This document shows, one piece after another, positions 1 to 64,000 of a stretch of 64,000 nt of DNA (positions are counted from its first letter, which is position 1; every line of letters starts with the position of its first letter). Under the pieces are notes generated by a model, which was not told the DNA's origin, did no database searches, and saw only the letters and a list, made by a program, of their open reading frames with translations. The translations under genes and the position numbers were made by a program. This stretch comes from Geoglobus acetivorans (GTDB taxonomy: Archaea > Halobacteriota > Archaeoglobi > Archaeoglobales > Archaeoglobaceae). The DNA is taken from positions 1,488,001 to 1,552,000 of the forward strand of contig NZ_CP087714.1 of the NCBI RefSeq assembly GCF_039641995.1, written 5' to 3'.

Positions 1-103
1 CACTGTTCAACCTCTTTGGTCTCAATCTGTAGGACAAGAGCTATTTTTCCCTCTCCCCTCCTTAGTAACAAGGTTTTTCTATATCGAAATTTTGAGCACC
101 AAT

Positions 104-400
104 ATGGGCAAGCTTGTAGGTTTAGGAGCTGGGTTTGTAATTGGCTTTTTCTCCATTTTGTATTATTTGAATCCAGAAGATACGATCATAAAAGCCTTTT
201 TTAAGATGTTTGAGGTCTTGGAAGAATACACTCCTCCAGAAGCTGAGGACATTATGAAGAATGTGACTACCGCTGCGCAGGTAATTATTCTGATATCTTG
301 GATTGTAGGGTTATTTATCTTGAAAAAGGACCCTCTAGGATTTTTGACTGGGCTTCTTTTTGGGCTTATTTTAGGATTCTATGTGAGTTCAGTGTTTTAG
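104..400 (+). CDS. small two-helix membrane protein of the integrated element
   Basis: A protein of 98 residues (ATG start; an in-frame TTG at 92 would add four). It has a hydrophobic N-terminal segment (residues about 3-22), a charged middle rich in Glu (about 25-55) and a C-terminal stretch of two hydrophobic segments separated by a short Lys/Asp-containing turn. No catalytic motif is visible and I recognise no family. It is the only gene reading rightward at the left of the element and is convergent with the small-protein operon at 563-4808, separated by a perfect inverted repeat. Small membrane proteins of this kind are common in archaeal plasmids and viruses, but no function can be given. 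Confidence 0.5.
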   Translation: MGKLVGLGAGFVIGFFSILYYLNPEDTIIKAFFKMFEVLEEYTPPEAEDIMKNVTTAAQVIILISWIVGLFILKKDPLGFLTGLLFGLILGFYVSSVF

Positions 401-460
401 AAATCACTATTATTCTGGCCAGCTCAACTCTTGAGGTTCGGAGGTACCATTTTTAAACTC

Positions 461-484
461 TTGGGAAAAGGAGAGTTTTCCCAA
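461..484. terminator. 9-bp perfect inverted repeat between convergent genes
   Basis: TTGGGAAAA and TTTTCCCAA flank a 6-nt loop (GGAGAG). It lies between the ends of the gene at 104-400 and the leftward operon ending at 563, and each arm ends in A or T tracts, so it could act as a terminator in both directions. A shorter dyad (AATACA-T-TGTATT, 533-545) lies nearer the leftward operon's stop codon. Confidence 0.5.
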
Positions 485-562
485 ATCCCGGGTATTTTTG
501 CCGGAATTCGCAGCGTAAATATATAATATAACAATACATTGTATTACCAATGTAAGACTGAA

Positions 563-919
563 TCACAGAAACCCATAGAATTCAAGCCACTTTCTGAAAT
601 TGTGTGATAACTCAAACCTTTCCATGTAGATCTTCAAGACCTCCTTGAATAACTCTTCATCATGGAAGGTAATGGGACACTTATCTGTCCTCTGACGTAA
701 TGTGAGAAAATCAGGGTCTGAACCATACACTATCCAATGTTCAATATGGAACCTGTAATTTCTACCTTTCTTGACAAGTCTAAGAATACCTTTTCTATTA
801 CAGATCGGGCAGGTTATTATATTATCCTTACTTTTCCTTGATGATCCTTTAGGAATAACGTTCTTAAGATTCTCAAGAATTTTCTGGATCTCCTCTTCAG
901 AGATCTCTCCCTTTTTCAT
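563..919 (-). CDS. element protein with CxxC...HxxH zinc-binding pattern
   Basis: 118 residues. The N-terminal third is a charged helix with many Glu and Lys. The middle carries CPIC followed about 20 residues later by HIEH, a plausible CxxC/HxxH zinc site, and the C-terminal third is helical and aromatic. Last gene of the leftward operon; its ATG lies inside the 3' end of the upstream gene (897-1094), overlapping by 23 nt in a different frame, which suggests translational coupling. Proteins with a zinc knuckle next to an element primase are often nucleic-acid binding, but the family is not recognised. Confidence 0.6.
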   Translation of the reverse strand: MKKGEISEEEIQKILENLKNVIPKGSSRKSKDNIITCPICNRKGILRLVKKGRNYRFHIEHWIVYGSDPDFLTLRQRTDKCPITFHDEELFKEVLKIYMERFELSHNFRKWLEFYGFL

Positions 920-1094
920 GGATTCTTAACCTCCTCATTACAGTCCACTTGCTCACATCATAACCCATCTGCCTGAGCTTCCACGCAATCATCTCATAGC
1001 TATACCCCTTAGCTCTAAGGGAGAGGCAGAGATCAAGGGGAAAGTCCTTCCTCGGTCTTCCTGTTCCCTTCCTGATATACAGAACCTCAGGCAT
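897..1094 (-). CDS. small helix-turn-helix protein (resolvase-type HTH)
   Basis: 65 residues. A GRPRKD-type basic start (residues about 12-17) is followed by two predicted helices with the spacing of a recombinase/Hin-type HTH (SYEMIAWKLRQMG, then VSKWTVMRRLR). The GRPRK motif resembles AT-hook or Hin-type minor-groove arms. No catalytic domain is present, so it is a free-standing DNA-binding protein, probably a regulator of the element or an accessory factor for its recombination. Sixth of seven genes in the operon, 4 nt after the stop of the preceding gene. Confidence 0.6.
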   Translation of the reverse strand: MPEVLYIRKGTGRPRKDFPLDLCLSLRAKGYSYEMIAWKLRQMGYDVSKWTVMRRLRIHEKGRDL

Positions 1095-1098
1095 TATC

Positions 1099-1317
1099 TC
1101 ACCCTGTCATGTCTATGATCTCTTCCTCAGGTTCTTTTGGCTTTGACTCCCTCACCCAGAAGACTCCGACTTCTTTCCATGTGCCGTTATCTCTGATCAC
1201 CAGTCTGAAAGCTGGCTGACTGTCCTTCTCCTTCTTCTCGTTCTTGAAGATGTAAGCCTCTCTCTTGCCGAGAATACCAAAATCAACGTATCCGGAAAGA
1301 TACTTTTTACTCTTCAT
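1099..1317 (-). CDS. small element protein, function unknown
   Basis: 72 residues, rich in Lys and Glu, with a predicted mostly beta layout and an acidic tail ending in DMTG. No cysteine or catalytic signature and no recognised family. It follows the upstream gene with a 4-nt ATGA overlap and sits in the middle of the seven-gene leftward operon, so it is probably translated with its neighbours. Confidence 0.5.
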   Translation of the reverse strand: MKSKKYLSGYVDFGILGKREAYIFKNEKKEKDSQPAFRLVIRDNGTWKEVGVFWVRESKPKEPEEEIIDMTG

Positions 1318-1505
1318 CTTTCTCCCTCCTCAAGAAGCTTAATATCTTCCAGAGCGTGCTTATAACCGTGTAAAAAAGCATCATGGTAAACGGATTCAAC
1401 CAGCCTTGACACCCATTTTGAGAACCATCTTGCGTGTTCTTCTGCCAGTCTTGCACCCTTCCCGTAGAGGAGTTCCTTTTTCATGAGGTCAAGATCGCCC
1501 ATCAT
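1314..1505 (-). CDS. small helical element protein, function unknown
   Basis: 63 residues, predicted to be almost entirely helical, with amphipathic heptad-like patterning (ARWFSKWVSRLVESVY). ATG overlaps the stop of the gene at 1502-1711. No motif beyond the helical pattern; it could be a small dimerising protein or a partner of the primase. Family not recognised. Confidence 0.5.
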   Translation of the reverse strand: MMGDLDLMKKELLYGKGARLAEEHARWFSKWVSRLVESVYHDAFLHGYKHALEDIKLLEEGER

Positions 1506-1711
1506 TCATCCCTCCAGAGCTGAACAACAGGCACCCCCTCAACGAAAGCATCAAGCCTTATTGCAATCCTCGAGATGGCGCATATCCTGTCCGATAGAAA
1601 CCACATGCACAGCTCTCTCAGACACTTCCTTTTCATCACTGGACAGAACCGGGAGAACTCTCGATCATCTACCTTCAGATCCGGACTTACCAACGCCTCC
1701 AAACTCACCAC
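1502..1711 (-). CDS. small cysteine-containing element protein
   Basis: 69 residues with four cysteines in the central part (CPVMKRKC, LCMWF, RIC), a spacing compatible with a small metal site, although no standard zinc-finger pattern is complete. It overlaps both neighbours by a few nucleotides and belongs to the leftward operon. Unrecognised family. Confidence 0.45.
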   Translation of the reverse strand: MVSLEALVSPDLKVDDREFSRFCPVMKRKCLRELCMWFLSDRICAISRIAIRLDAFVEGVPVVQLWRDE

Positions 1712-2127
1712 CTCCTCTCCTTCTTAGCTAAGGGGGGAGCCTGAAGGATGAACTTCCTGTAAATCCAGTCTCCCAGCTCCTCAACACTCCCGGAAAACAC
1801 AGGCAGGAGCTGATCAGCCCTCAGAAAGTAATCGGAATAGACTTTCTGTCTTGGATTGAACTCATACAGATTGACCAGCTCGTTTCTCCTCTCGATATAG
1901 TAAAGGGGAACTCTCAACGCTCTGGCCACTTTCTTCAGCGTGACAGCCTGATAACCTCTTATCTTCAGCTTTCCGTTCTTTTCCTCAAAAATCGCTCTGA
2001 TTCTTGGCCCGACGTCAAGGACGGTGTCAATGTTTGTGATCACCACTTTGTCAGATAACTCCCTGTATGGTTTCAGAGCCTCCCAGAGTGTGTTTTCAAT
2101 GTAATTTCCGCAGTGAGGACACTTCAT
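1705..2127 (-). CDS. zinc-ribbon protein downstream of the PrimPol
   Basis: 140 residues beginning with MKCPHCGNY, a single CxxC knuckle at residues 3-6, followed by a globular region with a predicted winged or HTH-like helix set (VTLKKVARALRVPLYYIERR, residues about 62-81). The ATG overlaps the primase-helicase stop by 4 nt (ATGA), so it is translationally coupled to the replication protein and may be a primase accessory or DNA-binding subunit. The function is inference from position only. Confidence 0.55.
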   Translation of the reverse strand: MKCPHCGNYIENTLWEALKPYRELSDKVVITNIDTVLDVGPRIRAIFEEKNGKLKIRGYQAVTLKKVARALRVPLYYIERRNELVNLYEFNPRQKVYSDYFLRADQLLPVFSGSVEELGDWIYRKFILQAPPLAKKERRW

Positions 2128-4808
2128 AAGCCCATAACCTCCTCATAATGCTCAAAATCCCCAGAATAATCCTCTCTGCCTGTCTCTTCCTGCTCTTCTA
2201 AACCCTTGAGGAAATTAACGAATTCAGAAAGAGAAACTCTGATAGCCCATGGAGTTTTATTTCCAACTCTCATCTTACCATATTTCCATCCAAACCTCTC
2301 AGCCAAGGATTTGAGGGAGTCCACAGCCAGACCGTCCAGAACCTTCAGAACCGAATTTGTGATAACCACATCTTCTCCCTTCAGATAAGCCCACGGGAGG
2401 AAATTCTCCCTTATCAGGGCCTTCAGTCTATAATCCAGGTCTGGAGCGTAAAATGTCCCGTTCTCAACAGTAACCTCCACCTTAGAAATGTGTCTGGAAT
2501 ACCTCTGGTTGATGTCCTCCAGCAGTCTGGCCCTGATCTCCTCATTTACCAGCTCTGTTATGTCCTCCAGGGACTCTCCTTCATGTGCTTCATCAATCCA
2601 GGAAGGAACCTCAAGGCCGGCAAATTCATAAGCTTCCCTAAGGAGGAGGGTTGAAGTTTCCAGCCAGTCCTTTTTCAGCAACTCAGGGTTTTCAGCTATT
2701 CTCTGGAAGACAAAATAACCCAGGAACCTGAGATCGTGAATCCTGGGCAATACCTTATTCTCAAACTCCCTGACCCTCTCACCTGAAACCCTGTCAGAGA
2801 GGCTGAAGAGAATCCCGATAAACCTTCTCAGGAGGGCATCATCTGAGGGATAGGTTTTGTTTGTGGTGAAAATCATCGGGCTTAAAGCCGGCTCCTCCAC
2901 ATAAACGCCCTGAACGTATCTCCCTCTGGCAAATGGTGATTCTATGCTGGACTTCAGGATCTCCCTCAGAGAGTCCTTGGAAAGAACGTCAGCAACCTCA
3001 TTGATCAGGATGGGGAATGTTGTCTCTGAAACAACCTTCCCGAACCTCGGAACGGTGTCAATGTGGGATCCACCCTTCTCCTCTGGGGGTAAATTCCAGA
3101 TCGCTCTTATTATCTTCCCTAAGGTGGATTTGCCGGTGGAGGCTGAACCATGGAGTAAAAGCCAGGGAAAGTGGATCCCATAAGTCCCCCTGATCTGCTT
3201 TATCGCATAGCTGAACGGTGCCAGAATTCCCCACTTGATTATTGTGGTGAACCTGTCTGCCAGATGGTTATACCACTCCTCCCTCAGCTCCCTGAGAAGG
3301 AGGAGAGATCTCTCCAGGTCCTCCTTGGTGAACTCCTCAGCTTCCCACTTAACCGCCCTGATCTCTCCCTCAAAGAAGTAAAAGCCAGGCTTTTCCAGCT
3401 CTCTCCTGATCTCAGCCTTTCCGTTCCTGATGAATGCAATAACTAAGGAGGAGAGGGCATCCTCAATCAGTCTTTTGTGCTTGACAATTCCCTCAGCCTT
3501 CAGCCTCTGGACAATAACCTCCAGCTCTGCCGGGCCTATCGTTTTCTTTAACAGTCCATCAAACTCAATCTCAAACTTTCTCACACCGCCAAGGGGATCC
3601 TCAAAAACAACAACCCTGACAGGGCATGTTTCAGCTATCAGCTCCTTATAAACAATTCCTCCATTCTTCTGATCTTCATAGGCCCTGGCAATTATCCCCT
3701 TCCTGGGATTGGCAACATAATACAGCTTTCTGGAGAAATCAATCAGACTGAATATCGAATCTCTGAAGGGGGAGGATCTTCCCAGTTTTTCCTCCAGCCT
3801 TCTTATCAGCTCTAAGGACTGGAACTCACCCAGCAATTTCTCAGCTATTTCCTGGAGACCTGACTTTCCTTTAAGCTCCTCTTCTGATGGAGGATTGCCC
3901 TTAAGTCCGTAGGTCCGGTCAAGAACATAAAGCCTGAGATCCTTCTCCTCATCTCCCTCAGCCAGAATCTCGACAATTCTTCTGGCAGAGCTGTAATCAA
4001 CTCCCGCTTTCCTCAGCCATCCACTTAGAAACATGATTATGTAATTCCTGTAGCCCTGCCTGTAGATCGGCCTTATCAGATTGACGATCTCAAGGATTTT
4101 GCTCTCTGAGAGTTTCTCACCATCCTTGGATGTCGAAGATTCCTTAGACTTCCTGGGAGCGGGATCCTGCTCGAAGGTTCTTTCGAACCTGCTTTCAAGT
4201 CCTTCATTCTTTTCCAGAATTCTAAGGAGGGAGAGATATTCCTCCCAGCTCAGCTCTGCAATTCTTTCAGGCTTATTGACAAACCTGTAAAACTTTCCTG
4301 AAGGGTGAGGGGAGGGAGGACAGACGACAAAACCACCCTCAGCCCTGATGTCAATTCCTGGCCTTATGCCTATTCTGTTGTTGAAGAACTTTGGATCCGG
4401 ATCTCTGACTCTGAAATAGTAGTGGTAACCCTTCCCTGTTTCAACCACCCAGGTACTGATGAACTTCTCATAAAGCTCAGGATTTGCTTCATACAGCTCT
4501 CCCAGGAATTCTCCAGCCACTTCCTTAGAATCGAAATCTATAACTGCCAGATTTCCTGAAACCTTACCGGTTACGATTGCTATTCCGATTTTGTTTCCAT
4601 TCCTGATGGCCTGAAACTGTTCTGGATTTGAGAACCAGCTTTTAACCTCCTCTAAGGTGGGTGGTGAGAGCTGGTATTTCTTCCAGTCCACCAGAGCCGG
4701 TTTTCTGGATTTGCCATCAGGTAACTTTATCAGAGCAACCGGAATTATGCTGAAACCTTCCTGGAGGTACTGTTTAGCATGCTCTAATAAGGTGGACATG
4801 TCTATCAC
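2124..4808 (-). CDS. PrimPol-helicase replication protein of the integrated element
   Basis: 894 residues. The N-terminal 180 residues are an archaeo-eukaryotic primase-polymerase (PrimPol) domain: DFD at residues 91-93 supplies metal ligands, GYHYYF (H129) is the sxH-like motif, and DIRAEGGF (153-160) is motif III. A linker follows, and the C-terminal half is an AAA+/SF3-like helicase with Walker A GSASTGKST near residue 555, Walker B FPILINE, a sensor MIFTTNK and a Leu-Leu-Arg-Arg-Phe arginine finger. This primase plus helicase layout is the replication initiator of many archaeal plasmids and viruses. It heads a seven-gene operon whose members overlap by a few bases. It has no host counterpart here, and with the adjacent integrase fragment it marks the region as mobile. 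Confidence 0.85.
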   Translation of the reverse strand: MIDMSTLLEHAKQYLQEGFSIIPVALIKLPDGKSRKPALVDWKKYQLSPPTLEEVKSWFSNPEQFQAIRNGNKIGIAIVTGKVSGNLAVIDFDSKEVAGEFLGELYEANPELYEKFISTWVVETGKGYHYYFRVRDPDPKFFNNRIGIRPGIDIRAEGGFVVCPPSPHPSGKFYRFVNKPERIAELSWEEYLSLLRILEKNEGLESRFERTFEQDPAPRKSKESSTSKDGEKLSESKILEIVNLIRPIYRQGYRNYIIMFLSGWLRKAGVDYSSARRIVEILAEGDEEKDLRLYVLDRTYGLKGNPPSEEELKGKSGLQEIAEKLLGEFQSLELIRRLEEKLGRSSPFRDSIFSLIDFSRKLYYVANPRKGIIARAYEDQKNGGIVYKELIAETCPVRVVVFEDPLGGVRKFEIEFDGLLKKTIGPAELEVIVQRLKAEGIVKHKRLIEDALSSLVIAFIRNGKAEIRRELEKPGFYFFEGEIRAVKWEAEEFTKEDLERSLLLLRELREEWYNHLADRFTTIIKWGILAPFSYAIKQIRGTYGIHFPWLLLHGSASTGKSTLGKIIRAIWNLPPEEKGGSHIDTVPRFGKVVSETTFPILINEVADVLSKDSLREILKSSIESPFARGRYVQGVYVEEPALSPMIFTTNKTYPSDDALLRRFIGILFSLSDRVSGERVREFENKVLPRIHDLRFLGYFVFQRIAENPELLKKDWLETSTLLLREAYEFAGLEVPSWIDEAHEGESLEDITELVNEEIRARLLEDINQRYSRHISKVEVTVENGTFYAPDLDYRLKALIRENFLPWAYLKGEDVVITNSVLKVLDGLAVDSLKSLAERFGWKYGKMRVGNKTPWAIRVSLSEFVNFLKGLEEQEETGREDYSGDFEHYEEVMGL

Positions 4809-4974
4809 CCTTCAGGAAAATGCAGGATGGATGTCCGAGGGGACAGGGGGAACTTGTGAGAAAATGACCGCAGAAGTGGTCAAAATCCTGGTTGGTGCAG
4901 AATTCCGGAATCTTAAAATATTTCAGCGCTTTATTTTCCTTTAAGAGGCAGGTGGACTGGAAGACTGACATTTT

Positions 4975-5199
4975 CTACCCCTCCGATTTAATTTTTTCAA
5001 AATCAATACCAAGAAACATAGCATAATGTTCAATAGCCCTCCTGACGATTTCAGAAGCTGATTTGTGGGCAATAGGCTTTGAATACTCCCTATTTAGGAT
5101 TTTCTCAATTATTTTGGTGTGTTCAGGGTATACTGTAAATGAAACTTGGATCATATTCCATTTTGTCTTAGTTCCAATCATTTTGGTTCGGTTCGACAT
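4975..5199 (-). CDS. CopG/RHH-like DNA-binding protein
   Basis: 74 residues. A short basic arm is followed by a beta strand (WNMIQVSFTVYPE) and two helices ending in SASEIVRRAIEHYAMFLGI, the strand-helix-helix order of ribbon-helix-helix repressors. It is divergent from the winged-helix gene at 5256, with only 56 bp between the two start codons and one shared TATA block, so it is well placed to be one arm of a genetic switch. The ATG is about 28 bp from the TATA centre, so the mRNA is probably leaderless. Regulation is inferred from context. Confidence 0.65.
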   Translation of the reverse strand: MSNRTKMIGTKTKWNMIQVSFTVYPEHTKIIEKILNREYSKPIAHKSASEIVRRAIEHYAMFLGIDFEKIKSEG

Positions 5200-5220
5200 A
5201 CAATAATAATCCTATTTCCG

Positions 5221-5236
5221 TTATATTTAAATATTT
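5221..5236. promoter_or_regulatory. bidirectional TATA block between two regulators
   Basis: TTATATTTAAATATTT contains TTTAAATA on the plus strand (5226-5233) and again on the minus strand (5231-5224). It lies about 26-29 bp before the ATG of both divergent genes (5199 minus, 5256 plus), so both transcripts would begin at or next to their start codons. Confidence 0.6.
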
Positions 5237-5255
5237 CGGTGTACTATACCAAACT

Positions 5256-5864
5256 ATGTCTGAAAGAAAACATCCCAAGAAAATGGAGAGAAGAATCAAT
5301 CGAACGAAAATATATTCTCTCATAGCTGAAGGACCAAAGACTTGGAAAGAACTCATTGAAGGAACAGGTTTATCAAAAAGTGTCCTCGCAAGTCATCTTC
5401 AGGAATTGGAAGATGATGGGTTAATAATTTCTGAAATTGATCCGAAAGATAGAAGAGTAAAAATTTACAAAATCAATCCTGAGGCTATGGAAGTTTCTGA
5501 GAAACTTATGAGTGTATTGTTGTCTTATTTTATAGGTAAGAACTTTAAAGATGTTAAAGAATTGAGAGAAAGCATTGGTGAAGTTTCTCTAATCTGTATG
5601 GCTGGAGGGGACGAGGGTTTAAGAGTCTTAAATATGGTCTTGAAAAATTTGGCCGAAATTCTGCAAGAACTCAATCCTAAGGTGGGGGAGGAGTATAGAA
5701 AGAAATTTGAGGAACTTAAGAAACCAGTCCAAAATTATGCAAAGAAAGTTATTTATCGAAAGAAAGGGGATATAACAGACAAAGAGCTAACTGGAGAACT
5801 TTTGGCTGATTTGGCAGTTATTGGAGCATTAAGTTTATTGAAATCAAGACAATCAGATATTTAA
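5256..5864 (+). CDS. winged-helix transcription regulator (ArsR/MarR-like)
   Basis: 202 residues. Residues about 15-75 form a winged HTH: helix, TWKELIEGTGLSKSVLASHLQELEDDGLI recognition helix, then a DRRVKIYKI wing. The remaining 125 residues are helical, with no metal or ligand motif, and probably form a dimerisation or sensor domain. The start sits 26 bp after the shared TATA block, so the mRNA is likely leaderless. Downstream lies the repeat field at 5899-6188, which could contain its operators. Codon use is A/T-richer than the neighbouring chromosomal genes, in keeping with the mobile element. Confidence 0.7.
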   Translation: MSERKHPKKMERRINRTKIYSLIAEGPKTWKELIEGTGLSKSVLASHLQELEDDGLIISEIDPKDRRVKIYKINPEAMEVSEKLMSVLLSYFIGKNFKDVKELRESIGEVSLICMAGGDEGLRVLNMVLKNLAEILQELNPKVGEEYRKKFEELKKPVQNYAKKVIYRKKGDITDKELTGELLADLAVIGALSLLKSRQSDI

Positions 5865-5898
5865 CAGCATTATTTAATTTTTAATGTTACTAAGTGGG

Positions 5899-6188
5899 TG
5901 TTCCGAAGTGTTCCACAGGCAGAATAATGCTCTATTCTGCAAACTAAGGGGAAATTCTTCTCAGATTTGAAAATGACATATGTTCCGCAATATAAAACCC
6001 CACGGAACAGGGTTATTTTTTCTCAGTTTCGGAATTGAAGGAATTTCAAAGCTGTTTTGAAAATGTGTTCCGCACCTTATTAGCGCATGCTTTATTTCTT
6101 TTCTCAACTTTATGACTTTTCACGGAACAGCGGAACAACGGAACACAAAAGTAACGTGGAACCTATGGAACAGCGGAACAGTGGAACA
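5899..6188. repeat. iteron-like cluster of GGAACA/TGTTCC repeats
   Basis: Eleven copies of the hexamer occur in 290 bp: TGTTCC at 5899, 5909, 5981 and 6066, and GGAACA at 6004, 6124, 6132, 6140, 6167, 6175 and 6183, plus one variant GGAACC at 6158. The last copies form two sets of three with exact 8-bp spacing, and the 14-mer GGAACAGCGGAACA is identical at 6124 and 6167. The stretch 5865-6257 has no convincing gene. Direct repeats of this kind beside a replication-protein operon are typical of a plasmid or viral origin, or of an operator array. Confidence 0.75.
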
Positions 6189-6257
6189 TTTTATTATCTC
6201 CCCCTCCCTTAGTGATACCCCCGCTAACTTTTTAGGCGATACTTCCAACATACGTGC

Positions 6258-6524
6258 ATGACTTCTGTTGCTCCAGTAAAGCGAAAATTAACCCTGAGTG
6301 TAGATAAAAATCTGGTTCAGGAAGCTAAGGAGATGGGGATAAACCTGTCGGCCTTTTTTGAGATTAAGCTGAGAGAACATATCAGTCTGGTAAAATATGG
6401 ATACCGAAGGGAGATTCTTACGGACCCGCCGGGATTTGAACCCGGGTTAGAGGCTCCGAAGGCCTCTGGGATATCCAAGCTACCCTACGGGCCCACAATG
6501 TATGAACTGAACTCACGGATTTAA
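6258..6524 (+). pseudogene. integrase N-terminal fragment (int(N)) running into tRNA-Arg
   Basis: A reading frame of 88 codons. The first 45 residues (RKLTLSVDKNLVQEAKEMGI then NLSAFFEIKLREHI) match the ribbon-helix-helix-like start I know from archaeal tyrosine integrases. The frame then crosses tRNA-Arg(TCG) on the opposite strand, giving the PPGFEPG peptide that arises when integrase genes overlap a tRNA attachment site, and stops 30 bp past the tRNA in host DNA. No catalytic Arg/His/Tyr core is present. This fits SSV-type integration, where the integrase gene is split and its C-terminal part lies at the other element end, outside this window. The alternative is an unrelated small RHH protein. 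Confidence 0.6.
6421..6494 (-). tRNA. tRNA-Arg (anticodon TCG)
   Basis: Read on the minus strand: acceptor GGGCCCG/CGGGTCC (one G-T pair), D-arm GGGTAGC...ATATCCC, anticodon stem GAGGC/GCCTC with loop CTTCGGA (anticodon TCG), T-arm CCGGGTTCAAATCCCGG and discriminator G. An A/T-rich TATA-like stretch lies about 30 bp upstream (6515-6530). Its 3' end faces the integrated element, as expected for an attachment site. Confidence 0.95.
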
Positions 6525-6613
6525 TTTATTTTCCTACACACTGCTTTTCAATTTGTCCGCACCGAAAAGAAAATGTGTATAATGTTATGTAAAAAAGATT
6601 TTGCACACTCTGG

Positions 6614-7318
6614 TCAGATTTTCAGTATTCTACCCTCTCCACCGACGAGGACGTCTCCTGTCCAGCCGTTTTCACTTTTTCTGAAGGTTGGAAGCAGATC
6701 AAATTCTCCTCCAATCTTTATGGTTCCCGCTTTCATGTCTCCTCCTGCATAGCCGCAGTTTCCATGGATGATTATTTCCCCACCTTTCATCTCTGTTCCG
6801 ATGAAGTCTCCAGCGTTACCTTTGATCTCTATTGTTCCTCCCGTCATCTTCTCTCCGATATAGTTCCCTGCATTGCCCTCTATCAGAATCTTTCCTCCCT
6901 GCATGCCGCTTGGGTTACCGTAGTAAGCACACCCGATGAGGTTCTTTGCGTTGCCCTTGACGATTATCTCACCATCCTTCATCTCTGCTCCAAGCCAGTC
7001 GTCAGCACTCCCTTCAATCGTTATCCTGCCGCCCTTCATGTATGCGCCACAGTTTGCCCCAATATTTCCTTTTATGACTATTTCTCCGTCATCCATTCCT
7101 GTTCCAACCCATTTGACCTTTGAAAAGTCTCCATCAAGTAGGAGCTTCTTACCGTCTCCTTCCTTCTCAACATCAAACAGCTCTCCAAGAGTTTTCTCAG
7201 CATTTCCGTACCAGACTTTGAAGTTCTTTATTTCCTCAAGACTCTTCTCTGCAAGTTCGGGAGTGAGTTCGGCCTCAACGCTGACGTCGAATTCGAACTT
7301 TGGCTTAAGGATGAGCAT
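6614..7318 (-). CDS. fwdC: formylmethanofuran dehydrogenase subunit C
   Basis: 234 residues with a short N-terminal region and then a right-handed beta-helix made of repeated G-x-x-x-G-G turns (for example GEIVIKGN, GGRITIEG, GGKILIEGN), the same fold as the C-terminal domain of glutamate synthase. In the Fwd complex this subunit is structural and links FwdA and FwdB. It is the last gene of the fwdDBAC operon, one base after the fwdA stop. In Archaeoglobales the complex works in the reductive acetyl-CoA pathway, in either direction between CO2 and formylmethanofuran. Slightly shorter than the usual 270 residues. Confidence 0.93.
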   Translation of the reverse strand: MLILKPKFEFDVSVEAELTPELAEKSLEEIKNFKVWYGNAEKTLGELFDVEKEGDGKKLLLDGDFSKVKWVGTGMDDGEIVIKGNIGANCGAYMKGGRITIEGSADDWLGAEMKDGEIIVKGNAKNLIGCAYYGNPSGMQGGKILIEGNAGNYIGEKMTGGTIEIKGNAGDFIGTEMKGGEIIIHGNCGYAGGDMKAGTIKIGGEFDLLPTFRKSENGWTGDVLVGGEGRILKI

Positions 7319-7319
7319 C

Positions 7320-9002
7320 TCAGTTCACCTCCACTCTAACCGGGTTTCTCAACCATTCTTCCTGGATTCCGTAATTCTTTCTCTGGATTGTGTAGTAGCT
7401 GTTGAAGAAGGAGTTCAGGTCCTCATCTATGGAGTCAAGGCTGACCTTCTTTCTTGCATCGACCCAGAATGTCCTTCCCCAGCTTTCGGCAACAACGGCA
7501 CCATCCTTCACGACTATTTCGCCACCCTTTATTGTGTAAACAGGTTTTCTGAACTCTGAGTTTATCAGCTCGTACTGGGCTGCAGGATCAACATCGTCCG
7601 GGTTAATGCTGTAGATCGCAACATCGGCATCGGCCCCAATGCCAAGATGTCCCTTGTTTTCCATTCCCATGACTCTTGCAGGCAGACTTCTCGTCATCTG
7701 GATGACATCGTATAGGGTTTTTTCGACCTCTATTGCTGGCAGGGATGTTGCCTTCTGAACGTAGGGACTAACTCTCTCAAGCTCTTTTTCCCTCATCTTT
7801 CTGCTCATCAGCATGGCCATTACGTATGGATATTCTGTGAATGGTCCACCGTTGGGGTAGTCTGTTGTGAGAACGACTTTATCACTGTCAACGAGCAGTC
7901 CAAGCTCAAGCCCGATTGCCCACTGCAGGGCGTGAACGGGATTCTTAGGGAGATAAGCTATTGGCACTATTCCTGCTCCTCCTTCGATTTCGCTGTCCTT
8001 GTTGACCCATCTTGATCCTGTGAGCTTGTGCAGGGTGAACTGGAATGGGGCATCACCGGTCATTGCGGTAGCATGTCCGAAAATTGCCTGTCCCATGTCA
8101 ATGGTAATGTTATCCATCGAGTTCACAACCTTGGCGATCTCCTCAGCACCGCTTGCAACGTCTCTCCATGAGCTTCCCGCGTATGCGTTAAACTGAACGT
8201 GGGTTACGTGGAGGGTCTGTCTTTTCTCGTTGGCCAGACCTGATACGAGTTTCATGGTTTCGATCGTGGTCTGGTAGTTTCCTGGGTTTCCGAGATTGTT
8301 GCAGTGGAGATGCACGGAATGGGGGAGGTCAAGCTCTTCGTTGGATTTTACGAGCTCGGTGATAATCTCCTTGGGTGTAACTCCCCAGTTTGGTACCTCA
8401 TCCTCTAGATTCTTCACATTTCCTCCATACATCCAGGCCTCAACGCCACCCGGATTGACGACCTTCACACCATAGCCCTTTGTTCTCTCAATTGCCCATG
8501 CAATGAACGCTTTCAGCTTCTCTCTATCTTTTTCGGCAACGTATTTGAAAACAAAGTGCCAGTTTCCGAAAACAGGGAGCATTGCCTTATCCACTATGGG
8601 GATGGCGTCCAGCTCTTCATGTGTGTGGGGTGAGCCTATCGGGGGTGATGCTGCCTCAACTGCGGTTGTATAGCCTATCTTGGCATACTCATAACCAATG
8701 GCAGGGGATGTTAGCAGCACTCTCCCAATGGATGCCCTTAATTTGTTTGCCGTGTGCCTTACGATTCTCATCTCTTCAGGTCTCATCGTTCTGCCGACAT
8801 TGATCTTGCTTCCTGCGATGTGTGCGTGCATCTCAACTCCGCCTGCAACAACAAGCTTGTTGTTTGCATCAATTACTCTGCATTCGTCCTTATTAACCTC
8901 ACTTTCATCGACGATTTTACCGTCTTTTATGAAAATGTCCATTTTTTCTCCATCTATTTTATTTTTCGGATCAATAACAATACCGTTTTTAATCCAGAGC
9001 AT
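7320..9002 (-). CDS. fwdA: formylmethanofuran dehydrogenase subunit A (amidohydrolase)
   Basis: About 560 residues of the amidohydrolase/dihydroorotase superfamily. HAH at residues 59-61 gives the first metal ligands, GVKVVNPGG carries the lysine expected to bridge the two zincs, HLHCNN and THVQF give further histidines, and LTTDYPNGGP carries the catalytic Asp loop. FwdA couples formate, delivered through a tunnel from FwdB, to methanofuran. An ATG at 9002 with GGGTGA five bases upstream is preferred over the GTG at 9011; either way the gene abuts or overlaps the fwdB stop (9008). Confidence 0.94.
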   Translation of the reverse strand: MLWIKNGIVIDPKNKIDGEKMDIFIKDGKIVDESEVNKDECRVIDANNKLVVAGGVEMHAHIAGSKINVGRTMRPEEMRIVRHTANKLRASIGRVLLTSPAIGYEYAKIGYTTAVEAASPPIGSPHTHEELDAIPIVDKAMLPVFGNWHFVFKYVAEKDREKLKAFIAWAIERTKGYGVKVVNPGGVEAWMYGGNVKNLEDEVPNWGVTPKEIITELVKSNEELDLPHSVHLHCNNLGNPGNYQTTIETMKLVSGLANEKRQTLHVTHVQFNAYAGSSWRDVASGAEEIAKVVNSMDNITIDMGQAIFGHATAMTGDAPFQFTLHKLTGSRWVNKDSEIEGGAGIVPIAYLPKNPVHALQWAIGLELGLLVDSDKVVLTTDYPNGGPFTEYPYVMAMLMSRKMREKELERVSPYVQKATSLPAIEVEKTLYDVIQMTRSLPARVMGMENKGHLGIGADADVAIYSINPDDVDPAAQYELINSEFRKPVYTIKGGEIVVKDGAVVAESWGRTFWVDARKKVSLDSIDEDLNSFFNSYYTIQRKNYGIQEEWLRNPVRVEVN

Positions 9003-9007
9003 TTCAA

Positions 9008-10261
9008 TCACCCTTCAAGCTTCTCCTCCACAATTCTCAGCATCTCTTTCAGAATCTTTTCATCACTCCAGTATGGTGAGTCAACGAGCTTCTTCACCCT
9101 CACTGGTATCCCGTCCATTCTGTATGCCCATCCCTCAGCCTCTATTCCTGCAACTGCAGAGGGTATTATGACATTTGACAGGAGGGTAGTCATGTTGGGG
9201 AACGGATCAATCTGGATCACGGGTATGTTTTTCATGTGTTCAACGGCTCTCCTCGGGAAGTGTGCTGCGGGATCACTGGATACCACGAGCATGGCATCAC
9301 AATCTTTTCTGAGAAGCATTTCCACAGCAGAAAACTCGGCAGGTGAGAATCTGGGATATCCTCTGCTGAAATCTATTGCATACTGGTATCCCACCTCCCA
9401 GGCCGGTACCTCTCCGGCACCTACGACATTGTAGTGGCCTCTCATTGGCCATATAATCCATCTTGCATATCTGTTGAGAAGCTGAATTAGCTTTACAGCG
9501 TTTTCAATGTTTCTGTCCCTTCCTCTGGATTGTGTTACTCCCAGGCCGTAGAGAATAACTCCGTATTTTGCGTTTTTCATTATATCTGCAAGCTCCGCAA
9601 GCTCCTCTTTTGGCACCCCTCCGACCTCATTTGCCTCAATATCCTCGCCCTTCACGAGCGCTCTCAGTGCTGAGATTATTGCATAGTCGTACCCCGGTTT
9701 TATCTGGACGAATTTGTCTGCCATTTTGGCAGATTTTGTTTTTCTAACGTCAACAACGATTACCTTCCTGTCTTTTCTGTCCTTTATCAGGAAACCCTTC
9801 GCCATGACGCTGTATCTTGTCGGGTGTCTCGGATGAGCTTCAAGGGGATTGCTCCCCCAGAAGATGACGACATCTGCCCTGTTCTTGATTGCCCCGAGAC
9901 TCCCTCCTGGGATACCCTCCTCGATAACTGCGAGTGTCCCGGGAGCGTGGCATACACTTGCGCACTGGTCGTAAACACCTCTGACTTTCTCGGTCAGAAT
10001 GACTCCATACCTTATCGCCTCATTGACAGTTGACGCCCATCCGTAGAGCAGGGGCTTTTTTGAAGAAACAAGTATTTCTGCCGCTTTTTCAATTGCCTCT
10101 TCATAGCTCACTTCCTTTCCATCAACCATCGGGCTCTTGATTCTCTCCTTCTCTCTGAACTTCGCAAGACCAAGAGCGCAGAATCTCTTTCCTTTCTGGG
10201 TATTTACGTCAAATTCTACATCATCGCATACGTTACCACAGAATGTGCATACTGCATCCAT
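9008..10261 (-). CDS. fwdB: formylmethanofuran dehydrogenase subunit B (Mo/W catalytic)
   Basis: 417 residues. C5, C8, C12 and C28 form the [4Fe-4S] ligand set (CTFCGNVC then FCALG). ASVCHAPG places a cysteine (C104) at the metal-ligand position, so this is a cysteine rather than selenocysteine enzyme. The rest matches the pterin-binding core (FWGSNPLEAHPRHPTRYS, VSSDPAAHFPR). It reduces CO2 to formate at a bis-pterin tungsten or molybdenum centre. Overlaps fwdA and follows fwdD by one base. Electron-transfer subunits (fwdF/G-like) are absent here and must be encoded elsewhere. Confidence 0.94.
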   Translation of the reverse strand: MDAVCTFCGNVCDDVEFDVNTQKGKRFCALGLAKFREKERIKSPMVDGKEVSYEEAIEKAAEILVSSKKPLLYGWASTVNEAIRYGVILTEKVRGVYDQCASVCHAPGTLAVIEEGIPGGSLGAIKNRADVVIFWGSNPLEAHPRHPTRYSVMAKGFLIKDRKDRKVIVVDVRKTKSAKMADKFVQIKPGYDYAIISALRALVKGEDIEANEVGGVPKEELAELADIMKNAKYGVILYGLGVTQSRGRDRNIENAVKLIQLLNRYARWIIWPMRGHYNVVGAGEVPAWEVGYQYAIDFSRGYPRFSPAEFSAVEMLLRKDCDAMLVVSSDPAAHFPRRAVEHMKNIPVIQIDPFPNMTTLLSNVIIPSAVAGIEAEGWAYRMDGIPVRVKKLVDSPYWSDEKILKEMLRIVEEKLEG

Positions 10262-10262
10262 T

Positions 10263-10631
10263 TCATTCCACCCCTAAAAGCTCTCTAACAGACTTAACAT
10301 TCTCCTCCGTCTTCTCCACTATCCCTCTTACTCCCTTGAATCTTGGCATTCCAGTGCCGTCGGTGTCGTCAGAAATTACCTGATTTGCATACGGGCCCAT
10401 TGGAATGAAGATAACTCCTCTGGGCAGCTCCCCAATTTTTGCAAAAACAACAACTTCTCCAAATTCCGTTTTTACTTTAACTCTGTCCCCCTCTTTCAGG
10501 CCGAGTTTTTTAAAGTCCATCTCGTTCATCTCACAGTAGCTGACAGCTTTGAAGTATTCCTCAGAAAGTTTCTCTTCTACGGTCTTTCCCTGGTCTATTG
10601 TTCTGCCAGAAATGATTTCAACCTCAATCAT
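10263..10631 (-). CDS. fwdD: formylmethanofuran dehydrogenase subunit D
   Basis: 122 residues matching the molybdopterin-dinucleotide-binding C-terminal domain of Mo/W oxidoreductases: a beta-barrel with LGLKEGDRVKVKTEFGEVVV and the GYxPMGPYAN-type pterin loop (IPMGPYANQVI). It completes the pterin site of FwdB. First gene of fwdDBAC. ATG 10631 has GGTGA five bases upstream; a GTG at 10640 is an alternative. A TATA-like TTAAATATATT lies at 10666-10676, about 35-40 bp upstream. Confidence 0.92.
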   Translation of the reverse strand: MIEVEIISGRTIDQGKTVEEKLSEEYFKAVSYCEMNEMDFKKLGLKEGDRVKVKTEFGEVVVFAKIGELPRGVIFIPMGPYANQVISDDTDGTGMPRFKGVRGIVEKTEENVKSVRELLGVE

Positions 10632-10663
10632 ATCAGTCACCGTTATTTTTATCCAGGTCTCTC

Positions 10664-10678
10664 GGAATATATTTAACG
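10664..10678 (-). promoter_or_regulatory. TATA box of the fwdDBAC operon
   Basis: On the minus strand GTTAAATATATTCC lies about 35-40 bp upstream of the fwdD start, leaving a short leader with GGTGA before the ATG. On the other strand of the same 200-bp gap, TTTTTATAAATC (about 10784-10796) serves the rightward transporter gene. Confidence 0.5.
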
Positions 10679-10852
10679 ATTGCCATTTTTTACAATTGAA
10701 AAAACGGTTTTAAGCGAGATTTGCCGGCAGGTGTATTGCTGTGCAGAGCAGGCAGACACTGTGAAATTTTAATAGGGAAAATGTTTTTATAAATCTCCTA
10801 AAAAAGTTACCCAAAAGCGGGAAGGGGTGAGAGACGATGGGTGGTGATGACG

Positions 10853-12043
10853 ATGGATTACAGAGGCTTCCAGGAGCTGTATTCTGCCAGGATAAGACAG
10901 CTTATGGCAGGAACACTTCCCGCTTTGCTCTTCTGCATCTTTATCGAGTTCATTGCAGGAGGTATTCTCGGCGCTTATTTTGAGAAGCTCATGGAGTCTT
11001 ACAGGATAGTCCTTGTGATCATACCCGGGCTGATGGGATTGAGGGGAAACATCTTCGGCTCTATGGCTTCCCGGCTGACCACAATGCTCCACATCGGTAT
11101 TATGGAGCCAAGAATATCCGATAAAGAGGTTCAGAAAAACATTCTCCTGAGTTTATGGCTGTCCCTGATACCGGTATTCATTCTCTGGGCGGTTGGTGTG
11201 CTGAAAGTCGGTGATGTATGGTCCGGAATGTATATTCTTTTCATAATCGTTGTCTCAACGATTTTTTCCACCCTGATCATGGGGTATTCTACAGCCATAT
11301 CAACGGTGATTCCCTATTTGAGGGGCTTGGACCCGGACAGAGTCGCAGCACCTATAATCACGTCCGTTGGCGATCTCATAACTCTCCCTTTTCTGATTCT
11401 GTTCATCTTAATCTTTGAGCATTATTTTTCTGTTTTCGTTCTTCTCAGCGTTGTCAGTGTGGTGGTTTTTGCAGTTCTGGCATTTAAAATCAAACTTGGC
11501 AGCGATGACATCAGAACTTTCAAGGAAGTTCTTGCAATACTCGGGATAACTTCACTCATAGCCAGTGTTTCGGGAGGATTCTTTGAACATTACAGTGATC
11601 TGATTCATGCATCAGTGCTGTTCAGCATACTCTATCCTGCCATAGCTGGCACCACAGGTAATTTTGGTGCAATTGTGGGGGCGGCAACCTCTACAAGAAT
11701 TCACGTTGGAGACATCGAAGGTATTGTTGATCGTGAAACCCTCGCAGACATAGTCATTTATCTGTTTACCGGATTCCTGATCAGCCTTGTCATGAACTTT
11801 GCCGGCATAATCATTGCGAAATACTTTCTCGGTAAAAACGCTGGAATCGTCCCCGAGTTCATAATCTTTTATCCGCTGCTCCTTCTCACCGCCATGATTG
11901 TTGCTTATTATATTGCCAGATTTTTCGGCAAACTCGGCTTTGACCCTGACAATGCAACGGTTCCGATGATAACGACGATCTCTGATCTCATGTCTGTCAT
12001 CTTTGTCATCTTCGTATCCGGTGTGATTGTTGGAAGTTTCTGA
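10853..12043 (+). CDS. SLC41/MgtE-type divalent cation transporter
   Basis: About 396 residues with roughly ten membrane helices arranged as two homologous halves. Each half has the signature of the MgtE membrane domain: PGLMGLRGNIFGSMASRL in the first, PAIAGTTGNFGAIVGA in the second, each later followed by a D-P-D-x-x-x-x-P sequence (DPDRVAAPIITSVGDL and DPDNATVPMITTISDL). No N-terminal or CBS cytosolic domain is present, so this is the SLC41-like duplicated form, probably for Mg2+ or a similar ion. ATG 10853 has GGTGGTGAT just before it; upstream in-frame GTG and ATG codons are possible. Monocistronic and divergent from fwd. Confidence 0.8.
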   Translation: MDYRGFQELYSARIRQLMAGTLPALLFCIFIEFIAGGILGAYFEKLMESYRIVLVIIPGLMGLRGNIFGSMASRLTTMLHIGIMEPRISDKEVQKNILLSLWLSLIPVFILWAVGVLKVGDVWSGMYILFIIVVSTIFSTLIMGYSTAISTVIPYLRGLDPDRVAAPIITSVGDLITLPFLILFILIFEHYFSVFVLLSVVSVVVFAVLAFKIKLGSDDIRTFKEVLAILGITSLIASVSGGFFEHYSDLIHASVLFSILYPAIAGTTGNFGAIVGAATSTRIHVGDIEGIVDRETLADIVIYLFTGFLISLVMNFAGIIIAKYFLGKNAGIVPEFIIFYPLLLLTAMIVAYYIARFFGKLGFDPDNATVPMITTISDLMSVIFVIFVSGVIVGSF

Positions 12044-12660
12044 TTTTGAGATTGATTGGGTTTAAAATCTGGAAATTGGTTCAAATGCGGAAAAGCTTTC
12101 AGGCTCGCTTATTGGAGGAGTCCAACTTCTTCAGTTTGTTCATGAAAACGAAAATTGTGCTTGGTTTAGCGGATACAGTACAGCCTGTCGATCGGATGGG
12201 TGCAATCGTTGATCTGCTGGTTGTAAGTATTTTTCAGACCATTGTCTTAATTTACAAAACCCTTCGCCCAAATTGACTGGGGGCGACTGGTAGTAATGAT
12301 CTTTTCGTGTTTTCATGGATAATGCCCCTTCTGTCTCCAACCGGAACTGTTGCATTTCTCGATTATTTGGCGGAAATTGTACTGGCAGAGAAGATTCTTA
12401 AGCTGCTCATGCAAGGGGCCATCATTGTAGCATGTTTTCGCCATTAACTGTTTTGATCCATTGGAGGATGGAAAGAACGGATGAATCACAGGAAGTTAAT
12501 CTGCGTCCAATCACGTTCGGGACAGAATGGGTTTGGAAACTGATACTGAACGAGGAGAGTCATTTCAGTAAACCACCCCCCACAAAAAGGGAAAACTGTC
12601 AGGGTGAAATCATGATATCAATAGTGATTTAAGTACAGGGGCCAAGGTTTATAGTCGACT
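12044..12660 (+). pseudogene. 617-bp gap with a possible decayed membrane-protein gene
   Basis: No intact gene is seen. Plus-strand reading gives two adjacent protein-like stretches in different frames, interrupted by stops: one at about 12130-12275 (LGLADTVQPVDRMGAIVDLL...) and one at about 12278-12440 (WIMPLLSPTGTVAFLDYL... then ILKLLMQGAIIVA). Their hydrophobic, structured character suggests an eroded gene for a membrane protein. I cannot name the family, and the resemblance to coding sequence may be chance. A TATA-like TTTATAG near 12648 belongs to the downstream Nudix gene. Confidence 0.25.
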
Positions 12661-12694
12661 CAAAGTGGAGATGATTGTTTTGAGGATAAGACAG

Positions 12695-13180
12695 ATGGTA
12701 ACGTTTGAAAAAGAAAAAATACGGTTTAATTATCGGGTGGTTGGGATTGTATTCAACAGGGATTATGTTCTCCTCCACAGAGCAGAGGAGGATGATTTCT
12801 GGGCTCTGCCGGGAGGAAGGGTTGAGCTGCTGGAGCCTTCAAAAAATGCGTTAAAGAGAGAAATGCGCGAAGAGCTTGGTGTTGAGGCTCGTGTGGACAG
12901 GCTGATCTGGGTCGCTGAGACGTTCTTTAGGGATGGCGGAACGCTCCTCCATGAGCTGGGTCTTTACTATCTGGTGGAGCTCCCCGAAGATTGCTCTCTC
13001 TACAGGAAAAGACGGTTTTGGGGGAAGGAACATGTAGAGGGAGAAAAAGAAATCAGGCTGATTTTTGAGTGGTTCTCTCTTGATGAGCTGGAAAATCTTC
13101 CGTTATATCCGGGGTTCTTGAGGAAAGCATTAAAAGATCTCCCTCAGACCACGCAGCATATAGAGGTGTGGGAAATTTGA
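12695..13180 (+). CDS. Nudix hydrolase
   Basis: 161 residues with a perfect Nudix box, G-x5-E-x7-REUxEExGU, at residues 41-63 (GRVELLE ... REMREELGV). Such enzymes hydrolyse nucleoside diphosphates linked to another group, using divalent metal bound by the REUxEE glutamates. Substrate not predictable; the ALPGG lead-in is shared by MutT- and ADP-ribose-type members. ATG 12695 with GAGG nine bases upstream is preferred; in-frame GTG 12665 and ATG 12671 are alternatives, the latter near a TATA-like sequence at 12648. Convergent with the aldo/keto reductase, 8 bp apart. Confidence 0.85.
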   Translation: MVTFEKEKIRFNYRVVGIVFNRDYVLLHRAEEDDFWALPGGRVELLEPSKNALKREMREELGVEARVDRLIWVAETFFRDGGTLLHELGLYYLVELPEDCSLYRKRRFWGKEHVEGEKEIRLIFEWFSLDELENLPLYPGFLRKALKDLPQTTQHIEVWEI

Positions 13181-13188
13181 AAGAAAGG

Positions 13189-14358
13189 TCAAAGAGCATC
13201 CAGAGAGATTACTCTTCGCAGCCGGGCCTGGATGTCCTTCAGTTTTTCACCAACTCCCTCTTTATCCAGCTCCTTCCTCAAGCCGTAGAGCTCATAGAAA
13301 ACCGGCAGTATCTCCTTTTCCGCAATAATGCCAAGGGAAAGTGCGGTTTCAATAACATATATTAAATCAACGAAGGCCTTTTGGGGTTCCGGGAGAGGCC
13401 TAATGAGAATTTGTTTTATGGATTCTTTCTGCTTCTGCCTCAGCCACTCATCTTCTCTCTTAAAGAACTCCTCCAGCTCTCTCAAGTCCTCTTTGGGGAT
13501 TTCCCACTCGCTCGCCTCAACGTTCTCCTCCAGATGCTCTACCGTTGAAGGGCCGGTTAGAGCACATATCACTCCTTCATGGGCAAGGACCCAGGCGATG
13601 GCAACCTGCACTGGAGTTTTACCGTATTTTTCCCCCAGCTCGGCAAACTTTCTGGCAATTCTCAGGCCGTGTTGAAAACGCTCCCTCTGGAAAAGCGGGT
13701 CTAAATAGCGTATATCTCCGGGTTCAAACTTTTGGTTTTCTTTAAACTTTCCTGTGAGCAGGCCTCTCCCCGTTGTGCTGAAAGCAATGATTCCCAAATT
13801 GTATTTCTTATAAAGGGGCAAAAGCTTTTCGTAGGATTCCCTCGCAGCTGCACTGAACTCGGCGAGAACTGAGAAAGGCTTTCCAAGCCTGCAGTATTCC
13901 TCCGTGACATCTATGGGCAAGTGCCCAACGCCGTAGTATCGAATCTTCCCCTCTTCAACGAGCTCCTCCAGCGCTTCAACCGTTTCTTCAATTGGCGTGG
14001 CTGGATCATGGAAGTGAACCTGGTAGAGGTCGATGTAATCGGTTTGCAGTCTCCTGTGGCTCTCTTCACAGGCTTTTCTGATGTAATCTCTGGAGAGGTC
14101 TGGCTTTATGTTCCCCCTAACCCCGACTTTCGTGGCTATATAAACCTCTTCACGGAATGGCTTTAATATCTCCCCCAAAATCTGTTCAGCGTTTCCGTAA
14201 GCCTCTGCAGTGTCAAAGAAGTTAACTCCAAGTTCATGGGCACGGTAGATCGTCCTCTTAAACTCTTCAAGATCTTTTGCTCCATAAACCCCGCTCAGAG
14301 CATAGGTCCCAATACCAATTTCGGAAATTTTCAAATCTCCATGCTTTCGATGCTTCAT
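13189..14358 (-). CDS. aldo/keto reductase
   Basis: 389 residues. The first 300 are an AKR TIM barrel with the catalytic tetrad D49, Y54, K77 and H115 (FFDTAEAYG, TKVG, LYQVH) and an NADPH-binding GxxxVEHLEENVEA region near residues 265-280. The final ~85 residues are an extra helical extension. Likely a cytosolic NADPH-dependent reductase of aldehydes or ketones; substrate unknown. GGAGG stands six bases before the ATG. A 7-bp inverted repeat lies between its probable TATA box and the start. Confidence 0.85.
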   Translation of the reverse strand: MKHRKHGDLKISEIGIGTYALSGVYGAKDLEEFKRTIYRAHELGVNFFDTAEAYGNAEQILGEILKPFREEVYIATKVGVRGNIKPDLSRDYIRKACEESHRRLQTDYIDLYQVHFHDPATPIEETVEALEELVEEGKIRYYGVGHLPIDVTEEYCRLGKPFSVLAEFSAAARESYEKLLPLYKKYNLGIIAFSTTGRGLLTGKFKENQKFEPGDIRYLDPLFQRERFQHGLRIARKFAELGEKYGKTPVQVAIAWVLAHEGVICALTGPSTVEHLEENVEASEWEIPKEDLRELEEFFKREDEWLRQKQKESIKQILIRPLPEPQKAFVDLIYVIETALSLGIIAEKEILPVFYELYGLRKELDKEGVGEKLKDIQARLRRVISLDAL

Positions 14359-14389
14359 GAATGGTGCCTCCTGTGGATTAAATCGAAGC

Positions 14390-14411
14390 TAACACTTCCA
14401 AGACAGTGTTA
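14390..14411. promoter_or_regulatory. inverted repeat in the aldo/keto reductase promoter
   Basis: TAACACT (14390-14396) and AGTGTTA (14405-14411) form 7-bp arms with an 8-nt spacer, just downstream of the minus-strand TATA-like TTTTATTAAC and about 30-50 bp before the reductase ATG (14358). The position is that of a repressor operator over the transcription start. Confidence 0.4.
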
Positions 14412-14551
14412 ATAAAATTCTTCACGTCTTTTTCGATTTCTTACCTTAAATAAATTGATTTTTTCTGTATTAATTGCCTAAAACTTTATAAAGCTTGTCA
14501 AAAATCGCAGTTGCCTACCTTGGATGCAATTGATTCGGAGGAAAAACTGAG

Positions 14552-15307
14552 ATGGACATCATCATACTGGGCTCTGGGGTGTACAGTGGCACTCCAAAAC
14601 CTTTATGCAGCTGTGAGAACTGTTTGAGAGCAAGAAAATTTCCCTTATATAGGAGAACGCGCTTTTCAATATATATTCCCGAAATTAAAGCGCTGATAGA
14701 CCCTTCACCGGATCTGCACTATCATTTAGGGCGTATTAACGAGAGAATCGAGCACGTCTTTATCACACACGCTCACTTCGATCACATAGGTGGTCTACCT
14801 GAGCTGCAGATTTTCAGGCACATCAAATTTTACGGACACCATAAGACGCTTGAAGCGGCCAGAGATCTACAAAAACGCTTTGTTGGGGAGAGCAGGTGGA
14901 ACTGGGAATATTTTCCTTTAGAGTTCAACAGATGGTATGACTTTGGCTTTATGGTTTACCACTTTAAAGTTGTCCACGAGCCTGTGGAAGCGGCGGGAGG
15001 CTTTATACTTTGGGTTAAAAACAAAAAGTTAGTGATTACTGGTGATACAGGCCCGGAGATACTTGATGATGCCATCACAGTGGAAAAAATCAAAGGTGCT
15101 GACCTGCTTGTTGCGGATATGACGCATAAACACTCAATTCCGAAGGCCCATCTTGGAGTTGACGATGCGGTAAAGCTGGCCCGGGCGGTCGGAGCAAAGA
15201 AAACTGTCTTTGCCCACATAAACCACACTAACTACACACACGAAGAGCTTGAAGAAAGAGTAAAGCCCCATCTGGTGGCAAGAGACTTCACGCACATTCT
15301 GATTTAG
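14552..15307 (+). CDS. metallo-beta-lactamase-fold hydrolase, PhnP-like
   Basis: 251 residues. An N-terminal cysteine cluster (CSCENC, residues about 23-28) and an early Gly-Ser-Gly turn resemble PhnP, which has a small structural zinc site. HAHFDH (about residues 73-78) is the dinuclear-metal HxHxDH motif, GDTG carries the bridging Asp, and HINH is the last histidine. PhnP-type enzymes cleave cyclic phosphodiesters; the substrate here is unknown. CGGAGG lies upstream of ATG 14552 and a TATA box (CTTTATAAAGC) at 14480-14490. Confidence 0.8.
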   Translation: MDIIILGSGVYSGTPKPLCSCENCLRARKFPLYRRTRFSIYIPEIKALIDPSPDLHYHLGRINERIEHVFITHAHFDHIGGLPELQIFRHIKFYGHHKTLEAARDLQKRFVGESRWNWEYFPLEFNRWYDFGFMVYHFKVVHEPVEAAGGFILWVKNKKLVITGDTGPEILDDAITVEKIKGADLLVADMTHKHSIPKAHLGVDDAVKLARAVGAKKTVFAHINHTNYTHEELEERVKPHLVARDFTHILI

Positions 15308-15383
15308 CCGGCCCCACTTTTACCGTAATTTTTTGGCAATCTCATTGCACTCTTCTGCTTTCATTAATCTCCTTCTGTGGAGA

Positions 15384-15689
15384 TCAGTCCCTATTCTGTG
15401 CCATTTTATTAAGCAAAGCAACCCTCTCTTTCACAATTTTCCTGTGCTGTTCTTCTGTCAGTGTGGGAGCTTTATTGCTCCAGAATATGTCGCATGGGAT
15501 CTCATTACATTGCCCGCAGTGCTCCAGCCCTTTTTCAATCACACAGCACTCATAAAAATCACAAACCCTAAGCCCCACGTCGTGCAGCCAGCTGGGTTTT
15601 CCCTCTATGGCATAACACCCTTCGCACCCATTTCCATACATCGTGCAGTTGCTGCATGCACATCCACAAACTCCAATAACGTTTTCCAT
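15384..15689 (-). CDS. DUF3795-type cysteine-rich protein
   Basis: 101 residues with more than ten cysteines, in the order GVCGCACSNC, GCEGC, VCDFYECC, HCGQCNEIPC. The CGxxCxxC start and the HCxxCxxxPC end match DUF3795, a family presumed to bind metal or an iron-sulfur cluster; function unknown. GAGGGGG lies eight bases before the ATG. Converges with the PhnP-like gene; a T-run (15331-15336) between them may end transcription. Confidence 0.75.
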   Translation of the reverse strand: MENVIGVCGCACSNCTMYGNGCEGCYAIEGKPSWLHDVGLRVCDFYECCVIEKGLEHCGQCNEIPCDIFWSNKAPTLTEEQHRKIVKERVALLNKMAQNRD

Positions 15690-15870
15690 GATGAACCCCC
15701 TCAGGTTTTCAATGTCTGTTTAATTCCCATCTTAAACTTTCCCTTTCACAGGAGATGCATCCTAAACCTCCCTCTCCGTTTTCAGTCGCCAGCCATCTGA
15801 GCCATTGGGGTTGAAAAAAGCGAATACTCTTACAAAATAGCCCTGCAGGGACTTGCGCCTGAAGTAAAAG

Positions 15871-15943
15871 TGCCCCGGCCGGGATTCGAACCCGGGTCCG
15901 GGAGTCCGCAGCCCCCGAGGATATCCAGCTACCCTACCGGGGC
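15871..15943 (-). tRNA. tRNA-Arg (anticodon GCG)
   Basis: Minus-strand acceptor GCCCCGG/CCGGGGC, D-arm GGGTAGC...ATATCC, anticodon stem GGGGG/CTCCC with loop CTGCGGA (anticodon GCG), T-arm CCGGGTTCGAATCCCGG, discriminator A. A TATA-like CTTTTTTAAAC (15968-15977, minus strand) lies about 30 bp upstream. Confidence 0.95.
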
Positions 15944-16271
15944 ACCTGCTTCACCCCAGCACGTGAGTTTAAAAAAGGGTTTCGGAGGTGGGATTGAGAA
16001 GGTTGCATTGTGGCTGAGTGCATGGTTGACATTCTTGTTTATTTGTGAGTGATACCTCCCCCGGATGAGTTTGCTTATCGCCAAGCCAAAGACGGTGCAG
16101 TCAGGATCACCCCTAAGTGGGATTCGCGAGATCAAGATTTGTTTTCCACAAGGCAGCATTTCACCTCGCTATGGATTTTTGAACTCTGCCACGCAATTCT
16201 GCATCTTCGGTAAAAATCCTGCATTAATTTTCAGTAAAAATAATTATAAATTCTCCCGTCAAGTTAGGTTC
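15944..16271. other. 328-bp intergenic stretch, promoters only
   Basis: Apart from the tRNA-Arg(GCG) promoter at its left and a TATA box (TTATAAAT, 16244-16251) about 25 bp before the acyl-CoA dehydrogenase ATG, I see no gene. The dehydrogenase frame stays open upstream to 16065, but those residues do not resemble the family. Confidence 0.5.
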
Positions 16272-17573
16272 ATGAAGTTTCTCGACCTCGACGAACTCAG
16301 CGAGGAGGACAGGCTTCTGAAAGAAGAGGTGCACCGCTTTGCTCTGGAGGTGATGAGGCCAGCGTCCATAGAACTGGACAGAATGGAACCGGAGGAGAGG
16401 ATCAAACCCGGCTCCCCGTACTTCAAGGTTTTCGGGGAGATGAAGAGGCTCGGTTACCACAGGATAACAATCCCGGCGGAGATGGGCGGTGTGGATCTAA
16501 CTCCCCTCCAGAGGTACATGATAATGGAAGAGCTCGGGTGGGGGAGCCTGGGACTCGCAACAGCAATAGGCGTTGATCAGATTCCGTTTGCATGTGCTGC
16601 ACTCTTCGGCCCTCCTGAAATTTACGATGAGCTTGTGGTTCCCTGGCTTGAGGATGACAGGGGGAAATACCACGGATGCTGGGGCGTGACCGAGCCTGAG
16701 CACGGCAGTGACTACCTTATCGCTCTGAGAGAGGATGAGGATCTCGTGAGAAGGTTTGGAAAGGGCAATGTTGTCGCTGAAAAGGATGGAGACGAGTGGA
16801 TAATCTCGGGCCAGAAGTCTGCATGGGTCTCTTCAGCTCCCGTAGCCACTCACTGCGGGTTGCATGCCCAGCTAAAGGATGGAAAAACCCTGCTCGACGG
16901 GCTGTTCTGCATCGTGCCCCTCGATGTGGATGGGGTGAGGAAGGGTAAGCCCGCGGACATGCTCGGAATGAGAGACGACCCGCAGGGAGAGCTTTTCTTT
17001 GACAGCGTGAGAATTCCTGAAAGCCACGTTGTTGTTGCCCCAGGCTTCTTTTACGGGGTGTTTCTTGACCAGCTTCTCTGCCTGACGAGCTGCGGGATGG
17101 GTGCTTTCGCGGTAGGTCTTGCGAGAGCTGCGTTTGAGGAGGCTTTGAGCTACGCGAGGGAGAGGGTGCAGGGGGGTGTGCCGCTCATCAGGCACAAGAA
17201 CATCAGGCTGAAGCTCTACGAGATGTTCGAGAAGATAGAGACCGCAAGGTACTACGTTCGCAAGGTCACCGAATACACCCACCGCAGGATAATAGACGAG
17301 AGGACCGCCGATGCATCTCCAAGACATGCGAGGGCGGCGCAGATATATGCCAAGAGGATTGCATTTGAGGTGGCCAACGATGCATTGCAGATTTTTGGCG
17401 CCTCTGGGCTCAGCAGAGAGTTCATTGTCGAGAAGCTGTTCAGAGATGCAAGAGCCCTGCAGATCGAGGACGGGACTGTGGAGGTTCTGAGCCTTGAAGC
17501 AGGAGAAGATGTTGTTGAGAACTACGAGAAGGACTACTACGATGTTGAGAGAGTTTCGAGATGGTATGAGTAG
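16272..17573 (+). CDS. acyl-CoA dehydrogenase
   Basis: 433 residues with the three acyl-CoA dehydrogenase domains: N-terminal helices (MEELGWGSLG...), the beta domain with GCWGVTEPEHGSD and the substrate/flavin segment WISGQKSAWVS, and the C-terminal helical domain ending in IFGASGLSREFIVEKLFRD-type FAD contacts. Oxidises an acyl-CoA to the enoyl-CoA with FAD, passing electrons to ETF. ATG 16272 lies 25 bp after a TATA box, so the gene is probably leaderless; upstream in-frame codons are unlikely to be translated. Followed after 13 bp by an acetoacetate-decarboxylase-like gene, suggesting one operon. Substrate not predictable. Confidence 0.88.
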   Translation: MKFLDLDELSEEDRLLKEEVHRFALEVMRPASIELDRMEPEERIKPGSPYFKVFGEMKRLGYHRITIPAEMGGVDLTPLQRYMIMEELGWGSLGLATAIGVDQIPFACAALFGPPEIYDELVVPWLEDDRGKYHGCWGVTEPEHGSDYLIALREDEDLVRRFGKGNVVAEKDGDEWIISGQKSAWVSSAPVATHCGLHAQLKDGKTLLDGLFCIVPLDVDGVRKGKPADMLGMRDDPQGELFFDSVRIPESHVVVAPGFFYGVFLDQLLCLTSCGMGAFAVGLARAAFEEALSYARERVQGGVPLIRHKNIRLKLYEMFEKIETARYYVRKVTEYTHRRIIDERTADASPRHARAAQIYAKRIAFEVANDALQIFGASGLSREFIVEKLFRDARALQIEDGTVEVLSLEAGEDVVENYEKDYYDVERVSRWYE

Positions 17574-17586
17574 GAGGTGGTGGAAT

Positions 17587-18333
17587 ATGCTGAGGGGAAT
17601 TCCGTTTGATTCTCCGCTTTACGAGGTGGATGAGGAGAGGGGGATAGAGTACAGAAACTGTGAAGCAATAACTGCCTTTTTCACAATAAAGGGTGACGTG
17701 AGCGAGATCCTGCCCGAAGGCCTGAAGCCCTACAGCGACCCGCCGCAGGGAGGGGTATGGATTTCCCACTACTCGTTCAGCACCCTCGGGGAGTACCGGG
17801 AGTTCATAAGCACGATTCAGGTTGAGGATGAGAGTGGTGACATGGGCTATTACATCCCGTACATTTACGTCACCAACGACGCTGCAATGGCTGCTGGCAG
17901 GGAGATAGCCGGAGCTCCGAAGAAGCTGGCGAGGATAGATCTGAGGAAGAGCTATGATGTCGTTCAGGGCATCCTCGAGAGACCTGAGGGAACGAGACTC
18001 GTCACATTTACGATGAAACCTTCGGCCAGAGCCACAGGAGGGCTTATTGACCTGGTTCTGCCCAAGCCCACGTACCTGTACTCCGTCAGGCACCTCCCGC
18101 CGATAAACGGGAAGGGCGGTGTGACCCAGCTTGTGAAGTGGTATGCGGACATAGACTTTCACACCGATCCAAATGGGGAGAAGGTGGTTTTCGCCGGAAC
18201 TGCGAGTGTGAGCTACGATGTGCCCTCTTCAATTGATCCAGTGCATAAAATCGAGATAGATGAGGTGCTGCTCGCCATATACTTCCAGTTCGACATGAAG
18301 CTGGGGTTTATGGACATAGTGAGGGACTACTGA
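17587..18333 (+). CDS. acetoacetate decarboxylase family protein
   Basis: 248 residues. AGREIAGAPKKLARI (K112/K113) corresponds to the lysine pair of acetoacetate decarboxylase, in which the first lysine forms the Schiff base and the second lowers its pKa. The hydrophobic barrel region around it is also family-like. True decarboxylase activity is not assured, since relatives include aldolases and dehydratases. GGAGGTGG six bases before ATG 17587 fixes the start. It follows an acyl-CoA dehydrogenase, so the pair may act on a branched or beta-keto acyl compound. Confidence 0.75.
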   Translation: MLRGIPFDSPLYEVDEERGIEYRNCEAITAFFTIKGDVSEILPEGLKPYSDPPQGGVWISHYSFSTLGEYREFISTIQVEDESGDMGYYIPYIYVTNDAAMAAGREIAGAPKKLARIDLRKSYDVVQGILERPEGTRLVTFTMKPSARATGGLIDLVLPKPTYLYSVRHLPPINGKGGVTQLVKWYADIDFHTDPNGEKVVFAGTASVSYDVPSSIDPVHKIEIDEVLLAIYFQFDMKLGFMDIVRDY

Positions 18334-18403
18334 TCTGATATGCCCTGATAAACTCTGGAAACCTTCATTTCATCAATCCCGGCATGAGTCATGGGGGAGG
18401 AGT

Positions 18404-18943
18404 ATGAGGCGTGTGCTTCTGCTTGTGGCTCTCCTCGCAGTATTGCTCTCCGGATGCTCGACTGAAGAAAAGAAAGCAGAGGAGAATCTCATCGTTAAAA
18501 CCGTATTTAACGAGGGGAGTGAAATTCCCAGAAAATACACGTGTGATGGGTTGAACACAAACCCGTCTCTGCACATCGGTGGGCTCAAGAGCGAAGTTAA
18601 GAGCCTGGCGGTAATAGTGGACGATCCGGACGCCCCTTCCGGTGTGTTCACCCACTGGATTGCCTGGAACATCCCTCCTGTGGGTGAAATACCCGATGAA
18701 ATCCCCAGAGAGGGTGTGGTCAGTGCCCCCGTAAAAATGGTTCAGGGCGTCAATGATTTTGGAAGGCTCGGTTATGATGGTCCGTGCCCCCCTGAAGGTC
18801 AGAAGCACCGCTATTTCTTCAGAGTTTATGCTCTCGACACCACGCTCGATCTGAATCCCGGGGCGAGCAGGGAGGAGCTGGAAAACGCCATGAAGGGTCA
18901 CGTGATTCAGTACGGGGAAATCGTCGGGGTTTACAGGAGATGA
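18404..18943 (+). CDS. PEBP/YbhB family lipoprotein
   Basis: 179 residues. An N-terminal signal peptide ends in the lipobox LLSGC (Cys at about residue 18), so the protein is probably lipid-anchored outside the membrane. The mature part is a phosphatidylethanolamine-binding/Raf-kinase-inhibitor-like fold: DDPDAPSG with THW, GP(C)PPEGQKHRYFFRVYALD and a terminal GEIVGVY strand. These proteins bind anionic ligands; activity in archaea is unknown. GGGGGAGG precedes the ATG by four bases. Confidence 0.8.
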   Translation: MRRVLLLVALLAVLLSGCSTEEKKAEENLIVKTVFNEGSEIPRKYTCDGLNTNPSLHIGGLKSEVKSLAVIVDDPDAPSGVFTHWIAWNIPPVGEIPDEIPREGVVSAPVKMVQGVNDFGRLGYDGPCPPEGQKHRYFFRVYALDTTLDLNPGASREELENAMKGHVIQYGEIVGVYRR

Positions 18944-18993
18944 GTTTACTATCTAGTGCCATAATTTATCTACTTGTTTTTCAATAATCCATC

Positions 18994-20628
18994 ATGAACC
19001 TTGCCCGTGTGGATCTGAGCAGCAGGGATGTCAGGATTTCGAGAATTTCGGAGAGGGACGAGAGGGAGCTCATAGGTGGAAAAGGCATAGCCACGAAGCT
19101 TCTGCTCGGCATACCGCCAAAAATCGACCCCCTGTCACCTGAGAACGCAATTATATTTGCCGTAGGGCCAGTAAACTCCTTCAGACTGTCCGGAGCCTCA
19201 AGAATGACTGCTGTTTTCAAATCCCCCTTAACGGGCGGTTATGGCGAGAGCCAGTGCGGTGGTTTTGCACCCCATGAAATGGCACTGACGGGAATTCACC
19301 TTCTCATGCTTGAGGGCAGGAGTGAGAGACCGGTTTACCTGGTTGTTGAGAATGGGGGTATCGAGATAAAGTCCGCAGAACACCTCTGGGGGCTTGATGC
19401 GTTCGAGACTGAAGAGGCGCTCAGGAGAGATGAAGGCGGAGAGGTAATCGCCATCGGGCAGGCTGGCGAGAATCTGGTAAGATTCGCCTGCATAACTCAC
19501 AGGAGGGGCAGACAGTTTGGGAGAGCTGGAGGAGGTGCGGTTCTCGGCTCGAAAAGAGTGAAGGCCATCGTCTTTAAAGGAGACGGAAAGAGCAGGGTTG
19601 ACACGGAGTTTGAGGAGTTTCTTGACATGCAGGTGATTTCAAAGCTATCCGCTCTGCAGGAGTACGGGACGCCGAACATCATGTGGCTGGTGAACAGATC
19701 AAAGAGCCTGCCTTCGTATTACTGGGAGGAGTCCGAGTTCGACATTGAGGGCATTGACGCTGAGGCGATGCTCAGGTACTTTGTCAGGAGAAACGCCTGC
19801 TTTGGCTGCAGGGTTGCCTGCGGAAGGATAAGCAGGACTGAACAGGCTGAGGTTGAGGGGCCCGAGTACGAGACGCTCTACTCCTTCGGCTCCTTGCTCG
19901 GCAACTCTGATCTGAAATCCATAATTGAAGCTAACGAGCTCGCCGACAGGCTGGGAATGGACACAATATCTCTGGGAAACGCTATCGGCTTTGCGATTGA
20001 GCTGAGCAGGCTTGGAAAGATTAACGAGAATCTGGACTTTGGTGAAAGCCAGAAATACGTCGAACTCGTCAGAAAGGTCGCTTTCAGGGAGGGCATTGGA
20101 GACATGCTGGCAGAAGGTGTTGCGGGAATGGAAAAGCTAACGGGAGTTGAGGGTGTGCACGTGAACGGACTTGAGCCTCCTGCCTACGATCCCCGAGGAA
20201 TTTTCGGCGTGGCTTTGGCATATGCAACCTCCCCAAGAGGAGCCTGCCACATGAGGAGCTGCGCCTACAGGCCAAACCTTGCCGGGCAGCTAAACAGGCT
20301 CTCCCCGGAAGGGCAGGCGAGGCTGGTTAAGGAGCTTGAGGATTTCTACGCTGTTGTTGACAGCCTGGTTTACTGCCGCTTCCTCACACTGCCGCAAATA
20401 GGGATGGGCTGGGAGGATGTGGCAAGGCTGCTGGAGATTGCGACGGGCAGGAGATATGAGGTGGAGCAGCTGAAAAGGATAGGCCACAGGATACACAGCT
20501 TAGCATGGGAGTTCAACAGGAGGGAGGGGATCGAGTATGGAAAGATGCCTTCCAGGTTCTTTGAGTACGGGCTGAGTAGAGAGGACTTCGAGAGGATGCT
20601 TGGAGAATACAGAAAACTCAGGGAGTGA
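18994..20628 (+). CDS. tungsten aldehyde:ferredoxin oxidoreductase family (short form)
   Basis: 544 residues. GGKGIATKLL and SPLTGGYGESQCGG belong to the N-terminal AOR domain. C269, C272 and C276 (CFGCRVAC) plus a cysteine near residue 460 (VYCRF) form the [4Fe-4S] site; DPRGIFGVAL is the pterin/Mg-binding motif. The bis-tungstopterin centre oxidises an aldehyde to the acid using ferredoxin. It is about 70 residues shorter than the second AOR in this window, and its DPRG loop continues as SPRGACH rather than NRGGCH, so it is a diverged paralogue with unknown substrate. Probably leaderless (TATA near 18960). Confidence 0.85.
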   Translation: MNLARVDLSSRDVRISRISERDERELIGGKGIATKLLLGIPPKIDPLSPENAIIFAVGPVNSFRLSGASRMTAVFKSPLTGGYGESQCGGFAPHEMALTGIHLLMLEGRSERPVYLVVENGGIEIKSAEHLWGLDAFETEEALRRDEGGEVIAIGQAGENLVRFACITHRRGRQFGRAGGGAVLGSKRVKAIVFKGDGKSRVDTEFEEFLDMQVISKLSALQEYGTPNIMWLVNRSKSLPSYYWEESEFDIEGIDAEAMLRYFVRRNACFGCRVACGRISRTEQAEVEGPEYETLYSFGSLLGNSDLKSIIEANELADRLGMDTISLGNAIGFAIELSRLGKINENLDFGESQKYVELVRKVAFREGIGDMLAEGVAGMEKLTGVEGVHVNGLEPPAYDPRGIFGVALAYATSPRGACHMRSCAYRPNLAGQLNRLSPEGQARLVKELEDFYAVVDSLVYCRFLTLPQIGMGWEDVARLLEIATGRRYEVEQLKRIGHRIHSLAWEFNRREGIEYGKMPSRFFEYGLSREDFERMLGEYRKLRE

Positions 20629-20710
20629 GCTTCAGCACTCTCAGTTAACCATTGTCTTTTCTGCCTTGCATCAAAAAGACCAAATACTAGGGGTTTGCAG
20701 ATTTGGGGTT

Positions 20711-21130
20711 GTGAACGAAAAGAGGGTAGCAAGATATCTTGACAAATTGGGGCACATGAAAGAAAGGATTGGAGATGTTATTGCGTGGATCGATGAGGCA
20801 GAAGAAGATAAGAAATCAAGACTTGCAGTTTACAAAGCCTTTCAGGAGGCCGTTGAGGCTGCTTGTGATCTCATATCCATGTCTTTGAAGGATTCCGGGT
20901 ATCCGCCAAAAGACGATTACTCTAACTTCGAAAAATGGGGAGAACTGGCTGACAGGAGAATATCCGACTGCCTGAAGGTGGCAAATGGTTTGAGGAACAG
21001 GCTCGATCACCATTACAACGGGCTCGATGATAAACTCGCTCTCGATTCGATGAGGGACATCATACCTTGTCTTGAGGAGTTTATTCAGGTGATGGGGTCA
21101 TGGCTGGAAAAGAAGTTGCAGACCAAGTAG
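20711..21130 (+). CDS. hepT: HepT-type HEPN toxin
   Basis: 139 residues from a GTG start, the usual HepT length (about 140). The helical bundle has the RNase motif R95-N-R-L-D-H100-H-Y102, an exact Rx4HxY, the pattern in which the tyrosine is AMPylated by MntA. It is followed by a partner nucleotidyltransferase overlapping by 31 nt. HepT is an RNase toxin neutralised by polyadenylylation. A TATA-like CCAAATACTAG lies about 25 bp before the GTG, so a leaderless mRNA is likely. An open frame extends further upstream to 20600, but those residues are not HepT-like. Confidence 0.8.
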   Translation: MNEKRVARYLDKLGHMKERIGDVIAWIDEAEEDKKSRLAVYKAFQEAVEAACDLISMSLKDSGYPPKDDYSNFEKWGELADRRISDCLKVANGLRNRLDHHYNGLDDKLALDSMRDIIPCLEEFIQVMGSWLEKKLQTK

Positions 21131-21510
21131 CAAGGGATTTTGAATTTCTCAAAGATAGAGTGCTCGCGGTTCTGATTTTCGGTTCGGCGGTAAGTGAAGC
21201 AGAAGCGGGAGATGTGGATGTGTGCATAGTCGCCCCCAGTGGTTTTGACCTCAGGGAGGTTTTCATGAGGGTAGACGTCGCCGGAAAGAATTACGATGTG
21301 TGGCTTTTCGAGGAGCTGCCGCTCTACATGAAGATGGAGGTTATCCTAAACCACGTGGTTGTGTACTGCAGGGACATTTTAGAGCTTTACGAGTACTTTT
21401 ACTTTTTCAGAAAGCTGTGGAAGGATCAGGAGAGGAGAAACCGGTTGACAAAAGAGGAACTTGGAGAAATGCTTAGAGCATTCGCAGGAAGACAGAGAAG
21501 ATCAGCGTAA
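21100..21510 (+). CDS. mntA: MntA-type nucleotidyltransferase antitoxin
   Basis: 136 residues. The minimal nucleotidyltransferase core is visible: FGSA (G28, S29) followed by D38-V-D40 as metal ligands; the spacing is two residues shorter than the usual GSx10DxD. In HepT/MntA modules it transfers AMP to the HepT tyrosine and silences it. It overlaps hepT in a +1 frame, which ties the expression of the two proteins together. The last ~20 residues are basic. The shortened spacing is the only oddity. Confidence 0.78.
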   Translation: MAGKEVADQVARDFEFLKDRVLAVLIFGSAVSEAEAGDVDVCIVAPSGFDLREVFMRVDVAGKNYDVWLFEELPLYMKMEVILNHVVVYCRDILELYEYFYFFRKLWKDQERRNRLTKEELGEMLRAFAGRQRRSA

Positions 21511-21532
21511 ACCCGGACATTCCCACCAGAGG

Positions 21533-21544
21533 TTAAAAAAGAAA
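21533..21544 (-). terminator. T-rich terminator of the cooT-gap operon
   Basis: Minus-strand TTTCTTTTTTAA lies 6-17 bp past the GAPDH stop codon, between it and the converging mntA gene. Archaeal transcription ends at T-rich tracts of this type without a strong hairpin. Confidence 0.4.
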
Positions 21545-21549
21545 GTGGG

Positions 21550-22557
21550 TCAGACAATCCCAAGCGTCCTGTTTGTTTTCTTTATGCTCTCCCACTTGTC
21601 GGCAAGCTCAAACATCGCTCTTATTGCGTCGATGTTTTCTGGCACAACTATCGCCTCCTGATGGATTGCCTGGGTTATGTAAAGCTCGCCATCGTGGAAG
21701 TTGATGCTCTCTCTCCAAACAGCGTTCTCGAAAAGATCATATCTCAGCCTGTACTCTCTCGCAAATTCTATTATTTTGGCAGTAGAGGTGAATCCCTCCT
21801 CCTTGGAGAACAGCATTATCCTTGGCTCCTCCTCGAACCTCGCTATGACGTCATCCGGATTCACATCGCCATCTATCTCGACAGCTATGCTGTGCAGGTG
21901 CATGAGCGTCGTGGGAACCTTGAAAGCCGTGGTCACAATGTTCACGTCTGGAAGCACAGTCTTAACGTCCTCGGCATGATGGGATGGAAGCTTTACAGGA
22001 TCAGGCATTATTCCATTCACGAGTCCCTTCTTGTCTTCTTTGGGATCCACAACTCTTCTTATCATCGTCGCCCTCACCTTCTTCAGGCTGTACATGTCCT
22101 TCAGAATCGACAGAACTCTTGCAAGGCCTGTTGTGTTGCAGCTCACAACCCTTACAAAGTTCTTGCCCACAGCATCGTCGTAATTCGCAAGGGCGCTGAA
22201 CGAAGCCTCAGCAATATGGGCCTTCTCCCCGCCCTGGAATATTGCCTTGACTCCCGCTTTTTCATACAGTGGCTTGTTCTCAGCCCCGACCTTTCCGGGG
22301 GAGCAGTCAACAACGATGTCGGCCTTCTCAAGCAGATCCTCAATTGTGCCCTCGACCTTTATTCCGGCGTTTTCGAAAGCCTCAACCCTGTCCGGGATTG
22401 CCGCGTAGAGCGAGTACTTTTCTGCCCCCATCCTTGCCTCAAAATCTGGCCTGGTTTTGGTAACTCCGACGACTTCCATATCTCCCTGAAGGCTCACAGC
22501 ATCTGCAACCCTTTTTCCAATTGTCCCGTAACCGTTTATCGCAACCTTAACCTTCAT
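21550..22557 (-). CDS. gap: glyceraldehyde-3-phosphate dehydrogenase, archaeal type II
   Basis: 335 residues. [12 protein letters not shown] (residues 9-20) is the Rossmann dinucleotide loop, and C140 in SCNTTGL is the catalytic cysteine. The archaeal type II enzyme converts glyceraldehyde-3-phosphate plus phosphate to 1,3-bisphosphoglycerate, here most likely for gluconeogenesis. It follows CooT with an ATGA overlap. Confidence 0.93.
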
Positions 22558-22745
22558 TCTCCACCCTCCACAACGATTTTATGACCTCTGAAGTCCATCA
22601 ACACTATTCTACCCTCAACCTCGCCATATTCGCCAAGAAGACCCCACATTTTAATTTTTCCGTTTTCGACCTCTATCCTGACAACGTCTTCCATCACGAC
22701 TTCCTCTTTTTCTCCCTTCTTAAGAATGACCTTTGACTCGCACAT
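22554..22745 (-). CDS. CooT-like small metal-binding protein
   Basis: 63 residues beginning MCESKV, the conserved N-terminal cysteine of the CooT family of nickel-binding homodimers, with an all-beta remainder ending KIVVEGGE. CooT is linked to nickel insertion in CO dehydrogenase in bacteria; here it precedes gap and overlaps it, so the link to central metabolism is not explained. The ATG lies about 24 bp after a TATA-like TTTAAGTATT, so it is probably leaderless and heads a two-gene operon. Confidence 0.75.
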
Positions 22746-22784
22746 GATTTAGAATGGGGTTCAGAATACTTAAACTCTCCTTTC

Positions 22785-23072
22785 TCAACCTCCTGCCCTT
22801 TTCGACATGAGCTTTTCGCGGAATTTCTCAAGCATCTTTCTTTCCGGAAATACCACTCTGTAGAGTTTCAGACCAAAATGGGATTTTCCGCAGCTTTGAA
22901 TAATGATATTCCCCTGAGTGGTCTCAATTCTGTCATTGTCGACCTTGAACTTCAGATCCAGCTCTGCAAGAATGTCCTTGATAATTTTCAGGATCTCCTC
23001 TTTGCTTATGCCGGTTATTATCTCTATAGCACACACCTCGCAATCTTCGAACTGTAGAGGCACTCGGAGCAT
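22785..23072 (-). CDS. unknown small protein coupled to the radical SAM gene
   Basis: 95 residues with two nearby cysteines (ECEVC-like, residues 10-14) and a conserved-looking SCGKSHFGLKLY stretch. It begins inside the radical SAM gene (49-nt overlap), with a GTG at about 23036 as a possible later start. Position suggests a helper in AOR cofactor maturation, but no family is recognised. Confidence 0.5.
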   Translation of the reverse strand: MLRVPLQFEDCEVCAIEIITGISKEEILKIIKDILAELDLKFKVDNDRIETTQGNIIIQSCGKSHFGLKLYRVVFPERKMLEKFREKLMSKRAGG

Positions 23073-24157
23073 GAGATGTTATTTGCGTAGCAGTCTATGT
23101 TATTCTTGGCATACCAACATCCCGCAACATAGGGGCAGTCAGCACACCACGGGAAACTGTCGCTCATACCCTTCCTCAGCCTTTCGAATTCAGATATTTT
23201 CTGGAGTGCATCATCGATTTCCTCTTTATTCAGATCAGACACGACAAATTCTCTGATGTCCTTCCAGTGATTGTTGACGAATTCCCTGTGGCTGTATGCA
23301 AAGCTCATGCATGAGGACACCTTTCCATCTGCCCTGACAAAAACTACGTCTTTGTACGGACACTCTCTTTTTTGTGAATCCCCGAAAAACTCTGCTTTCT
23401 CCAGCTTTACGCCATAATCTTTTGCAATTTCTTCACACTCCATGACCGTCTTTTCTGCTTTTCTGGCAAGGGCAATTCGGTCTCTGCTTTCGAGAATGTA
23501 GAGCATGTTTATTGAATACCCCCTGTCGTAGATTTTTTTAAGGATTTTCTGATATTCTTCCTTGTACATGCCCCTGCCTCTGCTCCAGTCCTTTATTGCT
23601 CTGATGATGAAATCTCTGTCGAGTTTTTCGACCTCCTCCACACAGAATCTGCTACCCTCAAAGTAGAGGGCCTTGCTGTATATCTCCCTGTTGCCTGCAA
23701 CGACATTCGTCAGCTGGACTGATGCTCCGTAACGTGCAGAAATCTCAACGAGTTCTTTCAAAACCTCTATGTTGTCCCTTGTCACCACGATCTGGGTTAC
23801 TGCCTTTTCTCCGACCTTTTTCAGCTTCCTTTCGATGCTCTCGAACACGAGCCCCCTTCTGTGCCTTGCGTCAAAGTCTATCGATATTGCAAGTCTGTCA
23901 GCCATCTCGGCAACTTCCTCAAATCCGGTGTCAACCATTCCGTTTGTGCTGATCAGGATTTTTCCATTCATCATTCTGAGTATCTCCTTGAGGTGTGGAT
24001 TGAGAAGGGGTTCGCCATATCCATAAATAACGACCTCATCAGCGTCGCCAACCTTTTCAGCGACAGAAAGGGGCACGTTTCTTGCAAGATCTCTTTTTCT
24101 GAAGCAGTATTCGCAGTTTAAGTTGCAGGATGTGGTTACCTCAAGCTGAATTTTCAT
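23024..24157 (-). CDS. radical SAM protein next to AOR (cofactor-modifying type)
   Basis: 377 residues. C11, C15 and C18 (CNLNCEYC) bind the radical SAM cluster; GYGEPLLNPHL is the second conserved strand. The C-terminal 60 residues contain about nine cysteines (WCADCPYVAGCWY, CYANNISCSEC), a SPASM-like or related auxiliary cluster domain. Radical SAM genes beside AOR are known as AOR cofactor-modifying proteins in Thermococcales. It is transcribed right after the AOR gene (39 bp gap). The role in tungstopterin processing is inference from that family and position. Confidence 0.78.
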   Translation of the reverse strand: MKIQLEVTTSCNLNCEYCFRKRDLARNVPLSVAEKVGDADEVVIYGYGEPLLNPHLKEILRMMNGKILISTNGMVDTGFEEVAEMADRLAISIDFDARHRRGLVFESIERKLKKVGEKAVTQIVVTRDNIEVLKELVEISARYGASVQLTNVVAGNREIYSKALYFEGSRFCVEEVEKLDRDFIIRAIKDWSRGRGMYKEEYQKILKKIYDRGYSINMLYILESRDRIALARKAEKTVMECEEIAKDYGVKLEKAEFFGDSQKRECPYKDVVFVRADGKVSSCMSFAYSHREFVNNHWKDIREFVVSDLNKEEIDDALQKISEFERLRKGMSDSFPWCADCPYVAGCWYAKNNIDCYANNISCSECLYSSKIARCVL

Positions 24158-24196
24158 TGGAAAAAATTGGTTGAAAATAGAATATATAATTTTACG

Positions 24197-26044
24197 CTAA
24201 GATATTCCGAGAGCTTTCAGTTTCTCCTCCGTCGGTCTGCCGTTGACCCACCCTCTCAGTCTGTAGTATTCTTCTTTCATCTTTTCGAACTCTTCCCTGC
24301 TCACGACCTGTCCCTTGGTTGGTCCGTTCTGGACAGACTCTTCGAAGAGTCTTCTCGGCAGCGTATCGTCCTTTCCATCGAATCCGAATTTGTTCATTAT
24401 CACTCTCTCGAGGTTGTAGATTCTCTCTCCGATTGTCAGCACATCATCTGGAGTTATGTCCCATCCGGTAACTCCCGAAAGAAGGCTCGCGTAGTCATCT
24501 GCGCCGAGGGCAAAGGTTGTGAACAGGCAGTTGACCGTCGAGTTGACCGTTGAGGTGAAGTCCTGGAACACCTTCACCCACTGGGCCTTCCCTTCGTATG
24601 TAAGCGGGTCGATTTTCTCAGGCAGCCCCAGGATCTCTGGACTCACTGTGTAGCCTGTGACGTGGCATCCTCCTCTGTTGGCTGTGGCGTAGTTCAGTCC
24701 AATTCCCTTGATGCCTCTGGGATCGTATGCCGGCATCTCAAGACCTTTGACGCTCATGGACACATCCATGCCGAACATCTCTTCCATTCTCTTTGAGCCG
24801 AGTGCGAGGTACTTGCCAATTCCAATTCTGTAAGCTGTCTTCCAGACACCATCAACCAGAGCGACAGGGTTGCCGAAAGTATATTCTATGCCCTGCGTGT
24901 CTTCGGGGGTGAGCTTGCCCTTCTCATAAAGCTCCATCGCGCAGGCTATTGCAGAGCCCATCGAGATTGTGTCAAGCCCGAGTTCGTCGCAGAGGTGGTT
25001 GGCCTTTATAACCGCTTCGAGGTCAATAACGCCTGTATCATTTCCGAGGCTCCAGATGGATTCATATTCTGGCCCCTCGGAGTCTATAATCTGGAATGGG
25101 CCCGTTTTCACGGATGTGGCTCTCGCACATCCGATAGCACAGCCCCAGCATGCGTGGTTCCTGTCGAGATATTTCTCGGCGAGGGTCTCACCGCTTATGT
25201 CGTTCGCCTTCTCGTGATAAGCATCCTGCCAGTTTCTGTATGGCAGAGCTCCACTCTCATTGATTATGTTAACAAGTACGGCTGTACCGTATTTGGGCAG
25301 ACCCTCTCCGGTAACCGGGTTCTGCTTGATCTTTTCAAGTGCCTTTCTTGACGCTTCCTTGAACTCGTCTGGTTTTGCTATCTCTGGCCTGAAGCTACCT
25401 CCTACAACTATTGCTTTCAGCATCTTGCTTCCCATTACTGCCCCCACGCCTGTTCTCCCTGCTGCCCTGTGGTTGTCATTCATTATTGCTGCGTAGTTCA
25501 CCAGATTCTCTCCTGCTGGCCCAATACATGCCACGCTGATTTTTTCCTCGTATCTCCTCTCGAGAGTGGCAGTTGTGTCAAAAACGTTCTTGCCCCACAG
25601 GTCCCCTGCATTTCTCAGCTCAGCAACACCGTCGATTATTTCAAGGTATACGGGCTCACTTGCGGCTCCTTCAATCACGATCATGTCAAATCCGGCGAAT
25701 TTGAGATATGGCCCCCACTTTCCTCCGCTGTTTGCAGAAGCAACAGAGCCGGTCAGGGGACTCCTCAGCGCCATTACGTGGTATCTTCCGGATTCGGGGA
25801 ATCCGGGCACTCCAGTTGCCGGGCCTGTACTGAAAATCAGAACGTTCTCCTCTCCAAACGGGTCAATATCTCTTGCAGACAGCCCCTCTTTCTCATATTC
25901 CTTCAGGTACTGGTACAGGAGGTACACAGAATAGCCCTTCCCTCCCAGATATTTCTTTGCGACCTCCTCATCGACGTCAATAACGTCTAAGGATCCACTG
26001 CTCAGGTCAACTCTCAAAATACTTCCCATAAAACCGTTTGCCAT
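24197..26044 (-). CDS. aor: tungsten aldehyde:ferredoxin oxidoreductase
   Basis: 615 residues, the usual AOR length. GGKGYSVYLL, GSVASANSGGKWGP and DPRGIKGIGLNYATANRGGCH are AOR core motifs, and CWGCAIGC near residue 300 gives the [4Fe-4S] cysteines. Oxidises aldehydes to carboxylates at a tungstopterin centre, with ferredoxin as electron acceptor, probably in peptide or amino-acid breakdown. ATG 26044 has GGTGAT upstream; the in-frame upstream codon at 26074 lies before the predicted transcription start. A 9-bp inverted repeat spans the TATA box. Followed by the radical SAM gene. Confidence 0.92.
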   Translation of the reverse strand: MANGFMGSILRVDLSSGSLDVIDVDEEVAKKYLGGKGYSVYLLYQYLKEYEKEGLSARDIDPFGEENVLIFSTGPATGVPGFPESGRYHVMALRSPLTGSVASANSGGKWGPYLKFAGFDMIVIEGAASEPVYLEIIDGVAELRNAGDLWGKNVFDTTATLERRYEEKISVACIGPAGENLVNYAAIMNDNHRAAGRTGVGAVMGSKMLKAIVVGGSFRPEIAKPDEFKEASRKALEKIKQNPVTGEGLPKYGTAVLVNIINESGALPYRNWQDAYHEKANDISGETLAEKYLDRNHACWGCAIGCARATSVKTGPFQIIDSEGPEYESIWSLGNDTGVIDLEAVIKANHLCDELGLDTISMGSAIACAMELYEKGKLTPEDTQGIEYTFGNPVALVDGVWKTAYRIGIGKYLALGSKRMEEMFGMDVSMSVKGLEMPAYDPRGIKGIGLNYATANRGGCHVTGYTVSPEILGLPEKIDPLTYEGKAQWVKVFQDFTSTVNSTVNCLFTTFALGADDYASLLSGVTGWDITPDDVLTIGERIYNLERVIMNKFGFDGKDDTLPRRLFEESVQNGPTKGQVVSREEFEKMKEEYYRLRGWVNGRPTEEKLKALGIS

Positions 26045-26068
26045 GGATATCACCTGCGTTATATAATC

Positions 26069-26100
26069 TATCACAATTCTATAAATACTTTATTGCGATA
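26069..26100. promoter_or_regulatory. inverted repeat over the AOR core promoter
   Basis: TATCACAAT (26069-26077) and ATTGCGATA (26092-26100) pair with one mismatch in nine and flank the minus-strand TATA box (AGTATTTATAG, about 26079-26089). The TATA box is about 35-45 bp before ATG 26044. A protein bound here would block TBP, so this is a likely repressor site. Confidence 0.55.
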
Positions 26101-26120
26101 AATTAAATTTAATAAATCTA

Positions 26121-27479
26121 TCAGTATCTCTTCAGTCTGACTTCGAAAATGGCGCCACTTGGGGTATTGTCGTACACCTTTATCTCTCCTCCCAGAAGTT
26201 CAACAACCTTTTTTGCAATAAACAACCCTATTCCTGTCCCTCCAACCGTCGAAAAACCTTCCTCGAAGATTTTGTCTTTTATCTCATCTGGTATGCCTTT
26301 TCCGTTGTCTATTATTCTGAAAACGCCATATCTCCCGTTAACGAAAGTTTCGATCGTTATTTTAATATCATCGCTGTTACTGTGCATAACTGCGTTTCTC
26401 AGCAGATTGTCTATCACCGATTTTATTGATTCATTTGCCTTTACAAAAACATTTGTAAGTGAATACTGAATATCTGCAAGGTCTTCATAGCCCTTGGTTA
26501 TTTCTCTTATATAGTCTGAGATGTTTATGGTGTAAGTTTCACCGATTGCCTCTTCTATGGCTTTCGACTCTTTTATAAGTGATTCAATTCTATCGAGCTT
26601 TTTCAGAGCACTCTCTTTGAGTTTTTCTTCACCGAGTTCAAATGCCGCCCTGATAACTGTAATATCGTTTAGGATGTCATGTCTGAGGATTTTATTTACA
26701 AGCGCCAGATACTCGTTCTTCTTTTTAAGCATTTCCGTGAGCCTGTGAAGGTCTGTGGTATCGACGAGAATGCTTGCAACGGCGGGTTTCCCGCGATAAT
26801 TTATTCTTGAGGGCCTCCCGGTCACCCAGTATACGTTTCCGTCTTTTGTGAGAATTCTCCAGGAATATGTTTCAACACCCCTTTTGCCCTCAAGTCGCTC
26901 CCTATATCTTCTTTCGACCATCTCTCTGTCTTCAGGATGGACAAGTTCGAGAGGGTGTATTTTGGAAAGTTCTTCTCGAGTGTATCCTGTTAAGTTCAAT
27001 AGGCTTTGATTAACGTAAGCAACTTTATCATCTTGGAGTATGTATGCGGGATTTGGGGAATCGTCAACCAGAACCCGAAATAGTTCATTATTTTCTTTAA
27101 GCCTATTTTCAAGATGTTTTTTCCGTGTTATGTCTATCCAGTTCCCTAAAGCCAGTATTTCATCGTCACATTCTATCGGGAGAACGTAGCCCCACACCCA
27201 TCTGACCTTTCCGTCTTTTCTGATGTATCTGCACTCATAGTTAGTTGCTTCACCATTGAATACTTTGAGAACTTCGCTTTTAATTAAGCTTAAATCATCC
27301 GGGTGTACGAGGTCATATAGTGATTTTTTCATCAACTCTTCTTTTGTGAATTTAGTGGCCCTCTCCACTATTTCATTGACATATATTAGTTTGAAGTCAG
27401 TGTCATGAATGTATATTCCAGCTAGCGATTTATTTACTATTGTTTTCCAGAACTTTTCGTCGAATTTATCACAGTCCAT
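26121..27479 (-). CDS. PAS-PAS sensor histidine kinase
   Basis: 452 residues without membrane helices, so a cytoplasmic sensor. Two PAS domains (about residues 10-120 and 133-245; the first with FKLIYVNEI, the second with DKVAYVNQSL) are followed by the phosphoacceptor H267 in LRHDILND, the N box NAVMHSN and the G boxes DNGKGIPD and GGTGIGLF. TATA (TTTATATTTAC, about 27501-27511) lies 25-30 bp before ATG 27479, so it is leaderless. Its likely partner is the divergent response regulator at 27658; it lies just upstream of AOR in the same direction. Confidence 0.85.
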   Translation of the reverse strand: MDCDKFDEKFWKTIVNKSLAGIYIHDTDFKLIYVNEIVERATKFTKEELMKKSLYDLVHPDDLSLIKSEVLKVFNGEATNYECRYIRKDGKVRWVWGYVLPIECDDEILALGNWIDITRKKHLENRLKENNELFRVLVDDSPNPAYILQDDKVAYVNQSLLNLTGYTREELSKIHPLELVHPEDREMVERRYRERLEGKRGVETYSWRILTKDGNVYWVTGRPSRINYRGKPAVASILVDTTDLHRLTEMLKKKNEYLALVNKILRHDILNDITVIRAAFELGEEKLKESALKKLDRIESLIKESKAIEEAIGETYTINISDYIREITKGYEDLADIQYSLTNVFVKANESIKSVIDNLLRNAVMHSNSDDIKITIETFVNGRYGVFRIIDNGKGIPDEIKDKIFEEGFSTVGGTGIGLFIAKKVVELLGGEIKVYDNTPSGAIFEVRLKRY

Positions 27480-27657
27480 CTGTAATTATTTATTTACTTG
27501 GTAAATATAAAATTAACGTCGGACGATAAAATGGCGCTTCAGTCACTCGGCTGTCTATACAGGTGGCCATGTTAGTTGACAAAGCCAAAAATTGGTTCAC
27601 AAAAATTAGACCGCAATAAATTTATAAAGCGTATCCAATAAGAGAACGGGGGTGGAT

Positions 27658-28005
27658 ATGAAAATCCTGATTGTCGATGATGACATGACCGTTCGGGAAC
27701 TCCTCAGGGTAATTCTGAAGGATTACACAACATTTGAGGCAGATGATGGTGAGAAAGCCGTCAGGATGTATCAGGAGCTGAAACCAGACATCGTGCTGAT
27801 GGATCTATTCATGCCAAAAATGGACGGTATAGAGGCAACCAGGAAAATTCTTGAGATTGATCCTGAGGCAGTTGTCATCGGTGTAACTGCTTTTCATTCC
27901 AACAAGGGAGATGAATTGATGAAAGCTGGAGCCAAGGAGATAATTTCAAAGCCCTTCACGAGAAAGTGGATTGTGGAAGCGATTTCCAGGTATGCAAAGG
28001 TGTAG
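27658..28005 (+). CDS. response regulator receiver protein
   Basis: 115 residues consisting of a CheY-like receiver domain alone: acidic D7/D8/D9, phosphoacceptor D49 (LMDLFMP), T/S in GVTAFHS and the lysine in SKPFT. No output domain, so it probably acts by protein contact, as in many archaeal two-component systems. GGGGGTGG precedes ATG 27658 by a few bases. Divergent from the PAS kinase, which is its probable kinase. Confidence 0.88.
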   Translation: MKILIVDDDMTVRELLRVILKDYTTFEADDGEKAVRMYQELKPDIVLMDLFMPKMDGIEATRKILEIDPEAVVIGVTAFHSNKGDELMKAGAKEIISKPFTRKWIVEAISRYAKV

Positions 28006-28056
28006 TGTCTGCCCTTAAATTTTTGACACGCTCTTCTTGTGATAATTTCTGACGTG

Positions 28057-28809
28057 TCACTGGATTCCTGCGCTGATGCTGTACTTTGCAAGAACAAGTC
28101 TGTCGAAGTACATTGTAATGTTAAGTGTGCTGCCCGAGAGATTTGTCTGCAGGACCGTGTTGTTTGTGTATCCCCTCAGGTCATCGAAGTAACTCTTCCA
28201 TGCGTCGGCATAGCTTGAGTTTATGCTCATATATAGGTATCCGCTCTGGTTGAAGAGGTTTATTTCAGCGGAATTCAGTTCAAACATCAGTGTTACCGAT
28301 CCTTCACCTCCTGTAGACCCATTCCCTCTGATTGATGTAATTGCCACGAAAACGATTGTTTCGTTATTCACGTTCTTTTTGTAGATGAATATTCTGGGAT
28401 TTGACATTATTGTGGTTTTGTTGAATGACTTTACCCACACACCACCGTTTTCAAAGGCCATTATGTAGTTCGGGTAGCGGTATTCCACACCTCCAAGTAT
28501 GTCTGTTGATTCAAAAGCCGTTGAATTATTTATGATGACTCTGGTATTCAGGTTTGCATCTGATGACACCTGCAATGTGCCACCGCTCAGTACGATTCTA
28601 ACCTCTTTTTTGGTGCTTTTTCCATATACAACGCTTTCGACTGCATCCTGTATTTTTCTGAATCCCTGGAGCATGCTCTCGAATCTCACATCTTCTTTGG
28701 CGTCATTTACCATTGAATTTACGTGGATGTAAATCGTCGTGATAGCTGAGATGGCTATTCCGAATATTATGATGTATCCCACAATTTCAGAAACACCTTT
28801 GCTGTTCAT
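28057..28809 (-). CDS. pilin-like secreted protein (last gene of the pilin operon)
   Basis: 250 residues. KGVSEIVGY at residues 4-12 is a class III (prepilin) signal start, followed by a 20-residue hydrophobic helix. The remainder is rich in Asn, Ser, Thr and Val with several N-x-S/T sites, typical of an extracellular beta domain. It shares a C-terminal pattern with the gene just upstream (GGVW..., STGGEGSVTLMF..., DRLVLAKYS), so the two are paralogues. Overlaps it by 4 nt (ATGA). Probably an S-layer-exposed or pilus subunit. Confidence 0.72.
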   Translation of the reverse strand: MNSKGVSEIVGYIIIFGIAISAITTIYIHVNSMVNDAKEDVRFESMLQGFRKIQDAVESVVYGKSTKKEVRIVLSGGTLQVSSDANLNTRVIINNSTAFESTDILGGVEYRYPNYIMAFENGGVWVKSFNKTTIMSNPRIFIYKKNVNNETIVFVAITSIRGNGSTGGEGSVTLMFELNSAEINLFNQSGYLYMSINSSYADAWKSYFDDLRGYTNNTVLQTNLSGSTLNITMYFDRLVLAKYSISAGIQ

Positions 28810-29510
28810 GTGAACCTCACATCCACAACGTATTTTGTCAACACCAGCCTGTTGAATGGTATGGTTATCTCAATCTCGTCACCATCCACGCTCACGTTAC
28901 CCAGATTTGACAGGAACCTAGTCCAGGCGTTGACGTATTTTGTCTTCAATTCCATTGTTAGATTTCCGGATTCGTTGAAAACATGTGTCTCTGTTGTGTT
29001 GAATTTCAGAACTACGTTTATGATTCCTCCGCCCAGACCACCACCTGCTGATCCCGTGCCGACTATCTTGTACAACGCCACGCTCAGGTTGCCGTTTTCC
29101 AGATACATCTTTGGATGCGAGACGATAGCGTCTCCAAGGACTCCACCGTTCTCTATTGCCATTGAAAAACCGGTGCTGGAATACTCTATGGATTTGAGGT
29201 CATCGCTCATCTGGAACACCACTCCGCTCGAGTTCCTGACCGTGATTGTTATGCGTGTCCCGTCGGTTATTGACAGGGATCCACCAGAGAGTGCGAATTT
29301 TGTGCTTGTAACGGGAAAGACATCTGCTGATACCTTGGATATCTGTTCGTTCAGATATACAAGCTGAGAAACAGCGTTTCTCTCCCTGATGACCTTCTGA
29401 TGGGTGTCAATTACGGGCATTCCGTACAGGAGCAGGATGGAGATTGTTATGACCATCATAGCAATAATCAGTATTGCATCCAGGACATCCGAAACGCCAT
29501 CATCCCTCAT
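28806..29510 (-). CDS. pilin-like secreted protein, paralogue of the next gene
   Basis: 234 residues. The start MRDDGVSDVLDAILII combines a charged tip with a DGVS cleavage-like site and a hydrophobic helix. The beta-rich body ends with FNRLVLTKYVVDV, matching FDRLVLAKYSIS of the neighbour. ATG 29510 overlaps the stop of the VWA gene (ATGA), and a longer upstream frame has no signal-like sequence. No Cys. Predicted to be processed by a prepilin peptidase and assembled with its neighbours. Confidence 0.72.
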   Translation of the reverse strand: MRDDGVSDVLDAILIIAMMVITISILLLYGMPVIDTHQKVIRERNAVSQLVYLNEQISKVSADVFPVTSTKFALSGGSLSITDGTRITITVRNSSGVVFQMSDDLKSIEYSSTGFSMAIENGGVLGDAIVSHPKMYLENGNLSVALYKIVGTGSAGGGLGGGIINVVLKFNTTETHVFNESGNLTMELKTKYVNAWTRFLSNLGNVSVDGDEIEITIPFNRLVLTKYVVDVRFT

Positions 29511-31906
29511 TTTAACACAACCTTTTCCGGACTTATTCTCGTTACGTTCAGGTCTGGGGCAGGCAGTTTGATAGTCGTAGTATTCATTCCTGTAAACGGC
29601 CACGGTAGATACGTCACGTTTGATAGACCAAAAACGTTCGTCTTTATCAGCCCTTCCTTGGCAGGCACAACCTCAAAGCTCGCAGTCCAGGTCTCATTTA
29701 TTCTTATGCTCGTCAGGTTCCACTGAATTACTGTCTGGTTGCCCCAAGTGCTGATGTTGGCGCCAGGTGGAGGCTGAGAAAGGGTAACATTGGACGTGAG
29801 CACGTCTGTGATGGTTATGTTCGTAGCAGCCTTCTCCTTAAGCTCCTTTGCAATCTGTTCGTATATGTTCTCAAGCTCTTCTGACGTTGCTGCAAAGAAG
29901 TAGTAGTCAGGAGATGTGGCTATCTGCTGTAGGAGTGTTGCGTTGGCATCGCTGCCGAATCCAATTGTGTAAATCAGTATGGATTCGTTGCTCACAAGTG
30001 TCTGCTTGGTTATTTCTGCTTCGTTCAGGGCTTCCTGAATTGCAAGGGTTTCAGAAGCCACACCGTCGGACGTTATGGTGGGGTTACCGTCTGAGAGTAT
30101 AATCATGACGGGTATATTTCCGGGGGTGGTGTTTGCAACAAGTTCCTCTCTTGCGGCCTTTATGCCTAAAGCCATAGGAGTCCCTCCGTAAGCCCTTAAA
30201 CTGTCAATACTGGAGTTTGCAGCGTATGTATCATTTGTTAGGCTTTGGATAACTTCTCCTTTCGGATAATATGGACTATATGCAGAGGTCGTATTGAAAT
30301 AGGCAACGCCTACTTGGTCACTACTCTTTATGAGTCCATTGAACGTTTTTGCCGCAATTTTAACTGCGTCAATCTTGGCGATGTATGAATCAATCTGGAA
30401 ATCTTGGGATCCGTATGGGAAATCGGCCACAACGTAGATAGTATATTGTCCTGGCTGGGCGCTCGAATCCTCATAATATTCGTCATAGGATGACCAGTAG
30501 GGACCAACCAAAGACCCATCTGGCTCTCTTATCCATGTGTGGAGTTCTTTGCTCCCGTTAATCGGCGTAACTTTGATTTTCAGGTCATCAACCTCATCGG
30601 GTACATTTATGCTGAATGTTTTCGGATTTGCAGCCAGTACAAAGTTATATGAGGCAATGAGATACCAGCTCCCCCTACTTCTTTTCCAGACCTCTACCGT
30701 TACAGTATCGCTGTCTTTTGGATAGTCTGCAACAACGCTGATGGTCCAGTTACCCTCAACCGGATTGTTCACTTTGTACTTTTCTACGTAACTAGATATA
30801 TATTGGGCTCTGGCAAAGTCTCCGTCTGGAGATTTAACCCAGAGGTCCACATCCTCGCTGTTAGAATGGGCATGTATTTCGAGTCTGTCAAATGAGCTGT
30901 CTACATACACGCTGCCTTCCCATTTTGAAGGCGAAACATTCCCGTTCATAGATATGTATGGCGTATAACCAATGTATCTGTTCCAGTAAGGGAAATAATC
31001 TGGATCCATACTTCCCGAAACGTCAATAACATGCATCACGCTCACGTTTCTCGCCTGCTCTATAATTCCACCACCCCGGAGGTAAATCACGATTTGAACG
31101 GGGTTGCCGGGTTCGGTGATTTCGGGAATGATGTATTTGGTGGCAAAGAGGAATGGATTGGGTGTCTGGTTAAGGACTTTAATTGTGATATTGCTAGTAT
31201 CTGAGTATCCATAACTATCCCATACCGTAAGGGTTGCCGTATATGTGCCTCCGGCAGAATACGAGTACTCAACTAAGGACTGAGACGGATTGTTCGGATC
31301 ATACTTCGCTTCGTAACTGCTCCCGTCACCAAAATCCCACCTGAACCACAGATCGCCCTCTCCGGTGGAGAGAGTCATATCAAAGGTAACGTTGCTGCCA
31401 ACTTCCACAGTTGTTGGATACGCCAGCGCGACCGCTGTGGGCATCAGGTGGGTGTATTTGGAATATTCAATTTCGTGAACTGGTGTTATGCTGAAGGTTG
31501 ATCCTACCGGTATGACCTTTAATGCTAAGTTATTTATCGGCACGTATTGTGTCTTTCCCGCCCTCTCTGATGAGATTTTGAGGACATATTCTCCTCCCAC
31601 CTGTGTGAACTCGGCTTTGAAATCATAATCTCCCACGGTGTATGGCATGAATACTTTTGCCTTTATGTAACCGTTTTCTGGGGCGATCAGGGAAATGTCC
31701 GTGAGTTTCACGGCAATCTGGTTTCCAACGTCTTGGAACTGATTGTCCATTGCTGTGGAAATGGGTGCCTTTCCAAGAAGGTCGTTGAATTGTAGTGCTA
31801 TGAATGAGAAAAATATCATGAGAATTATCGATAGGATGAGGTATTCAACTAGGAATGACACTCCTTTTTCCGGGTTACGTGAGTCGGATCGTGATCGTAT
31901 CCTCAT
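29507..31906 (-). CDS. PKD/VWA-domain prepilin-like surface protein
   Basis: 799 residues. EKGVSFLVEYLILS at residues 13-26 is a class III signal with a hydrophobic helix to residue 40. A PKD domain follows (about 157-245; WDFGDG at 190-195). The VWA domain starts with MIDAS DVSGSM at 295-300 but resumes only at about residue 512 (helix VKIAAKTF), with T576 and SDG 605-607 as further MIDAS residues. The gap holds two repeats of about 101 residues (DLWVKSPDG at 354-362 and HTWIREPDG at 456-464; VVADYP and VVADFP), similar to PPC-type beta domains. The C-terminal 100 residues are beta-rich. Likely an adhesin at the tip of a pilus or on the cell surface. Confidence 0.75.
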   Translation of the reverse strand: MRIRSRSDSRNPEKGVSFLVEYLILSIILMIFFSFIALQFNDLLGKAPISTAMDNQFQDVGNQIAVKLTDISLIAPENGYIKAKVFMPYTVGDYDFKAEFTQVGGEYVLKISSERAGKTQYVPINNLALKVIPVGSTFSITPVHEIEYSKYTHLMPTAVALAYPTTVEVGSNVTFDMTLSTGEGDLWFRWDFGDGSSYEAKYDPNNPSQSLVEYSYSAGGTYTATLTVWDSYGYSDTSNITIKVLNQTPNPFLFATKYIIPEITEPGNPVQIVIYLRGGGIIEQARNVSVMHVIDVSGSMDPDYFPYWNRYIGYTPYISMNGNVSPSKWEGSVYVDSSFDRLEIHAHSNSEDVDLWVKSPDGDFARAQYISSYVEKYKVNNPVEGNWTISVVADYPKDSDTVTVEVWKRSRGSWYLIASYNFVLAANPKTFSINVPDEVDDLKIKVTPINGSKELHTWIREPDGSLVGPYWSSYDEYYEDSSAQPGQYTIYVVADFPYGSQDFQIDSYIAKIDAVKIAAKTFNGLIKSSDQVGVAYFNTTSAYSPYYPKGEVIQSLTNDTYAANSSIDSLRAYGGTPMALGIKAAREELVANTTPGNIPVMIILSDGNPTITSDGVASETLAIQEALNEAEITKQTLVSNESILIYTIGFGSDANATLLQQIATSPDYYFFAATSEELENIYEQIAKELKEKAATNITITDVLTSNVTLSQPPPGANISTWGNQTVIQWNLTSIRINETWTASFEVVPAKEGLIKTNVFGLSNVTYLPWPFTGMNTTTIKLPAPDLNVTRISPEKVVLK

Positions 31907-32288
31907 ATTCTACCTCCGTGTTGCTGAAAATAATTTTAACCGTGAATGATGTGATAGATTCGCTCCCTCCTGAAAAGCCTTTCTTGATATCGTATACATC
32001 GATGCTTGCGTAGGCTCCGTGCAGGGCATACAGGGCGGTTATCTGTCTGTCAAGCTCATTGGCTCGCTGAAGGAAGGAAGAAGGATCGTTCGCATATTCT
32101 GTCAGCTCTTCCACTGCAATTTTTTTAAGGAGCCTGATATCGTTTTTGGGGAAATTCAGCTGGCTTATTGACGACTCTGTCCCTGCCAGCAAATTCTGTG
32201 AATAGACGAAGGAAAGGCCTACCAGCAGTATGGAGATCAGTAACCCCATGGTTATTATCAGCTGACCTCTCTCGTTCATTTCTCTCAT
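31875..32288 (-). CDS. prepilin-like protein with RGQ signal
   Basis: 137 residues. NERGQLIITMGLLIS is a classical RGQ prepilin site with a hydrophobic helix (to about residue 28). The rest is helical and then beta (ASIDVYDIKKGF). ATG 32288 lies eight bases after GGAGG; the frame overlaps the VWA gene by 32 nt. A minor-pilin-like subunit by position. Confidence 0.7.
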   Translation of the reverse strand: MREMNERGQLIITMGLLISILLVGLSFVYSQNLLAGTESSISQLNFPKNDIRLLKKIAVEELTEYANDPSSFLQRANELDRQITALYALHGAYASIDVYDIKKGFSGGSESITSFTVKIIFSNTEVEYEDTITIRLT

Positions 32289-32290
32289 GA

Positions 32291-32824
32291 TCACACCCTC
32301 CAAAGGGTTAGTCTAACCTCGAACAGCACTGGGGTGTTACTGTCTGTCCCCTCCACATCGGTTGAATTGAACTTGAAGGGCGAGTCGTCGACAAACTCTC
32401 CATTTTTTATGACGACGTAGGTTGAAGCTGTTACGGTGGTTGAGGTGGGAATCTTATTCGTTATGTTGTATACCTGGATTTTACCGGTGGTGTGATTCAG
32501 ATAGTATACTTGGAGATGAAAGTCGATATAGTCCGGCAGGAGTTTTTTAAGGCTGTTGATGAGATCATCCGCCCTGTATGTGTTGTTGATGTGCTTTAGA
32601 GCATACTGGAGCGTGTCTTTTGTGCCGGATTCGTTGTTGAGGACCATAAGGGCATCATCTCCATACTGTTTAATCTGGACGAAAACGACCTCATCTGATA
32701 TGGGTGAAATTATCATCGTACTCTGGAAGAGGAAATAGGCCACACTAAGGATGAGAACTGCCGCTATTATGCTCTCCAGTGTCATCATCTGTCCTTTACC
32801 ACACCGCAACAACGAGCTTGGCAA
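32291..32824 (-). CDS. prepilin-like protein with KGQ signal
   Basis: 177 residues from a TTG start. GKGQMMTLESIIAAVLI is a canonical KGQ prepilin motif with E+5-like glutamate. The body has N-glycosylation-like sites and beta propensity. The start codon lies inside the upstream gene (29-nt overlap), and other TTG codons within eight codons are possible. Minor pilin by sequence style; family not otherwise recognised. Confidence 0.68.
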   Translation of the reverse strand: MPSSLLRCGKGQMMTLESIIAAVLILSVAYFLFQSTMIISPISDEVVFVQIKQYGDDALMVLNNESGTKDTLQYALKHINNTYRADDLINSLKKLLPDYIDFHLQVYYLNHTTGKIQVYNITNKIPTSTTVTASTYVVIKNGEFVDDSPFKFNSTDVEGTDSNTPVLFEVRLTLWRV

Positions 32825-33698
32825 CTATCCTCCCTCCTATGTATTCACCAGCGTTGGTCGAGATCACATACCCCCTCACATTGTGCACCTGCACATCCAC
32901 ATTGACAGTCCCGCTGTACTGGTTTATCTCGCCTGTCAGGTCAAACGTGTCTATCGTTTCGTTTCCCGTAACGTCTATAACTCTCACTCTATTTATGTCG
33001 ACTCTCATCCAGGGCTCGGTGGCAGACTGATTGTCGTTCCTACCGGTGATGACGATTACGAACGAACCAACAGGAGTATCAACGTTAAATTCGTAATTGA
33101 CCGTGTTTGGCGTGTCAACCTTGCTGGAGATGTTAGACACGCTTGTGGTATTCTCAAAGGCTATTATTCTCTCGTATTTTGCCACATTCTTCCAGTCAGG
33201 TATAGGGTCGCCAATCAAGAGCATCGGCTGACCGCCGTACGTGGAATACCTGAGGTTGGATGAATTGCTCGACAGAAGTTGAAGGGATATGTTAAATCCA
33301 AATACTCTGTCTGGAGTTTCCAGCCCCAGAGCTTTTCTGATTCCGTCCTTCCCAGCCGAAAGATAAAGGTTCTTCAGTGCATCTATCTTCTCCGGGTTGA
33401 GCACATTTACCTGAGATCCCATCAATCCCGGCCTGACCTCTACGTTCTGCTGAGTGTAGTACTTTTCCCAGTCGGTTCCGTTGACACTTCCGTTGCTCCA
33501 GTATCCGGGATCCTCAACAAGCAGGGCGGAAATCCTGTAAGTCAGCGGGTAGAGATAGATCTCGCTTCTCTCAGAGGCGAAGATTGCCGGGATGTACTGG
33601 ATGATGAATATAAAACTCAGGAGAAAAATTGTCAGACCTATGAGAATATCGAGACTGAGCTTGCCCTCGTCATTTCTCATTTTTCCACTGCTTTTCAT
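32796..33698 (-). CDS. prepilin-like secreted protein, first gene of operon
   Basis: 300 residues. The likely mature start is near GKLSLDILIGLTIFLL, a class III-like signal, then a long extracellular Asn/Ser/Thr-rich domain with several N-x-S/T sites and many beta strands. TATA (GAATATAAAC, about 33706-33715 on the minus strand) places the transcription start near 33684; an internal ATG at 33680 would then be a leaderless start, as an alternative to ATG 33698. Heads the six-gene pilin-like operon. Confidence 0.7.
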   Translation of the reverse strand: MKSSGKMRNDEGKLSLDILIGLTIFLLSFIFIIQYIPAIFASERSEIYLYPLTYRISALLVEDPGYWSNGSVNGTDWEKYYTQQNVEVRPGLMGSQVNVLNPEKIDALKNLYLSAGKDGIRKALGLETPDRVFGFNISLQLLSSNSSNLRYSTYGGQPMLLIGDPIPDWKNVAKYERIIAFENTTSVSNISSKVDTPNTVNYEFNVDTPVGSFVIVITGRNDNQSATEPWMRVDINRVRVIDVTGNETIDTFDLTGEINQYSGTVNVDVQVHNVRGYVISTNAGEYIGGRIVAKLVVAVW

Positions 33699-33837
33699 TC
33701 ATAGTTTATATTCCAGCGAACAATTTTAGTTTTTTGGTTCGTTACAGATTCCTGCAATTTCCCATGGCACCCGGGTTGAGACAACATACTGAATTCGTTG
33801 AACCATAAATTTCATAAACCATACCCGGTGAGATAAT

Positions 33838-33900
33838 GCAGACGGAAAGGAGTGAGCCCCTCTGAGGCCTCACTGTCGCATTTCCTTCATCTCCGCCTGC
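33838..33900 (+). ncRNA. structured leader hairpin upstream of tRNA-Leu
   Basis: GCAG-A-CGGA (33838-33846) pairs with TCCG-C-CTGC (33892-33900) with a single A-C mismatch; AAGG/CCTT and AGTGAG (33851-33856)/CTCACT (33869-33874) continue the stem. It directly abuts the first tRNA base. TATA-like sequences at 33804-33818 put a transcription start close to its 5' arm, so it may be part of the pre-tRNA or an independent small RNA. No known family recognised. Confidence 0.35.
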
Positions 33901-33984
33901 GCGGGGGTTGCCGAGTCAGGAAAAGGCGCGGGATTGAGGGTCCCGTCCCGTAGGGGTCCGAGGGTTCAAATCCCTCCCCCCGCA
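33901..33984 (+). tRNA. tRNA-Leu (anticodon GAG)
   Basis: Acceptor GCGGGGG/CCCCCGC, D-arm GCCGAG...AAGGC, anticodon stem CGGGA/TCCCG with loop TTGAGGG (anticodon GAG), a long variable arm (type II tRNA, as expected of Leu), T-arm GAGGGTTCAAATCCCTC, discriminator A. No intron. Confidence 0.96.
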
Positions 33985-34237
33985 TCCGATTTTTCAAACG
34001 AAAATTATCTGAAGTTCTGCGAAATGATTGAGCTGAAATCCATTACGGATGATGAAAAACGCCGGTATAAGAAAGCTGTTTCTGATTTTATTAAATTCAC
34101 CGATAATAATTTTGAGAATAGCTCGATTGTTATTTATCTAAACTAAATCAAACAATCAGTCCATCCCAATGTGACTTTTGCTTTTTTGTAGGTAGTCAGT
34201 GAAGGCTTTTTAAACTTTCAAGAACATACATTCGGTT

Positions 34238-34489
34238 ATGAGACTCTATGCAGTTCTCTGGAAAGAGGGGAATCTGTTTTTCATCAAGGAGTTTTTCACC
34301 GGAGTAACTACGCAGGGAGAAACAATGGACAAAGCGGTTGAAAATATGCGGGAGGCTGCGAGGATGTATCTCGAAAAGATGCCCGAAGTTCTGGAGGAGA
34401 TAGAGGAGAGGGATGTCATTGGCGTAATAAATGTCGAAATCGATACGTTATTTGATGAAAACCTGTTTGAATCTGAAAATTCGATATGA
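34238..34489 (+). CDS. HicB-like antitoxin, without a visible HicA
   Basis: 83 residues. The N-terminal beta-alpha fold with GVTTQGETMDKAVENMREA matches the HicB/UPF0150 family, which forms the partial RNase-H-like domain of HicB antitoxins. A HicA toxin (small dsRBD-like protein with a GSH catalytic motif) is not found on either strand within 300 bp, so this may be an orphan or a regulatory relic. TTTTTAAAC lies about 27 bp upstream of ATG 34238 (leaderless). A hairpin terminator follows at 34505. Confidence 0.7.
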   Translation: MRLYAVLWKEGNLFFIKEFFTGVTTQGETMDKAVENMREAARMYLEKMPEVLEEIEERDVIGVINVEIDTLFDENLFESENSI

Positions 34490-34504
34490 TCTCGGTTTTT
34501 AGAC

Positions 34505-34530
34505 AGGCTCCTGCGAGCCTTTGCTTTTCT
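34505..34530 (+). terminator. hairpin with T-rich tail after hicB
   Basis: AGGCTC and GAGCCT (34505-34510 and 34515-34520) form a perfect 6-bp stem with loop CTGC, followed by TTGCTTTTCT. It resembles a bacterial intrinsic terminator and is unusual here, where most genes end at plain T-runs. It lies 16 bp after the hicB stop. Confidence 0.55.
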
Positions 34531-34756
34531 CTGTTTACACTCTGTTTTTGAAATGCTCTGCAATTTGATGGAGTTCAATGCAGGCAAAAATTTGAAATAT
34601 GATTCTGAAATGGGAACATTATTCTCAAAAATTGCTTCTAATCGGTTTTCCGCATGCTTCACTGGCCAGTGTACTTCGTCAAAAAGATGCTTAACAATTC
34701 TTGAAGTGGAGTCCCATGAAATCAGGGTTTCATCCTTGCTGGCAAAATCAGAAATA

Positions 34757-34831
34757 TGGGCCCGCGGGGGTTTGAACCCCGGACCTTGCGCTTATCAGGC
34801 GCACGCTCTAACCAGGCTGAGCCACGGGCCC
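34757..34831 (-). tRNA. tRNA-Ile (anticodon GAT)
   Basis: Minus-strand acceptor GGGCCCG/CGGGCCC, D-arm GGCTCAG...GAGC, anticodon stem and loop with CTGATAA (anticodon GAT), T-arm GGGGTTCAAACCCC, discriminator A. TATA TTTATAAA (34906-34913, minus strand) is about 75 bp upstream, leaving a leader of about 50 nt. Confidence 0.96.
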
Positions 34832-34835
34832 TTTT

Positions 34836-34894
34836 CTGGCAGGATATGCCAGTTCTGCGTGCATGCATGTGCGCCTTTAGCGCTATGATGCATG
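34836..34894 (-). other. palindromes in the tRNA-Ile leader
   Basis: Minus strand: CTGGCA-TATCC-TGCCAG (34852-34836) forms a 6-bp hairpin four bases before the tRNA. Further upstream CATGCAT and ATGCATG (34894-34888 and 34868-34862) pair over 7 bp around GCGC-TAAAG-GCGC. The predicted start at about 34884 would place only the first hairpin wholly in the transcript. Confidence 0.3.
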
Positions 34895-34982
34895 GTTGGC
34901 TTGTGTTTATAAAAGTGTTGGTAGCTCCACCTTATCGGGCTTGCTGTTCTGGTGGGGGCGTATTAAGTGCGGGCAGTGCTCA

Positions 34983-35747
34983 TCACATCCAGAAACCATG
35001 AGCATAGATAAACTCCTTTGACTCGAGAATCGCATCTTCGTCTCTGAGCTCGAGGGTCAGATAGTTTCTGTAATTTTTTGGTATTATCGAGAAATCTATG
35101 CTCCCTGCGCCGAGTTTCAGATGTTCGTCAAAATCGCCCCTGTTATCGTGGAGGTGAACGTTTATGACTCTGTCGAAATTCTCCCTGAAGAGATCATGTC
35201 CCTCTTTTACCGCATAATGTCCGATGTCAAATGTTAGCCAGACATCAGTTTCGTTGATTATTCTCTCCAGACCCTTCTTTATTCCTCCTGAAATGCCTAT
35301 CGTGTTCTCTATTGCGATGATCTCATTTTCTCTGACGAATGGCAGGAATTCTTCTGTAAGGACCTTCTCATTGTGCCTGTCGAACCACTCCTCCCGGAAA
35401 ATAAACCCCCTCGATGTGATGAAACCGGGATTCCATCCGATATGGACTGTAACTACTTTCGCTTCGCTTTTTTCCGCAAAATACAGCGTTTTTCTAAGCT
35501 CTTCGTAACTGGCCTGCCTGGCAACATCGCTTATTGCGAGAAAGTTGGTGGTAATGGCGGGAGCGTGTATCAGCACGTCTATCTCGTAGCTCATGGAAAG
35601 CTCTGAAACCTGCTGAGGGTGAATGGCAGAATAGTGGTAGTGGGGGTGATCCATCAAAAGCTCCACATGGTTGAAACCGTTTTCTGCTGCAAACTCAAAC
35701 GCCTGCTCTAAGCAGTGTTCAACATCGGGCTGAAAACCAAGAATCAT
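34983..35747 (-). CDS. TIM-barrel sugar isomerase/endonuclease IV-like protein
   Basis: 254 residues of the AP-endonuclease-2/xylose-isomerase-like TIM barrel: NGFNHVELLMDHPHYH, IDVLIHAPA, VTVHIGWNPG, IAIENT, LTFDIGHYA and VHLHDN contain the His, Glu and Asp residues that bind two or three metals. Sugar-phosphate isomerase/epimerase is the general assignment; the substrate is unknown. It lies 4 bp after the argB stop on the same strand, so probably one operon. Confidence 0.75.
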   Translation of the reverse strand: MILGFQPDVEHCLEQAFEFAAENGFNHVELLMDHPHYHYSAIHPQQVSELSMSYEIDVLIHAPAITTNFLAISDVARQASYEELRKTLYFAEKSEAKVVTVHIGWNPGFITSRGFIFREEWFDRHNEKVLTEEFLPFVRENEIIAIENTIGISGGIKKGLERIINETDVWLTFDIGHYAVKEGHDLFRENFDRVINVHLHDNRGDFDEHLKLGAGSIDFSIIPKNYRNYLTLELRDEDAILESKEFIYAHGFWM

Positions 35748-35751
35748 GCTA

Positions 35752-36624
35752 TCACCGGTGTACCATGGTTCCTATTCCCTCCTTTGTAAACAGCTCAAGA
35801 AGAATTGAGTGTTCAATTGAGCCGTTTATTATGTGCACCTTCTCCACACCATTTTTCAGGGCATTCAGTGCAGCTTCTGCTTTGGGTATCATGCCTCCCG
35901 AGAGCATACCTGCTTTCAGAAGATTTTCAAGCTCTTCTGCGCTCATTTTCGATATGAGTGAACTTTCATCATTAACATCCCTGTAAATCCCGTTGACGTC
36001 GGTGAGCATGATCATTTTCTTGGCTCTGAGCGCTCCGGCAACGTCTCCCGCCACAATGTCTGCATTCATGTTGTATATGTTACCGTTTAGATCTGCAGCA
36101 ACCGGCGATATGACCGGAATGTATCCGTTATCTATCAGAATTTCCAGGATTCTGGGATTTACGTACTCAGTTTCGCCAACGTAGCCGAGATCGACCTCGA
36201 CCTCACTCTCACCGATTCTTTTCTTCACCTTCTTTTTTCTTGCTATGACGAGCAGACCGTCCTTACCTGAGATTCCAACGGCCTTCGCACCGTTCTTTAT
36301 GAAATATGAGATGATCTTTGAATTTATCTTTCCATCGAGAACCATCTCTACTATTTCTATCGTATCCTCGTCTGTTATCCTCAACCCGTCGATGAATTTT
36401 GGCTTTATACCGAACTTCTCCATTTTCTCGCTTATCTCTGGCCCCCCTCCATGCACGACCACGGGCTTAATGCCTACGAAATAAAGCAGCATTATATCTC
36501 TCACTGTCTGTTCGAGCATCTCATCGCTGACCATTGCATGACCGCCTATCTTGATTACCATCGTCTGACCGTGGAATTCCTTGATGTACGGGAGGGCTTC
36601 AAGAAGGGTGCTCACTTTTTCCAT
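35752..36624 (-). CDS. argB: acetylglutamate kinase
   Basis: 290 residues. VIKIGGHAM (the Lys-Gly-Gly ATP site), VHGGGPEIS (acetylglutamate-binding), and SPVAADLNGNIYNMNADIVAGDVAGAL (late ATP/substrate loop) are canonical amino-acid-kinase-family motifs of ArgB. Phosphorylates N-acetylglutamate in arginine biosynthesis. No other arg gene is adjacent. Followed by the TIM-barrel gene, which is not a known arginine enzyme. Confidence 0.93.
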   Translation of the reverse strand: MEKVSTLLEALPYIKEFHGQTMVIKIGGHAMVSDEMLEQTVRDIMLLYFVGIKPVVVHGGGPEISEKMEKFGIKPKFIDGLRITDEDTIEIVEMVLDGKINSKIISYFIKNGAKAVGISGKDGLLVIARKKKVKKRIGESEVEVDLGYVGETEYVNPRILEILIDNGYIPVISPVAADLNGNIYNMNADIVAGDVAGALRAKKMIMLTDVNGIYRDVNDESSLISKMSAEELENLLKAGMLSGGMIPKAEAALNALKNGVEKVHIINGSIEHSILLELFTKEGIGTMVHR

Positions 36625-36663
36625 GGTTCTGGATACCTGCGATTTAATAAAAAGATTGTTGAT

Positions 36664-37320
36664 TTACTCGATGGCCTTTCTCAGTATCAGTCTGACATGC
36701 TCTCTGGCAGAATCTATTACGTTCATTTTCACGTCCCCCTCGCTGATGGCGATCGGCAGTTCAGTACATCCGAGAATTACTGCATCAGCATCATATTTAT
36801 TGATAATTTCCACAAGTCTGTTTTTTCTCTGCAAGTTTCCAAAAACGAGATCTTCGAAGATTATTGAATTGATCTCTTCAACCTCTTCAGGAATTGTGAC
36901 CTCAAATCCGGATTTTTCAAGTTCTTTTCTGTAGAATCCCTCTTTCATGGTCGTCCTTGTTCCTGTGAGCAGGAGCCTCTCTGCTCCAATCTCTCTTGCC
37001 CTCTCCGCCACCGCATCGATTATGCTGACGAAGTCGGATTCTGCAATCTTTTCAAGCTCGGGAAGGACTTTGTGCGGTGTGTTGGATGCGATTGCGAGCA
37101 GCTCTGCTCCTGCCCTTTCAAGTGATTTTACTGCACTGCTGAGAATCTTTAACCTCGTCTCCCAGTCAGAATTCAGAAATTCGGAGAAATTGATGCTGTA
37201 TATCACCATTTCCGGATACACGTTGCTTTCAAAGTTCTCTCTCGAAAGCCGGATGAACTCCTGGTAGTAGTACAGAGTGGATTCAGGACTAAGTCCACCA
37301 ATAATTCCGATTCTTTTCAT
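36664..37320 (-). CDS. Asp/Glu racemase family protein with Ser/Cys pair
   Basis: 218 residues. GLSPESTLYYY is the N-terminal loop, ASNTPHK the first catalytic segment and LGCTELP the second. The first catalytic position is S79 rather than the usual Cys, while C185 is present. In the E. coli YgeA-type racemases a non-Cys residue (Thr) at the first position still allows activity on one stereoisomer, so this may be a one-base racemase or isomerase. Divergent from the Mo-protein, with a TATA stretch near 37345 in between. Confidence 0.8.
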   Translation of the reverse strand: MKRIGIIGGLSPESTLYYYQEFIRLSRENFESNVYPEMVIYSINFSEFLNSDWETRLKILSSAVKSLERAGAELLAIASNTPHKVLPELEKIAESDFVSIIDAVAERAREIGAERLLLTGTRTTMKEGFYRKELEKSGFEVTIPEEVEEINSIIFEDLVFGNLQRKNRLVEIINKYDADAVILGCTELPIAISEGDVKMNVIDSAREHVRLILRKAIE

Positions 37321-37367
37321 GAGCTTGGATTTTTCGCCACACTAAATATATTTTGGGATAAGGTTAA

Positions 37368-37931
37368 ATGCAAAAATGTCCTATCCTGTGCATGCTCCCA
37401 CCCGGACAGTTTGAGGAGGAAAAGCTCAGAGTGCTCAATATCTCGTCAATTCCCGAGATTGATGCTGACGATTACACGCTCAAAATCGGTGGGTGTGTGA
37501 GTAATGAACTCGAATTCTCCTACGGGGATTTGCTGGAAATGAGACAGGTTGAGGCAGAAGTTTCCGCACACTGCGTTGAGGGATGGAGTGTTACGGGGCT
37601 GGAATGGGAAGGAGTTCCGGCTGAAGAGATAATTTCCCTGTCTCGCCCTGCTGAAGCGAAATTCGTTCTTTTGAAATGTCTTGACGGATACACTACCTGT
37701 GTCCCTTTAAACTATTTCCAGCACGGAATTTTTGCCCTCAGGCTTAACGGGCAAACAATTCCTCCCGAACACGGATATCCTGTCAGGGCAGTAATTCCAG
37801 ACCTCTATTTCTGGAAGAGTGCAAAGTGGGTGGAGGAAGTGGAGTTTCTCGAGGAATATGTGGATGGGTACTGGGAAAGCAGGGGTTATCACAGCGTGGG
37901 TGATGCATGGCTTGAGCAGAGAAGGAAGTGA
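37368..37931 (+). CDS. sulfite-oxidase/YedY-type molybdopterin protein, no export signal
   Basis: 187 residues. C69 (SAHCVEGWSVTGLEWEGV) is the molybdenum-ligand cysteine of the sulfite oxidase family; GYPVRAVIPDLYFWKSAKWVEEVEF is the following pterin-binding stretch. MsrP/YedY-type enzymes carry a Tat signal, but here the protein begins MQKCPILC, with two cysteines and no signal, so a cytoplasmic role is likely. Substrate not assignable. Leaderless-type TATA (AATATATTT, about 37343-37351). The 3' end overlaps the next gene by 29 nt. Confidence 0.8.
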   Translation: MQKCPILCMLPPGQFEEEKLRVLNISSIPEIDADDYTLKIGGCVSNELEFSYGDLLEMRQVEAEVSAHCVEGWSVTGLEWEGVPAEEIISLSRPAEAKFVLLKCLDGYTTCVPLNYFQHGIFALRLNGQTIPPEHGYPVRAVIPDLYFWKSAKWVEEVEFLEEYVDGYWESRGYHSVGDAWLEQRRK

Positions 37932-38775
37932 CAGGACAAAGTGGATAGTTCTCACTTTCACGATAATTTTCTGGGGTCTCGCATTCACGGCAATCAAACA
38001 TGCCGTTCAGGTCCTCAGTCCTTTCGAGCTTGCGTTTCTGAGGTTTCTCGTTGCCGATTTTCTTTTCATACTGACCGTGTTTTTTAAGGGATACCGGATC
38101 AGGAGAAAAGATATTCCCACGGTTTTCGTTCTCGGCTTTTTTGGAGTTACGGTTTATCACGTCTGTCTGAATGCAGGAGAGATGTACATTCCTTCGGGAA
38201 TCGCCAGCCTCATCATCTCCACAGCTCCGGTATTCGTTCTTGTTCTCTCTGCCGTGTTTTTGAAGGAAGGGATCACCTACAGAAAGGTTGCAGGCATAGC
38301 GATTGCACTGGTTGGTGTTTATGTTCTCTCGAGACCTGACAGTGCCGGTCATCTGATCGGAGTTCTTCTTGTACTTATCTCCACCATCTCAGCTGCAATA
38401 TATACTGTTCTCGGCAAATCCACCCTGAAAAGGTATTCTTCAGGAGTTTTGACGTCTTACGTAATGCTCTTCGGCTCTGTGCCACTCTCCATCTATGCAC
38501 CATCGTCATTTGAGAAGCTTCTGGAGCTTGATGCGATCACCATTCTTTCGGTGGTTTTTCTGGGCGTATTCTCAACATACCTCGCCTATCAGGGATGGTA
38601 TTATGTCCTGAAAAGGGAGGAAGCGTCGAGAGCATCGGTCTTTCTCAATGCAATTCCTGTGGTTTCCATAGTGGCGGGCAGTCTTCTCTTATCGGAGCCG
38701 ATAACGCTATCGACTCTCGCCGGAGGTGCGATGATACTCGCCGGAATCCTCATTGTGCTGAGGGCAAAAAGTTAA
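37903..38775 (+). CDS. EamA/DMT family membrane transporter
   Basis: 290 residues with ten hydrophobic segments in two EamA repeats (LSPFELAFLRFLVADFL; LGVFSTYLAYQGWYYVLKREEASRASVF). Members export metabolites or amino acids; the substrate is unknown. ATG 37903 overlaps the Mo-protein gene; an alternative TTG is at 37912. The gene is coupled to the upstream one, possibly for a shared substrate. Confidence 0.82.
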   Translation: MHGLSREGSDRTKWIVLTFTIIFWGLAFTAIKHAVQVLSPFELAFLRFLVADFLFILTVFFKGYRIRRKDIPTVFVLGFFGVTVYHVCLNAGEMYIPSGIASLIISTAPVFVLVLSAVFLKEGITYRKVAGIAIALVGVYVLSRPDSAGHLIGVLLVLISTISAAIYTVLGKSTLKRYSSGVLTSYVMLFGSVPLSIYAPSSFEKLLELDAITILSVVFLGVFSTYLAYQGWYYVLKREEASRASVFLNAIPVVSIVAGSLLLSEPITLSTLAGGAMILAGILIVLRAKS

Positions 38776-38790
38776 ATCCAATTGCCATAC

Positions 38791-39864
38791 ATGCCGTCTG
38801 TGGATACAATAACCAAATCCTACCTGAAACAAAAATTTTCGGAGTATTATTCCAGAAATGGGGTTTACACCCCTGGGAGATTTGAGACAAGAGAATGGGC
38901 CTTTGTGAACGTCGATTCCATTCCGGAATTTATCATGCACAGGCACATCGCATTTCAAAACGAAATTGAACTCAGGGGTTACCTTATGAAGAACACACCG
39001 CTCCATGCATATTTCTCATCTGCATACTATGAAAAACCGGATGCAGAAAAAATGGACGATAAGGGATGGAAGGGGGCAGACCTCATATTTGACATTGATG
39101 CTGACCACCTGCCCAGGGGTGGCCTTGAAGAGGCGAAAAAGCAGATTGTAAGGCTTTATGACCTGCTGGAATCCGATTTCGGGATTGAGGATATGATGCT
39201 TGTGTTCTCGGGGGGAAGGGGATACCACATACACGTCCATGATGAGGAATTTCTCGCTCTCGGCTCCGCTGAGAGGAGAGAGATAGTGGATTATGTATCT
39301 CTAAATGGGGTTTCGTACGATAATCTCATGCTTCAGTCAACCCAGTATTCGAGGATATCCGGCTGTATGGCAAAAATTCTCGAGAACGCAATAAAGAGGG
39401 ATCTGCTTACTGAGATTTTCAGGATAAAGAAGAAAACTGCCGATAATCTGAAGGATATTTTTGCCAGAAACAGGGAGAAAATATACTCCGGAGATTTCAG
39501 AACATTGCCCAGAACAGTCAGGAAATCGATGGAGATCGTTTTTGAAAAGTGTGTGGATGCAATAAGGGTCCACGTGGACCCACCTGTTACCGCTGACGTT
39601 AAGAGGTTGATCAGGCTCCCCGGGTCGCTTCACGGAAAAACGTCGTTGAGAGTTACACCTCTCGACAGAGACGGCATCGAGGAGTTTGAACCCTTCAGGG
39701 ATGCTGTCGTGTTTGGAGATGAGCAGGTTAGAGTCAGAGTGCTCAGCAATGTAAAGTTTAAATTGAAAGGCGAGGAATTCAGACTCAGGGCGGGCAAACA
39801 TGAGCTGCCGGAATACGCAGCAGTATTCCTGATATGTAGGAACAGGGCACTTTACGGGTGGTGA
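38791..39864 (+). CDS. priS: DNA primase small subunit PriS
   Basis: 357 residues. FDID (D101 and D103) and SGGRGYHIHV carry the catalytic metal ligands and the RGYH motif of the archaeal-eukaryotic primase; LPGSLHGKTSLRV is the third motif. It makes RNA/DNA primers with PriL (not in this window). Starts at ATG 38791 (TTG 38782 alternative). GINS overlaps or abuts its stop, forming a replication unit. Confidence 0.93.
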   Translation: MPSVDTITKSYLKQKFSEYYSRNGVYTPGRFETREWAFVNVDSIPEFIMHRHIAFQNEIELRGYLMKNTPLHAYFSSAYYEKPDAEKMDDKGWKGADLIFDIDADHLPRGGLEEAKKQIVRLYDLLESDFGIEDMMLVFSGGRGYHIHVHDEEFLALGSAERREIVDYVSLNGVSYDNLMLQSTQYSRISGCMAKILENAIKRDLLTEIFRIKKKTADNLKDIFARNREKIYSGDFRTLPRTVRKSMEIVFEKCVDAIRVHVDPPVTADVKRLIRLPGSLHGKTSLRVTPLDRDGIEEFEPFRDAVVFGDEQVRVRVLSNVKFKLKGEEFRLRAGKHELPEYAAVFLICRNRALYGW

Positions 39865-39866
39865 TC

Positions 39867-40421
39867 ATGAATATTGATGATCTGCTGATACTGATTGAGA
39901 AGAGCAGAGAAAAGATTGAAAAAATTGAGGAAGACCTTTATTTCAGAATTAAGGAGCGAATTGACGAGCTTAATCAGCTCAGAAAAGAAGCGGATGACGA
40001 TGAGTTTACGAAAATCGATGAAGAACTGAGAACACTCAAGAGAATTCAGAAAAGGATTTTCGAGATGAGAACCTTCAAGATAATCAAACTTGCCTGGGCG
40101 GACATCTGTGAGACTGAAAGCGGGATCGAGGGCAGAGAGAACCTGATTGAAGTTGAGAGAGAGTTTTACAGAAAGCTGAGAGACCTTCTGACCGACTTCC
40201 GGAAATCGGTTATTGAAGGTCAGCCCGTTCACGAGTCGGCAGAAGAATTGCCTGATTCTGAGAGGGTTCTGGTAAGAGTAAGGCAGGATGTGCCTGAATT
40301 CGAGGGTGTTGATGGAAAAACATATAAATTGAGAAGGGAGGATGTGGTATTGATTCCCTCCCTTAATGCTAACGCGTTAATCAAAAGCGGAGTTGCTGAA
40401 AAAATAGAGGTGAAAAGATGA
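39867..40421 (+). CDS. GINS complex subunit (GINS51/Gins15 type)
   Basis: 184 residues. The N-terminal alpha-helical A domain (IDDLLILIEKSREKIEKIE...FRIKERI) is followed by the B domain, in which FEGVDGKTYKLRREDVVLIPSLNANALIKSG is the usual beta fold. GINS binds MCM helicase and primase at the fork. ATG 39867, with GGTGGTG before it, sits 3 nt past the priS stop. The next gene overlaps by 4 nt. Confidence 0.85.
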   Translation: MNIDDLLILIEKSREKIEKIEEDLYFRIKERIDELNQLRKEADDDEFTKIDEELRTLKRIQKRIFEMRTFKIIKLAWADICETESGIEGRENLIEVEREFYRKLRDLLTDFRKSVIEGQPVHESAEELPDSERVLVRVRQDVPEFEGVDGKTYKLRREDVVLIPSLNANALIKSGVAEKIEVKR

Positions 40422-40696
40422 AGTATCCGAAAAAGGTCAAGACATATTGCAAATACTGCAACAAGCATACTGTTCATGAAGTGGAAAGGGTAAGCAAGGG
40501 TAGGCAGAGTTCGCTCAGATGGATTAACAGGCAAAAGAAAAGGAGAGGCAAGGTTGGTAACCTCGGAAAGTTCAGCAAGGTTCCTGGTGGAGACAAGCCC
40601 ACAAAGAAGGTGAACATCAGATGGAGATGCACCGAGTGCGGTAAGGCAGAACATCGCCCCACCTGGAGAGCCAAGAGGTTTGAACTTGTGGGGTGA
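40418..40696 (+). CDS. rpl44e: 50S ribosomal protein L44e
   Basis: 92 residues, basic, with zinc ligands C11/C14 (CKYC) and C71/C74 (CTEC). The 92-residue length and KKVNIRW lead-in are as in archaeal L44e. ATGA overlap with the GINS stop joins it to the replication genes, an arrangement common in archaea. Confidence 0.96.
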   Translation: MKYPKKVKTYCKYCNKHTVHEVERVSKGRQSSLRWINRQKKRRGKVGNLGKFSKVPGGDKPTKKVNIRWRCTECGKAEHRPTWRAKRFELVG

Positions 40697-40702
40697 TGCG
40701 GC

Positions 40703-40867
40703 ATGAACAGGTTCCTGAAGGTGAAGTGTCCGGACTGTGAGAATGAGCAGGTTGTGTTTGAGAGGGCCTCCACATACGTGAAGTGTCTCGTTTGCGGGAG
40801 AACTCTCCTTGAGCCGACCGGAGGAAAGGCGAGGCTGAAGGCAGAGGTGCTTCAGGCATTTGTCTGA
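40703..40867 (+). CDS. rps27e: 30S ribosomal protein S27e
   Basis: 54 residues starting at ATG 40703 ([12 protein letters not shown]), with zinc ligands C9, C12, C28 and C31, and terminator TGA at 40865. Length and ligands are those of archaeal S27e. It follows rpl44e after 6 bp. Its end overlaps the TTG start of the next gene by 8 nt. Confidence 0.94.
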
Positions 40868-41504
40868 ACCTGTTCTTTCTTTAATTTCTTCCATTGAAAA
40901 GGTTGAAAATCAGGCCGGACGCATCATTTCGGAGAGAGTTGAGCAGTTTCTCGATCTTAACCGAAAGGGTAATGAAGAGTGGTTTTCCGAGCTATGTTTT
41001 TGCATTCTCACGGCCAACAGCTCTGCTGAGCTTGGCATTAAAATTCAGAACGAAATTGGGGATGGTTTTCTTCATCTGTCTGAAAGCGAACTTGTGAAAG
41101 AGCTGAAAAGGCTGGGACACAGGTTCTGGAGGACGAGAGCTGGATTCATTGTCCGGGCGAGAAAATTTTCCAGGATCAGGGACATCGTGGTCGATAGCAT
41201 CGAGAGCGGTGGTGTGAGTGAGGCAAGGGAGTGGCTGGTGAAAAACATCAAGGGTATTGGCTATAAAGAGGCCAGCCATTTTCTCAGAAACGTCGGTTAT
41301 TTTGACCTTGCGATACTTGACAGACACATTCTTGCTGTGATGCACAAATACGGCATACTGAATGAGATCTCCAAAACCCTCACGAGAAAAAGATACCTTG
41401 AAATCGAACAGAAGTTCGTTGAGATTGCCGATCTGGCCGGAATGAAGCCGGGAATTCTTGATCTCTATGTGTGGTATATGAGAACAGGTAAGGTGCTTAA
41501 ATAA
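40860..41504 (+). CDS. ogg: N-glycosylase/DNA lyase (Ogg2 type)
   Basis: 214 residues. A helix-hairpin-helix ([17 protein letters not shown]) carries the catalytic K136, and AILDRHI provides D154; this matches the archaeal OGG2 family that removes 8-oxoguanine and cleaves the strand. TTG 40860 start. In many archaea aIF2-alpha and Nop10 follow rps27e instead, so this DNA-repair gene in that place is a difference from the usual cluster. Confidence 0.87.
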
Positions 41505-41562
41505 CGTATATAAAAACTCAAATTCAGCAACTTTAAATAATGGGAATTTGATTCAGAGATGG

Positions 41563-43059
41563 ATGATAGTGGGTATAGATGTCGGGGGGACAAATACCGA
41601 TGTAGCGTTTCTCTCAGAAAATCAGGTTAAAACCTTCAAATTTCCAAACGAGTATGGTGTTGAAAACATTCTGAACAGGATTTCCAGAGAGGTGGACATT
41701 AAGCGTTCAAGATTGATAATAAGCACGTCCGTCCCTCTCAATGCCCTCACGAGTGAATTCGACAGGATAAAGGTTCTGTCTCTTGTTTTTCCCGGCCCCG
41801 GACTGGATTACAGCCGTTATGGCATCGTTATGAGGGGTTACGTCAATCACAGGGGCATTTATGTTGAGGAGATTAACGAAGAGGAGATTGTAAAGGCTCT
41901 GGAAGGGGAGGAATATGATGCACTGGCAATCTCCTCAAAGTTTTCGATAAGAAATCCGGTTATAGAACACAAGGTTTCGGAGGTGGCCAGTAACTTCATA
42001 GATGGGGATAGGATTGCCCTGAGTCACCACGTTGGCCTGATAAACTTTCCCCTGAGGATAAATACCACAATTCTGAATGCAAAAATTGCTGAAAAGGTTA
42101 AAAAACTCACGGAGAGTGTTAAGGAGATCAAAGAGGAATTTTTCTATTACAAGGGAGATGGCGGAATAATACCCTGGCAGATAGCCCTGAGAAATCCTCT
42201 GGAACTTTACAACTCGAGTCCGGCAGCAGTTGCCTACGGAGCGTATTTTCTGACTGGAATTAAGGATGCCCTCGTCATTGATATTGGGGGAACGACCACT
42301 GATCTCGTACTTTTGAAGGATGGGTCTCCGGAAGTTGAGGAAAAGGTGGAAATCAATGGTATGAGGACTCATGTGAGGTGTGTGAGGAGTTTTTCACTTC
42401 CCTATGGGGGAGATAGCCTCTACAGCGGTTCTTTGATGCCATACAGAGATGGTAAATCTGTGGCTTTTGGAGGGGACGCTCCAACGCTCACCGACCTGCT
42501 CAATGCACTGGGGGCAGAGATTGGAAGTTTTCAGAGGTCGAGGGAAAAGGTTGGGAGGGCCGATGCAGAAAGGGAGGTTGAGAGGTATGTGAATTCCGTA
42601 GCTGAGGTCGTCAGGAATTACCGGGTTAAGACGATAATTGGAACGGGATACCTCGCCCAGCACCTTGTTCCCAGAATTGCCGAGGCAGCGGGGAGGAGAT
42701 ACACAATACCCGAGCATTACGGCTCGGCAAATGCTGTGGGTGTTGCGGTATCAAGAATAAGTCTCACGCTCTATGCCAGGTTCGATACCGAGAGGAGGCT
42801 TGCGATATTCAACGGAGAGGTTGATCAGGAGCAGTTTGAGAGCATATCTGGGCATCCGGATGATGATGAGCTTGTGGAACTTGCAATTGAGCGGGCCAAA
42901 GAACTGGCTCTGAAATACGGAGCAAATGAAAGGGACCTCGCGGACATAGATGTTATGTATTTCAACTCCTTCAATATTGTCAAAGGGGGCATAAAAAGGG
43001 GTAAGATTGTGGATATAATTGTTCAGATAAAGCCGGGATTGTGTTGTGATGTGGTATGA
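41563..43059 (+). CDS. hydantoinase/oxoprolinase family protein
   Basis: 498 residues. GIDVGGTNTDVAF (residues 4-16) and VIDIGGTTTDLVLL (middle) are the paired phosphate-binding loops of the HyuA/actin-like ATPase fold, and AYGAYFLTG and GTGYLAQHL are characteristic. At about 500 residues it is shorter than typical HyuA (about 650) and lacks a HyuB partner; the substrate is unknown. ATG 41563 is about 27 bp after TTTAAATAA (leaderless); an in-frame TTG at 41548 is less likely. Overlaps the HDAC-like gene by 4 nt. Confidence 0.78.
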   Translation: MIVGIDVGGTNTDVAFLSENQVKTFKFPNEYGVENILNRISREVDIKRSRLIISTSVPLNALTSEFDRIKVLSLVFPGPGLDYSRYGIVMRGYVNHRGIYVEEINEEEIVKALEGEEYDALAISSKFSIRNPVIEHKVSEVASNFIDGDRIALSHHVGLINFPLRINTTILNAKIAEKVKKLTESVKEIKEEFFYYKGDGGIIPWQIALRNPLELYNSSPAAVAYGAYFLTGIKDALVIDIGGTTTDLVLLKDGSPEVEEKVEINGMRTHVRCVRSFSLPYGGDSLYSGSLMPYRDGKSVAFGGDAPTLTDLLNALGAEIGSFQRSREKVGRADAEREVERYVNSVAEVVRNYRVKTIIGTGYLAQHLVPRIAEAAGRRYTIPEHYGSANAVGVAVSRISLTLYARFDTERRLAIFNGEVDQEQFESISGHPDDDELVELAIERAKELALKYGANERDLADIDVMYFNSFNIVKGGIKRGKIVDIIVQIKPGLCCDVV

Positions 43060-44141
43060 GGACTGGAATCGTTTATCATCCTAAATATCTGGAGCATGAG
43101 CAGTCTCCGACTCACCCTGAGAGAAGGGAGAGGCTCGCATACACTCTGGATCAGCTCATGGAGGAGGGGATTTTTGACCTCGAAAATATCGTCCTTCTCG
43201 AGCCTTTTGAAGCTGAGATTCAGGATGTGCTGGAAGTTCATACAAGAGAGTACGTTGATTTTCTGATTAAGACAAGTGAAACAGGTGGTTTCATCGATCT
43301 GGACACCAATGTACCTGTCGGTCTTGTTGATGTGGCATTGCTTGCAGCTGGAGGTGCGATAAGGGCTGCACAGGCTGTAATCGAGTCTGAGGTTGACAAC
43401 GCATTTGCAATGATTCGCCCGCCAGGCCATCACGCAAAACCCCACACCGGTGCCGGCTTCTGTTACCTCAACAACATGGCCATTATGGTCAGGTGGATTC
43501 AGAAAAAGGGCTTCCGGAAGGTGGCGATAATTGACTGGGATGCTCATCATGGGGACGGAACACAGGAGATATTTTATGACGATGATTCAGTTCTCTTCAT
43601 CTCCACTCACCAGATGCCGCTGTATCCGGGGACAGGGTATCCGTACGAAACTGGAAAGGGTCGCGGTGAGGGCTACACGATTAATGTGCCTCTCCCTCCA
43701 GGCACGTCTGATGAGGGCTATTTCTACGTTTTTGAGAAGGTTATTGAGCCTGTCATTCAGGAATTTGAGCCTGACTTCATTGCGGTATCTGCAGGACAGG
43801 ACAATCACTTCACCGACCCGATAACGGGCCTCGCACTGACTGCAAAAGGTTATGCCGAGATAATGAAGAGGGCCGTAAATCTTGCCAGCGAGCTTTGCGA
43901 GGGGAGGATTGTTACCGTTCTGGAAGGTGGATACAGTGTTGAGCATGCCCTTCCGTACACGAATCTTGGAATAATCGCTGCCATGGCTGGGATGGACATC
44001 TCCAACATTCGGGAGCCAGAAAACTACCTTTCTGAGCTCAGGTGGAGAAAGAAGTACTATGCCACCGACAGGGTTGTGGAGAATGTCGAGGAGGTCAGGA
44101 GGATTCATTCAAAATACTGGGAGTGCTTCGGGGATGATTAA
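43056..44141 (+). CDS. histone deacetylase-like metalloamidohydrolase
   Basis: 361 residues. RPPGHHAKP (H125/H126), DWDAHHGDG (D162 and H164 as zinc ligands) and SAGQDNHFTDP (third Asp) are the class II-type HDAC/AcuC/acetylpolyamine amidohydrolase site. It probably removes acetyl or related acyl groups from lysines or polyamines. ATGA overlap with the hydantoinase-like gene suggests they act together. Ends before a T7 run at 44145-44151. Confidence 0.85.
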   Translation: MRTGIVYHPKYLEHEQSPTHPERRERLAYTLDQLMEEGIFDLENIVLLEPFEAEIQDVLEVHTREYVDFLIKTSETGGFIDLDTNVPVGLVDVALLAAGGAIRAAQAVIESEVDNAFAMIRPPGHHAKPHTGAGFCYLNNMAIMVRWIQKKGFRKVAIIDWDAHHGDGTQEIFYDDDSVLFISTHQMPLYPGTGYPYETGKGRGEGYTINVPLPPGTSDEGYFYVFEKVIEPVIQEFEPDFIAVSAGQDNHFTDPITGLALTAKGYAEIMKRAVNLASELCEGRIVTVLEGGYSVEHALPYTNLGIIAAMAGMDISNIREPENYLSELRWRKKYYATDRVVENVEEVRRIHSKYWECFGDD

Positions 44142-44144
44142 TCG

Positions 44145-44151
44145 TTTTTTT
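44145..44151 (+). terminator. T7 terminator after the HDAC-like gene
   Basis: Seven consecutive T residues begin four bases past the HDAC stop codon, before an A/T-rich gap that leads to the polyferredoxin promoter. Confidence 0.5.
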
Positions 44152-44259
44152 AATTTCCCTAAATCACTATTAATTGTTTATTAATTCATTTGTATTTATT
44201 TGTTTGCAACTTTGTGCAATACCGCAAATATTAAATACAAAAATCTGTTCGCAAAAAAC

Positions 44260-45324
44260 ATGACAGTTTCCTTTGAGCCAGAATACTGCACGGGATGTGG
44301 GTTATGTGAAGTGACGTGCCCGAAATCGGCAATAAACGTCATCAAAACCGTTTCAGGTTATCATGCTGATATTGAGGGTTGCATTGACTGTGGTGTTTGC
44401 ACAGTTTACTGCCAGTACGGTGCGCTGACTCTTGATACCTCACCTTTCAGCCAGATTCTTGACAAGATAAAATACTCCAAGACAGAAGTTAATTTTGAAA
44501 ACTGTGTCTTTTGTGGGAAATGTGCCGAAAACTGCCCCAGAGATGCAATTGACGTTGAAAAACGGCTCGAGAAGGACAGGGTCAGGCTCGGTTATGTTCG
44601 CATTGGAGAGGGGTGCATTCAGTGCAGGAACTGTGTGATGTTCTGCCCCACCGATGCCGTCAGGATAGTCAGGGGCAGGCCTGAGATTGACGAGAGCAAG
44701 TGCATTTACTGCCAGATCTGCCAGGGTGTCTGTCCCAAGGATGTCATCGAAATACACTGCGATTCATGCAAGATAAAATTCGAATATGCCGTCTCCGGAA
44801 ACGTGGATGTTGATATTGGCTGCTCACTTTGCGGAACGTGTGAAATGGTCTGTGAGTTTGATGCCATTCATGTTAACAGAATATTCGCAGGAGAGCAGAG
44901 CTTTGATGGGAACAAATGCCTTGGGGATGAATGCACGATTTGCATAAACATCTGTCCGAACAACGCAATATCGTATGAATACGGGGATGGCAAAATTGTT
45001 GCGTTCGGTGACTCATGCAATTTCTGCGGTAAATGTGAAAAGTACTGTCCGGGGAATGCGATAGGGATCGAGAGGTTCGTCTCCGAAAGGTATGAGGAAA
45101 TCCATCTCCCGGGGAAGATAAGTGGTTATCACGAGATCCACCCGATCATAGAAGTCAGCAGCAAGTGCATAGGATGCCATTTCTGTGAATCCGTCTGTAA
45201 AATTGCAAAAGAAATCAATCTGTCCGAGGTCAGGGGCGAAGTCGAACCGGAGAACTGCACAGCATGCGGGCTGTGTGAGAGTGTTTGCCCGATGGATGCC
45301 ATAGTTGTCAGGGAGAAGCTGTAA
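44260..45324 (+). CDS. polyferredoxin with ten 4Fe-4S motifs
   Basis: 354 residues. Ten cysteine clusters of the CxxCxxCxxxC type are visible (CTGCGLCEVTC, CIDCGVCTVYC, CVFCGKCAENC, CIQCRNCVMFC, CIYCQICQGVC, CSLCGTCEMVC, an altered CLGDECTICINIC, CNFCGKCEKYC, CIGCHFCESVC, CTACGLCESVC), so it may hold up to ten [4Fe-4S] clusters. It has no other domain and no membrane segment; an electron wire or store. Partner unknown. ATG 44260 lies about 26 bp after TTAAATAC (leaderless). Pyrimidine-rich terminator follows at 45325-45350. Confidence 0.9.
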   Translation: MTVSFEPEYCTGCGLCEVTCPKSAINVIKTVSGYHADIEGCIDCGVCTVYCQYGALTLDTSPFSQILDKIKYSKTEVNFENCVFCGKCAENCPRDAIDVEKRLEKDRVRLGYVRIGEGCIQCRNCVMFCPTDAVRIVRGRPEIDESKCIYCQICQGVCPKDVIEIHCDSCKIKFEYAVSGNVDVDIGCSLCGTCEMVCEFDAIHVNRIFAGEQSFDGNKCLGDECTICINICPNNAISYEYGDGKIVAFGDSCNFCGKCEKYCPGNAIGIERFVSERYEEIHLPGKISGYHEIHPIIEVSSKCIGCHFCESVCKIAKEINLSEVRGEVEPENCTACGLCESVCPMDAIVVREKL

Positions 45325-45398
45325 TTCTTTGTATTTTCTTATTTTTCTTGCCCGAGGAAGTGATAAAGTCTAAATAAATGAATGACCAATCTTGCGGC

Positions 45399-45665
45399 AT
45401 GGTTGTGATAGAATTATTCGCAACCCTCAGAGAAAGGTACGGTAAGAGGGTTGAGGTTGAGGCGGAGGATTTTGAGGATGCAATAAGGAAAGCTTCTGAG
45501 GTTTTTGGTAAGAGCTTTTACAGCGAGGTTTTTGAAGAGGCTGGCTCGGTCAGGGATGACAGAATAGTTCTCATAAATGGCAGAAACGTCAAGGACCTTG
45601 AAAAAATGCCTAAGCTGAAAAAAGAAGATAAGATAAGTATATTCCCTCCGATCGCCGGTGGTTAG
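45399..45665 (+). CDS. MoaD/ThiS/SAMP-type ubiquitin-like protein
   Basis: 88 residues with a beta-grasp pattern (VVIELFATLRERYG) and a C-terminal Gly-Gly (PPIAGG), where an E1-like enzyme adenylates and loads sulfur or conjugates the protein. Likely roles are molybdopterin or tungstopterin synthesis, or protein modification (SAMP). The ATG 45399 lies about 26 bp after TCTAAATAA; ATG 45378 overlaps that TATA. Converges with the GPN GTPase, sharing 4 bp at the stops. Confidence 0.8.
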   Translation: MVVIELFATLRERYGKRVEVEAEDFEDAIRKASEVFGKSFYSEVFEEAGSVRDDRIVLINGRNVKDLEKMPKLKKEDKISIFPPIAGG

Positions 45666-46426
45666 TACCTTATGCTCTCGAGATCTTCTCCACTGAAATA
45701 AATTTCCTGAATGATGTCGTATATGTCGTCCATTCCGTAACCGCTAACTGAGGAAACCGGAATGAGGGGTCTGATAAGTCCGAGATCCTTCAGGACGTGG
45801 AACAAATCTCTTGAAAGGCTTTTTTCTTCCTGAATATCATCATAAAGCGATTCGGGGTCATCGCTCCAGCCCGTAATCTTTCTCAGCGTGTGTTCGGGCA
45901 GAAGGTCTGATTTGCTCAAAACGGGAATCTGTGGTATGTTCAGTCTCAGTACTGCTGAGGAATACAGGAAGACCATGGAGATGTACCCTGATGGCTGCTG
46001 TGAGATTACGGGATCTAAAAGGAACACTGAAACGGAATTATTCACACCGAAAGTCCTCAGGATTATTTCTCCACTGCTTCTCATTGTGAAAAGCTCCATC
46101 TGTCCCGGAGTATCCACAAGGACGTACTCTGCGCTGTAAAGGTCGAGGTCATCGACGATATCCTGAGCCCTTGTGGCAATGAGATCTGCTGAGATTATCT
46201 GAGCGCCGTTTGGCCCGACATTGTATTTTTCCATGATGTCCGATACGGTGAACCACTCTCTCACATCCACATCCGGCTCGTATGGGAGATAATCAGCACC
46301 GGGGTCGAGATTGACAATGGCGTGATCTATCTTTTTAAAGTCGAGGTAATCTGAAAAAGCCTTGGTGAAATATGATTTTCCGCTACCGGCAGTCCCTACG
46401 GCGAATACAAAAATTCTCTCTTCCAT
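45662..46426 (-). CDS. GPN-loop GTPase
   Basis: 254 residues. GTAGSGKSYFTK is the P-loop, GPNGAQ the GPN loop that gives the family its name, DTPGQMELF the switch II and LSKSDLLP the guanine-binding motif (SKxD instead of NKxD, as in this family). Works as a homodimer; in eukaryotes it assembles RNA polymerase and in archaea the target is unknown. TTTTTTAAAG (46448-46457) sits about 26 bp upstream, so leaderless. Confidence 0.9.
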   Translation of the reverse strand: MEERIFVFAVGTAGSGKSYFTKAFSDYLDFKKIDHAIVNLDPGADYLPYEPDVDVREWFTVSDIMEKYNVGPNGAQIISADLIATRAQDIVDDLDLYSAEYVLVDTPGQMELFTMRSSGEIILRTFGVNNSVSVFLLDPVISQQPSGYISMVFLYSSAVLRLNIPQIPVLSKSDLLPEHTLRKITGWSDDPESLYDDIQEEKSLSRDLFHVLKDLGLIRPLIPVSSVSGYGMDDIYDIIQEIYFSGEDLESIRY

Positions 46427-46554
46427 GCTCTGTTTACGGGCGGCGAACTTTAAAAAAGTATACCTTAACGATTAATAGTCTGTTTTGAATGGTATTTCAA
46501 AAACCGCTAATATTTATATCCGGAAAGCCCTAATTAAATTTTGAGGTGGTTAGA

Positions 46555-46947
46555 ATGGGAAAACTGGCTTTAGTTCTGGCAAGTGGGGAGCTTGAAAAGC
46601 TCCAGGCGGCAAGTATAATTGCAAGTGTGGCCTCAACTCTGGGAAATGAGGTTGTGGTCTTTGCAACAATGGATGGGTTGCTCGCTTTCAGAAAGGATGT
46701 TGTGGAGAATAAGGCATGGAAGACTGCCGGAGACCTCGGTAAGGGCATGCTGGAAAGCAATGTTCCCTTATTCGTGGACACATTCAGGCAGGCAAAGGAG
46801 GTAGGTAACCTCAAGATGTATGCCTGCGGTATGATCATGGACATGCTCAAGATGAGCAAGGACGACTTTGTGGACATCTTTGATGACGTTGTTGGAGTTT
46901 CGGCTTTCCTTGGAATGATCGAGGGAGCACAGGTTCTGTTTATCTGA
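46555..46947 (+). CDS. DsrE family sulfur-carrier protein
   Basis: 130 residues of the DsrE/F-like fold (LALVLASGELEKLQAA, then ASTLGNEVVVFATMDG). The conserved cysteine is C91 (YACGMIMDM), the expected persulfide site. First gene of the DsrE-TusA-FAD-DUF1641 operon. GAGGTGG lies five bases upstream of ATG 46555, and a TATA box (ATATTTATATCC) at 46508-46519. Confidence 0.86.
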   Translation: MGKLALVLASGELEKLQAASIIASVASTLGNEVVVFATMDGLLAFRKDVVENKAWKTAGDLGKGMLESNVPLFVDTFRQAKEVGNLKMYACGMIMDMLKMSKDDFVDIFDDVVGVSAFLGMIEGAQVLFI

Positions 46948-46968
46948 AGTCAGAAGGGGGTGGTTGAG

Positions 46969-47205
46969 ATGGAGGTAAAGGCTGACAGGGTTGTGGACGC
47001 AAGGGGCAGCTACTGTCCGGGACCGCTCATGGAACTGATCAAGGCTATCAGAGAGGAAGACGTTGGCAGGATTATTGAGGTCTGGTCAAGTGATGAAAGC
47101 TCGGCTAAGGACATTCCGGAATGGGTTAAAAAGGCTGGACACGAACTTGTAGGGGTTTTTGAGGCGGACGGATACTGGAGAATTGTCGTGAAGAAAACCA
47201 GATAA
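46969..47205 (+). CDS. tusA: TusA/SirA family sulfurtransferase
   Basis: 78 residues with the conserved C16 ([10 protein letters not shown]), the persulfide carrier cysteine. TusA shuttles sulfane sulfur between donor and acceptor proteins. GGGGGTGG precedes ATG 46969. Second gene in the operon, 21 bp after DsrE; a T-rich stretch follows its stop but the next start has its own GAGAGGTGG. Confidence 0.88.
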
Positions 47206-47232
47206 TTTTTTAATTTTTGGAGAGGTGGTTCA

Positions 47233-48372
47233 ATGAAAAGGGTTGTCATTCTCGGTGGGGGTGTTGCAGGCACCCTCACGGCGAACTATCTTGTTCCGAA
47301 AATAAAAGAGAGGATTAAAAACGAAGAAGTTCAGATAACGCTCATCTCCGACAGGAATTTTCAGATTTACGAACCTGGTTTCCTCTATCTGATTTTCAAC
47401 AGGCTTGGAGAAGGTGAGCTGAAGAGAAATCTTGGCGAACTGCTGGACCCCGCAGTTCAGCTTGTGATAGACAGGGCGACGAAAATAGATGCTGACAACA
47501 GCAGAGTTGTAACTGAAAACGGAAGCTACGATTACGACTATCTTGTCATTGCCACGGGCTCAAGAGTGGTTCCGGAGGAAATTCCTGGCCTTAAAGAGGG
47601 TGGCCACTGGTTCTACAATCTCGAAGGGGCCACGAGACTTAGAGAAGCGCTTGCGAAGTTTAACGGTGGAAAGATTGTTGTGAGCGTGATGGGCATCCCG
47701 CATAAATGCCCGGTTGCCCCCATGGAGGTTACGTTCATCCTGCACGACTTCCTGAGGAGGAGAAATCTGAGGGATAAGACAGAGCTTCTCTACACCTACC
47801 CGATAAACAAGATATTCACCATGGACCCGGTTGTGGAGCTTGTTCAGCCGATGTTCGATGAAAGGGGGATACAGTACAAGACGTTCTTCAACCCAATAGA
47901 GGTAGATGCCAAAAACAGAAAGGTTATCACGCTTGAGGGAGAAGAGGAGAGCTACGACCTGCTCATTGCCATCCCACCGCACAGGGGCGCCCAGGTCATA
48001 ATCGATTCCGGGCTGGGAGACAAGGGTGGATGGGTGCCAACGGACAAGTACACCCTCCGGGTAGATGGATATGACAACATGTATGCCCTTGGAGATGCCA
48101 CAAATCTGCCCGTGAGTAAAGCAGGGAGTGTTGCGCACTTTCAGGCAGAGGTTGTGGCTGAAAACCTCGCGGCGGAGATAGAGGGCATAGAGCCGACAGC
48201 GATGTTCAACGGAAAGGCGTTCTGCTTCATCGAGACCGGATGGGAAGAGGCAACCTACATCTGGTTCGATTACTTCACCCCGCCAAGGCCGGTTCTGCCG
48301 AGCAAGTTTGTCCACTTTGTCAAGATGGCGTACAACAAGGCTTACTGGCTAACTGCGAGAGGATTGCTGTGA
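47233..48372 (+). CDS. FAD-dependent oxidoreductase, sulfide:quinone-reductase-like
   Basis: 379 residues. ILGGGVAGTLTA is the FAD-binding GxGxxG, ATGS the second FAD contact, and YALGDAT the third. Two cysteines, C159 (HKCPVAP) and C331 (AFCFIETG), correspond to the redox pair of sulfide:quinone oxidoreductases; a third N-terminal cysteine is missing. An amphipathic C-terminal tail (FVKMAYNKAYWL) may attach it to the membrane. Its neighbours point to sulfide or persulfide chemistry. Confidence 0.82.
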   Translation: MKRVVILGGGVAGTLTANYLVPKIKERIKNEEVQITLISDRNFQIYEPGFLYLIFNRLGEGELKRNLGELLDPAVQLVIDRATKIDADNSRVVTENGSYDYDYLVIATGSRVVPEEIPGLKEGGHWFYNLEGATRLREALAKFNGGKIVVSVMGIPHKCPVAPMEVTFILHDFLRRRNLRDKTELLYTYPINKIFTMDPVVELVQPMFDERGIQYKTFFNPIEVDAKNRKVITLEGEEESYDLLIAIPPHRGAQVIIDSGLGDKGGWVPTDKYTLRVDGYDNMYALGDATNLPVSKAGSVAHFQAEVVAENLAAEIEGIEPTAMFNGKAFCFIETGWEEATYIWFDYFTPPRPVLPSKFVHFVKMAYNKAYWLTARGLL

Positions 48373-48382
48373 GGTGGTGAAG

Positions 48383-48793
48383 ATGGAGGATAAGACTCAG
48401 GAACTTGTTGAAAAACTTCTCGAAAACCAGGATACAATAGAGAAAATTCTTGAAAAGATCATACTTCTCGAGAAAACGGGAGCGCTCGACACTCTGGCAG
48501 ACTTGGCAGCATTCGTCAAAGTTGCACAGGACACTCTCAGTGATGAAATCATCAAAAAGAACTCCGAGCTGATCACGAACCTTGGTCTTGTGTCTGCCAA
48601 GTTCACCAGCGACAACGCTCTGATGCTGATCGACGCAATTGGAGATGCGATCTGCAGGTGCGACAAGGAACCAGAGCCTGTTGGGCTGACCGGATTGCTG
48701 AAAGCCATGAACGACCCCGATGTGAAATTTGCCCTCGGATTTCTCATCAACATGGCCAAAGCCCTCGGCAGAGCCCTCAGAGAGAGGGCGTAA
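48383..48793 (+). CDS. DUF1641 family protein
   Basis: 136 residues, helical, with ALDTLADLAAFVKVAQDTLSDEIIKK and PVGLTGLLKAMNDPDVKFALGFLINMAKALG, both characteristic of DUF1641. This family is often encoded with SQR-like flavoproteins in archaea and in sulfur-oxidising bacteria; function unknown. GGTGGTGAAG precedes ATG 48383. Last gene of the sulfur-relay operon. Confidence 0.82.
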   Translation: MEDKTQELVEKLLENQDTIEKILEKIILLEKTGALDTLADLAAFVKVAQDTLSDEIIKKNSELITNLGLVSAKFTSDNALMLIDAIGDAICRCDKEPEPVGLTGLLKAMNDPDVKFALGFLINMAKALGRALRERA

Positions 48794-48829
48794 AATTTAT
48801 TTACCAATTTTTTCAATAAAAAATTTCTG

Positions 48830-49261
48830 ATGTATCTCTACCCTAAGGAAATTGTTGCGGACACGTATCTGTCCAGGCTTGGCGGCTTTAGTGAGGAATT
48901 TGCCCGGAACGAAATCGGGATAAATGAGAAGGCAATAGAGGTGAACACTTCTCTCATCCCGGATGAGACAAAAGTGAAGATCAGGTTTCTGGACGAGCGG
49001 GAAAAGCCATATTTCCTCAGACCAATGTTCACTGTTGTCTCAATTCCGACTGGCAGGAGAGCATGCGAATACTCCCGGGATGGGGAGGTTGTGCTCTCCG
49101 CAGAACATGCAGAGGTTCTCGGAAACAGGGTTGGCAAGTTCATGGTTCTGAATTCCGTTGAGAGTTTCAGAATCGATGGAGACTACTCATCTATGGAAAA
49201 AGCCGTTAAATCAATGCGTGAGTGGATATGGAAGTCAGAGAGCCTACGAAAAAGGAATTGA
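48830..49261 (+). CDS. unknown protein upstream of NIP7-like gene
   Basis: 143 residues with no recognised domain; predicted alpha-beta with a central ACEYSRDGEVVLS. It ends inside the next gene (34-nt overlap), so the two are likely cotranscribed, which may hint at RNA or ribosome work. A TATA-like AAATTTATTTACC lies 25-35 bp upstream of ATG 48830. Confidence 0.55.
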   Translation: MYLYPKEIVADTYLSRLGGFSEEFARNEIGINEKAIEVNTSLIPDETKVKIRFLDEREKPYFLRPMFTVVSIPTGRRACEYSRDGEVVLSAEHAEVLGNRVGKFMVLNSVESFRIDGDYSSMEKAVKSMREWIWKSESLRKRN

Positions 49262-49755
49262 AGGTCATAAGAAACGCATTGAAATTTTTCAGGGCAACGG
49301 ACCTTCTTGAAAGATACAAAATCTTCATCGTGGAATCTGGAAAAAGGGAGGTATATCTGTTCACGGAAGAGGTTTTTGAGCTTTTAATGAAAACAGACGC
49401 CGTTCATGCTGGCGTGAAGATTGGAGAAGTGGGTAGCCGAAGGTTTAGAATGACGCTGGAGGGTGCATTTTTCATCGCCAAAGACCGCAGAAGAGTGATT
49501 GTGACTGAAAGAGGAGAAATGCTCTTTCTTTACGGCAGGGACGTTTTTGCCGGCTCGGTTGTCGATGTTGATGAGGACGTCAGAGAAAATGACGTGGTGT
49601 TTGTGTGCAACAGATACGGTGATGTACTTGGCCTGGGCAGGTCGAAATATGATGCAGATGTGATTGGAGAGCTTCAGCAGGAAAGAGTGGTTGTGGAGAA
49701 CCTTGTTGATAGAGGGGAATATCTGAGAAAGGAAAAGCTCTACGATGCCCACTAA
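49228..49755 (+). CDS. NIP7-like PUA-domain protein
   Basis: 175 residues. The N-terminal pre-PUA region (EVREPTKKELKVIRNALKFF) is followed by a PUA fold (RRVIVTERGEMLFLYGRDVFAGSV, then VVFVCNRYGDVLGLGRS) as in NIP7 proteins for ribosome biogenesis and RNA binding. Exact orthology not certain; close relatives include other PUA proteins. Its 3' end overlaps the stop of the convergent Sua5 gene. Confidence 0.72.
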   Translation: MEVREPTKKELKVIRNALKFFRATDLLERYKIFIVESGKREVYLFTEEVFELLMKTDAVHAGVKIGEVGSRRFRMTLEGAFFIAKDRRRVIVTERGEMLFLYGRDVFAGSVVDVDEDVRENDVVFVCNRYGDVLGLGRSKYDADVIGELQQERVVVENLVDRGEYLRKEKLYDAH

Positions 49756-50744
49756 ACCCTGTAGACTCTGCCCGCTTTCGAAAGCCTGTTCATTATCGCA
49801 AGTCCCAGCCCTTTTTCCTCAACCCCCTCCACTATGATCACGTCGCAGACTCTGTCAAGCTCCCGGAGAGCATCGAAGAGCCTTTCGGCAAACTCTCTCA
49901 GGGTGCTGCCGAGATTGTATGTGGGAATGTCCTGGAACTCATCTGCCTTCATTGCAGCAATGCCCACTTTTCTTCCATCTCTGGAAAGCCTCTCTGCAAG
50001 CTCACGCATCTCCTCTCTTGCCGTATCTCCGACGAGGACTATCACATCTGCATCGGGAGAATAGTGCCTGTACTTCATGCCCGGACTTCTCGCGACATCG
50101 GATTTTCTTATAACCTTCACTTCGAAAAACTCCTCGAGCATTTCCCGTGTAATTGCTCCGGGTCTCAGGATTTCCAGTGGATATGTGGTCGTGTCCACGA
50201 CAGTGGATTCAAGCCCGATCCGGGTTTTTCCGGCATCGATAATGCAGTCTATCTCATTCCCGAAATCTTCAATTACATGCTCTGCCCGAGTGGGGCTTGG
50301 CTTTCCGCTTTTGTTGGCTGAAGGGGCGGCTATTGGAACGCCGGAAAGCTCTATCAGTTTCAGGGCGACCTTGTGGGCAGGCATTCTGACGGCCACCGTG
50401 TTCAGACCGCCGGTGGTTTCCCTTGGCACAACCTCTTTTTTCTTCATCACCAGTGTAAGGGGCCCCGGGAAAAACTCTTCAACGAGCTTCTCCGCCACCC
50501 TGTTTGGTTCGGCTATTTCGTATATCTGCTCATGCTCATGAACGTGGACGATCAGGGGATTGTCGGATGGCCTGCCCTTTGCAGCGAAGATTTTTCTTAC
50601 GGCCTTCCCTTCAAGTGCATTTGCTCCAAGTCCGTAAACTGTCTCGGTTGGGAAAGCAACCAGACTACCTGCTTTTATCAATTCCGCCGGATAAGATAGT
50701 TCTTCCTCACTGAATTTTTCGGATGATATTCTTATTATCCTCAC
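49752..50744 (-). CDS. sua5: Sua5-type threonylcarbamoyladenylate synthase
   Basis: 330 residues, the length with both the YrdC domain and the Sua5-specific C-terminal domain. FPTETVYGLGANA, SDNPLIVHVH, APSANKSGKPSPT and HYSPDADVIVL (start of the C-terminal domain) are family motifs. It makes threonylcarbamoyl-AMP for the t6A modification of tRNA, together with KEOPS (not here). Starts with GTG 50744. Confidence 0.92.
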   Translation of the reverse strand: MRIIRISSEKFSEEELSYPAELIKAGSLVAFPTETVYGLGANALEGKAVRKIFAAKGRPSDNPLIVHVHEHEQIYEIAEPNRVAEKLVEEFFPGPLTLVMKKKEVVPRETTGGLNTVAVRMPAHKVALKLIELSGVPIAAPSANKSGKPSPTRAEHVIEDFGNEIDCIIDAGKTRIGLESTVVDTTTYPLEILRPGAITREMLEEFFEVKVIRKSDVARSPGMKYRHYSPDADVIVLVGDTAREEMRELAERLSRDGRKVGIAAMKADEFQDIPTYNLGSTLREFAERLFDALRELDRVCDVIIVEGVEEKGLGLAIMNRLSKAGRVYRV

Positions 50745-50823
50745 TCTGAATACTTGCCACGGCTCTGGTTAAAAATATTGGCGGGCGATACATCAGGTCA
50801 ATCCGCATTTGTTCTTCCAGTTA

Positions 50824-51213
50824 CTATCTTGCCAGAAAGTGGTCAAGCTGAATAACCTCTGCCTCAACCGGACTTAAAATGTCTTTTCTGAACACCTGGA
50901 TTATTCTTCCAACCCCCCTTGGCCTTATTTTAAGCCTGACGGCGGTCATCTCACATTCCTCGAAGTAGTCATTTCTTGAGTAATACATCGTGTGGGTGGT
51001 AAGCTCCTTTCTCTCCACCTCTGCTATTATTCCCGTAACTCCTCTCGACAGATCAACGTTCTTGGCGGTGGTTATGAAAACACATTCGCCAATTCCTGCA
51101 TTCAGGGCACTTGATATGTTGACGACGTTTCTCAGCTCCAGAGTTCTCAGATTCCCCTTCAACACTTCCTCGATGGTGTACCGGGAAATGCCGGAGATAA
51201 CGTAGCACCTCAT
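50824..51213 (-). CDS. DUF473 family protein
   Basis: 129 residues, all alpha/beta, with the DUF473 pattern ISSALNAGIGECVFITT and GVTGIIAEV. An archaea-specific family of unknown function. It overlaps or abuts the PAC2 gene; GGGTGA precedes ATG 51213, and GTG 51222 and ATG 51219 are alternatives. Cotranscribed with PAC2. Confidence 0.75.
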   Translation of the reverse strand: MRCYVISGISRYTIEEVLKGNLRTLELRNVVNISSALNAGIGECVFITTAKNVDLSRGVTGIIAEVERKELTTHTMYYSRNDYFEECEMTAVRLKIRPRGVGRIIQVFRKDILSPVEAEVIQLDHFLAR

Positions 51214-51218
51214 TTCCA

Positions 51219-51935
51219 TCACCCGTACATTGGATGATAATCTTCTTTTACCTCCTGCATCTGTGTCTGCTCTGCGAGCTTCTGCATCTGTGCCTCAATA
51301 AACTCCGCCTCCTTTATCAGTTTCTCCGTGCTTATGTCCCATCCATAAATCCTGTTGAGGGTCAGGATGACCTCCGCTGCAGCCCTCGGATCAGGATTGA
51401 ATCCTGCCGTCTCGCCGAGGAGGGCAAATGCCGGGAACTTTCTCGCCACGCATTCGTTCATCAAACTTCCAGCTATGCCGCTTATCGTTCCCGTTCTGAA
51501 TATCTCCACATGCTCCTTTATCTCGTTCAGAACTTCCTCGGATGTGGCTGCGCCGTATACCCTCTTTTTGCCCTCAAATGTGGTTAATCCAGCGAGTGAC
51601 ACCAGTCTTTTTGCGCTGATTGATTCTGCCCACTCAAGAATTACTGAACTGAGGTCGTATGCTATTCCCGGATGAACCGGGACATCGGAGTGTATCAGGA
51701 TAAAGTTGAGTTCCGGGCACCTGTATATCCTCACGGGAGGCTGGACGACTCCCTCGAAAAGTGTGGCTATTGGGGGAAGCAGCTTTGACTCGATAACTCC
51801 AATCTGTTCAAGTTTAAGTTCCAGTATGAGGTGTCCACTTGCAATTGTTCCGACGAGACCTATTCCGGGAAAGCTTGTAATCAGAATGGGGTTTTCCATT
51901 TCTGTGCTCTCAGAAAAGACTCTCGTATCTCCCAT
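51219..51935 (-). CDS. PAC2 family protein (proteasome-assembly-chaperone-like)
   Basis: 238 residues. FPGIGLVGTIASGHLI and KRVYGAATSEEV are PAC2 motifs, and the GETAGFNPDPRAAAEVI segment is conserved in archaeal members. Possibly a proteasome assembly factor; its role in archaea is not settled. First gene of a two-gene operon with DUF473. Confidence 0.85.
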   Translation of the reverse strand: MGDTRVFSESTEMENPILITSFPGIGLVGTIASGHLILELKLEQIGVIESKLLPPIATLFEGVVQPPVRIYRCPELNFILIHSDVPVHPGIAYDLSSVILEWAESISAKRLVSLAGLTTFEGKKRVYGAATSEEVLNEIKEHVEIFRTGTISGIAGSLMNECVARKFPAFALLGETAGFNPDPRAAAEVILTLNRIYGWDISTEKLIKEAEFIEAQMQKLAEQTQMQEVKEDYHPMYG

Positions 51936-51985
51936 GAATACAGTTGGGCGGAAAAATATATTACTCTTACTGATTACTTCATTTC

Positions 51986-52294
51986 ATGCGAGAGTATCGA
52001 TTCAAAAGGGGTTTCAAGCCCACAGCAGAAAGGCTGGAGGAGATGATAATCAAGTATTTTGGCAGCTTCGAAAAAGACGGTGATGTTTATGTTGTCAGAT
52101 ACAAGGCTCTCGAGGAGCTTAGACTATGGCTCGAAGGGAAGGTCCTGAAGGCTGAAACCAGAACGAACCCGAATGTGGATGACGAAACCGCACTTGAGAC
52201 TCTCAGAACCTACAACAGGTTCCTTGATGAGCTTACCGGATACACAGCAAAAGAAAGAAAGAAACACATGATGAAGGATGTGGAGGGAAGTTAG
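51986..52294 (+). CDS. DUF5611 family protein
   Basis: 102 residues starting MREYRFKRGFKPTAERLEE, an archaeal small alpha-beta protein family of unknown function, with a basic C-terminus (KERKKHMMKD). Divergent from PAC2 and convergent with the YIP1 gene, overlapping its stop by 4 bp. Confidence 0.7.
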   Translation: MREYRFKRGFKPTAERLEEMIIKYFGSFEKDGDVYVVRYKALEELRLWLEGKVLKAETRTNPNVDDETALETLRTYNRFLDELTGYTAKERKKHMMKDVEGS

Positions 52295-52935
52295 ACCGGC
52301 ATGCTTCCGAGCTGTGTGAGGTTCTGGAGGTTCATGATCGAATATATCGTGTATCCCAGGTAAAGGATTGCTGGTATTGAGGCAGATATAATTGCTTTTT
52401 TGAGTTCTATTTTTCTAATCTTTGCGACTCCGTTGCTCCATATCGCTATACTCCATACGAGTGTTGCCAGGTTGATGAATAATCCGCTGTAAACCAGGTT
52501 TTTGTTTGTAATCGCTATCAGAAATTCCTGCAGAGTTTCTGGAGATGCTGACTGCAGGAAGTAATACTGTATTGCGAACTGAATTACTGATGCGATTGCC
52601 AGCGGGTAAAAACCGTAGGCTGTAACTCCCATGGTTTTGCCGAATTCTCCCTCTCCTCCAAAGAGACTGGAGATCGCGTGAATTATCCCGGCGATTACGA
52701 CAAGCAGTACGAAAAGCACTATGAATGCAGAGATAAATCCGATCACCGGAGCAATCGCCAGCATGTTCTGCATCAACTCTGATCCGCTGAAAAGCGGTTT
52801 CATGTATGATGAGATGAGATACTGGCTGATTGCACCGATTGTGGAAATAATGATGATCGGTGGGAGTGCAGCCCTGATCTTTGGCACACTCTCTTCTTCG
52901 AAAAACCTTCCGGGATTTGTTAGAGCTTTTATCAT
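52291..52935 (-). CDS. YIP1 family membrane protein
   Basis: 214 residues with five membrane helices (IRAALPPIIIISTIGA, GFISAFIVLFVLLVVIAGI, AYGFYPLAIASVIQFAI, YSGLFINLATLVWSIAI, AIISASIPAILYLGY). FGGEGEFGKTMGVTAYGFYP is the conserved YIP1 loop. Function unclear. Start ATG 52935; the open frame continuing to 53040 lacks a signal-like or family-like sequence. Confidence 0.75.
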   Translation of the reverse strand: MIKALTNPGRFFEEESVPKIRAALPPIIIISTIGAISQYLISSYMKPLFSGSELMQNMLAIAPVIGFISAFIVLFVLLVVIAGIIHAISSLFGGEGEFGKTMGVTAYGFYPLAIASVIQFAIQYYFLQSASPETLQEFLIAITNKNLVYSGLFINLATLVWSIAIWSNGVAKIRKIELKKAIISASIPAILYLGYTIYSIMNLQNLTQLGSMPV

Positions 52936-53118
52936 AATACGAACAAAACATTGCGAAATATAAAATTTGTGTTTTTGTGGGCCCTGGAGCCACGGAGCAT
53001 CATGCTTCTCAGCCCCGTCGGGTTCCGGGCCCTGCTGCATTTATGCACCACCCCTTAATAAAGCATTTGTTCCTAACAACGGAAAAGTTTATTAGATTTT
53101 GATGATAATAATGATTCG

Positions 53119-54663
53119 GTGAGGTTGAAACTCTCTTTTCGAAAAAAGGAAAAGGAAGAACCTGCCAGACCCGAAGCTGAGGTAAAGCTGGAAGAAGTCA
53201 AATCAGAAGAAGAGCCGGAATACGTTCTTGTAGAGGAATATTGGATAGAAGAACCGTTCTCCAAGATTCAAATAAGGTTTAATAAAGAGACCCAGGAACA
53301 TGTGTATTATGTGGTTGTTCCTAAGCTTGATAATCACCTGTTCTCCGTGTATTATGTTCTGAAAAATACCGTTGTGGAATATCTTGAAAGCGATGTGGAG
53401 CAGGTGGATGACAGAGTAAAGCATCTTGAAGAAATGTCGAGAAAGCTGCTGAAAGAGCTTGGAATAGACCTTGAGGAGGAGGACTTTCAGAAGATATTTT
53501 ACCACCTCAAGTCCGACTTCATTGAATACGGCCCCATCACCCCCCTCATGAATGACCGCTTGATAGAGGACATCTCCTGCAACGGCTACAACAAACCCCT
53601 CTACATCTACCACCGCAACTACCAGAACATCAGAACAAACATCACCTTCAGTGAAGATGAGCTGGACATGTTCGTCATAAAGCTTGCCCAGATGTCGGGC
53701 AAGCACATAAGCATAGCCGAACCCCTGCTCGACGCATCCCTTCCAGACGGATCCAGAATCCAGATGACCTTGGCTAAAGAGGTAACAGACCACGGCTCCA
53801 CATTCACCATAAGAAAGTTCAGAGATGAACCTGTAACCCCTGTCGACCTCATCGCCTGGGGAACCTTCAGCATAGAGCAGATGGCCTACCTCTGGCTCTG
53901 CATAGAGAACAAGAGGTCCCTCATCTTCGCAGGAGGAACCGCAAGCGGAAAAACCACATCCATGAACGCCGTCTCAATCTTCATCCCGAGAAGCTCAAAG
54001 ATAGTAACCATTGAGGACACAAGAGAGATAATGCTCCCCCACGAGAACTGGATTCCCGCAGTCACAAGGGAAACGGGAAAGGTCGTGGACATGTATGATC
54101 TGCTCAGAGCAGCCTTGAGACAGAGACCCGAATACATAATAGTCGGAGAAGTCAGGGGAAAGGAGGCATTAACCCTCTTCCAGGCAATGTCCACGGGCCA
54201 CACCACCTACTCAACACTCCATGCTGACTCCGTCAATGGCGTCATCCACAGGCTTGAAAACCCGCCCATAAACGTCCCCAGAGCCATGATCGAAGCTTTG
54301 GACATAGTCAGCATCCAGGCCCAGGTCTTCATGGGCAAGAAGAGGGTGAGAAGAAACCTGGAGATAGCAGAGATCATAGGCGTTGACCCCCACACAAAGA
54401 TCATGAGAACCACAACAGTCTTCACCTGGGACTCAAGCAAGGACGAGCACGTAATGGTCGGCAGCTCAAAAGCCCTCGAAGAACTCAGAATCATGAGGAA
54501 CTGGTCGAGAAAGGAACTCGAACAGGAGCTGAAGAGAAGGGAAGCAGTCCTCAAATACATGCTCGACAAAAACATAAGAGACTTTAAGGAAGTTGCCGGA
54601 ATAATCCAGACCTATCAGATAGATCCGGATAAGGTGGTGAGCGAATTTGGTATTCAGATCTGA
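53119..54663 (+). CDS. GspE/TadA-type ATPase for pilus or secretion
   Basis: 514 residues. The N-terminal ~100 residues are charged, then GPITPLMNDRLIEDISCNG precedes the ATPase core: Walker A GGTASGKTT near residue 278, Asp box TIEDTREI, Walker B-type VGEVRG, His box TGHTTYSTLHAD. A type II/IV secretion ATPase that powers pilus or archaellum-like assembly. GTG 53119 follows a TATA-like region (near 53087), so it is likely leaderless. Residues about 130-485 use almost only C-ending codons, unlike both ends of the gene. Confidence 0.9.
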   Translation: MRLKLSFRKKEKEEPARPEAEVKLEEVKSEEEPEYVLVEEYWIEEPFSKIQIRFNKETQEHVYYVVVPKLDNHLFSVYYVLKNTVVEYLESDVEQVDDRVKHLEEMSRKLLKELGIDLEEEDFQKIFYHLKSDFIEYGPITPLMNDRLIEDISCNGYNKPLYIYHRNYQNIRTNITFSEDELDMFVIKLAQMSGKHISIAEPLLDASLPDGSRIQMTLAKEVTDHGSTFTIRKFRDEPVTPVDLIAWGTFSIEQMAYLWLCIENKRSLIFAGGTASGKTTSMNAVSIFIPRSSKIVTIEDTREIMLPHENWIPAVTRETGKVVDMYDLLRAALRQRPEYIIVGEVRGKEALTLFQAMSTGHTTYSTLHADSVNGVIHRLENPPINVPRAMIEALDIVSIQAQVFMGKKRVRRNLEIAEIIGVDPHTKIMRTTTVFTWDSSKDEHVMVGSSKALEELRIMRNWSRKELEQELKRREAVLKYMLDKNIRDFKEVAGIIQTYQIDPDKVVSEFGIQI

Positions 54664-56554
54664 GAATAGCTTTACCAAACTTGCGGACAGGTTCTTTGGA
54701 GACAGGGCGAGAAGAAGGCTTAGTGATTACTATGAGCTGGGGCAGAAGCTTCAGCAGGCAATGATAAACATTCCACCGGATGTGTATGTTGCGACTCAAA
54801 TGCTGTTCTCGATTGCTCTGGCAGCATTTGGCCTGATCCTCGGTGCAATCGTTGCGATAATTGTTTACCTCTTCGTTGAAATCCCGACCTTTGACATCTA
54901 TTTTCCGGAACCTTTCCTGTCCTTCTGGCTGGCATACAGAAAGGTCTTCATAAGCCTGTTCCTCGCAGTGTTCCTCGGAGTTCTGTTCTTCATGATCGGC
55001 CAGTTCATATTTGCCATCTATCCGGGATATGTTGCCAGCGACAGGAAGAGCAAGATCGACAGACTCATGCCCAATGCTGTGATGTTCATGTACTCCCTAA
55101 GCTCGGGTGGCATGCCGCTCATTCAGATATTCAAATCTATCGCCAGCTACGAGGATGTTTACAGTGAGCTTGCGAAGGAGTTCTCGAGGATTATTCTGGA
55201 AATCGAAGAGCTTGGTCATGACCTTGTAACAACTCTGACAAAGGCGGTTGAGCTGACACCATCAAAAAATCTTGCAGACCTTCTTCAGGGTTTGATCACC
55301 ATCATTGAGAGCGGAGGGGATTTTACCAGCTATTTCAGAGAGAGGTCTGACTACTATCTTGAAATGGCGAGACAGGATCAGAAAAGCTTTCTCGAATTCC
55401 TCAGCCTGATGGGTGAGAGCTACATAACTGCGTTTGTAGCGGGGCCGCTCTTCCTTATCATCATCCAGACGGTGATGGCCGTCATGGGTGAAAGCGATGT
55501 TACGCTCCTCTATGCTGTTGTGTACATGATTATACCGGTTGGTGCGTTTTTCTTTGCTTTCATAATAAAACTCCTCACACCTGTGGAGTCTGGAAAGGCT
55601 CCGGTGATTCAGGAGAAGCATGTTCTCAGGAGAGAGATTGATGAGGATGTGATGAAGAAGTGGAACAGCTGGAAAATGAGGAAGAGGCTCAATCCGAAAG
55701 AGCTGTTTATTGAAAACCCTCCGGCTGTGTTTTTGATCTCTATCCCTCTTGCAGTGGCGTTCGCCCTGTTCGGGATAATGCAGTACACCTTCTCTCCAAC
55801 CATCGACTGGTTCTTTCTGGTTGATGACAACATCTTCATCTCGATTGTAATTGCTCTGCTCCCCTATGCTGTGGTTTATCAGATCAACAAAAGGAGAACC
55901 GGGATGGTTCTGAAATTCACGCCCGTTTTTCTGAACAGGATAGCTTCAATGAATGAAAGTGGTATGAATATCACGAGGGCAATAAGGACACTTGCGAAAA
56001 CGGACACCACACCGTTGAGGAAGGAGATAGAGAAGATAAACAGAGATCTGGAGTGGAACATCAGCCTCGTTGATGCCCTGATCAGGTTTGCGAACAGACT
56101 CAGAACATTTGAACTCACGAGAACGACCATTTTGCTTGTTGAATCTCTGAGGAGCACACCCAACGTCACCGAGATCCTCAGAATTTCGGCAAAGGATGCG
56201 AGCAATGCAGAGCTTCTCAGGAGAGAGAGGATAAAGAACATGTCGATGTACGTTATGATCATCTACATCAGTTTCTTCGTTTTCATTGGAATAGTGTACA
56301 TAATCTCCACTACCTTCCTGTCCGTCCTTGCCGAAAGCACTTCAAAGGTGGCTGCGGCGGGAGGAGGATTCATGTCAATGGGGAGCATTGATGAGGAGTT
56401 TTACAAGGGAATCTTTATGCATGCCGCAGTCTTTCAGGGCTTATTCGCCGGACTGGTTGCAGGAGTGATGGGTGAGGGTGATTTCTCCTCGGGCGTCAAG
56501 CACTCACTGATCATGCTGATCTTTGCCTATGTGCTTTTCACCGTCTTCATTTAA
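54647..56554 (+). CDS. TadC/GspF-type membrane assembly protein (double domain)
   Basis: 635 residues with two T2SSF-type repeats: helices near residues 45-75 and 90-120, the cytoplasmic helical region with MYSLSSGGMPLIQIFKSIA, membrane segments, then a second half repeating MNESGMNITRAIRTLAK. Such proteins form the membrane platform with the GspE ATPase. TTG 54647 overlaps the ATPase stop by 17 nt, with GGTGAG upstream. Its 3' end overlaps the EamA gene by 51 bp in opposite orientation. Prepilin genes are not here; see 28.0-33.7 kb. Confidence 0.87.
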   Translation: MVFRSENSFTKLADRFFGDRARRRLSDYYELGQKLQQAMINIPPDVYVATQMLFSIALAAFGLILGAIVAIIVYLFVEIPTFDIYFPEPFLSFWLAYRKVFISLFLAVFLGVLFFMIGQFIFAIYPGYVASDRKSKIDRLMPNAVMFMYSLSSGGMPLIQIFKSIASYEDVYSELAKEFSRIILEIEELGHDLVTTLTKAVELTPSKNLADLLQGLITIIESGGDFTSYFRERSDYYLEMARQDQKSFLEFLSLMGESYITAFVAGPLFLIIIQTVMAVMGESDVTLLYAVVYMIIPVGAFFFAFIIKLLTPVESGKAPVIQEKHVLRREIDEDVMKKWNSWKMRKRLNPKELFIENPPAVFLISIPLAVAFALFGIMQYTFSPTIDWFFLVDDNIFISIVIALLPYAVVYQINKRRTGMVLKFTPVFLNRIASMNESGMNITRAIRTLAKTDTTPLRKEIEKINRDLEWNISLVDALIRFANRLRTFELTRTTILLVESLRSTPNVTEILRISAKDASNAELLRRERIKNMSMYVMIIYISFFVFIGIVYIISTTFLSVLAESTSKVAAAGGGFMSMGSIDEEFYKGIFMHAAVFQGLFAGLVAGVMGEGDFSSGVKHSLIMLIFAYVLFTVFI

Positions 56555-57331
56555 TGCGATTATGACTGCGATCATGATCAGAACGGCCCCGATGAGCTGA
56601 ACCCCTTCAAGCATCTCTCCGAAAATCATGAAGCCGATGAACCCCGCGACAACCGGCTCAATGAGGGCAATTAATGGGCCTTTATCAACTCTGGTTCTGC
56701 TCATGCCGTAGGTGAGCAGGAGGAACGGGATTGCTGTGGAAATCAGGCCGAGACCGATAACAAGTGATGGATCTGCCGGCGTTATTCTGACAAACGGTAT
56801 GGCCAGGAGTGTGGGGATGAGCAGGTTTGAGAATGTTATCTGCAGCGAGGAGTACAGCTTTCCGAACCTGTTCAGAAGTATGAACAGCACGGCATAGCTT
56901 ATTCCTGAAAGCATCCCCGCAATGATGCCTGTGTTAATTTCGTTTTCCGGGCTTAAGAGGAGGTAGAGACCGAATATTCCGAGAATAAGAGTAAACAGGC
57001 TTTTTTTGGAGAATTCTCCGGTGAATATCGTGTATGCTGTTACATAGACCGGCGCCATATACAGCAGCAATGCGGCGGTTGCGGCGCTTAGCTGTGATAT
57101 TGCGGTGATGTAGAAGAAAACAACGCCAAAATTGAAAAGACCCAGAATCAGCAGTCTGAGGCTGAAAGCAGGTTTTTCCCTCTTAACGAGCATGAATAGT
57201 GAGGTGAAGAGGAACGCAATACCCGTCCTGTAAAACGTCATTGTGAGCGGGTGAAGGTTGAGTGATTTGATGAAATATGGCAGAGTCCCCATGAGGATTG
57301 CAGACACCAGCACCGCAAGCTCTCCTCTCAT
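56504..57331 (-). CDS. EamA/DMT family membrane transporter
   Basis: 275 residues with ten hydrophobic segments in two EamA units (HPLTMTFYRTGIAFLF; VAGFIGFMIFGEMLEGVQLIG). Substrate unknown. It is convergent with the TadC gene with a 51-bp overlap of coding sequence, so the two transcripts would be antisense there. Confidence 0.82.
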   Translation of the reverse strand: MRGELAVLVSAILMGTLPYFIKSLNLHPLTMTFYRTGIAFLFTSLFMLVKREKPAFSLRLLILGLFNFGVVFFYITAISQLSAATAALLLYMAPVYVTAYTIFTGEFSKKSLFTLILGIFGLYLLLSPENEINTGIIAGMLSGISYAVLFILLNRFGKLYSSLQITFSNLLIPTLLAIPFVRITPADPSLVIGLGLISTAIPFLLLTYGMSRTRVDKGPLIALIEPVVAGFIGFMIFGEMLEGVQLIGAVLIMIAVIIALNEDGEKHIGKDQHDQ

Positions 57332-57529
57332 TCTTCAGCCGAATACTCTATTTGCATATAACCTTTTTTCTGCCGAACCGTTTATGTGCCAGTTTGAGCC
57401 ACACTGATAGACGATAAATAAATTCTCCGCCTTTTGCGGGAAGGGGACCAGTTTAACACTCTTTACTGCCCTGATGCGGAGACTGATGCCAACCGTTTCA
57501 TTTATCTTCACTCAATACGAGATGTCTGC

Positions 57530-59032
57530 ATGGACATTCTGGTCGAACTTCTATCGCTGTTGCTGATTGCAATACTCATTGCCACTGCCGTAAAGTATAT
57601 CCGTGTACCTTACACCATAGCCCTCGTCCTTGTGGGCATTGCGGTAGGGCTCTCGGGTCTTTTTCCGCCAATTCAGCTCACCGAAGAGCTTGTTTTTACT
57701 CTCATCCTTCCACCTCTGCTGTTTGAAGGGGCACTCGCGATGGACATTGGAGAGCTGAGGAGAAACCTTAAGCCCATCCTTTCGCTCGCAACCCTCGGAC
57801 TTGTCATCTCGATACTGGTCACTGGATACATTACGAGTCTTGCAGGACTTCCTCTGCTTTTGGCTCTGATATTTGCGGCGATGGCGTCTCCAACAGACCC
57901 AGTTTCAGTCCTTGCCACGTTCAAGAAGCTCGGAGCACCCAGAAAGCTGACGACAATAATGGAAGGAGAGAGCATAATAAACGACGGCACGGCTGTGGTC
58001 ATTTATTCGATACTGTTCGGTATGCTGGAGGGCACATCGACACTATCTCAGGGTGTGATTGAGTTTTTCTTCGTGTGCGTGGGCGGTGCGATCGTTGGGT
58101 TTCTGCTGGGACACTCTGCCCACAGGCTTTTGAGGCACATCGACGATGCCCTGATAGAGGTTACACTCACGGTAATCCTTGCCTTTGGTACGTTCCTGGT
58201 GGCCGAAAGTCTCGGAGTTTCCGGAGTTATAGCGGTTGTTTCTGCTGGCCTTATTGTAGGAAATTATGGCACTGAGTTTTCAATGTCTCCGACAACGAGA
58301 ATAACACTGGTCAACTTCTGGAGCGCAATAGTGTTCATAGTCAATTCCCTTGTCTTCATACTCATAGGCCTCGACACTCCAGTTTACAGGCTTGCAGACA
58401 ACCTCTGGCTGGTTGGACTTGCCATATTGGCCGTTCTTGCCGGGAGAGCTTTTGTCGTCTATCCAACTTTGACGGCATTCCGGATGAACCTCTCTTGGCA
58501 GAACATAGTGTTCTGGGGTGGACTGCACGGCACAATACCTGTGGCGCTTGCGCTGAGCTACGAGGGCCCGATGAGAGAGGAGCTAGTCTCAATGGTCTTT
58601 GGAGTGGTTATCTTTTCACTGGTCGTTCAGGGGTTGAGTCTTGACATCTATGCGAGGAGAGTTTTCAGGAGGGATGTGCGCAAGGCTGAATACGAGGTGC
58701 TGAGGGCAAGGCTGTACGGCATCAGAAAGGCGATGGAAGAGGTATCCAGGATGGCGAGCAGAGGTGAGATAGACCACGAGGTCGCTGCTCAGATTATCGA
58801 AAGACTTGGTAAAATGGCAGAAGGCGTGAAAGCAAAACTTTCCGAGGTTCTGGGCAGAGAGGAGATACGGGACGAAGAATACAGAAAAGTCTGGAGAGAG
58901 GTACTTGAAATAAGGAGAAGTGCCGTCAGCGAACTAATCAGAAAGGGTATAGTCGGTGAGGACGCTGGTGGGAGGGTGATACGGGAGATTGATGAGGAAC
59001 TGATCAGGCTTGAAGGCGGAGAAAGCGAATAG
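57530..59032 (+). CDS. CPA1-type Na+/H+ antiporter
   Basis: 500 residues with about twelve membrane helices and a C-terminal cytoplasmic helical tail. PTDPVSVL (Asp on helix with SPTDPVS, the ion-binding Asp-Pro motif of NhaP) and EGESIINDGTAVVIYS are characteristic, as is FWGGLHGTIPVALALS. Probably exchanges Na+ for H+. ATG 57530 was chosen because the protein begins here with a membrane helix; the frame stays open upstream to 57434 without resembling the family. A TATA-like GATAAATAAA at 57412-57421. Confidence 0.87.
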   Translation: MDILVELLSLLLIAILIATAVKYIRVPYTIALVLVGIAVGLSGLFPPIQLTEELVFTLILPPLLFEGALAMDIGELRRNLKPILSLATLGLVISILVTGYITSLAGLPLLLALIFAAMASPTDPVSVLATFKKLGAPRKLTTIMEGESIINDGTAVVIYSILFGMLEGTSTLSQGVIEFFFVCVGGAIVGFLLGHSAHRLLRHIDDALIEVTLTVILAFGTFLVAESLGVSGVIAVVSAGLIVGNYGTEFSMSPTTRITLVNFWSAIVFIVNSLVFILIGLDTPVYRLADNLWLVGLAILAVLAGRAFVVYPTLTAFRMNLSWQNIVFWGGLHGTIPVALALSYEGPMREELVSMVFGVVIFSLVVQGLSLDIYARRVFRRDVRKAEYEVLRARLYGIRKAMEEVSRMASRGEIDHEVAAQIIERLGKMAEGVKAKLSEVLGREEIRDEEYRKVWREVLEIRRSAVSELIRKGIVGEDAGGRVIREIDEELIRLEGGESE

Positions 59033-59046
59033 CTGCTAAAAACAGG

Positions 59047-59970
59047 CTATATTTTTTCCGAGTTCATGACCTCAACGAGGTTCCAGCATATCATCAGCTT
59101 CGCAATTTCCGTGGAGCTTGCGTACTCCCCAACATCCCACTCAAGCTTCTCTCCGGTCTCGTCCCTCAGAACATCGAGGAGCGACTGAAAAATTTCCACG
59201 CTCAGAAAACCATCCACATCTATGAAGCTCGCCCTTTTTCCATAGTAGTAGTCCGAGAAGAAGGATATGGCGAAATCCCTCTCTCCGGCCTTGATCATCC
59301 TTGAGAGGTCCAGTTTCAGGCCAACATGCTTCATGTTCACCGAGAGGTTGGTGAACACAAGCCTCACGCGATACATCTCCTCCTGCGATGACAGGTAGGA
59401 TATCCTTTCCGAGCTCTTCAGCATACTGGGGTAAATCTTCACGATCGTGTCTGCATAGATTTTCTGGAAGTCCACGAACCTTTTGTAGTCCGGCTCCCTC
59501 TGGATAATCTCTCTGATAACATCCTCTCTCCTGTAGCCCCTTTCTTCGACGTCCCTTTTCAGCTTCCACGTCCTCTTGATCTCTCTGGCAGGATCCACGA
59601 ATATTCTGTAGTCGTAAAGCTCGTTCAGTCCTTCGTAGAGAGTGTGTAGTCCTTCAGCGATGACGATCTCCCCTGGCTCGAACCTCTCGCAGCACCTTCT
59701 CTCTCCTAGAGAGTGGTCGTAAACCGGCTTCTCGATCGCCTTGCCGCATTTAAGCATCAGCAGGTGTTCTCTGAACAGCTCAAGATCCGTCATCTCGGGG
59801 TTGAGGGGCGTTATTCCTCTCTCAAACCTCTCCTTCCTGGATAGGGTGTGGTAGTCGTCCATGCTGAACGCTGCAACTCTTCCGTGAAACATTCTCCTTA
59901 TGCCCTCTGCGAACGTGGTCTTGCCTGAGCCGCTGTCTCCGGCGATGCCTATGAGGAAAACCCTGTTCAT
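59047..59970 (-). CDS. phosphoribulokinase/uridine kinase family, likely archaeal PRK
   Basis: 307 residues. GDSGSGKTTF (P-loop), FSMDDYHTLSRKER (the DDYH phosphoacceptor-side Asp), a YDHSLG segment and VIAEGLHTLY (Walker B) belong to the phosphoribulokinase/uridine kinase family. The length and the C-terminal domain fit the archaeal PRK found in the RuBisCO-containing reductive hexulose-phosphate pathway of some Archaeoglobales and methanogens, rather than uridine kinase (about 220). It would phosphorylate ribulose-5-phosphate. RuBisCO is not in this window. Confidence 0.78.
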   Translation of the reverse strand: MNRVFLIGIAGDSGSGKTTFAEGIRRMFHGRVAAFSMDDYHTLSRKERFERGITPLNPEMTDLELFREHLLMLKCGKAIEKPVYDHSLGERRCCERFEPGEIVIAEGLHTLYEGLNELYDYRIFVDPAREIKRTWKLKRDVEERGYRREDVIREIIQREPDYKRFVDFQKIYADTIVKIYPSMLKSSERISYLSSQEEMYRVRLVFTNLSVNMKHVGLKLDLSRMIKAGERDFAISFFSDYYYGKRASFIDVDGFLSVEIFQSLLDVLRDETGEKLEWDVGEYASSTEIAKLMICWNLVEVMNSEKI

Positions 59971-60128
59971 CGAAGACTCTGTTGCGTGGAAAAAGAAAAG
60001 CCTTTCTCACCCCACAGCTCTCGAAACTCTCGCCGTGAGATAATCTGGCATTGCCTTTACTGCATCATGGAAATAATAATATGGTCCTCATGCGGGCAGC
60101 AGAATTTTTTCGCCGTTTATGAACAGAA

Positions 60129-60878
60129 TTAGCCCAACCCCCTTCCAAGCTCCCTCACCCTCTCCTCAATGTTCTCATCGGCATTTTCTCCATACCTCTC
60201 CACGAGCTCCATTATCGCACTCCCCACTATAACTCCATCAGCCCCGGCATGAATCAGACTTCTAACGTGATCTGCCTTTGAAACACCAAAGCCAACACCG
60301 ACAGGATTCATGCATGTTTTCTTGGCTCTCTTAAGGAGATCAAACGCCCTCTCCCCAACCCTGTCTCTTTTGCCTGTCGTGCCGTAATCTGAGGTGAGGT
60401 AAACGAATCCCGTGCTTGCCTCGTCAATGACCCTCAGCCTCTCGTCTGTTGTGTTCGGGGAGGCTATGAAAATTGTCCTGATGTTGAATTTTCTGCAAAG
60501 CCCCACGTACTCTCTGCTGCTGTCTGCTGGCAGGTCAACGGCAATTATCCCATCAACCCCAGCCTCTGCTGATAGCCTGATGAATTTCTCAACCCCCATC
60601 CTGAAGACGGGGTTGTAGTAGGTCATAAGCACGACCTTCTTTTCAGATTGCTCCCTGAACTCCCTCACGATTTCGAATACATCCCTTACTTTAAACCCGT
60701 TCTTCAGAGCCCTGAAGTTTGCTTTCTGTATCACGCTGCCGTCAGCAACTGGATCGCTGAAGGGAATCCCGAGCTCGATCACGTCAGAGTATCTTTCAAG
60801 AACGAGCATGAAGTCCAGGGTTTTTTTCAGGCTAGGATCGCCTGCGGTGATGAATGTGACCAGAGATCTGTCAAGCAC
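60129..60878 (-). CDS. trpA: tryptophan synthase alpha subunit
   Basis: 249 residues with the TIM-barrel motifs [31 protein letters not shown] (catalytic Glu), VDLPAD and [10 protein letters not shown]. Cleaves indole-3-glycerol phosphate to indole. ATG overlaps the trpB stop by 8 nt. Last gene of the trp operon; downstream of it, 59971-60128 holds no gene. Confidence 0.95.
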
Positions 60879-62037
60879 TTCCCAGCACCTCCATCACTAT
60901 GCCCATGTCCTTGTCACCCCTGCCGGAGAGGTTCGCCACAATAACATCATCCCTGTCGAGCTGCTCCGCGAGCTTCATCGCATATGCGAGAGCGTGGGAA
61001 GATTCGAGGGCTGGAATTATTCCCTCAGTCCTTGACAGCTCCATGAATGCTGAGAGGGCCTCTTCGTCTGATGCTGTTACATACTCCGCCCTTCCCGTCT
61101 CCATGAGCCACGCATGCTCTGGCCCTACTCCCGGATAATCAAGGCCGGCTGAAATGCTGTGGGTGTCGAGAATCTGACCATCCTCATCCTGAAGGAAGTA
61201 CGAGAGCATTCCATGCAGCACTCCCTTCTCTCCTGCATTGAGACTTGCAGCATGCTCCCTGCTCTCGATGCCCTTCCCTCCAGCCTCAACACCTATCAGC
61301 ATCACCTCTCTCTCATCGATAAACTCGTAAAAAGCCCCGATGGCGTTACTGCCTCCACCAACGCACGCAATTATCGCCCTCGGCAGACAACCCTCAGTTT
61401 CGAGGATCTGGGCTTTGATCTCCCTGCCAATGACCGACTGGAAGTCCCTGACGATTGTCGGGTATGGGTGGGGGCCAACCACTGAGCCAATCAGGTAGTG
61501 GGAGCTTTCGAAGGTCCTGCTCCAGTCCCTCAGCGCCTCATTTATCGCATCCTTGAGGGTTCTGCTTCCGCTCTCAACGGGAATCACGTTCGCCCCAAGC
61601 AGTTTCATCCTGAAAACGTTCTGTCTCTGCCTCTCAACATCCTCCGCCCCCATGTACACGTCCACCTTCAGCCCGAGCTTTGCCCCTGCCATCGCAGTGG
61701 CAACGCCATGCTGTCCTGCTCCCGTCTCGGCTATGAGCCTGCTCTTTCCCATGTGCTTTGCGAGAAGAGCCTGCCCGAGAGTGTTGTTTATCTTGTGCGC
61801 TCCGCTGTGGAGCAGATCCTCTCTTTTCAGGTATATCCTCGCCCCTCCAATCTTCTCGCTCAGATTTTCGGCGTAGTAAAGCGGGGTGGGCCTTCCGGCA
61901 TAGCTCCTCAGCAGCTCATCCAGCTCCTTCCTGAACTCATCACTCTCCTTCAGCTCCTCGTACTTCTCCTCCAGCTCCTCGAGCGGAGGTATGAGCATCT
62001 CGGGAACAAACCTTCCTCCAAACTCTCCAAATCTCAT
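60871..62037 (-). CDS. trpB: tryptophan synthase beta subunit
   Basis: 388 residues, TrpB1 type. GGRFVPEML start, [15 protein letters not shown] with the PLP lysine, GGGSNAIG phosphate loop and [14 protein letters not shown] are canonical. Joins indole and serine to tryptophan. Its ATG overlaps the trpF stop by one base. Confidence 0.95.
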
Positions 62038-62675
62038 CAGATCACCTTTTCTGACACTCCTGCCTTGGCGCTTCTCACAAACGCCCTGACAAGGGATTCG
62101 TCCTTCATACTGTTCCTCTCAACTCCACCTGAAACGTCAACGCCCAGAGGTTTCACGAACTCAGCAGCAGCTCTAACGTTCTCAGGATTGAGGCCACCGG
62201 CAAGGATCACCCTTTCCACTTTTGCCACCTCCCTGCTCACTCTGAGGTCGTGGGTCTCTCCGGTACCCTTCCCTGTGTCGAGGAGAGAAAAATCCGGCCT
62301 GTACTGGTCTATCCTCCTGATTATCTTCTCAGAATCCTTCCTGAAATCTGTGGAGCTTTTTGGAACCCTGAACGCCTTGATCAACCTGAATCCGTGTTCT
62401 CTGAGTTTCAGGAAATCCTCAACTGGAAAACTCTCCGAGTGTATCTGCAGGTTTTCTGCATTGAGGTCGGTTGCGGTTCTGTATGCATCTTCAAAACTTC
62501 CACAGGTGAGAACCGCAAATACCGGGATTGATGCCACCTCAATTATCTCTCTTGCCTTCTCTCGATCGGCAAATCTCTTCGAGCTGCTGTCCATAACGAC
62601 TCCCGTAAAATCCGCATACTTTTCGACAAACTCGAGCTCCTCAGCTGTCTTTATCCCGCATATCTTCACGATCAT
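62037..62675 (-). CDS. trpF: phosphoribosylanthranilate isomerase
   Basis: 212 residues from ATG 62675, with [14 protein letters not shown] (catalytic Cys), [13 protein letters not shown] and [13 protein letters not shown] (phosphate-binding). ATGA overlap with the trpG stop; an in-frame GTG at 62681 is an alternative start. Confidence 0.93.
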
Positions 62676-63232
62676 CTGCACGCCTCCACGAAGTTCTTTA
62701 TCATCCTGAACCCCTCCGTCCTCGGGGTGAGCACACTCTCGGGGTGGAACTGCACACCTTCCAGCATCCCGTCCCTGCTCCTGATGCCCATAACCACCCC
62801 CTCGGAAATGGCGGTAACCCTGAACCCGTCCGGCACCCTGGTTACCGCGAGGGAGTGATACCTCCCGGCTCTCAGCGGGCTTGGAACCCCGCGAAAGACA
62901 CCTTTGCCATCATGCTCAATCAGGCTCGCCTTCCCGTGAACGGGGCTAACCCTCTCAACCCTGCCTCCAAACACCTGAGCGATGAGCTGGTGTCCGAGAC
63001 ACACCCCGAGGACGGGAACGTCAGCCTTCAGGATTATTTCCGGGCTGTTGCCAACGTCCCTCCTGCTTTCAGGATGTCCGGGGCCAGGGGATATGATTAT
63101 GCCATCTGGACTGAGTCTTCTCACCTCTCCTGCTGAAACCGTGTTTTCCACAACCCTCACCCTGTCAAACAGAGAAACGTATTCTACGAGGTTCCACACG
63201 AAAGAATCGCGGTTGTCAACGATGAGAATCAT
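62672..63232 (-). CDS. trpG: anthranilate synthase glutamine amidotransferase
   Basis: 186 residues with the class I amidotransferase triad: GVCLGHQ (Cys), HPES near the end (His and Glu). Provides ammonia for TrpE. ATGA overlap with trpE. Length is normal. Confidence 0.94.
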   Translation of the reverse strand: MILIVDNRDSFVWNLVEYVSLFDRVRVVENTVSAGEVRRLSPDGIIISPGPGHPESRRDVGNSPEIILKADVPVLGVCLGHQLIAQVFGGRVERVSPVHGKASLIEHDGKGVFRGVPSPLRAGRYHSLAVTRVPDGFRVTAISEGVVMGIRSRDGMLEGVQFHPESVLTPRTEGFRMIKNFVEACR

Positions 63233-64000
63233 CTTTCCACCCTCAAAGCTCTTAAAACCGCGTCCATTTTTCTTTCAGTCTCGAAGAACTCCTTTTCAGG
63301 AACGGAATCTGCCACTATTCCTGCACCAGCCCTGACCCTGACCTTTTTTCCAAATTCCGCCATCCTGATCGCTATTGCAAAGTCTGCCTCCTTTGAGAAG
63401 TAGCCCACCGCCCCGCCGTAAACTCCTCTCTTGGATCGCTCGATCTCGTTTATGATCTCGATCGCCCTGAGCTTCGGCGCTCCCGTGAGCGTTCCGGCCG
63501 GAAAGCATGCAGAGATTGCATCGAACACGTCGCAGCCCTCCTTCAGTCTCCCCCTAACCTCGCTCTCGATGTGCATCACGTGGCTGTACTTCAGCACCTC
63601 CATGAACCTGACGACCTCCACACTTCCCGCCCTGCACACCTTCCTGACGTCGTTTCTTGCCAGATCCACAAGCATCACATGCTCGGCACTCTCCTTCTCG
63701 TCCTCCAGAAGCCTCATCACAATTTTTGCATCCTCTTTCTCGTCTCTACCTCTCCTTGCGGTTCCCGCTATCGGGTTGACTTTCAGGTAGCCATTTTCCA
63801 CGCTCGCGAGTGTTTCCGGAGAAGAGCCTGCAAGCGCAACGTCAAATTCCAGGCAGAACATGTAGGGGCTGGGGTTCACCTCCCTCATGTTCAGGTAGGC
63901 CTGAAAGGGAGACAGGTCAGTGTCCACAAGATACTCCCTCGAAATGACAACCTGAAAGACGTCTCCAGCAAAGACATGCTCCTTCGCCCTCAGAACGTCC
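63229..64000 (-). CDS. trpE: anthranilate synthase component I, cut by window edge
   Basis: The visible 257 C-terminal residues include GDVFQVVISREY, PSPYMFCLEFDVALAGSSPE, NPIAGTARRGRD, VDLARNDVRKV, CFPAGTLTGAPKLRA and a GAGIVADSVPEKEF end, the chorismate-binding core of TrpE. The frame is open to base 64000, so its N-terminus lies beyond the window. First visible gene of trpEGFBA; trpC and trpD are not present here. Confidence 0.93.
   Translation of the reverse strand, partial: DVLRAKEHVFAGDVFQVVISREYLVDTDLSPFQAYLNMREVNPSPYMFCLEFDVALAGSSPETLASVENGYLKVNPIAGTARRGRDEKEDAKIVMRLLEDEKESAEHVMLVDLARNDVRKVCRAGSVEVVRFMEVLKYSHVMHIESEVRGRLKEGCDVFDAISACFPAGTLTGAPKLRAIEIINEIERSKRGVYGGAVGYFSKEADFAIAIRMAEFGKKVRVRAGAGIVADSVPEKEFFETERKMDAVLRALRVER

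Follow-up and report, generated by a model that had tools for sequence, protein, structure and literature searches.

The most closely related system described so far is the PilB4-type pilus of Euryarchaeota (Clade 2; the Haloferax volcanii PilB4 locus), in which several pilins with class III signals are encoded in one operon beside a PilB-TadC pair and which includes a duplication-prone minor pilin of ~250-550 aa (PMC4858521). It is usual in these archaea for the assembly machinery to be encoded in trans; ATPase/TadC modules and pilin sets swap partners, and pilin sets are shared between modules (PMC4858521). Geoglobus ahangari binds Fe(III) oxides by means of its numerous curled filaments; no genes are assigned to these, and other candidates have been listed (PMC4600277). 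Among bacteria, the minor pilin PilB of Streptococcus sanguinis carries a grafted VWA domain with a functional MIDAS and is a proposed tip adhesin (PMC8179133), and CpaL of the Caulobacter Tad pili is predicted to join other minor pilins at the tip, with a proposed sensory role (PMC12607857). Such modular pilins, i.e. small pilins onto which a functional module has been grafted, have previously been surveyed in bacteria. The literature open to our search held no description of a VWA modular pilin or of a PKD-VWA fusion in archaea.

A window of 64,000 nucleotides, the whole stretch of DNA analysed here, was taken from the single-contig genome (1,903,522 bases) of Geoglobus acetivorans, a heat-loving and probably iron-breathing archaeon of the Archaeoglobaceae. 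Six closely packed ORFs on the minus strand at 28057-33698 correspond to the six-gene set of the original prediction, and are listed below with a slash marking the expected cleavage site.

32796..33698, minus strand: gene 1 (P0006), 300 aa, DUF7287 pilin-like protein (PF23958), variant signal EG/KLSLDILIGLTIF
32291..32824, minus strand: gene 2 (P0005), 177 aa, DUF7288 pilin-like protein (PF23959), signal KG/QMMTLESIIAAVL
31875..32288, minus strand: gene 3 (P0004), 137 aa, DUF7261-like, pilin-like protein, signal RG/QLIITMGLL
29507..31906, minus strand: gene 4 (P0003), 799 aa modular pilin with a DUF7266-type module, PKD, VWA and a DUF11-like end
28806..29510, minus strand: gene 5 (P0002), 234 aa, DUF7289 pilin-like protein (PF23960), signal DG/VSDVLDAILIIAMM
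28057..28809, minus strand: gene 6 (P0001), 250 aa, DUF7289 pilin-like protein (PF23960), signal KG/VSEIVGYIIIFG

The end-to-start overlaps noted previously are present between genes 1 and 2 (29 bp), 3 and 4 (32 bp), 4 and 5, and 5 and 6 (4 bp each, ATGA), but not at the gene 2/3 junction if gene 3 begins at its ATG, which leaves a 2 bp gap; an upstream TTG would restore the overlap. Gene 2 starts at TTG 32824, a start codon also used in the relative L008, and the start of gene 5 is most likely ATG 29510 rather than a longer GTG form. Comparison with the next species gave dN/dS ratios of 0.04-0.09, which are rough since synonymous sites are near saturation, and indicates that all six genes are under strong purifying selection. 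Long plus-strand ORFs overlapping the operon were rejected as genes, being antisense to conserved ones, and a bacterial-type scan, not suited to archaea, found promoters and terminators at the operon no more often than expected by chance. The operon is adjoined by a PAS-domain histidine kinase (26121-27479, minus strand) and a receiver-only response regulator (27652-28005, plus strand); ORFs of kinase- and receiver-like size also flank it in the close relative L045, not in most relatives.

Prepilin signals were assessed with a FlaFind-like test, combining a class III motif with a hydrophobic stretch. Five of the six operon proteins have a strict class III signal (P0005 KG/QMMTLE, P0004 RG/QLIITM, P0003 KG/VSFLVE, P0002 DG/VSDVLD and P0001 KG/VSEIVG) versus 6/137 other genes in the same genome; two of the latter six look like archaellins, and five in a row is therefore far beyond chance. 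P0006 (EG/KLSLD) falls outside the strict motif, and its orthologues conserve [GA]-[KRQ]-LS-[LI]-D. All six proteins have Gly or Ala at the inferred -1 position, as do 13/14, 16/17, 15/15, 16/17, 14/17 and 17/18 orthologues of genes 1 to 6, respectively, so that the class III-type starts originally attributed to the whole set hold, gene 1 with a conserved variant. An Asn/Ser/Thr content of 23-27% (mean 14%) was likewise found in all six, whereas enrichment in N-glycosylation sequons, also claimed for the set, extends to five, P0004 having none.

Pfam searches placed gene 1 in PF23958 (DUF7287; 32 bits versus a cut-off of 27), a family whose gene follows TadC as the first of the pilin-like genes in loci of haloarchaea, gene 2 in PF23959 (DUF7288; 62 bits), and genes 5 and 6 in PF23960 (DUF7289; 59 and 80 bits). 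The match of gene 3 to PF23922 (DUF7261) was below cut-off (16.5 bits); its cassette position and family profile are conserved among relatives. NCBIfam added no useful match for these proteins. Profile-profile comparisons (hhalign) relate DUF7287 to DUF7288 (96% probability) and the N-terminal parts of DUF7266 and DUF7289 to each other (95%) and to the N-terminus of the one clear PilA-type pilin detected in the same genome (91 and 93%, respectively), although gene 6 scored only 11 bits against Pilin_N (PF07790; cut-off 25.2). In an AlphaFold2 model (pLDDT 83), gene 6 has one long N-terminal helix (residues 3-61) followed by strands forming a beta domain, a lollipop shape predicted to follow the general pilin plan. 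Foldseek returned no close or meaningful solved structure for this model, the DUF7289 profile matched nothing significantly in the PDB, and the DUF7266 profile had one insignificant match there, to a Pilin_N protein (8fj5, E 0.26). Signals, families and PilA-like N-termini together agree with the earlier description of these proteins as prepilin-like; plain secreted enzymes among the homologues had been named as evidence against it, and the homologues are not such enzymes.

Gene 4 is, on the basis of homology, a small pilin extended by PKD and VWA modules, in agreement with the previously noted combination of several small pilins with one giant VWA/PKD member.

31442..31861, minus strand: pilin module (residues ~16-155), a homologue of the ~145-residue DUF7266 pilins that stand alone
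31175..31441, minus strand: PKD domain (residues 156-244; PF18911 50 bits, PF00801 48 bits)
29837..31042, minus strand: VWA domain (residues ~289-690; PF00092 50 bits)

Stand-alone DUF7266 homologues (130-180 residues) align only with residues ~1-140 (hmmsearch, best iE ~1e-33), and the small homologues occupying the fourth cassette position in other genomes belong to this same family. The VWA domain is split between its first and second MIDAS elements by a beta-rich insert (~303-510) that includes a weak PPC match, and the C-terminal end is DUF11-like, PF01345 being significant in the L048 orthologue. The five MIDAS residues (D295-x-S297-x-S299, T576 and D606) are invariant in 15/15 orthologues of 790-970 residues, which suggests a working metal-dependent binding site and makes gene 4 a good candidate for the protein with which these cells hold on to surfaces. 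A structure model of the protein, built from a two-sequence alignment, was too poor to use (pLDDT 40).

Large modules occur on other pilins as well. In genome G167 a VWA domain is carried by a DUF7261 pilin (locus L119, 7436-9712, minus strand), apparently an independent graft, and Ferroglobus-like loci have DUF7261-position proteins of 787-907 residues, some with Ig-like domains; cassette pilins have thus acquired large modules more than once. Large VWA-containing or VWA-like ORFs lie near bare-pilin cassettes in L110 (12173-15949 and 15989-18667) and L108 (135-2189), as if a separate gene supplied the module. The G. acetivorans genome itself encodes a second modular pilin at ~1089-1092 kb (L043:6789-9065, minus strand; 758 aa), divergent from a PilB-TadC pair and composed of a Pilin_N-like start, Big_1 and DUF2341, the last having been tied to PilY-type tip adhesins by Makarova et al. 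(PMC4858521).

Searches with these families, proposed at the outset for other Euryarchaeota, recovered the cassette throughout Halobacteriota, with DUF7288 present in 194 of 295 sampled genomes of the phylum. The order 7287-7288-7261-VWA protein-7289-7289 was found at 19 loci, all from Archaeoglobaceae and a sister family (including one at a contig edge and one with gene 3 unrecognised), and six other Archaeoglobales loci (L049, L050, L115, L124, L125 and L126) have a bare DUF7266 pilin instead of the VWA protein. Outside Archaeoglobales, position 4 is a bare pilin wherever it was recognised among the 29 loci read, and across the 295 genomes a pilin module and VWA part within one ORF were confined to Archaeoglobales. 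Comparison allows the graft to be placed, since one and the same cassette position is occupied by a bare pilin of ~145 residues in most relatives and by the PKD-VWA protein in most Archaeoglobales. Genome G234, from the sister family, has two cassettes (L115 and L116), one with a bare DUF7266 pilin and a 907-aa DUF7261-position protein and the other with the PKD-VWA protein.

The cassette lies directly beside PilB and TadC, often with overlapping genes, at 12 of the 29 loci outside Archaeoglobales (L095, L097, L098, L099, L100, L106, L107, L109, L112, L114, L117 and L134) and at five within the order (L048, L049, L058, L124 and L125), amounting to 3/6 Archaeoglobales loci without the large module and 2/19 with it. 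A PilB gene would fall within a 20-kb stretch by chance in a few percent of cases, a rough estimate given a handful of PilB genes per genome. Very long ORFs at L097 and L100 were considered as fusions of the platform protein with DUF7287 and rejected, TadC being a separate ORF in another frame. Given this linkage and the PilB4-type pilin set already described (PMC4858521), the initial view that the arrangement is unlike the usual adhesion pilus operons is not supported.

The G. acetivorans genome contains five strong PilB-type ATPases, one of which is in the window with its platform protein, 20 kb from the operon.

53119..54663, plus strand: PilB3-like ATPase (PF00437 131 bits, PF23989 PilB3_C 41 bits), possible machinery in trans
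54647..56554, plus strand: TadC/PilC-type platform protein (PF00482 in two stretches, 122 bits), paired with the preceding ATPase

The others are at 810 and 1092 kb of the genome, each with TadC, at 1127 kb without TadC, and at 1855 kb with two archaellin-like genes nearby. The last is the likely archaellum ATPase and lies, with those archaellin-like genes, apart from the operon, which does not match an archaellum (fla/arl) gene cluster. A single prepilin peptidase was detected (genome 195764-196438). The absence of ATPase, platform and peptidase genes from the operon was thus correctly predicted in that none is linked to the cassette, although an ATPase and platform do occur within the window (53119-56554). 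Beside the VWA-type cassette of L048, which we take to be Archaeoglobus veneficus, the ATPase is closest to the 810-kb copy (69% identity), and that beside the bare cassette of L049, presumably A. sulfaticallidus, is closest to the in-window and 1127-kb copies (73% identity). The 810-kb ATPase type and the VWA cassette co-occur, but this is no more than a hint of partnership. Assignment of the cognate ATPase by phylogeny was rejected, as different PilB types adjoin cassettes in different species; with two types beside related cassettes and no linked ATPase here, the cognate motor is not fixed, and since an ATPase is linked at only 2 of 19 VWA-type loci we infer one encoded elsewhere, in keeping with the partner swapping described for these modules (PMC4858521). 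The 1127-kb ATPase (L041:8625-10193, no TadC partner) differs from the in-window copy by ~0.06 changes per site, pointing to a recent duplication or an orphan ATPase. A relative of the 810-kb ATPase in another genome (G023:C1:1322526-1324085) has one in-frame TGA, and this genome also lacks a VWA-type cassette.

We consider it probable (about 72%) that the six genes supply the minor pilins, probably a tip complex, for a type IV pilus of the euryarchaeal PilB4 type, and that gene 4 is the adhesive modular pilin among them. The single detected prepilin peptidase would cut each precursor after Gly or Ala, in keeping with the conserved motif, and a PilB-TadC pair encoded elsewhere would assemble the pilins, the candidate motors being the 810-kb pair, a relative of which adjoins the L048 VWA-type cassette, and the in-window pair at 53119-56554. 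Gene 4, as homology shows, arose by the addition of PKD and VWA to a small DUF7266-type pilin; its bulk would place it at the tip, a position argued by analogy with bacterial proteins only, where its intact MIDAS may attach to minerals, other surfaces or adjacent cells. For the cleavage, the assembly, the tip position and the adhesive role, the proposal draws on homology and on the precedents of S. sanguinis PilB and Caulobacter CpaL, and a surface fibre with an adhesive part, as originally envisaged, appears plausible.

A possible but less likely alternative is that the operon builds an adhesive filament apart from the cell's PilA-type pili, with one of genes 1-6 encoding its major pilin. Makarova et al. 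(PMC4858521) argue that a dedicated major pilin, arCOG03926, serves PilB4-type systems and that these probably do without PilA, and the G234 pair, one cassette with and one without the VWA protein, speaks for such a filament. However, arCOG03926 could not be mapped onto any operon gene, no protein of the set resembles, judged by its sequence, a small and abundant major pilin, the genome has a separate PilA-type pilin, and ATPase/TadC modules of archaea share pilin sets (PMC4858521).

The operon is also present in G. ahangari (L046, about 1276546-1281982), which makes it, as a hypothesis, a testable candidate for the curled mineral-binding filaments of Geoglobus. We regard as doubtful the more specific proposal that Archaeoglobales have in this operon the genes for an adhesive fibre of their own, distinct and VWA-tipped, and that this fibre is the curled Geoglobus appendage used in direct-contact iron respiration; if so, the appendages would be VWA-tipped fibres holding Fe(III) oxide particles against the cell. 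Operon-bearing relatives include some that we take to be sulfate-reducing members of the genus Archaeoglobus; the operon is hence not confined to iron reducers, and its connection to the filaments is kept hypothetical.

Two further readings seem unlikely, and about equally so. The VWA pilin could mainly sense force or surfaces in the manner of CpaL and signal attachment, perhaps through the adjoining PAS kinase and CheY-type receiver, as the similar-size ORFs in L045 might suggest; ORFs of these sizes are, however, missing beside the cassettes of most other relatives, so that the link to the operon is probably accidental, and no signalling partner is apparent. Alternatively, the proteins could form a short pseudopilus or a membrane-held complex for secretion or anchoring rather than a long fibre, given that the cassette has no certain major pilin and that VWA proteins such as the bacterial TadG are thought to anchor pili at the membrane; against this, the PilB/TadC partners are of pilus type and no gene for a secreted substrate is linked. 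The wholly new surface organelle of the original prediction is very improbable, the lack of any literature description of the PKD-VWA fusion being outweighed by conserved families, gene order and PilB/TadC linkage, which place the operon in a described system.

The tip-complex reading of the operon as part of a PilB4-type pilus makes the fibre a type IV pilus, a known kind, and is best judged against the systems introduced above. By profile, haloarchaeal PilA adhesion pilins (Pilin_N, PF07790) match DUF7266 and DUF7289 in signal and helix at the N-terminus; the operon proteins differ from them in their globular domains and in being encoded in a multi-gene cassette. In Streptococcus sanguinis PilB, too, a VWA domain with intact MIDAS comes after a small pilin module (PMC8179133); gene 4 adds to this plan a PKD domain and a VWA insert, on a pilin of another family. 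Caulobacter CpaL (PMC12607857) resembles the archaeal gene 4 in joining a minor pilin to VWA, yet belongs to a bacterial Tad system. The operon agrees best with, and corresponds to, the pilin set of PilB4-type systems in Euryarchaeota (Makarova et al. 2016, PMC4858521). Unlike the described locus, this cassette has no linked ATPase or TadC, and, unlike the haloarchaeal cassettes sampled, it includes PKD and VWA in gene 4. DUF7288 and DUF7289 are both present in H. volcanii, DUF7289 fits, by description only, the size range and duplication of the shared PilB4-type minor pilin arCOG02911, and the ATPase ORFs adjacent to haloarchaeal cassettes (694-1377 aa) fit the extra domains described for HVO_1160 (PMC4858521).
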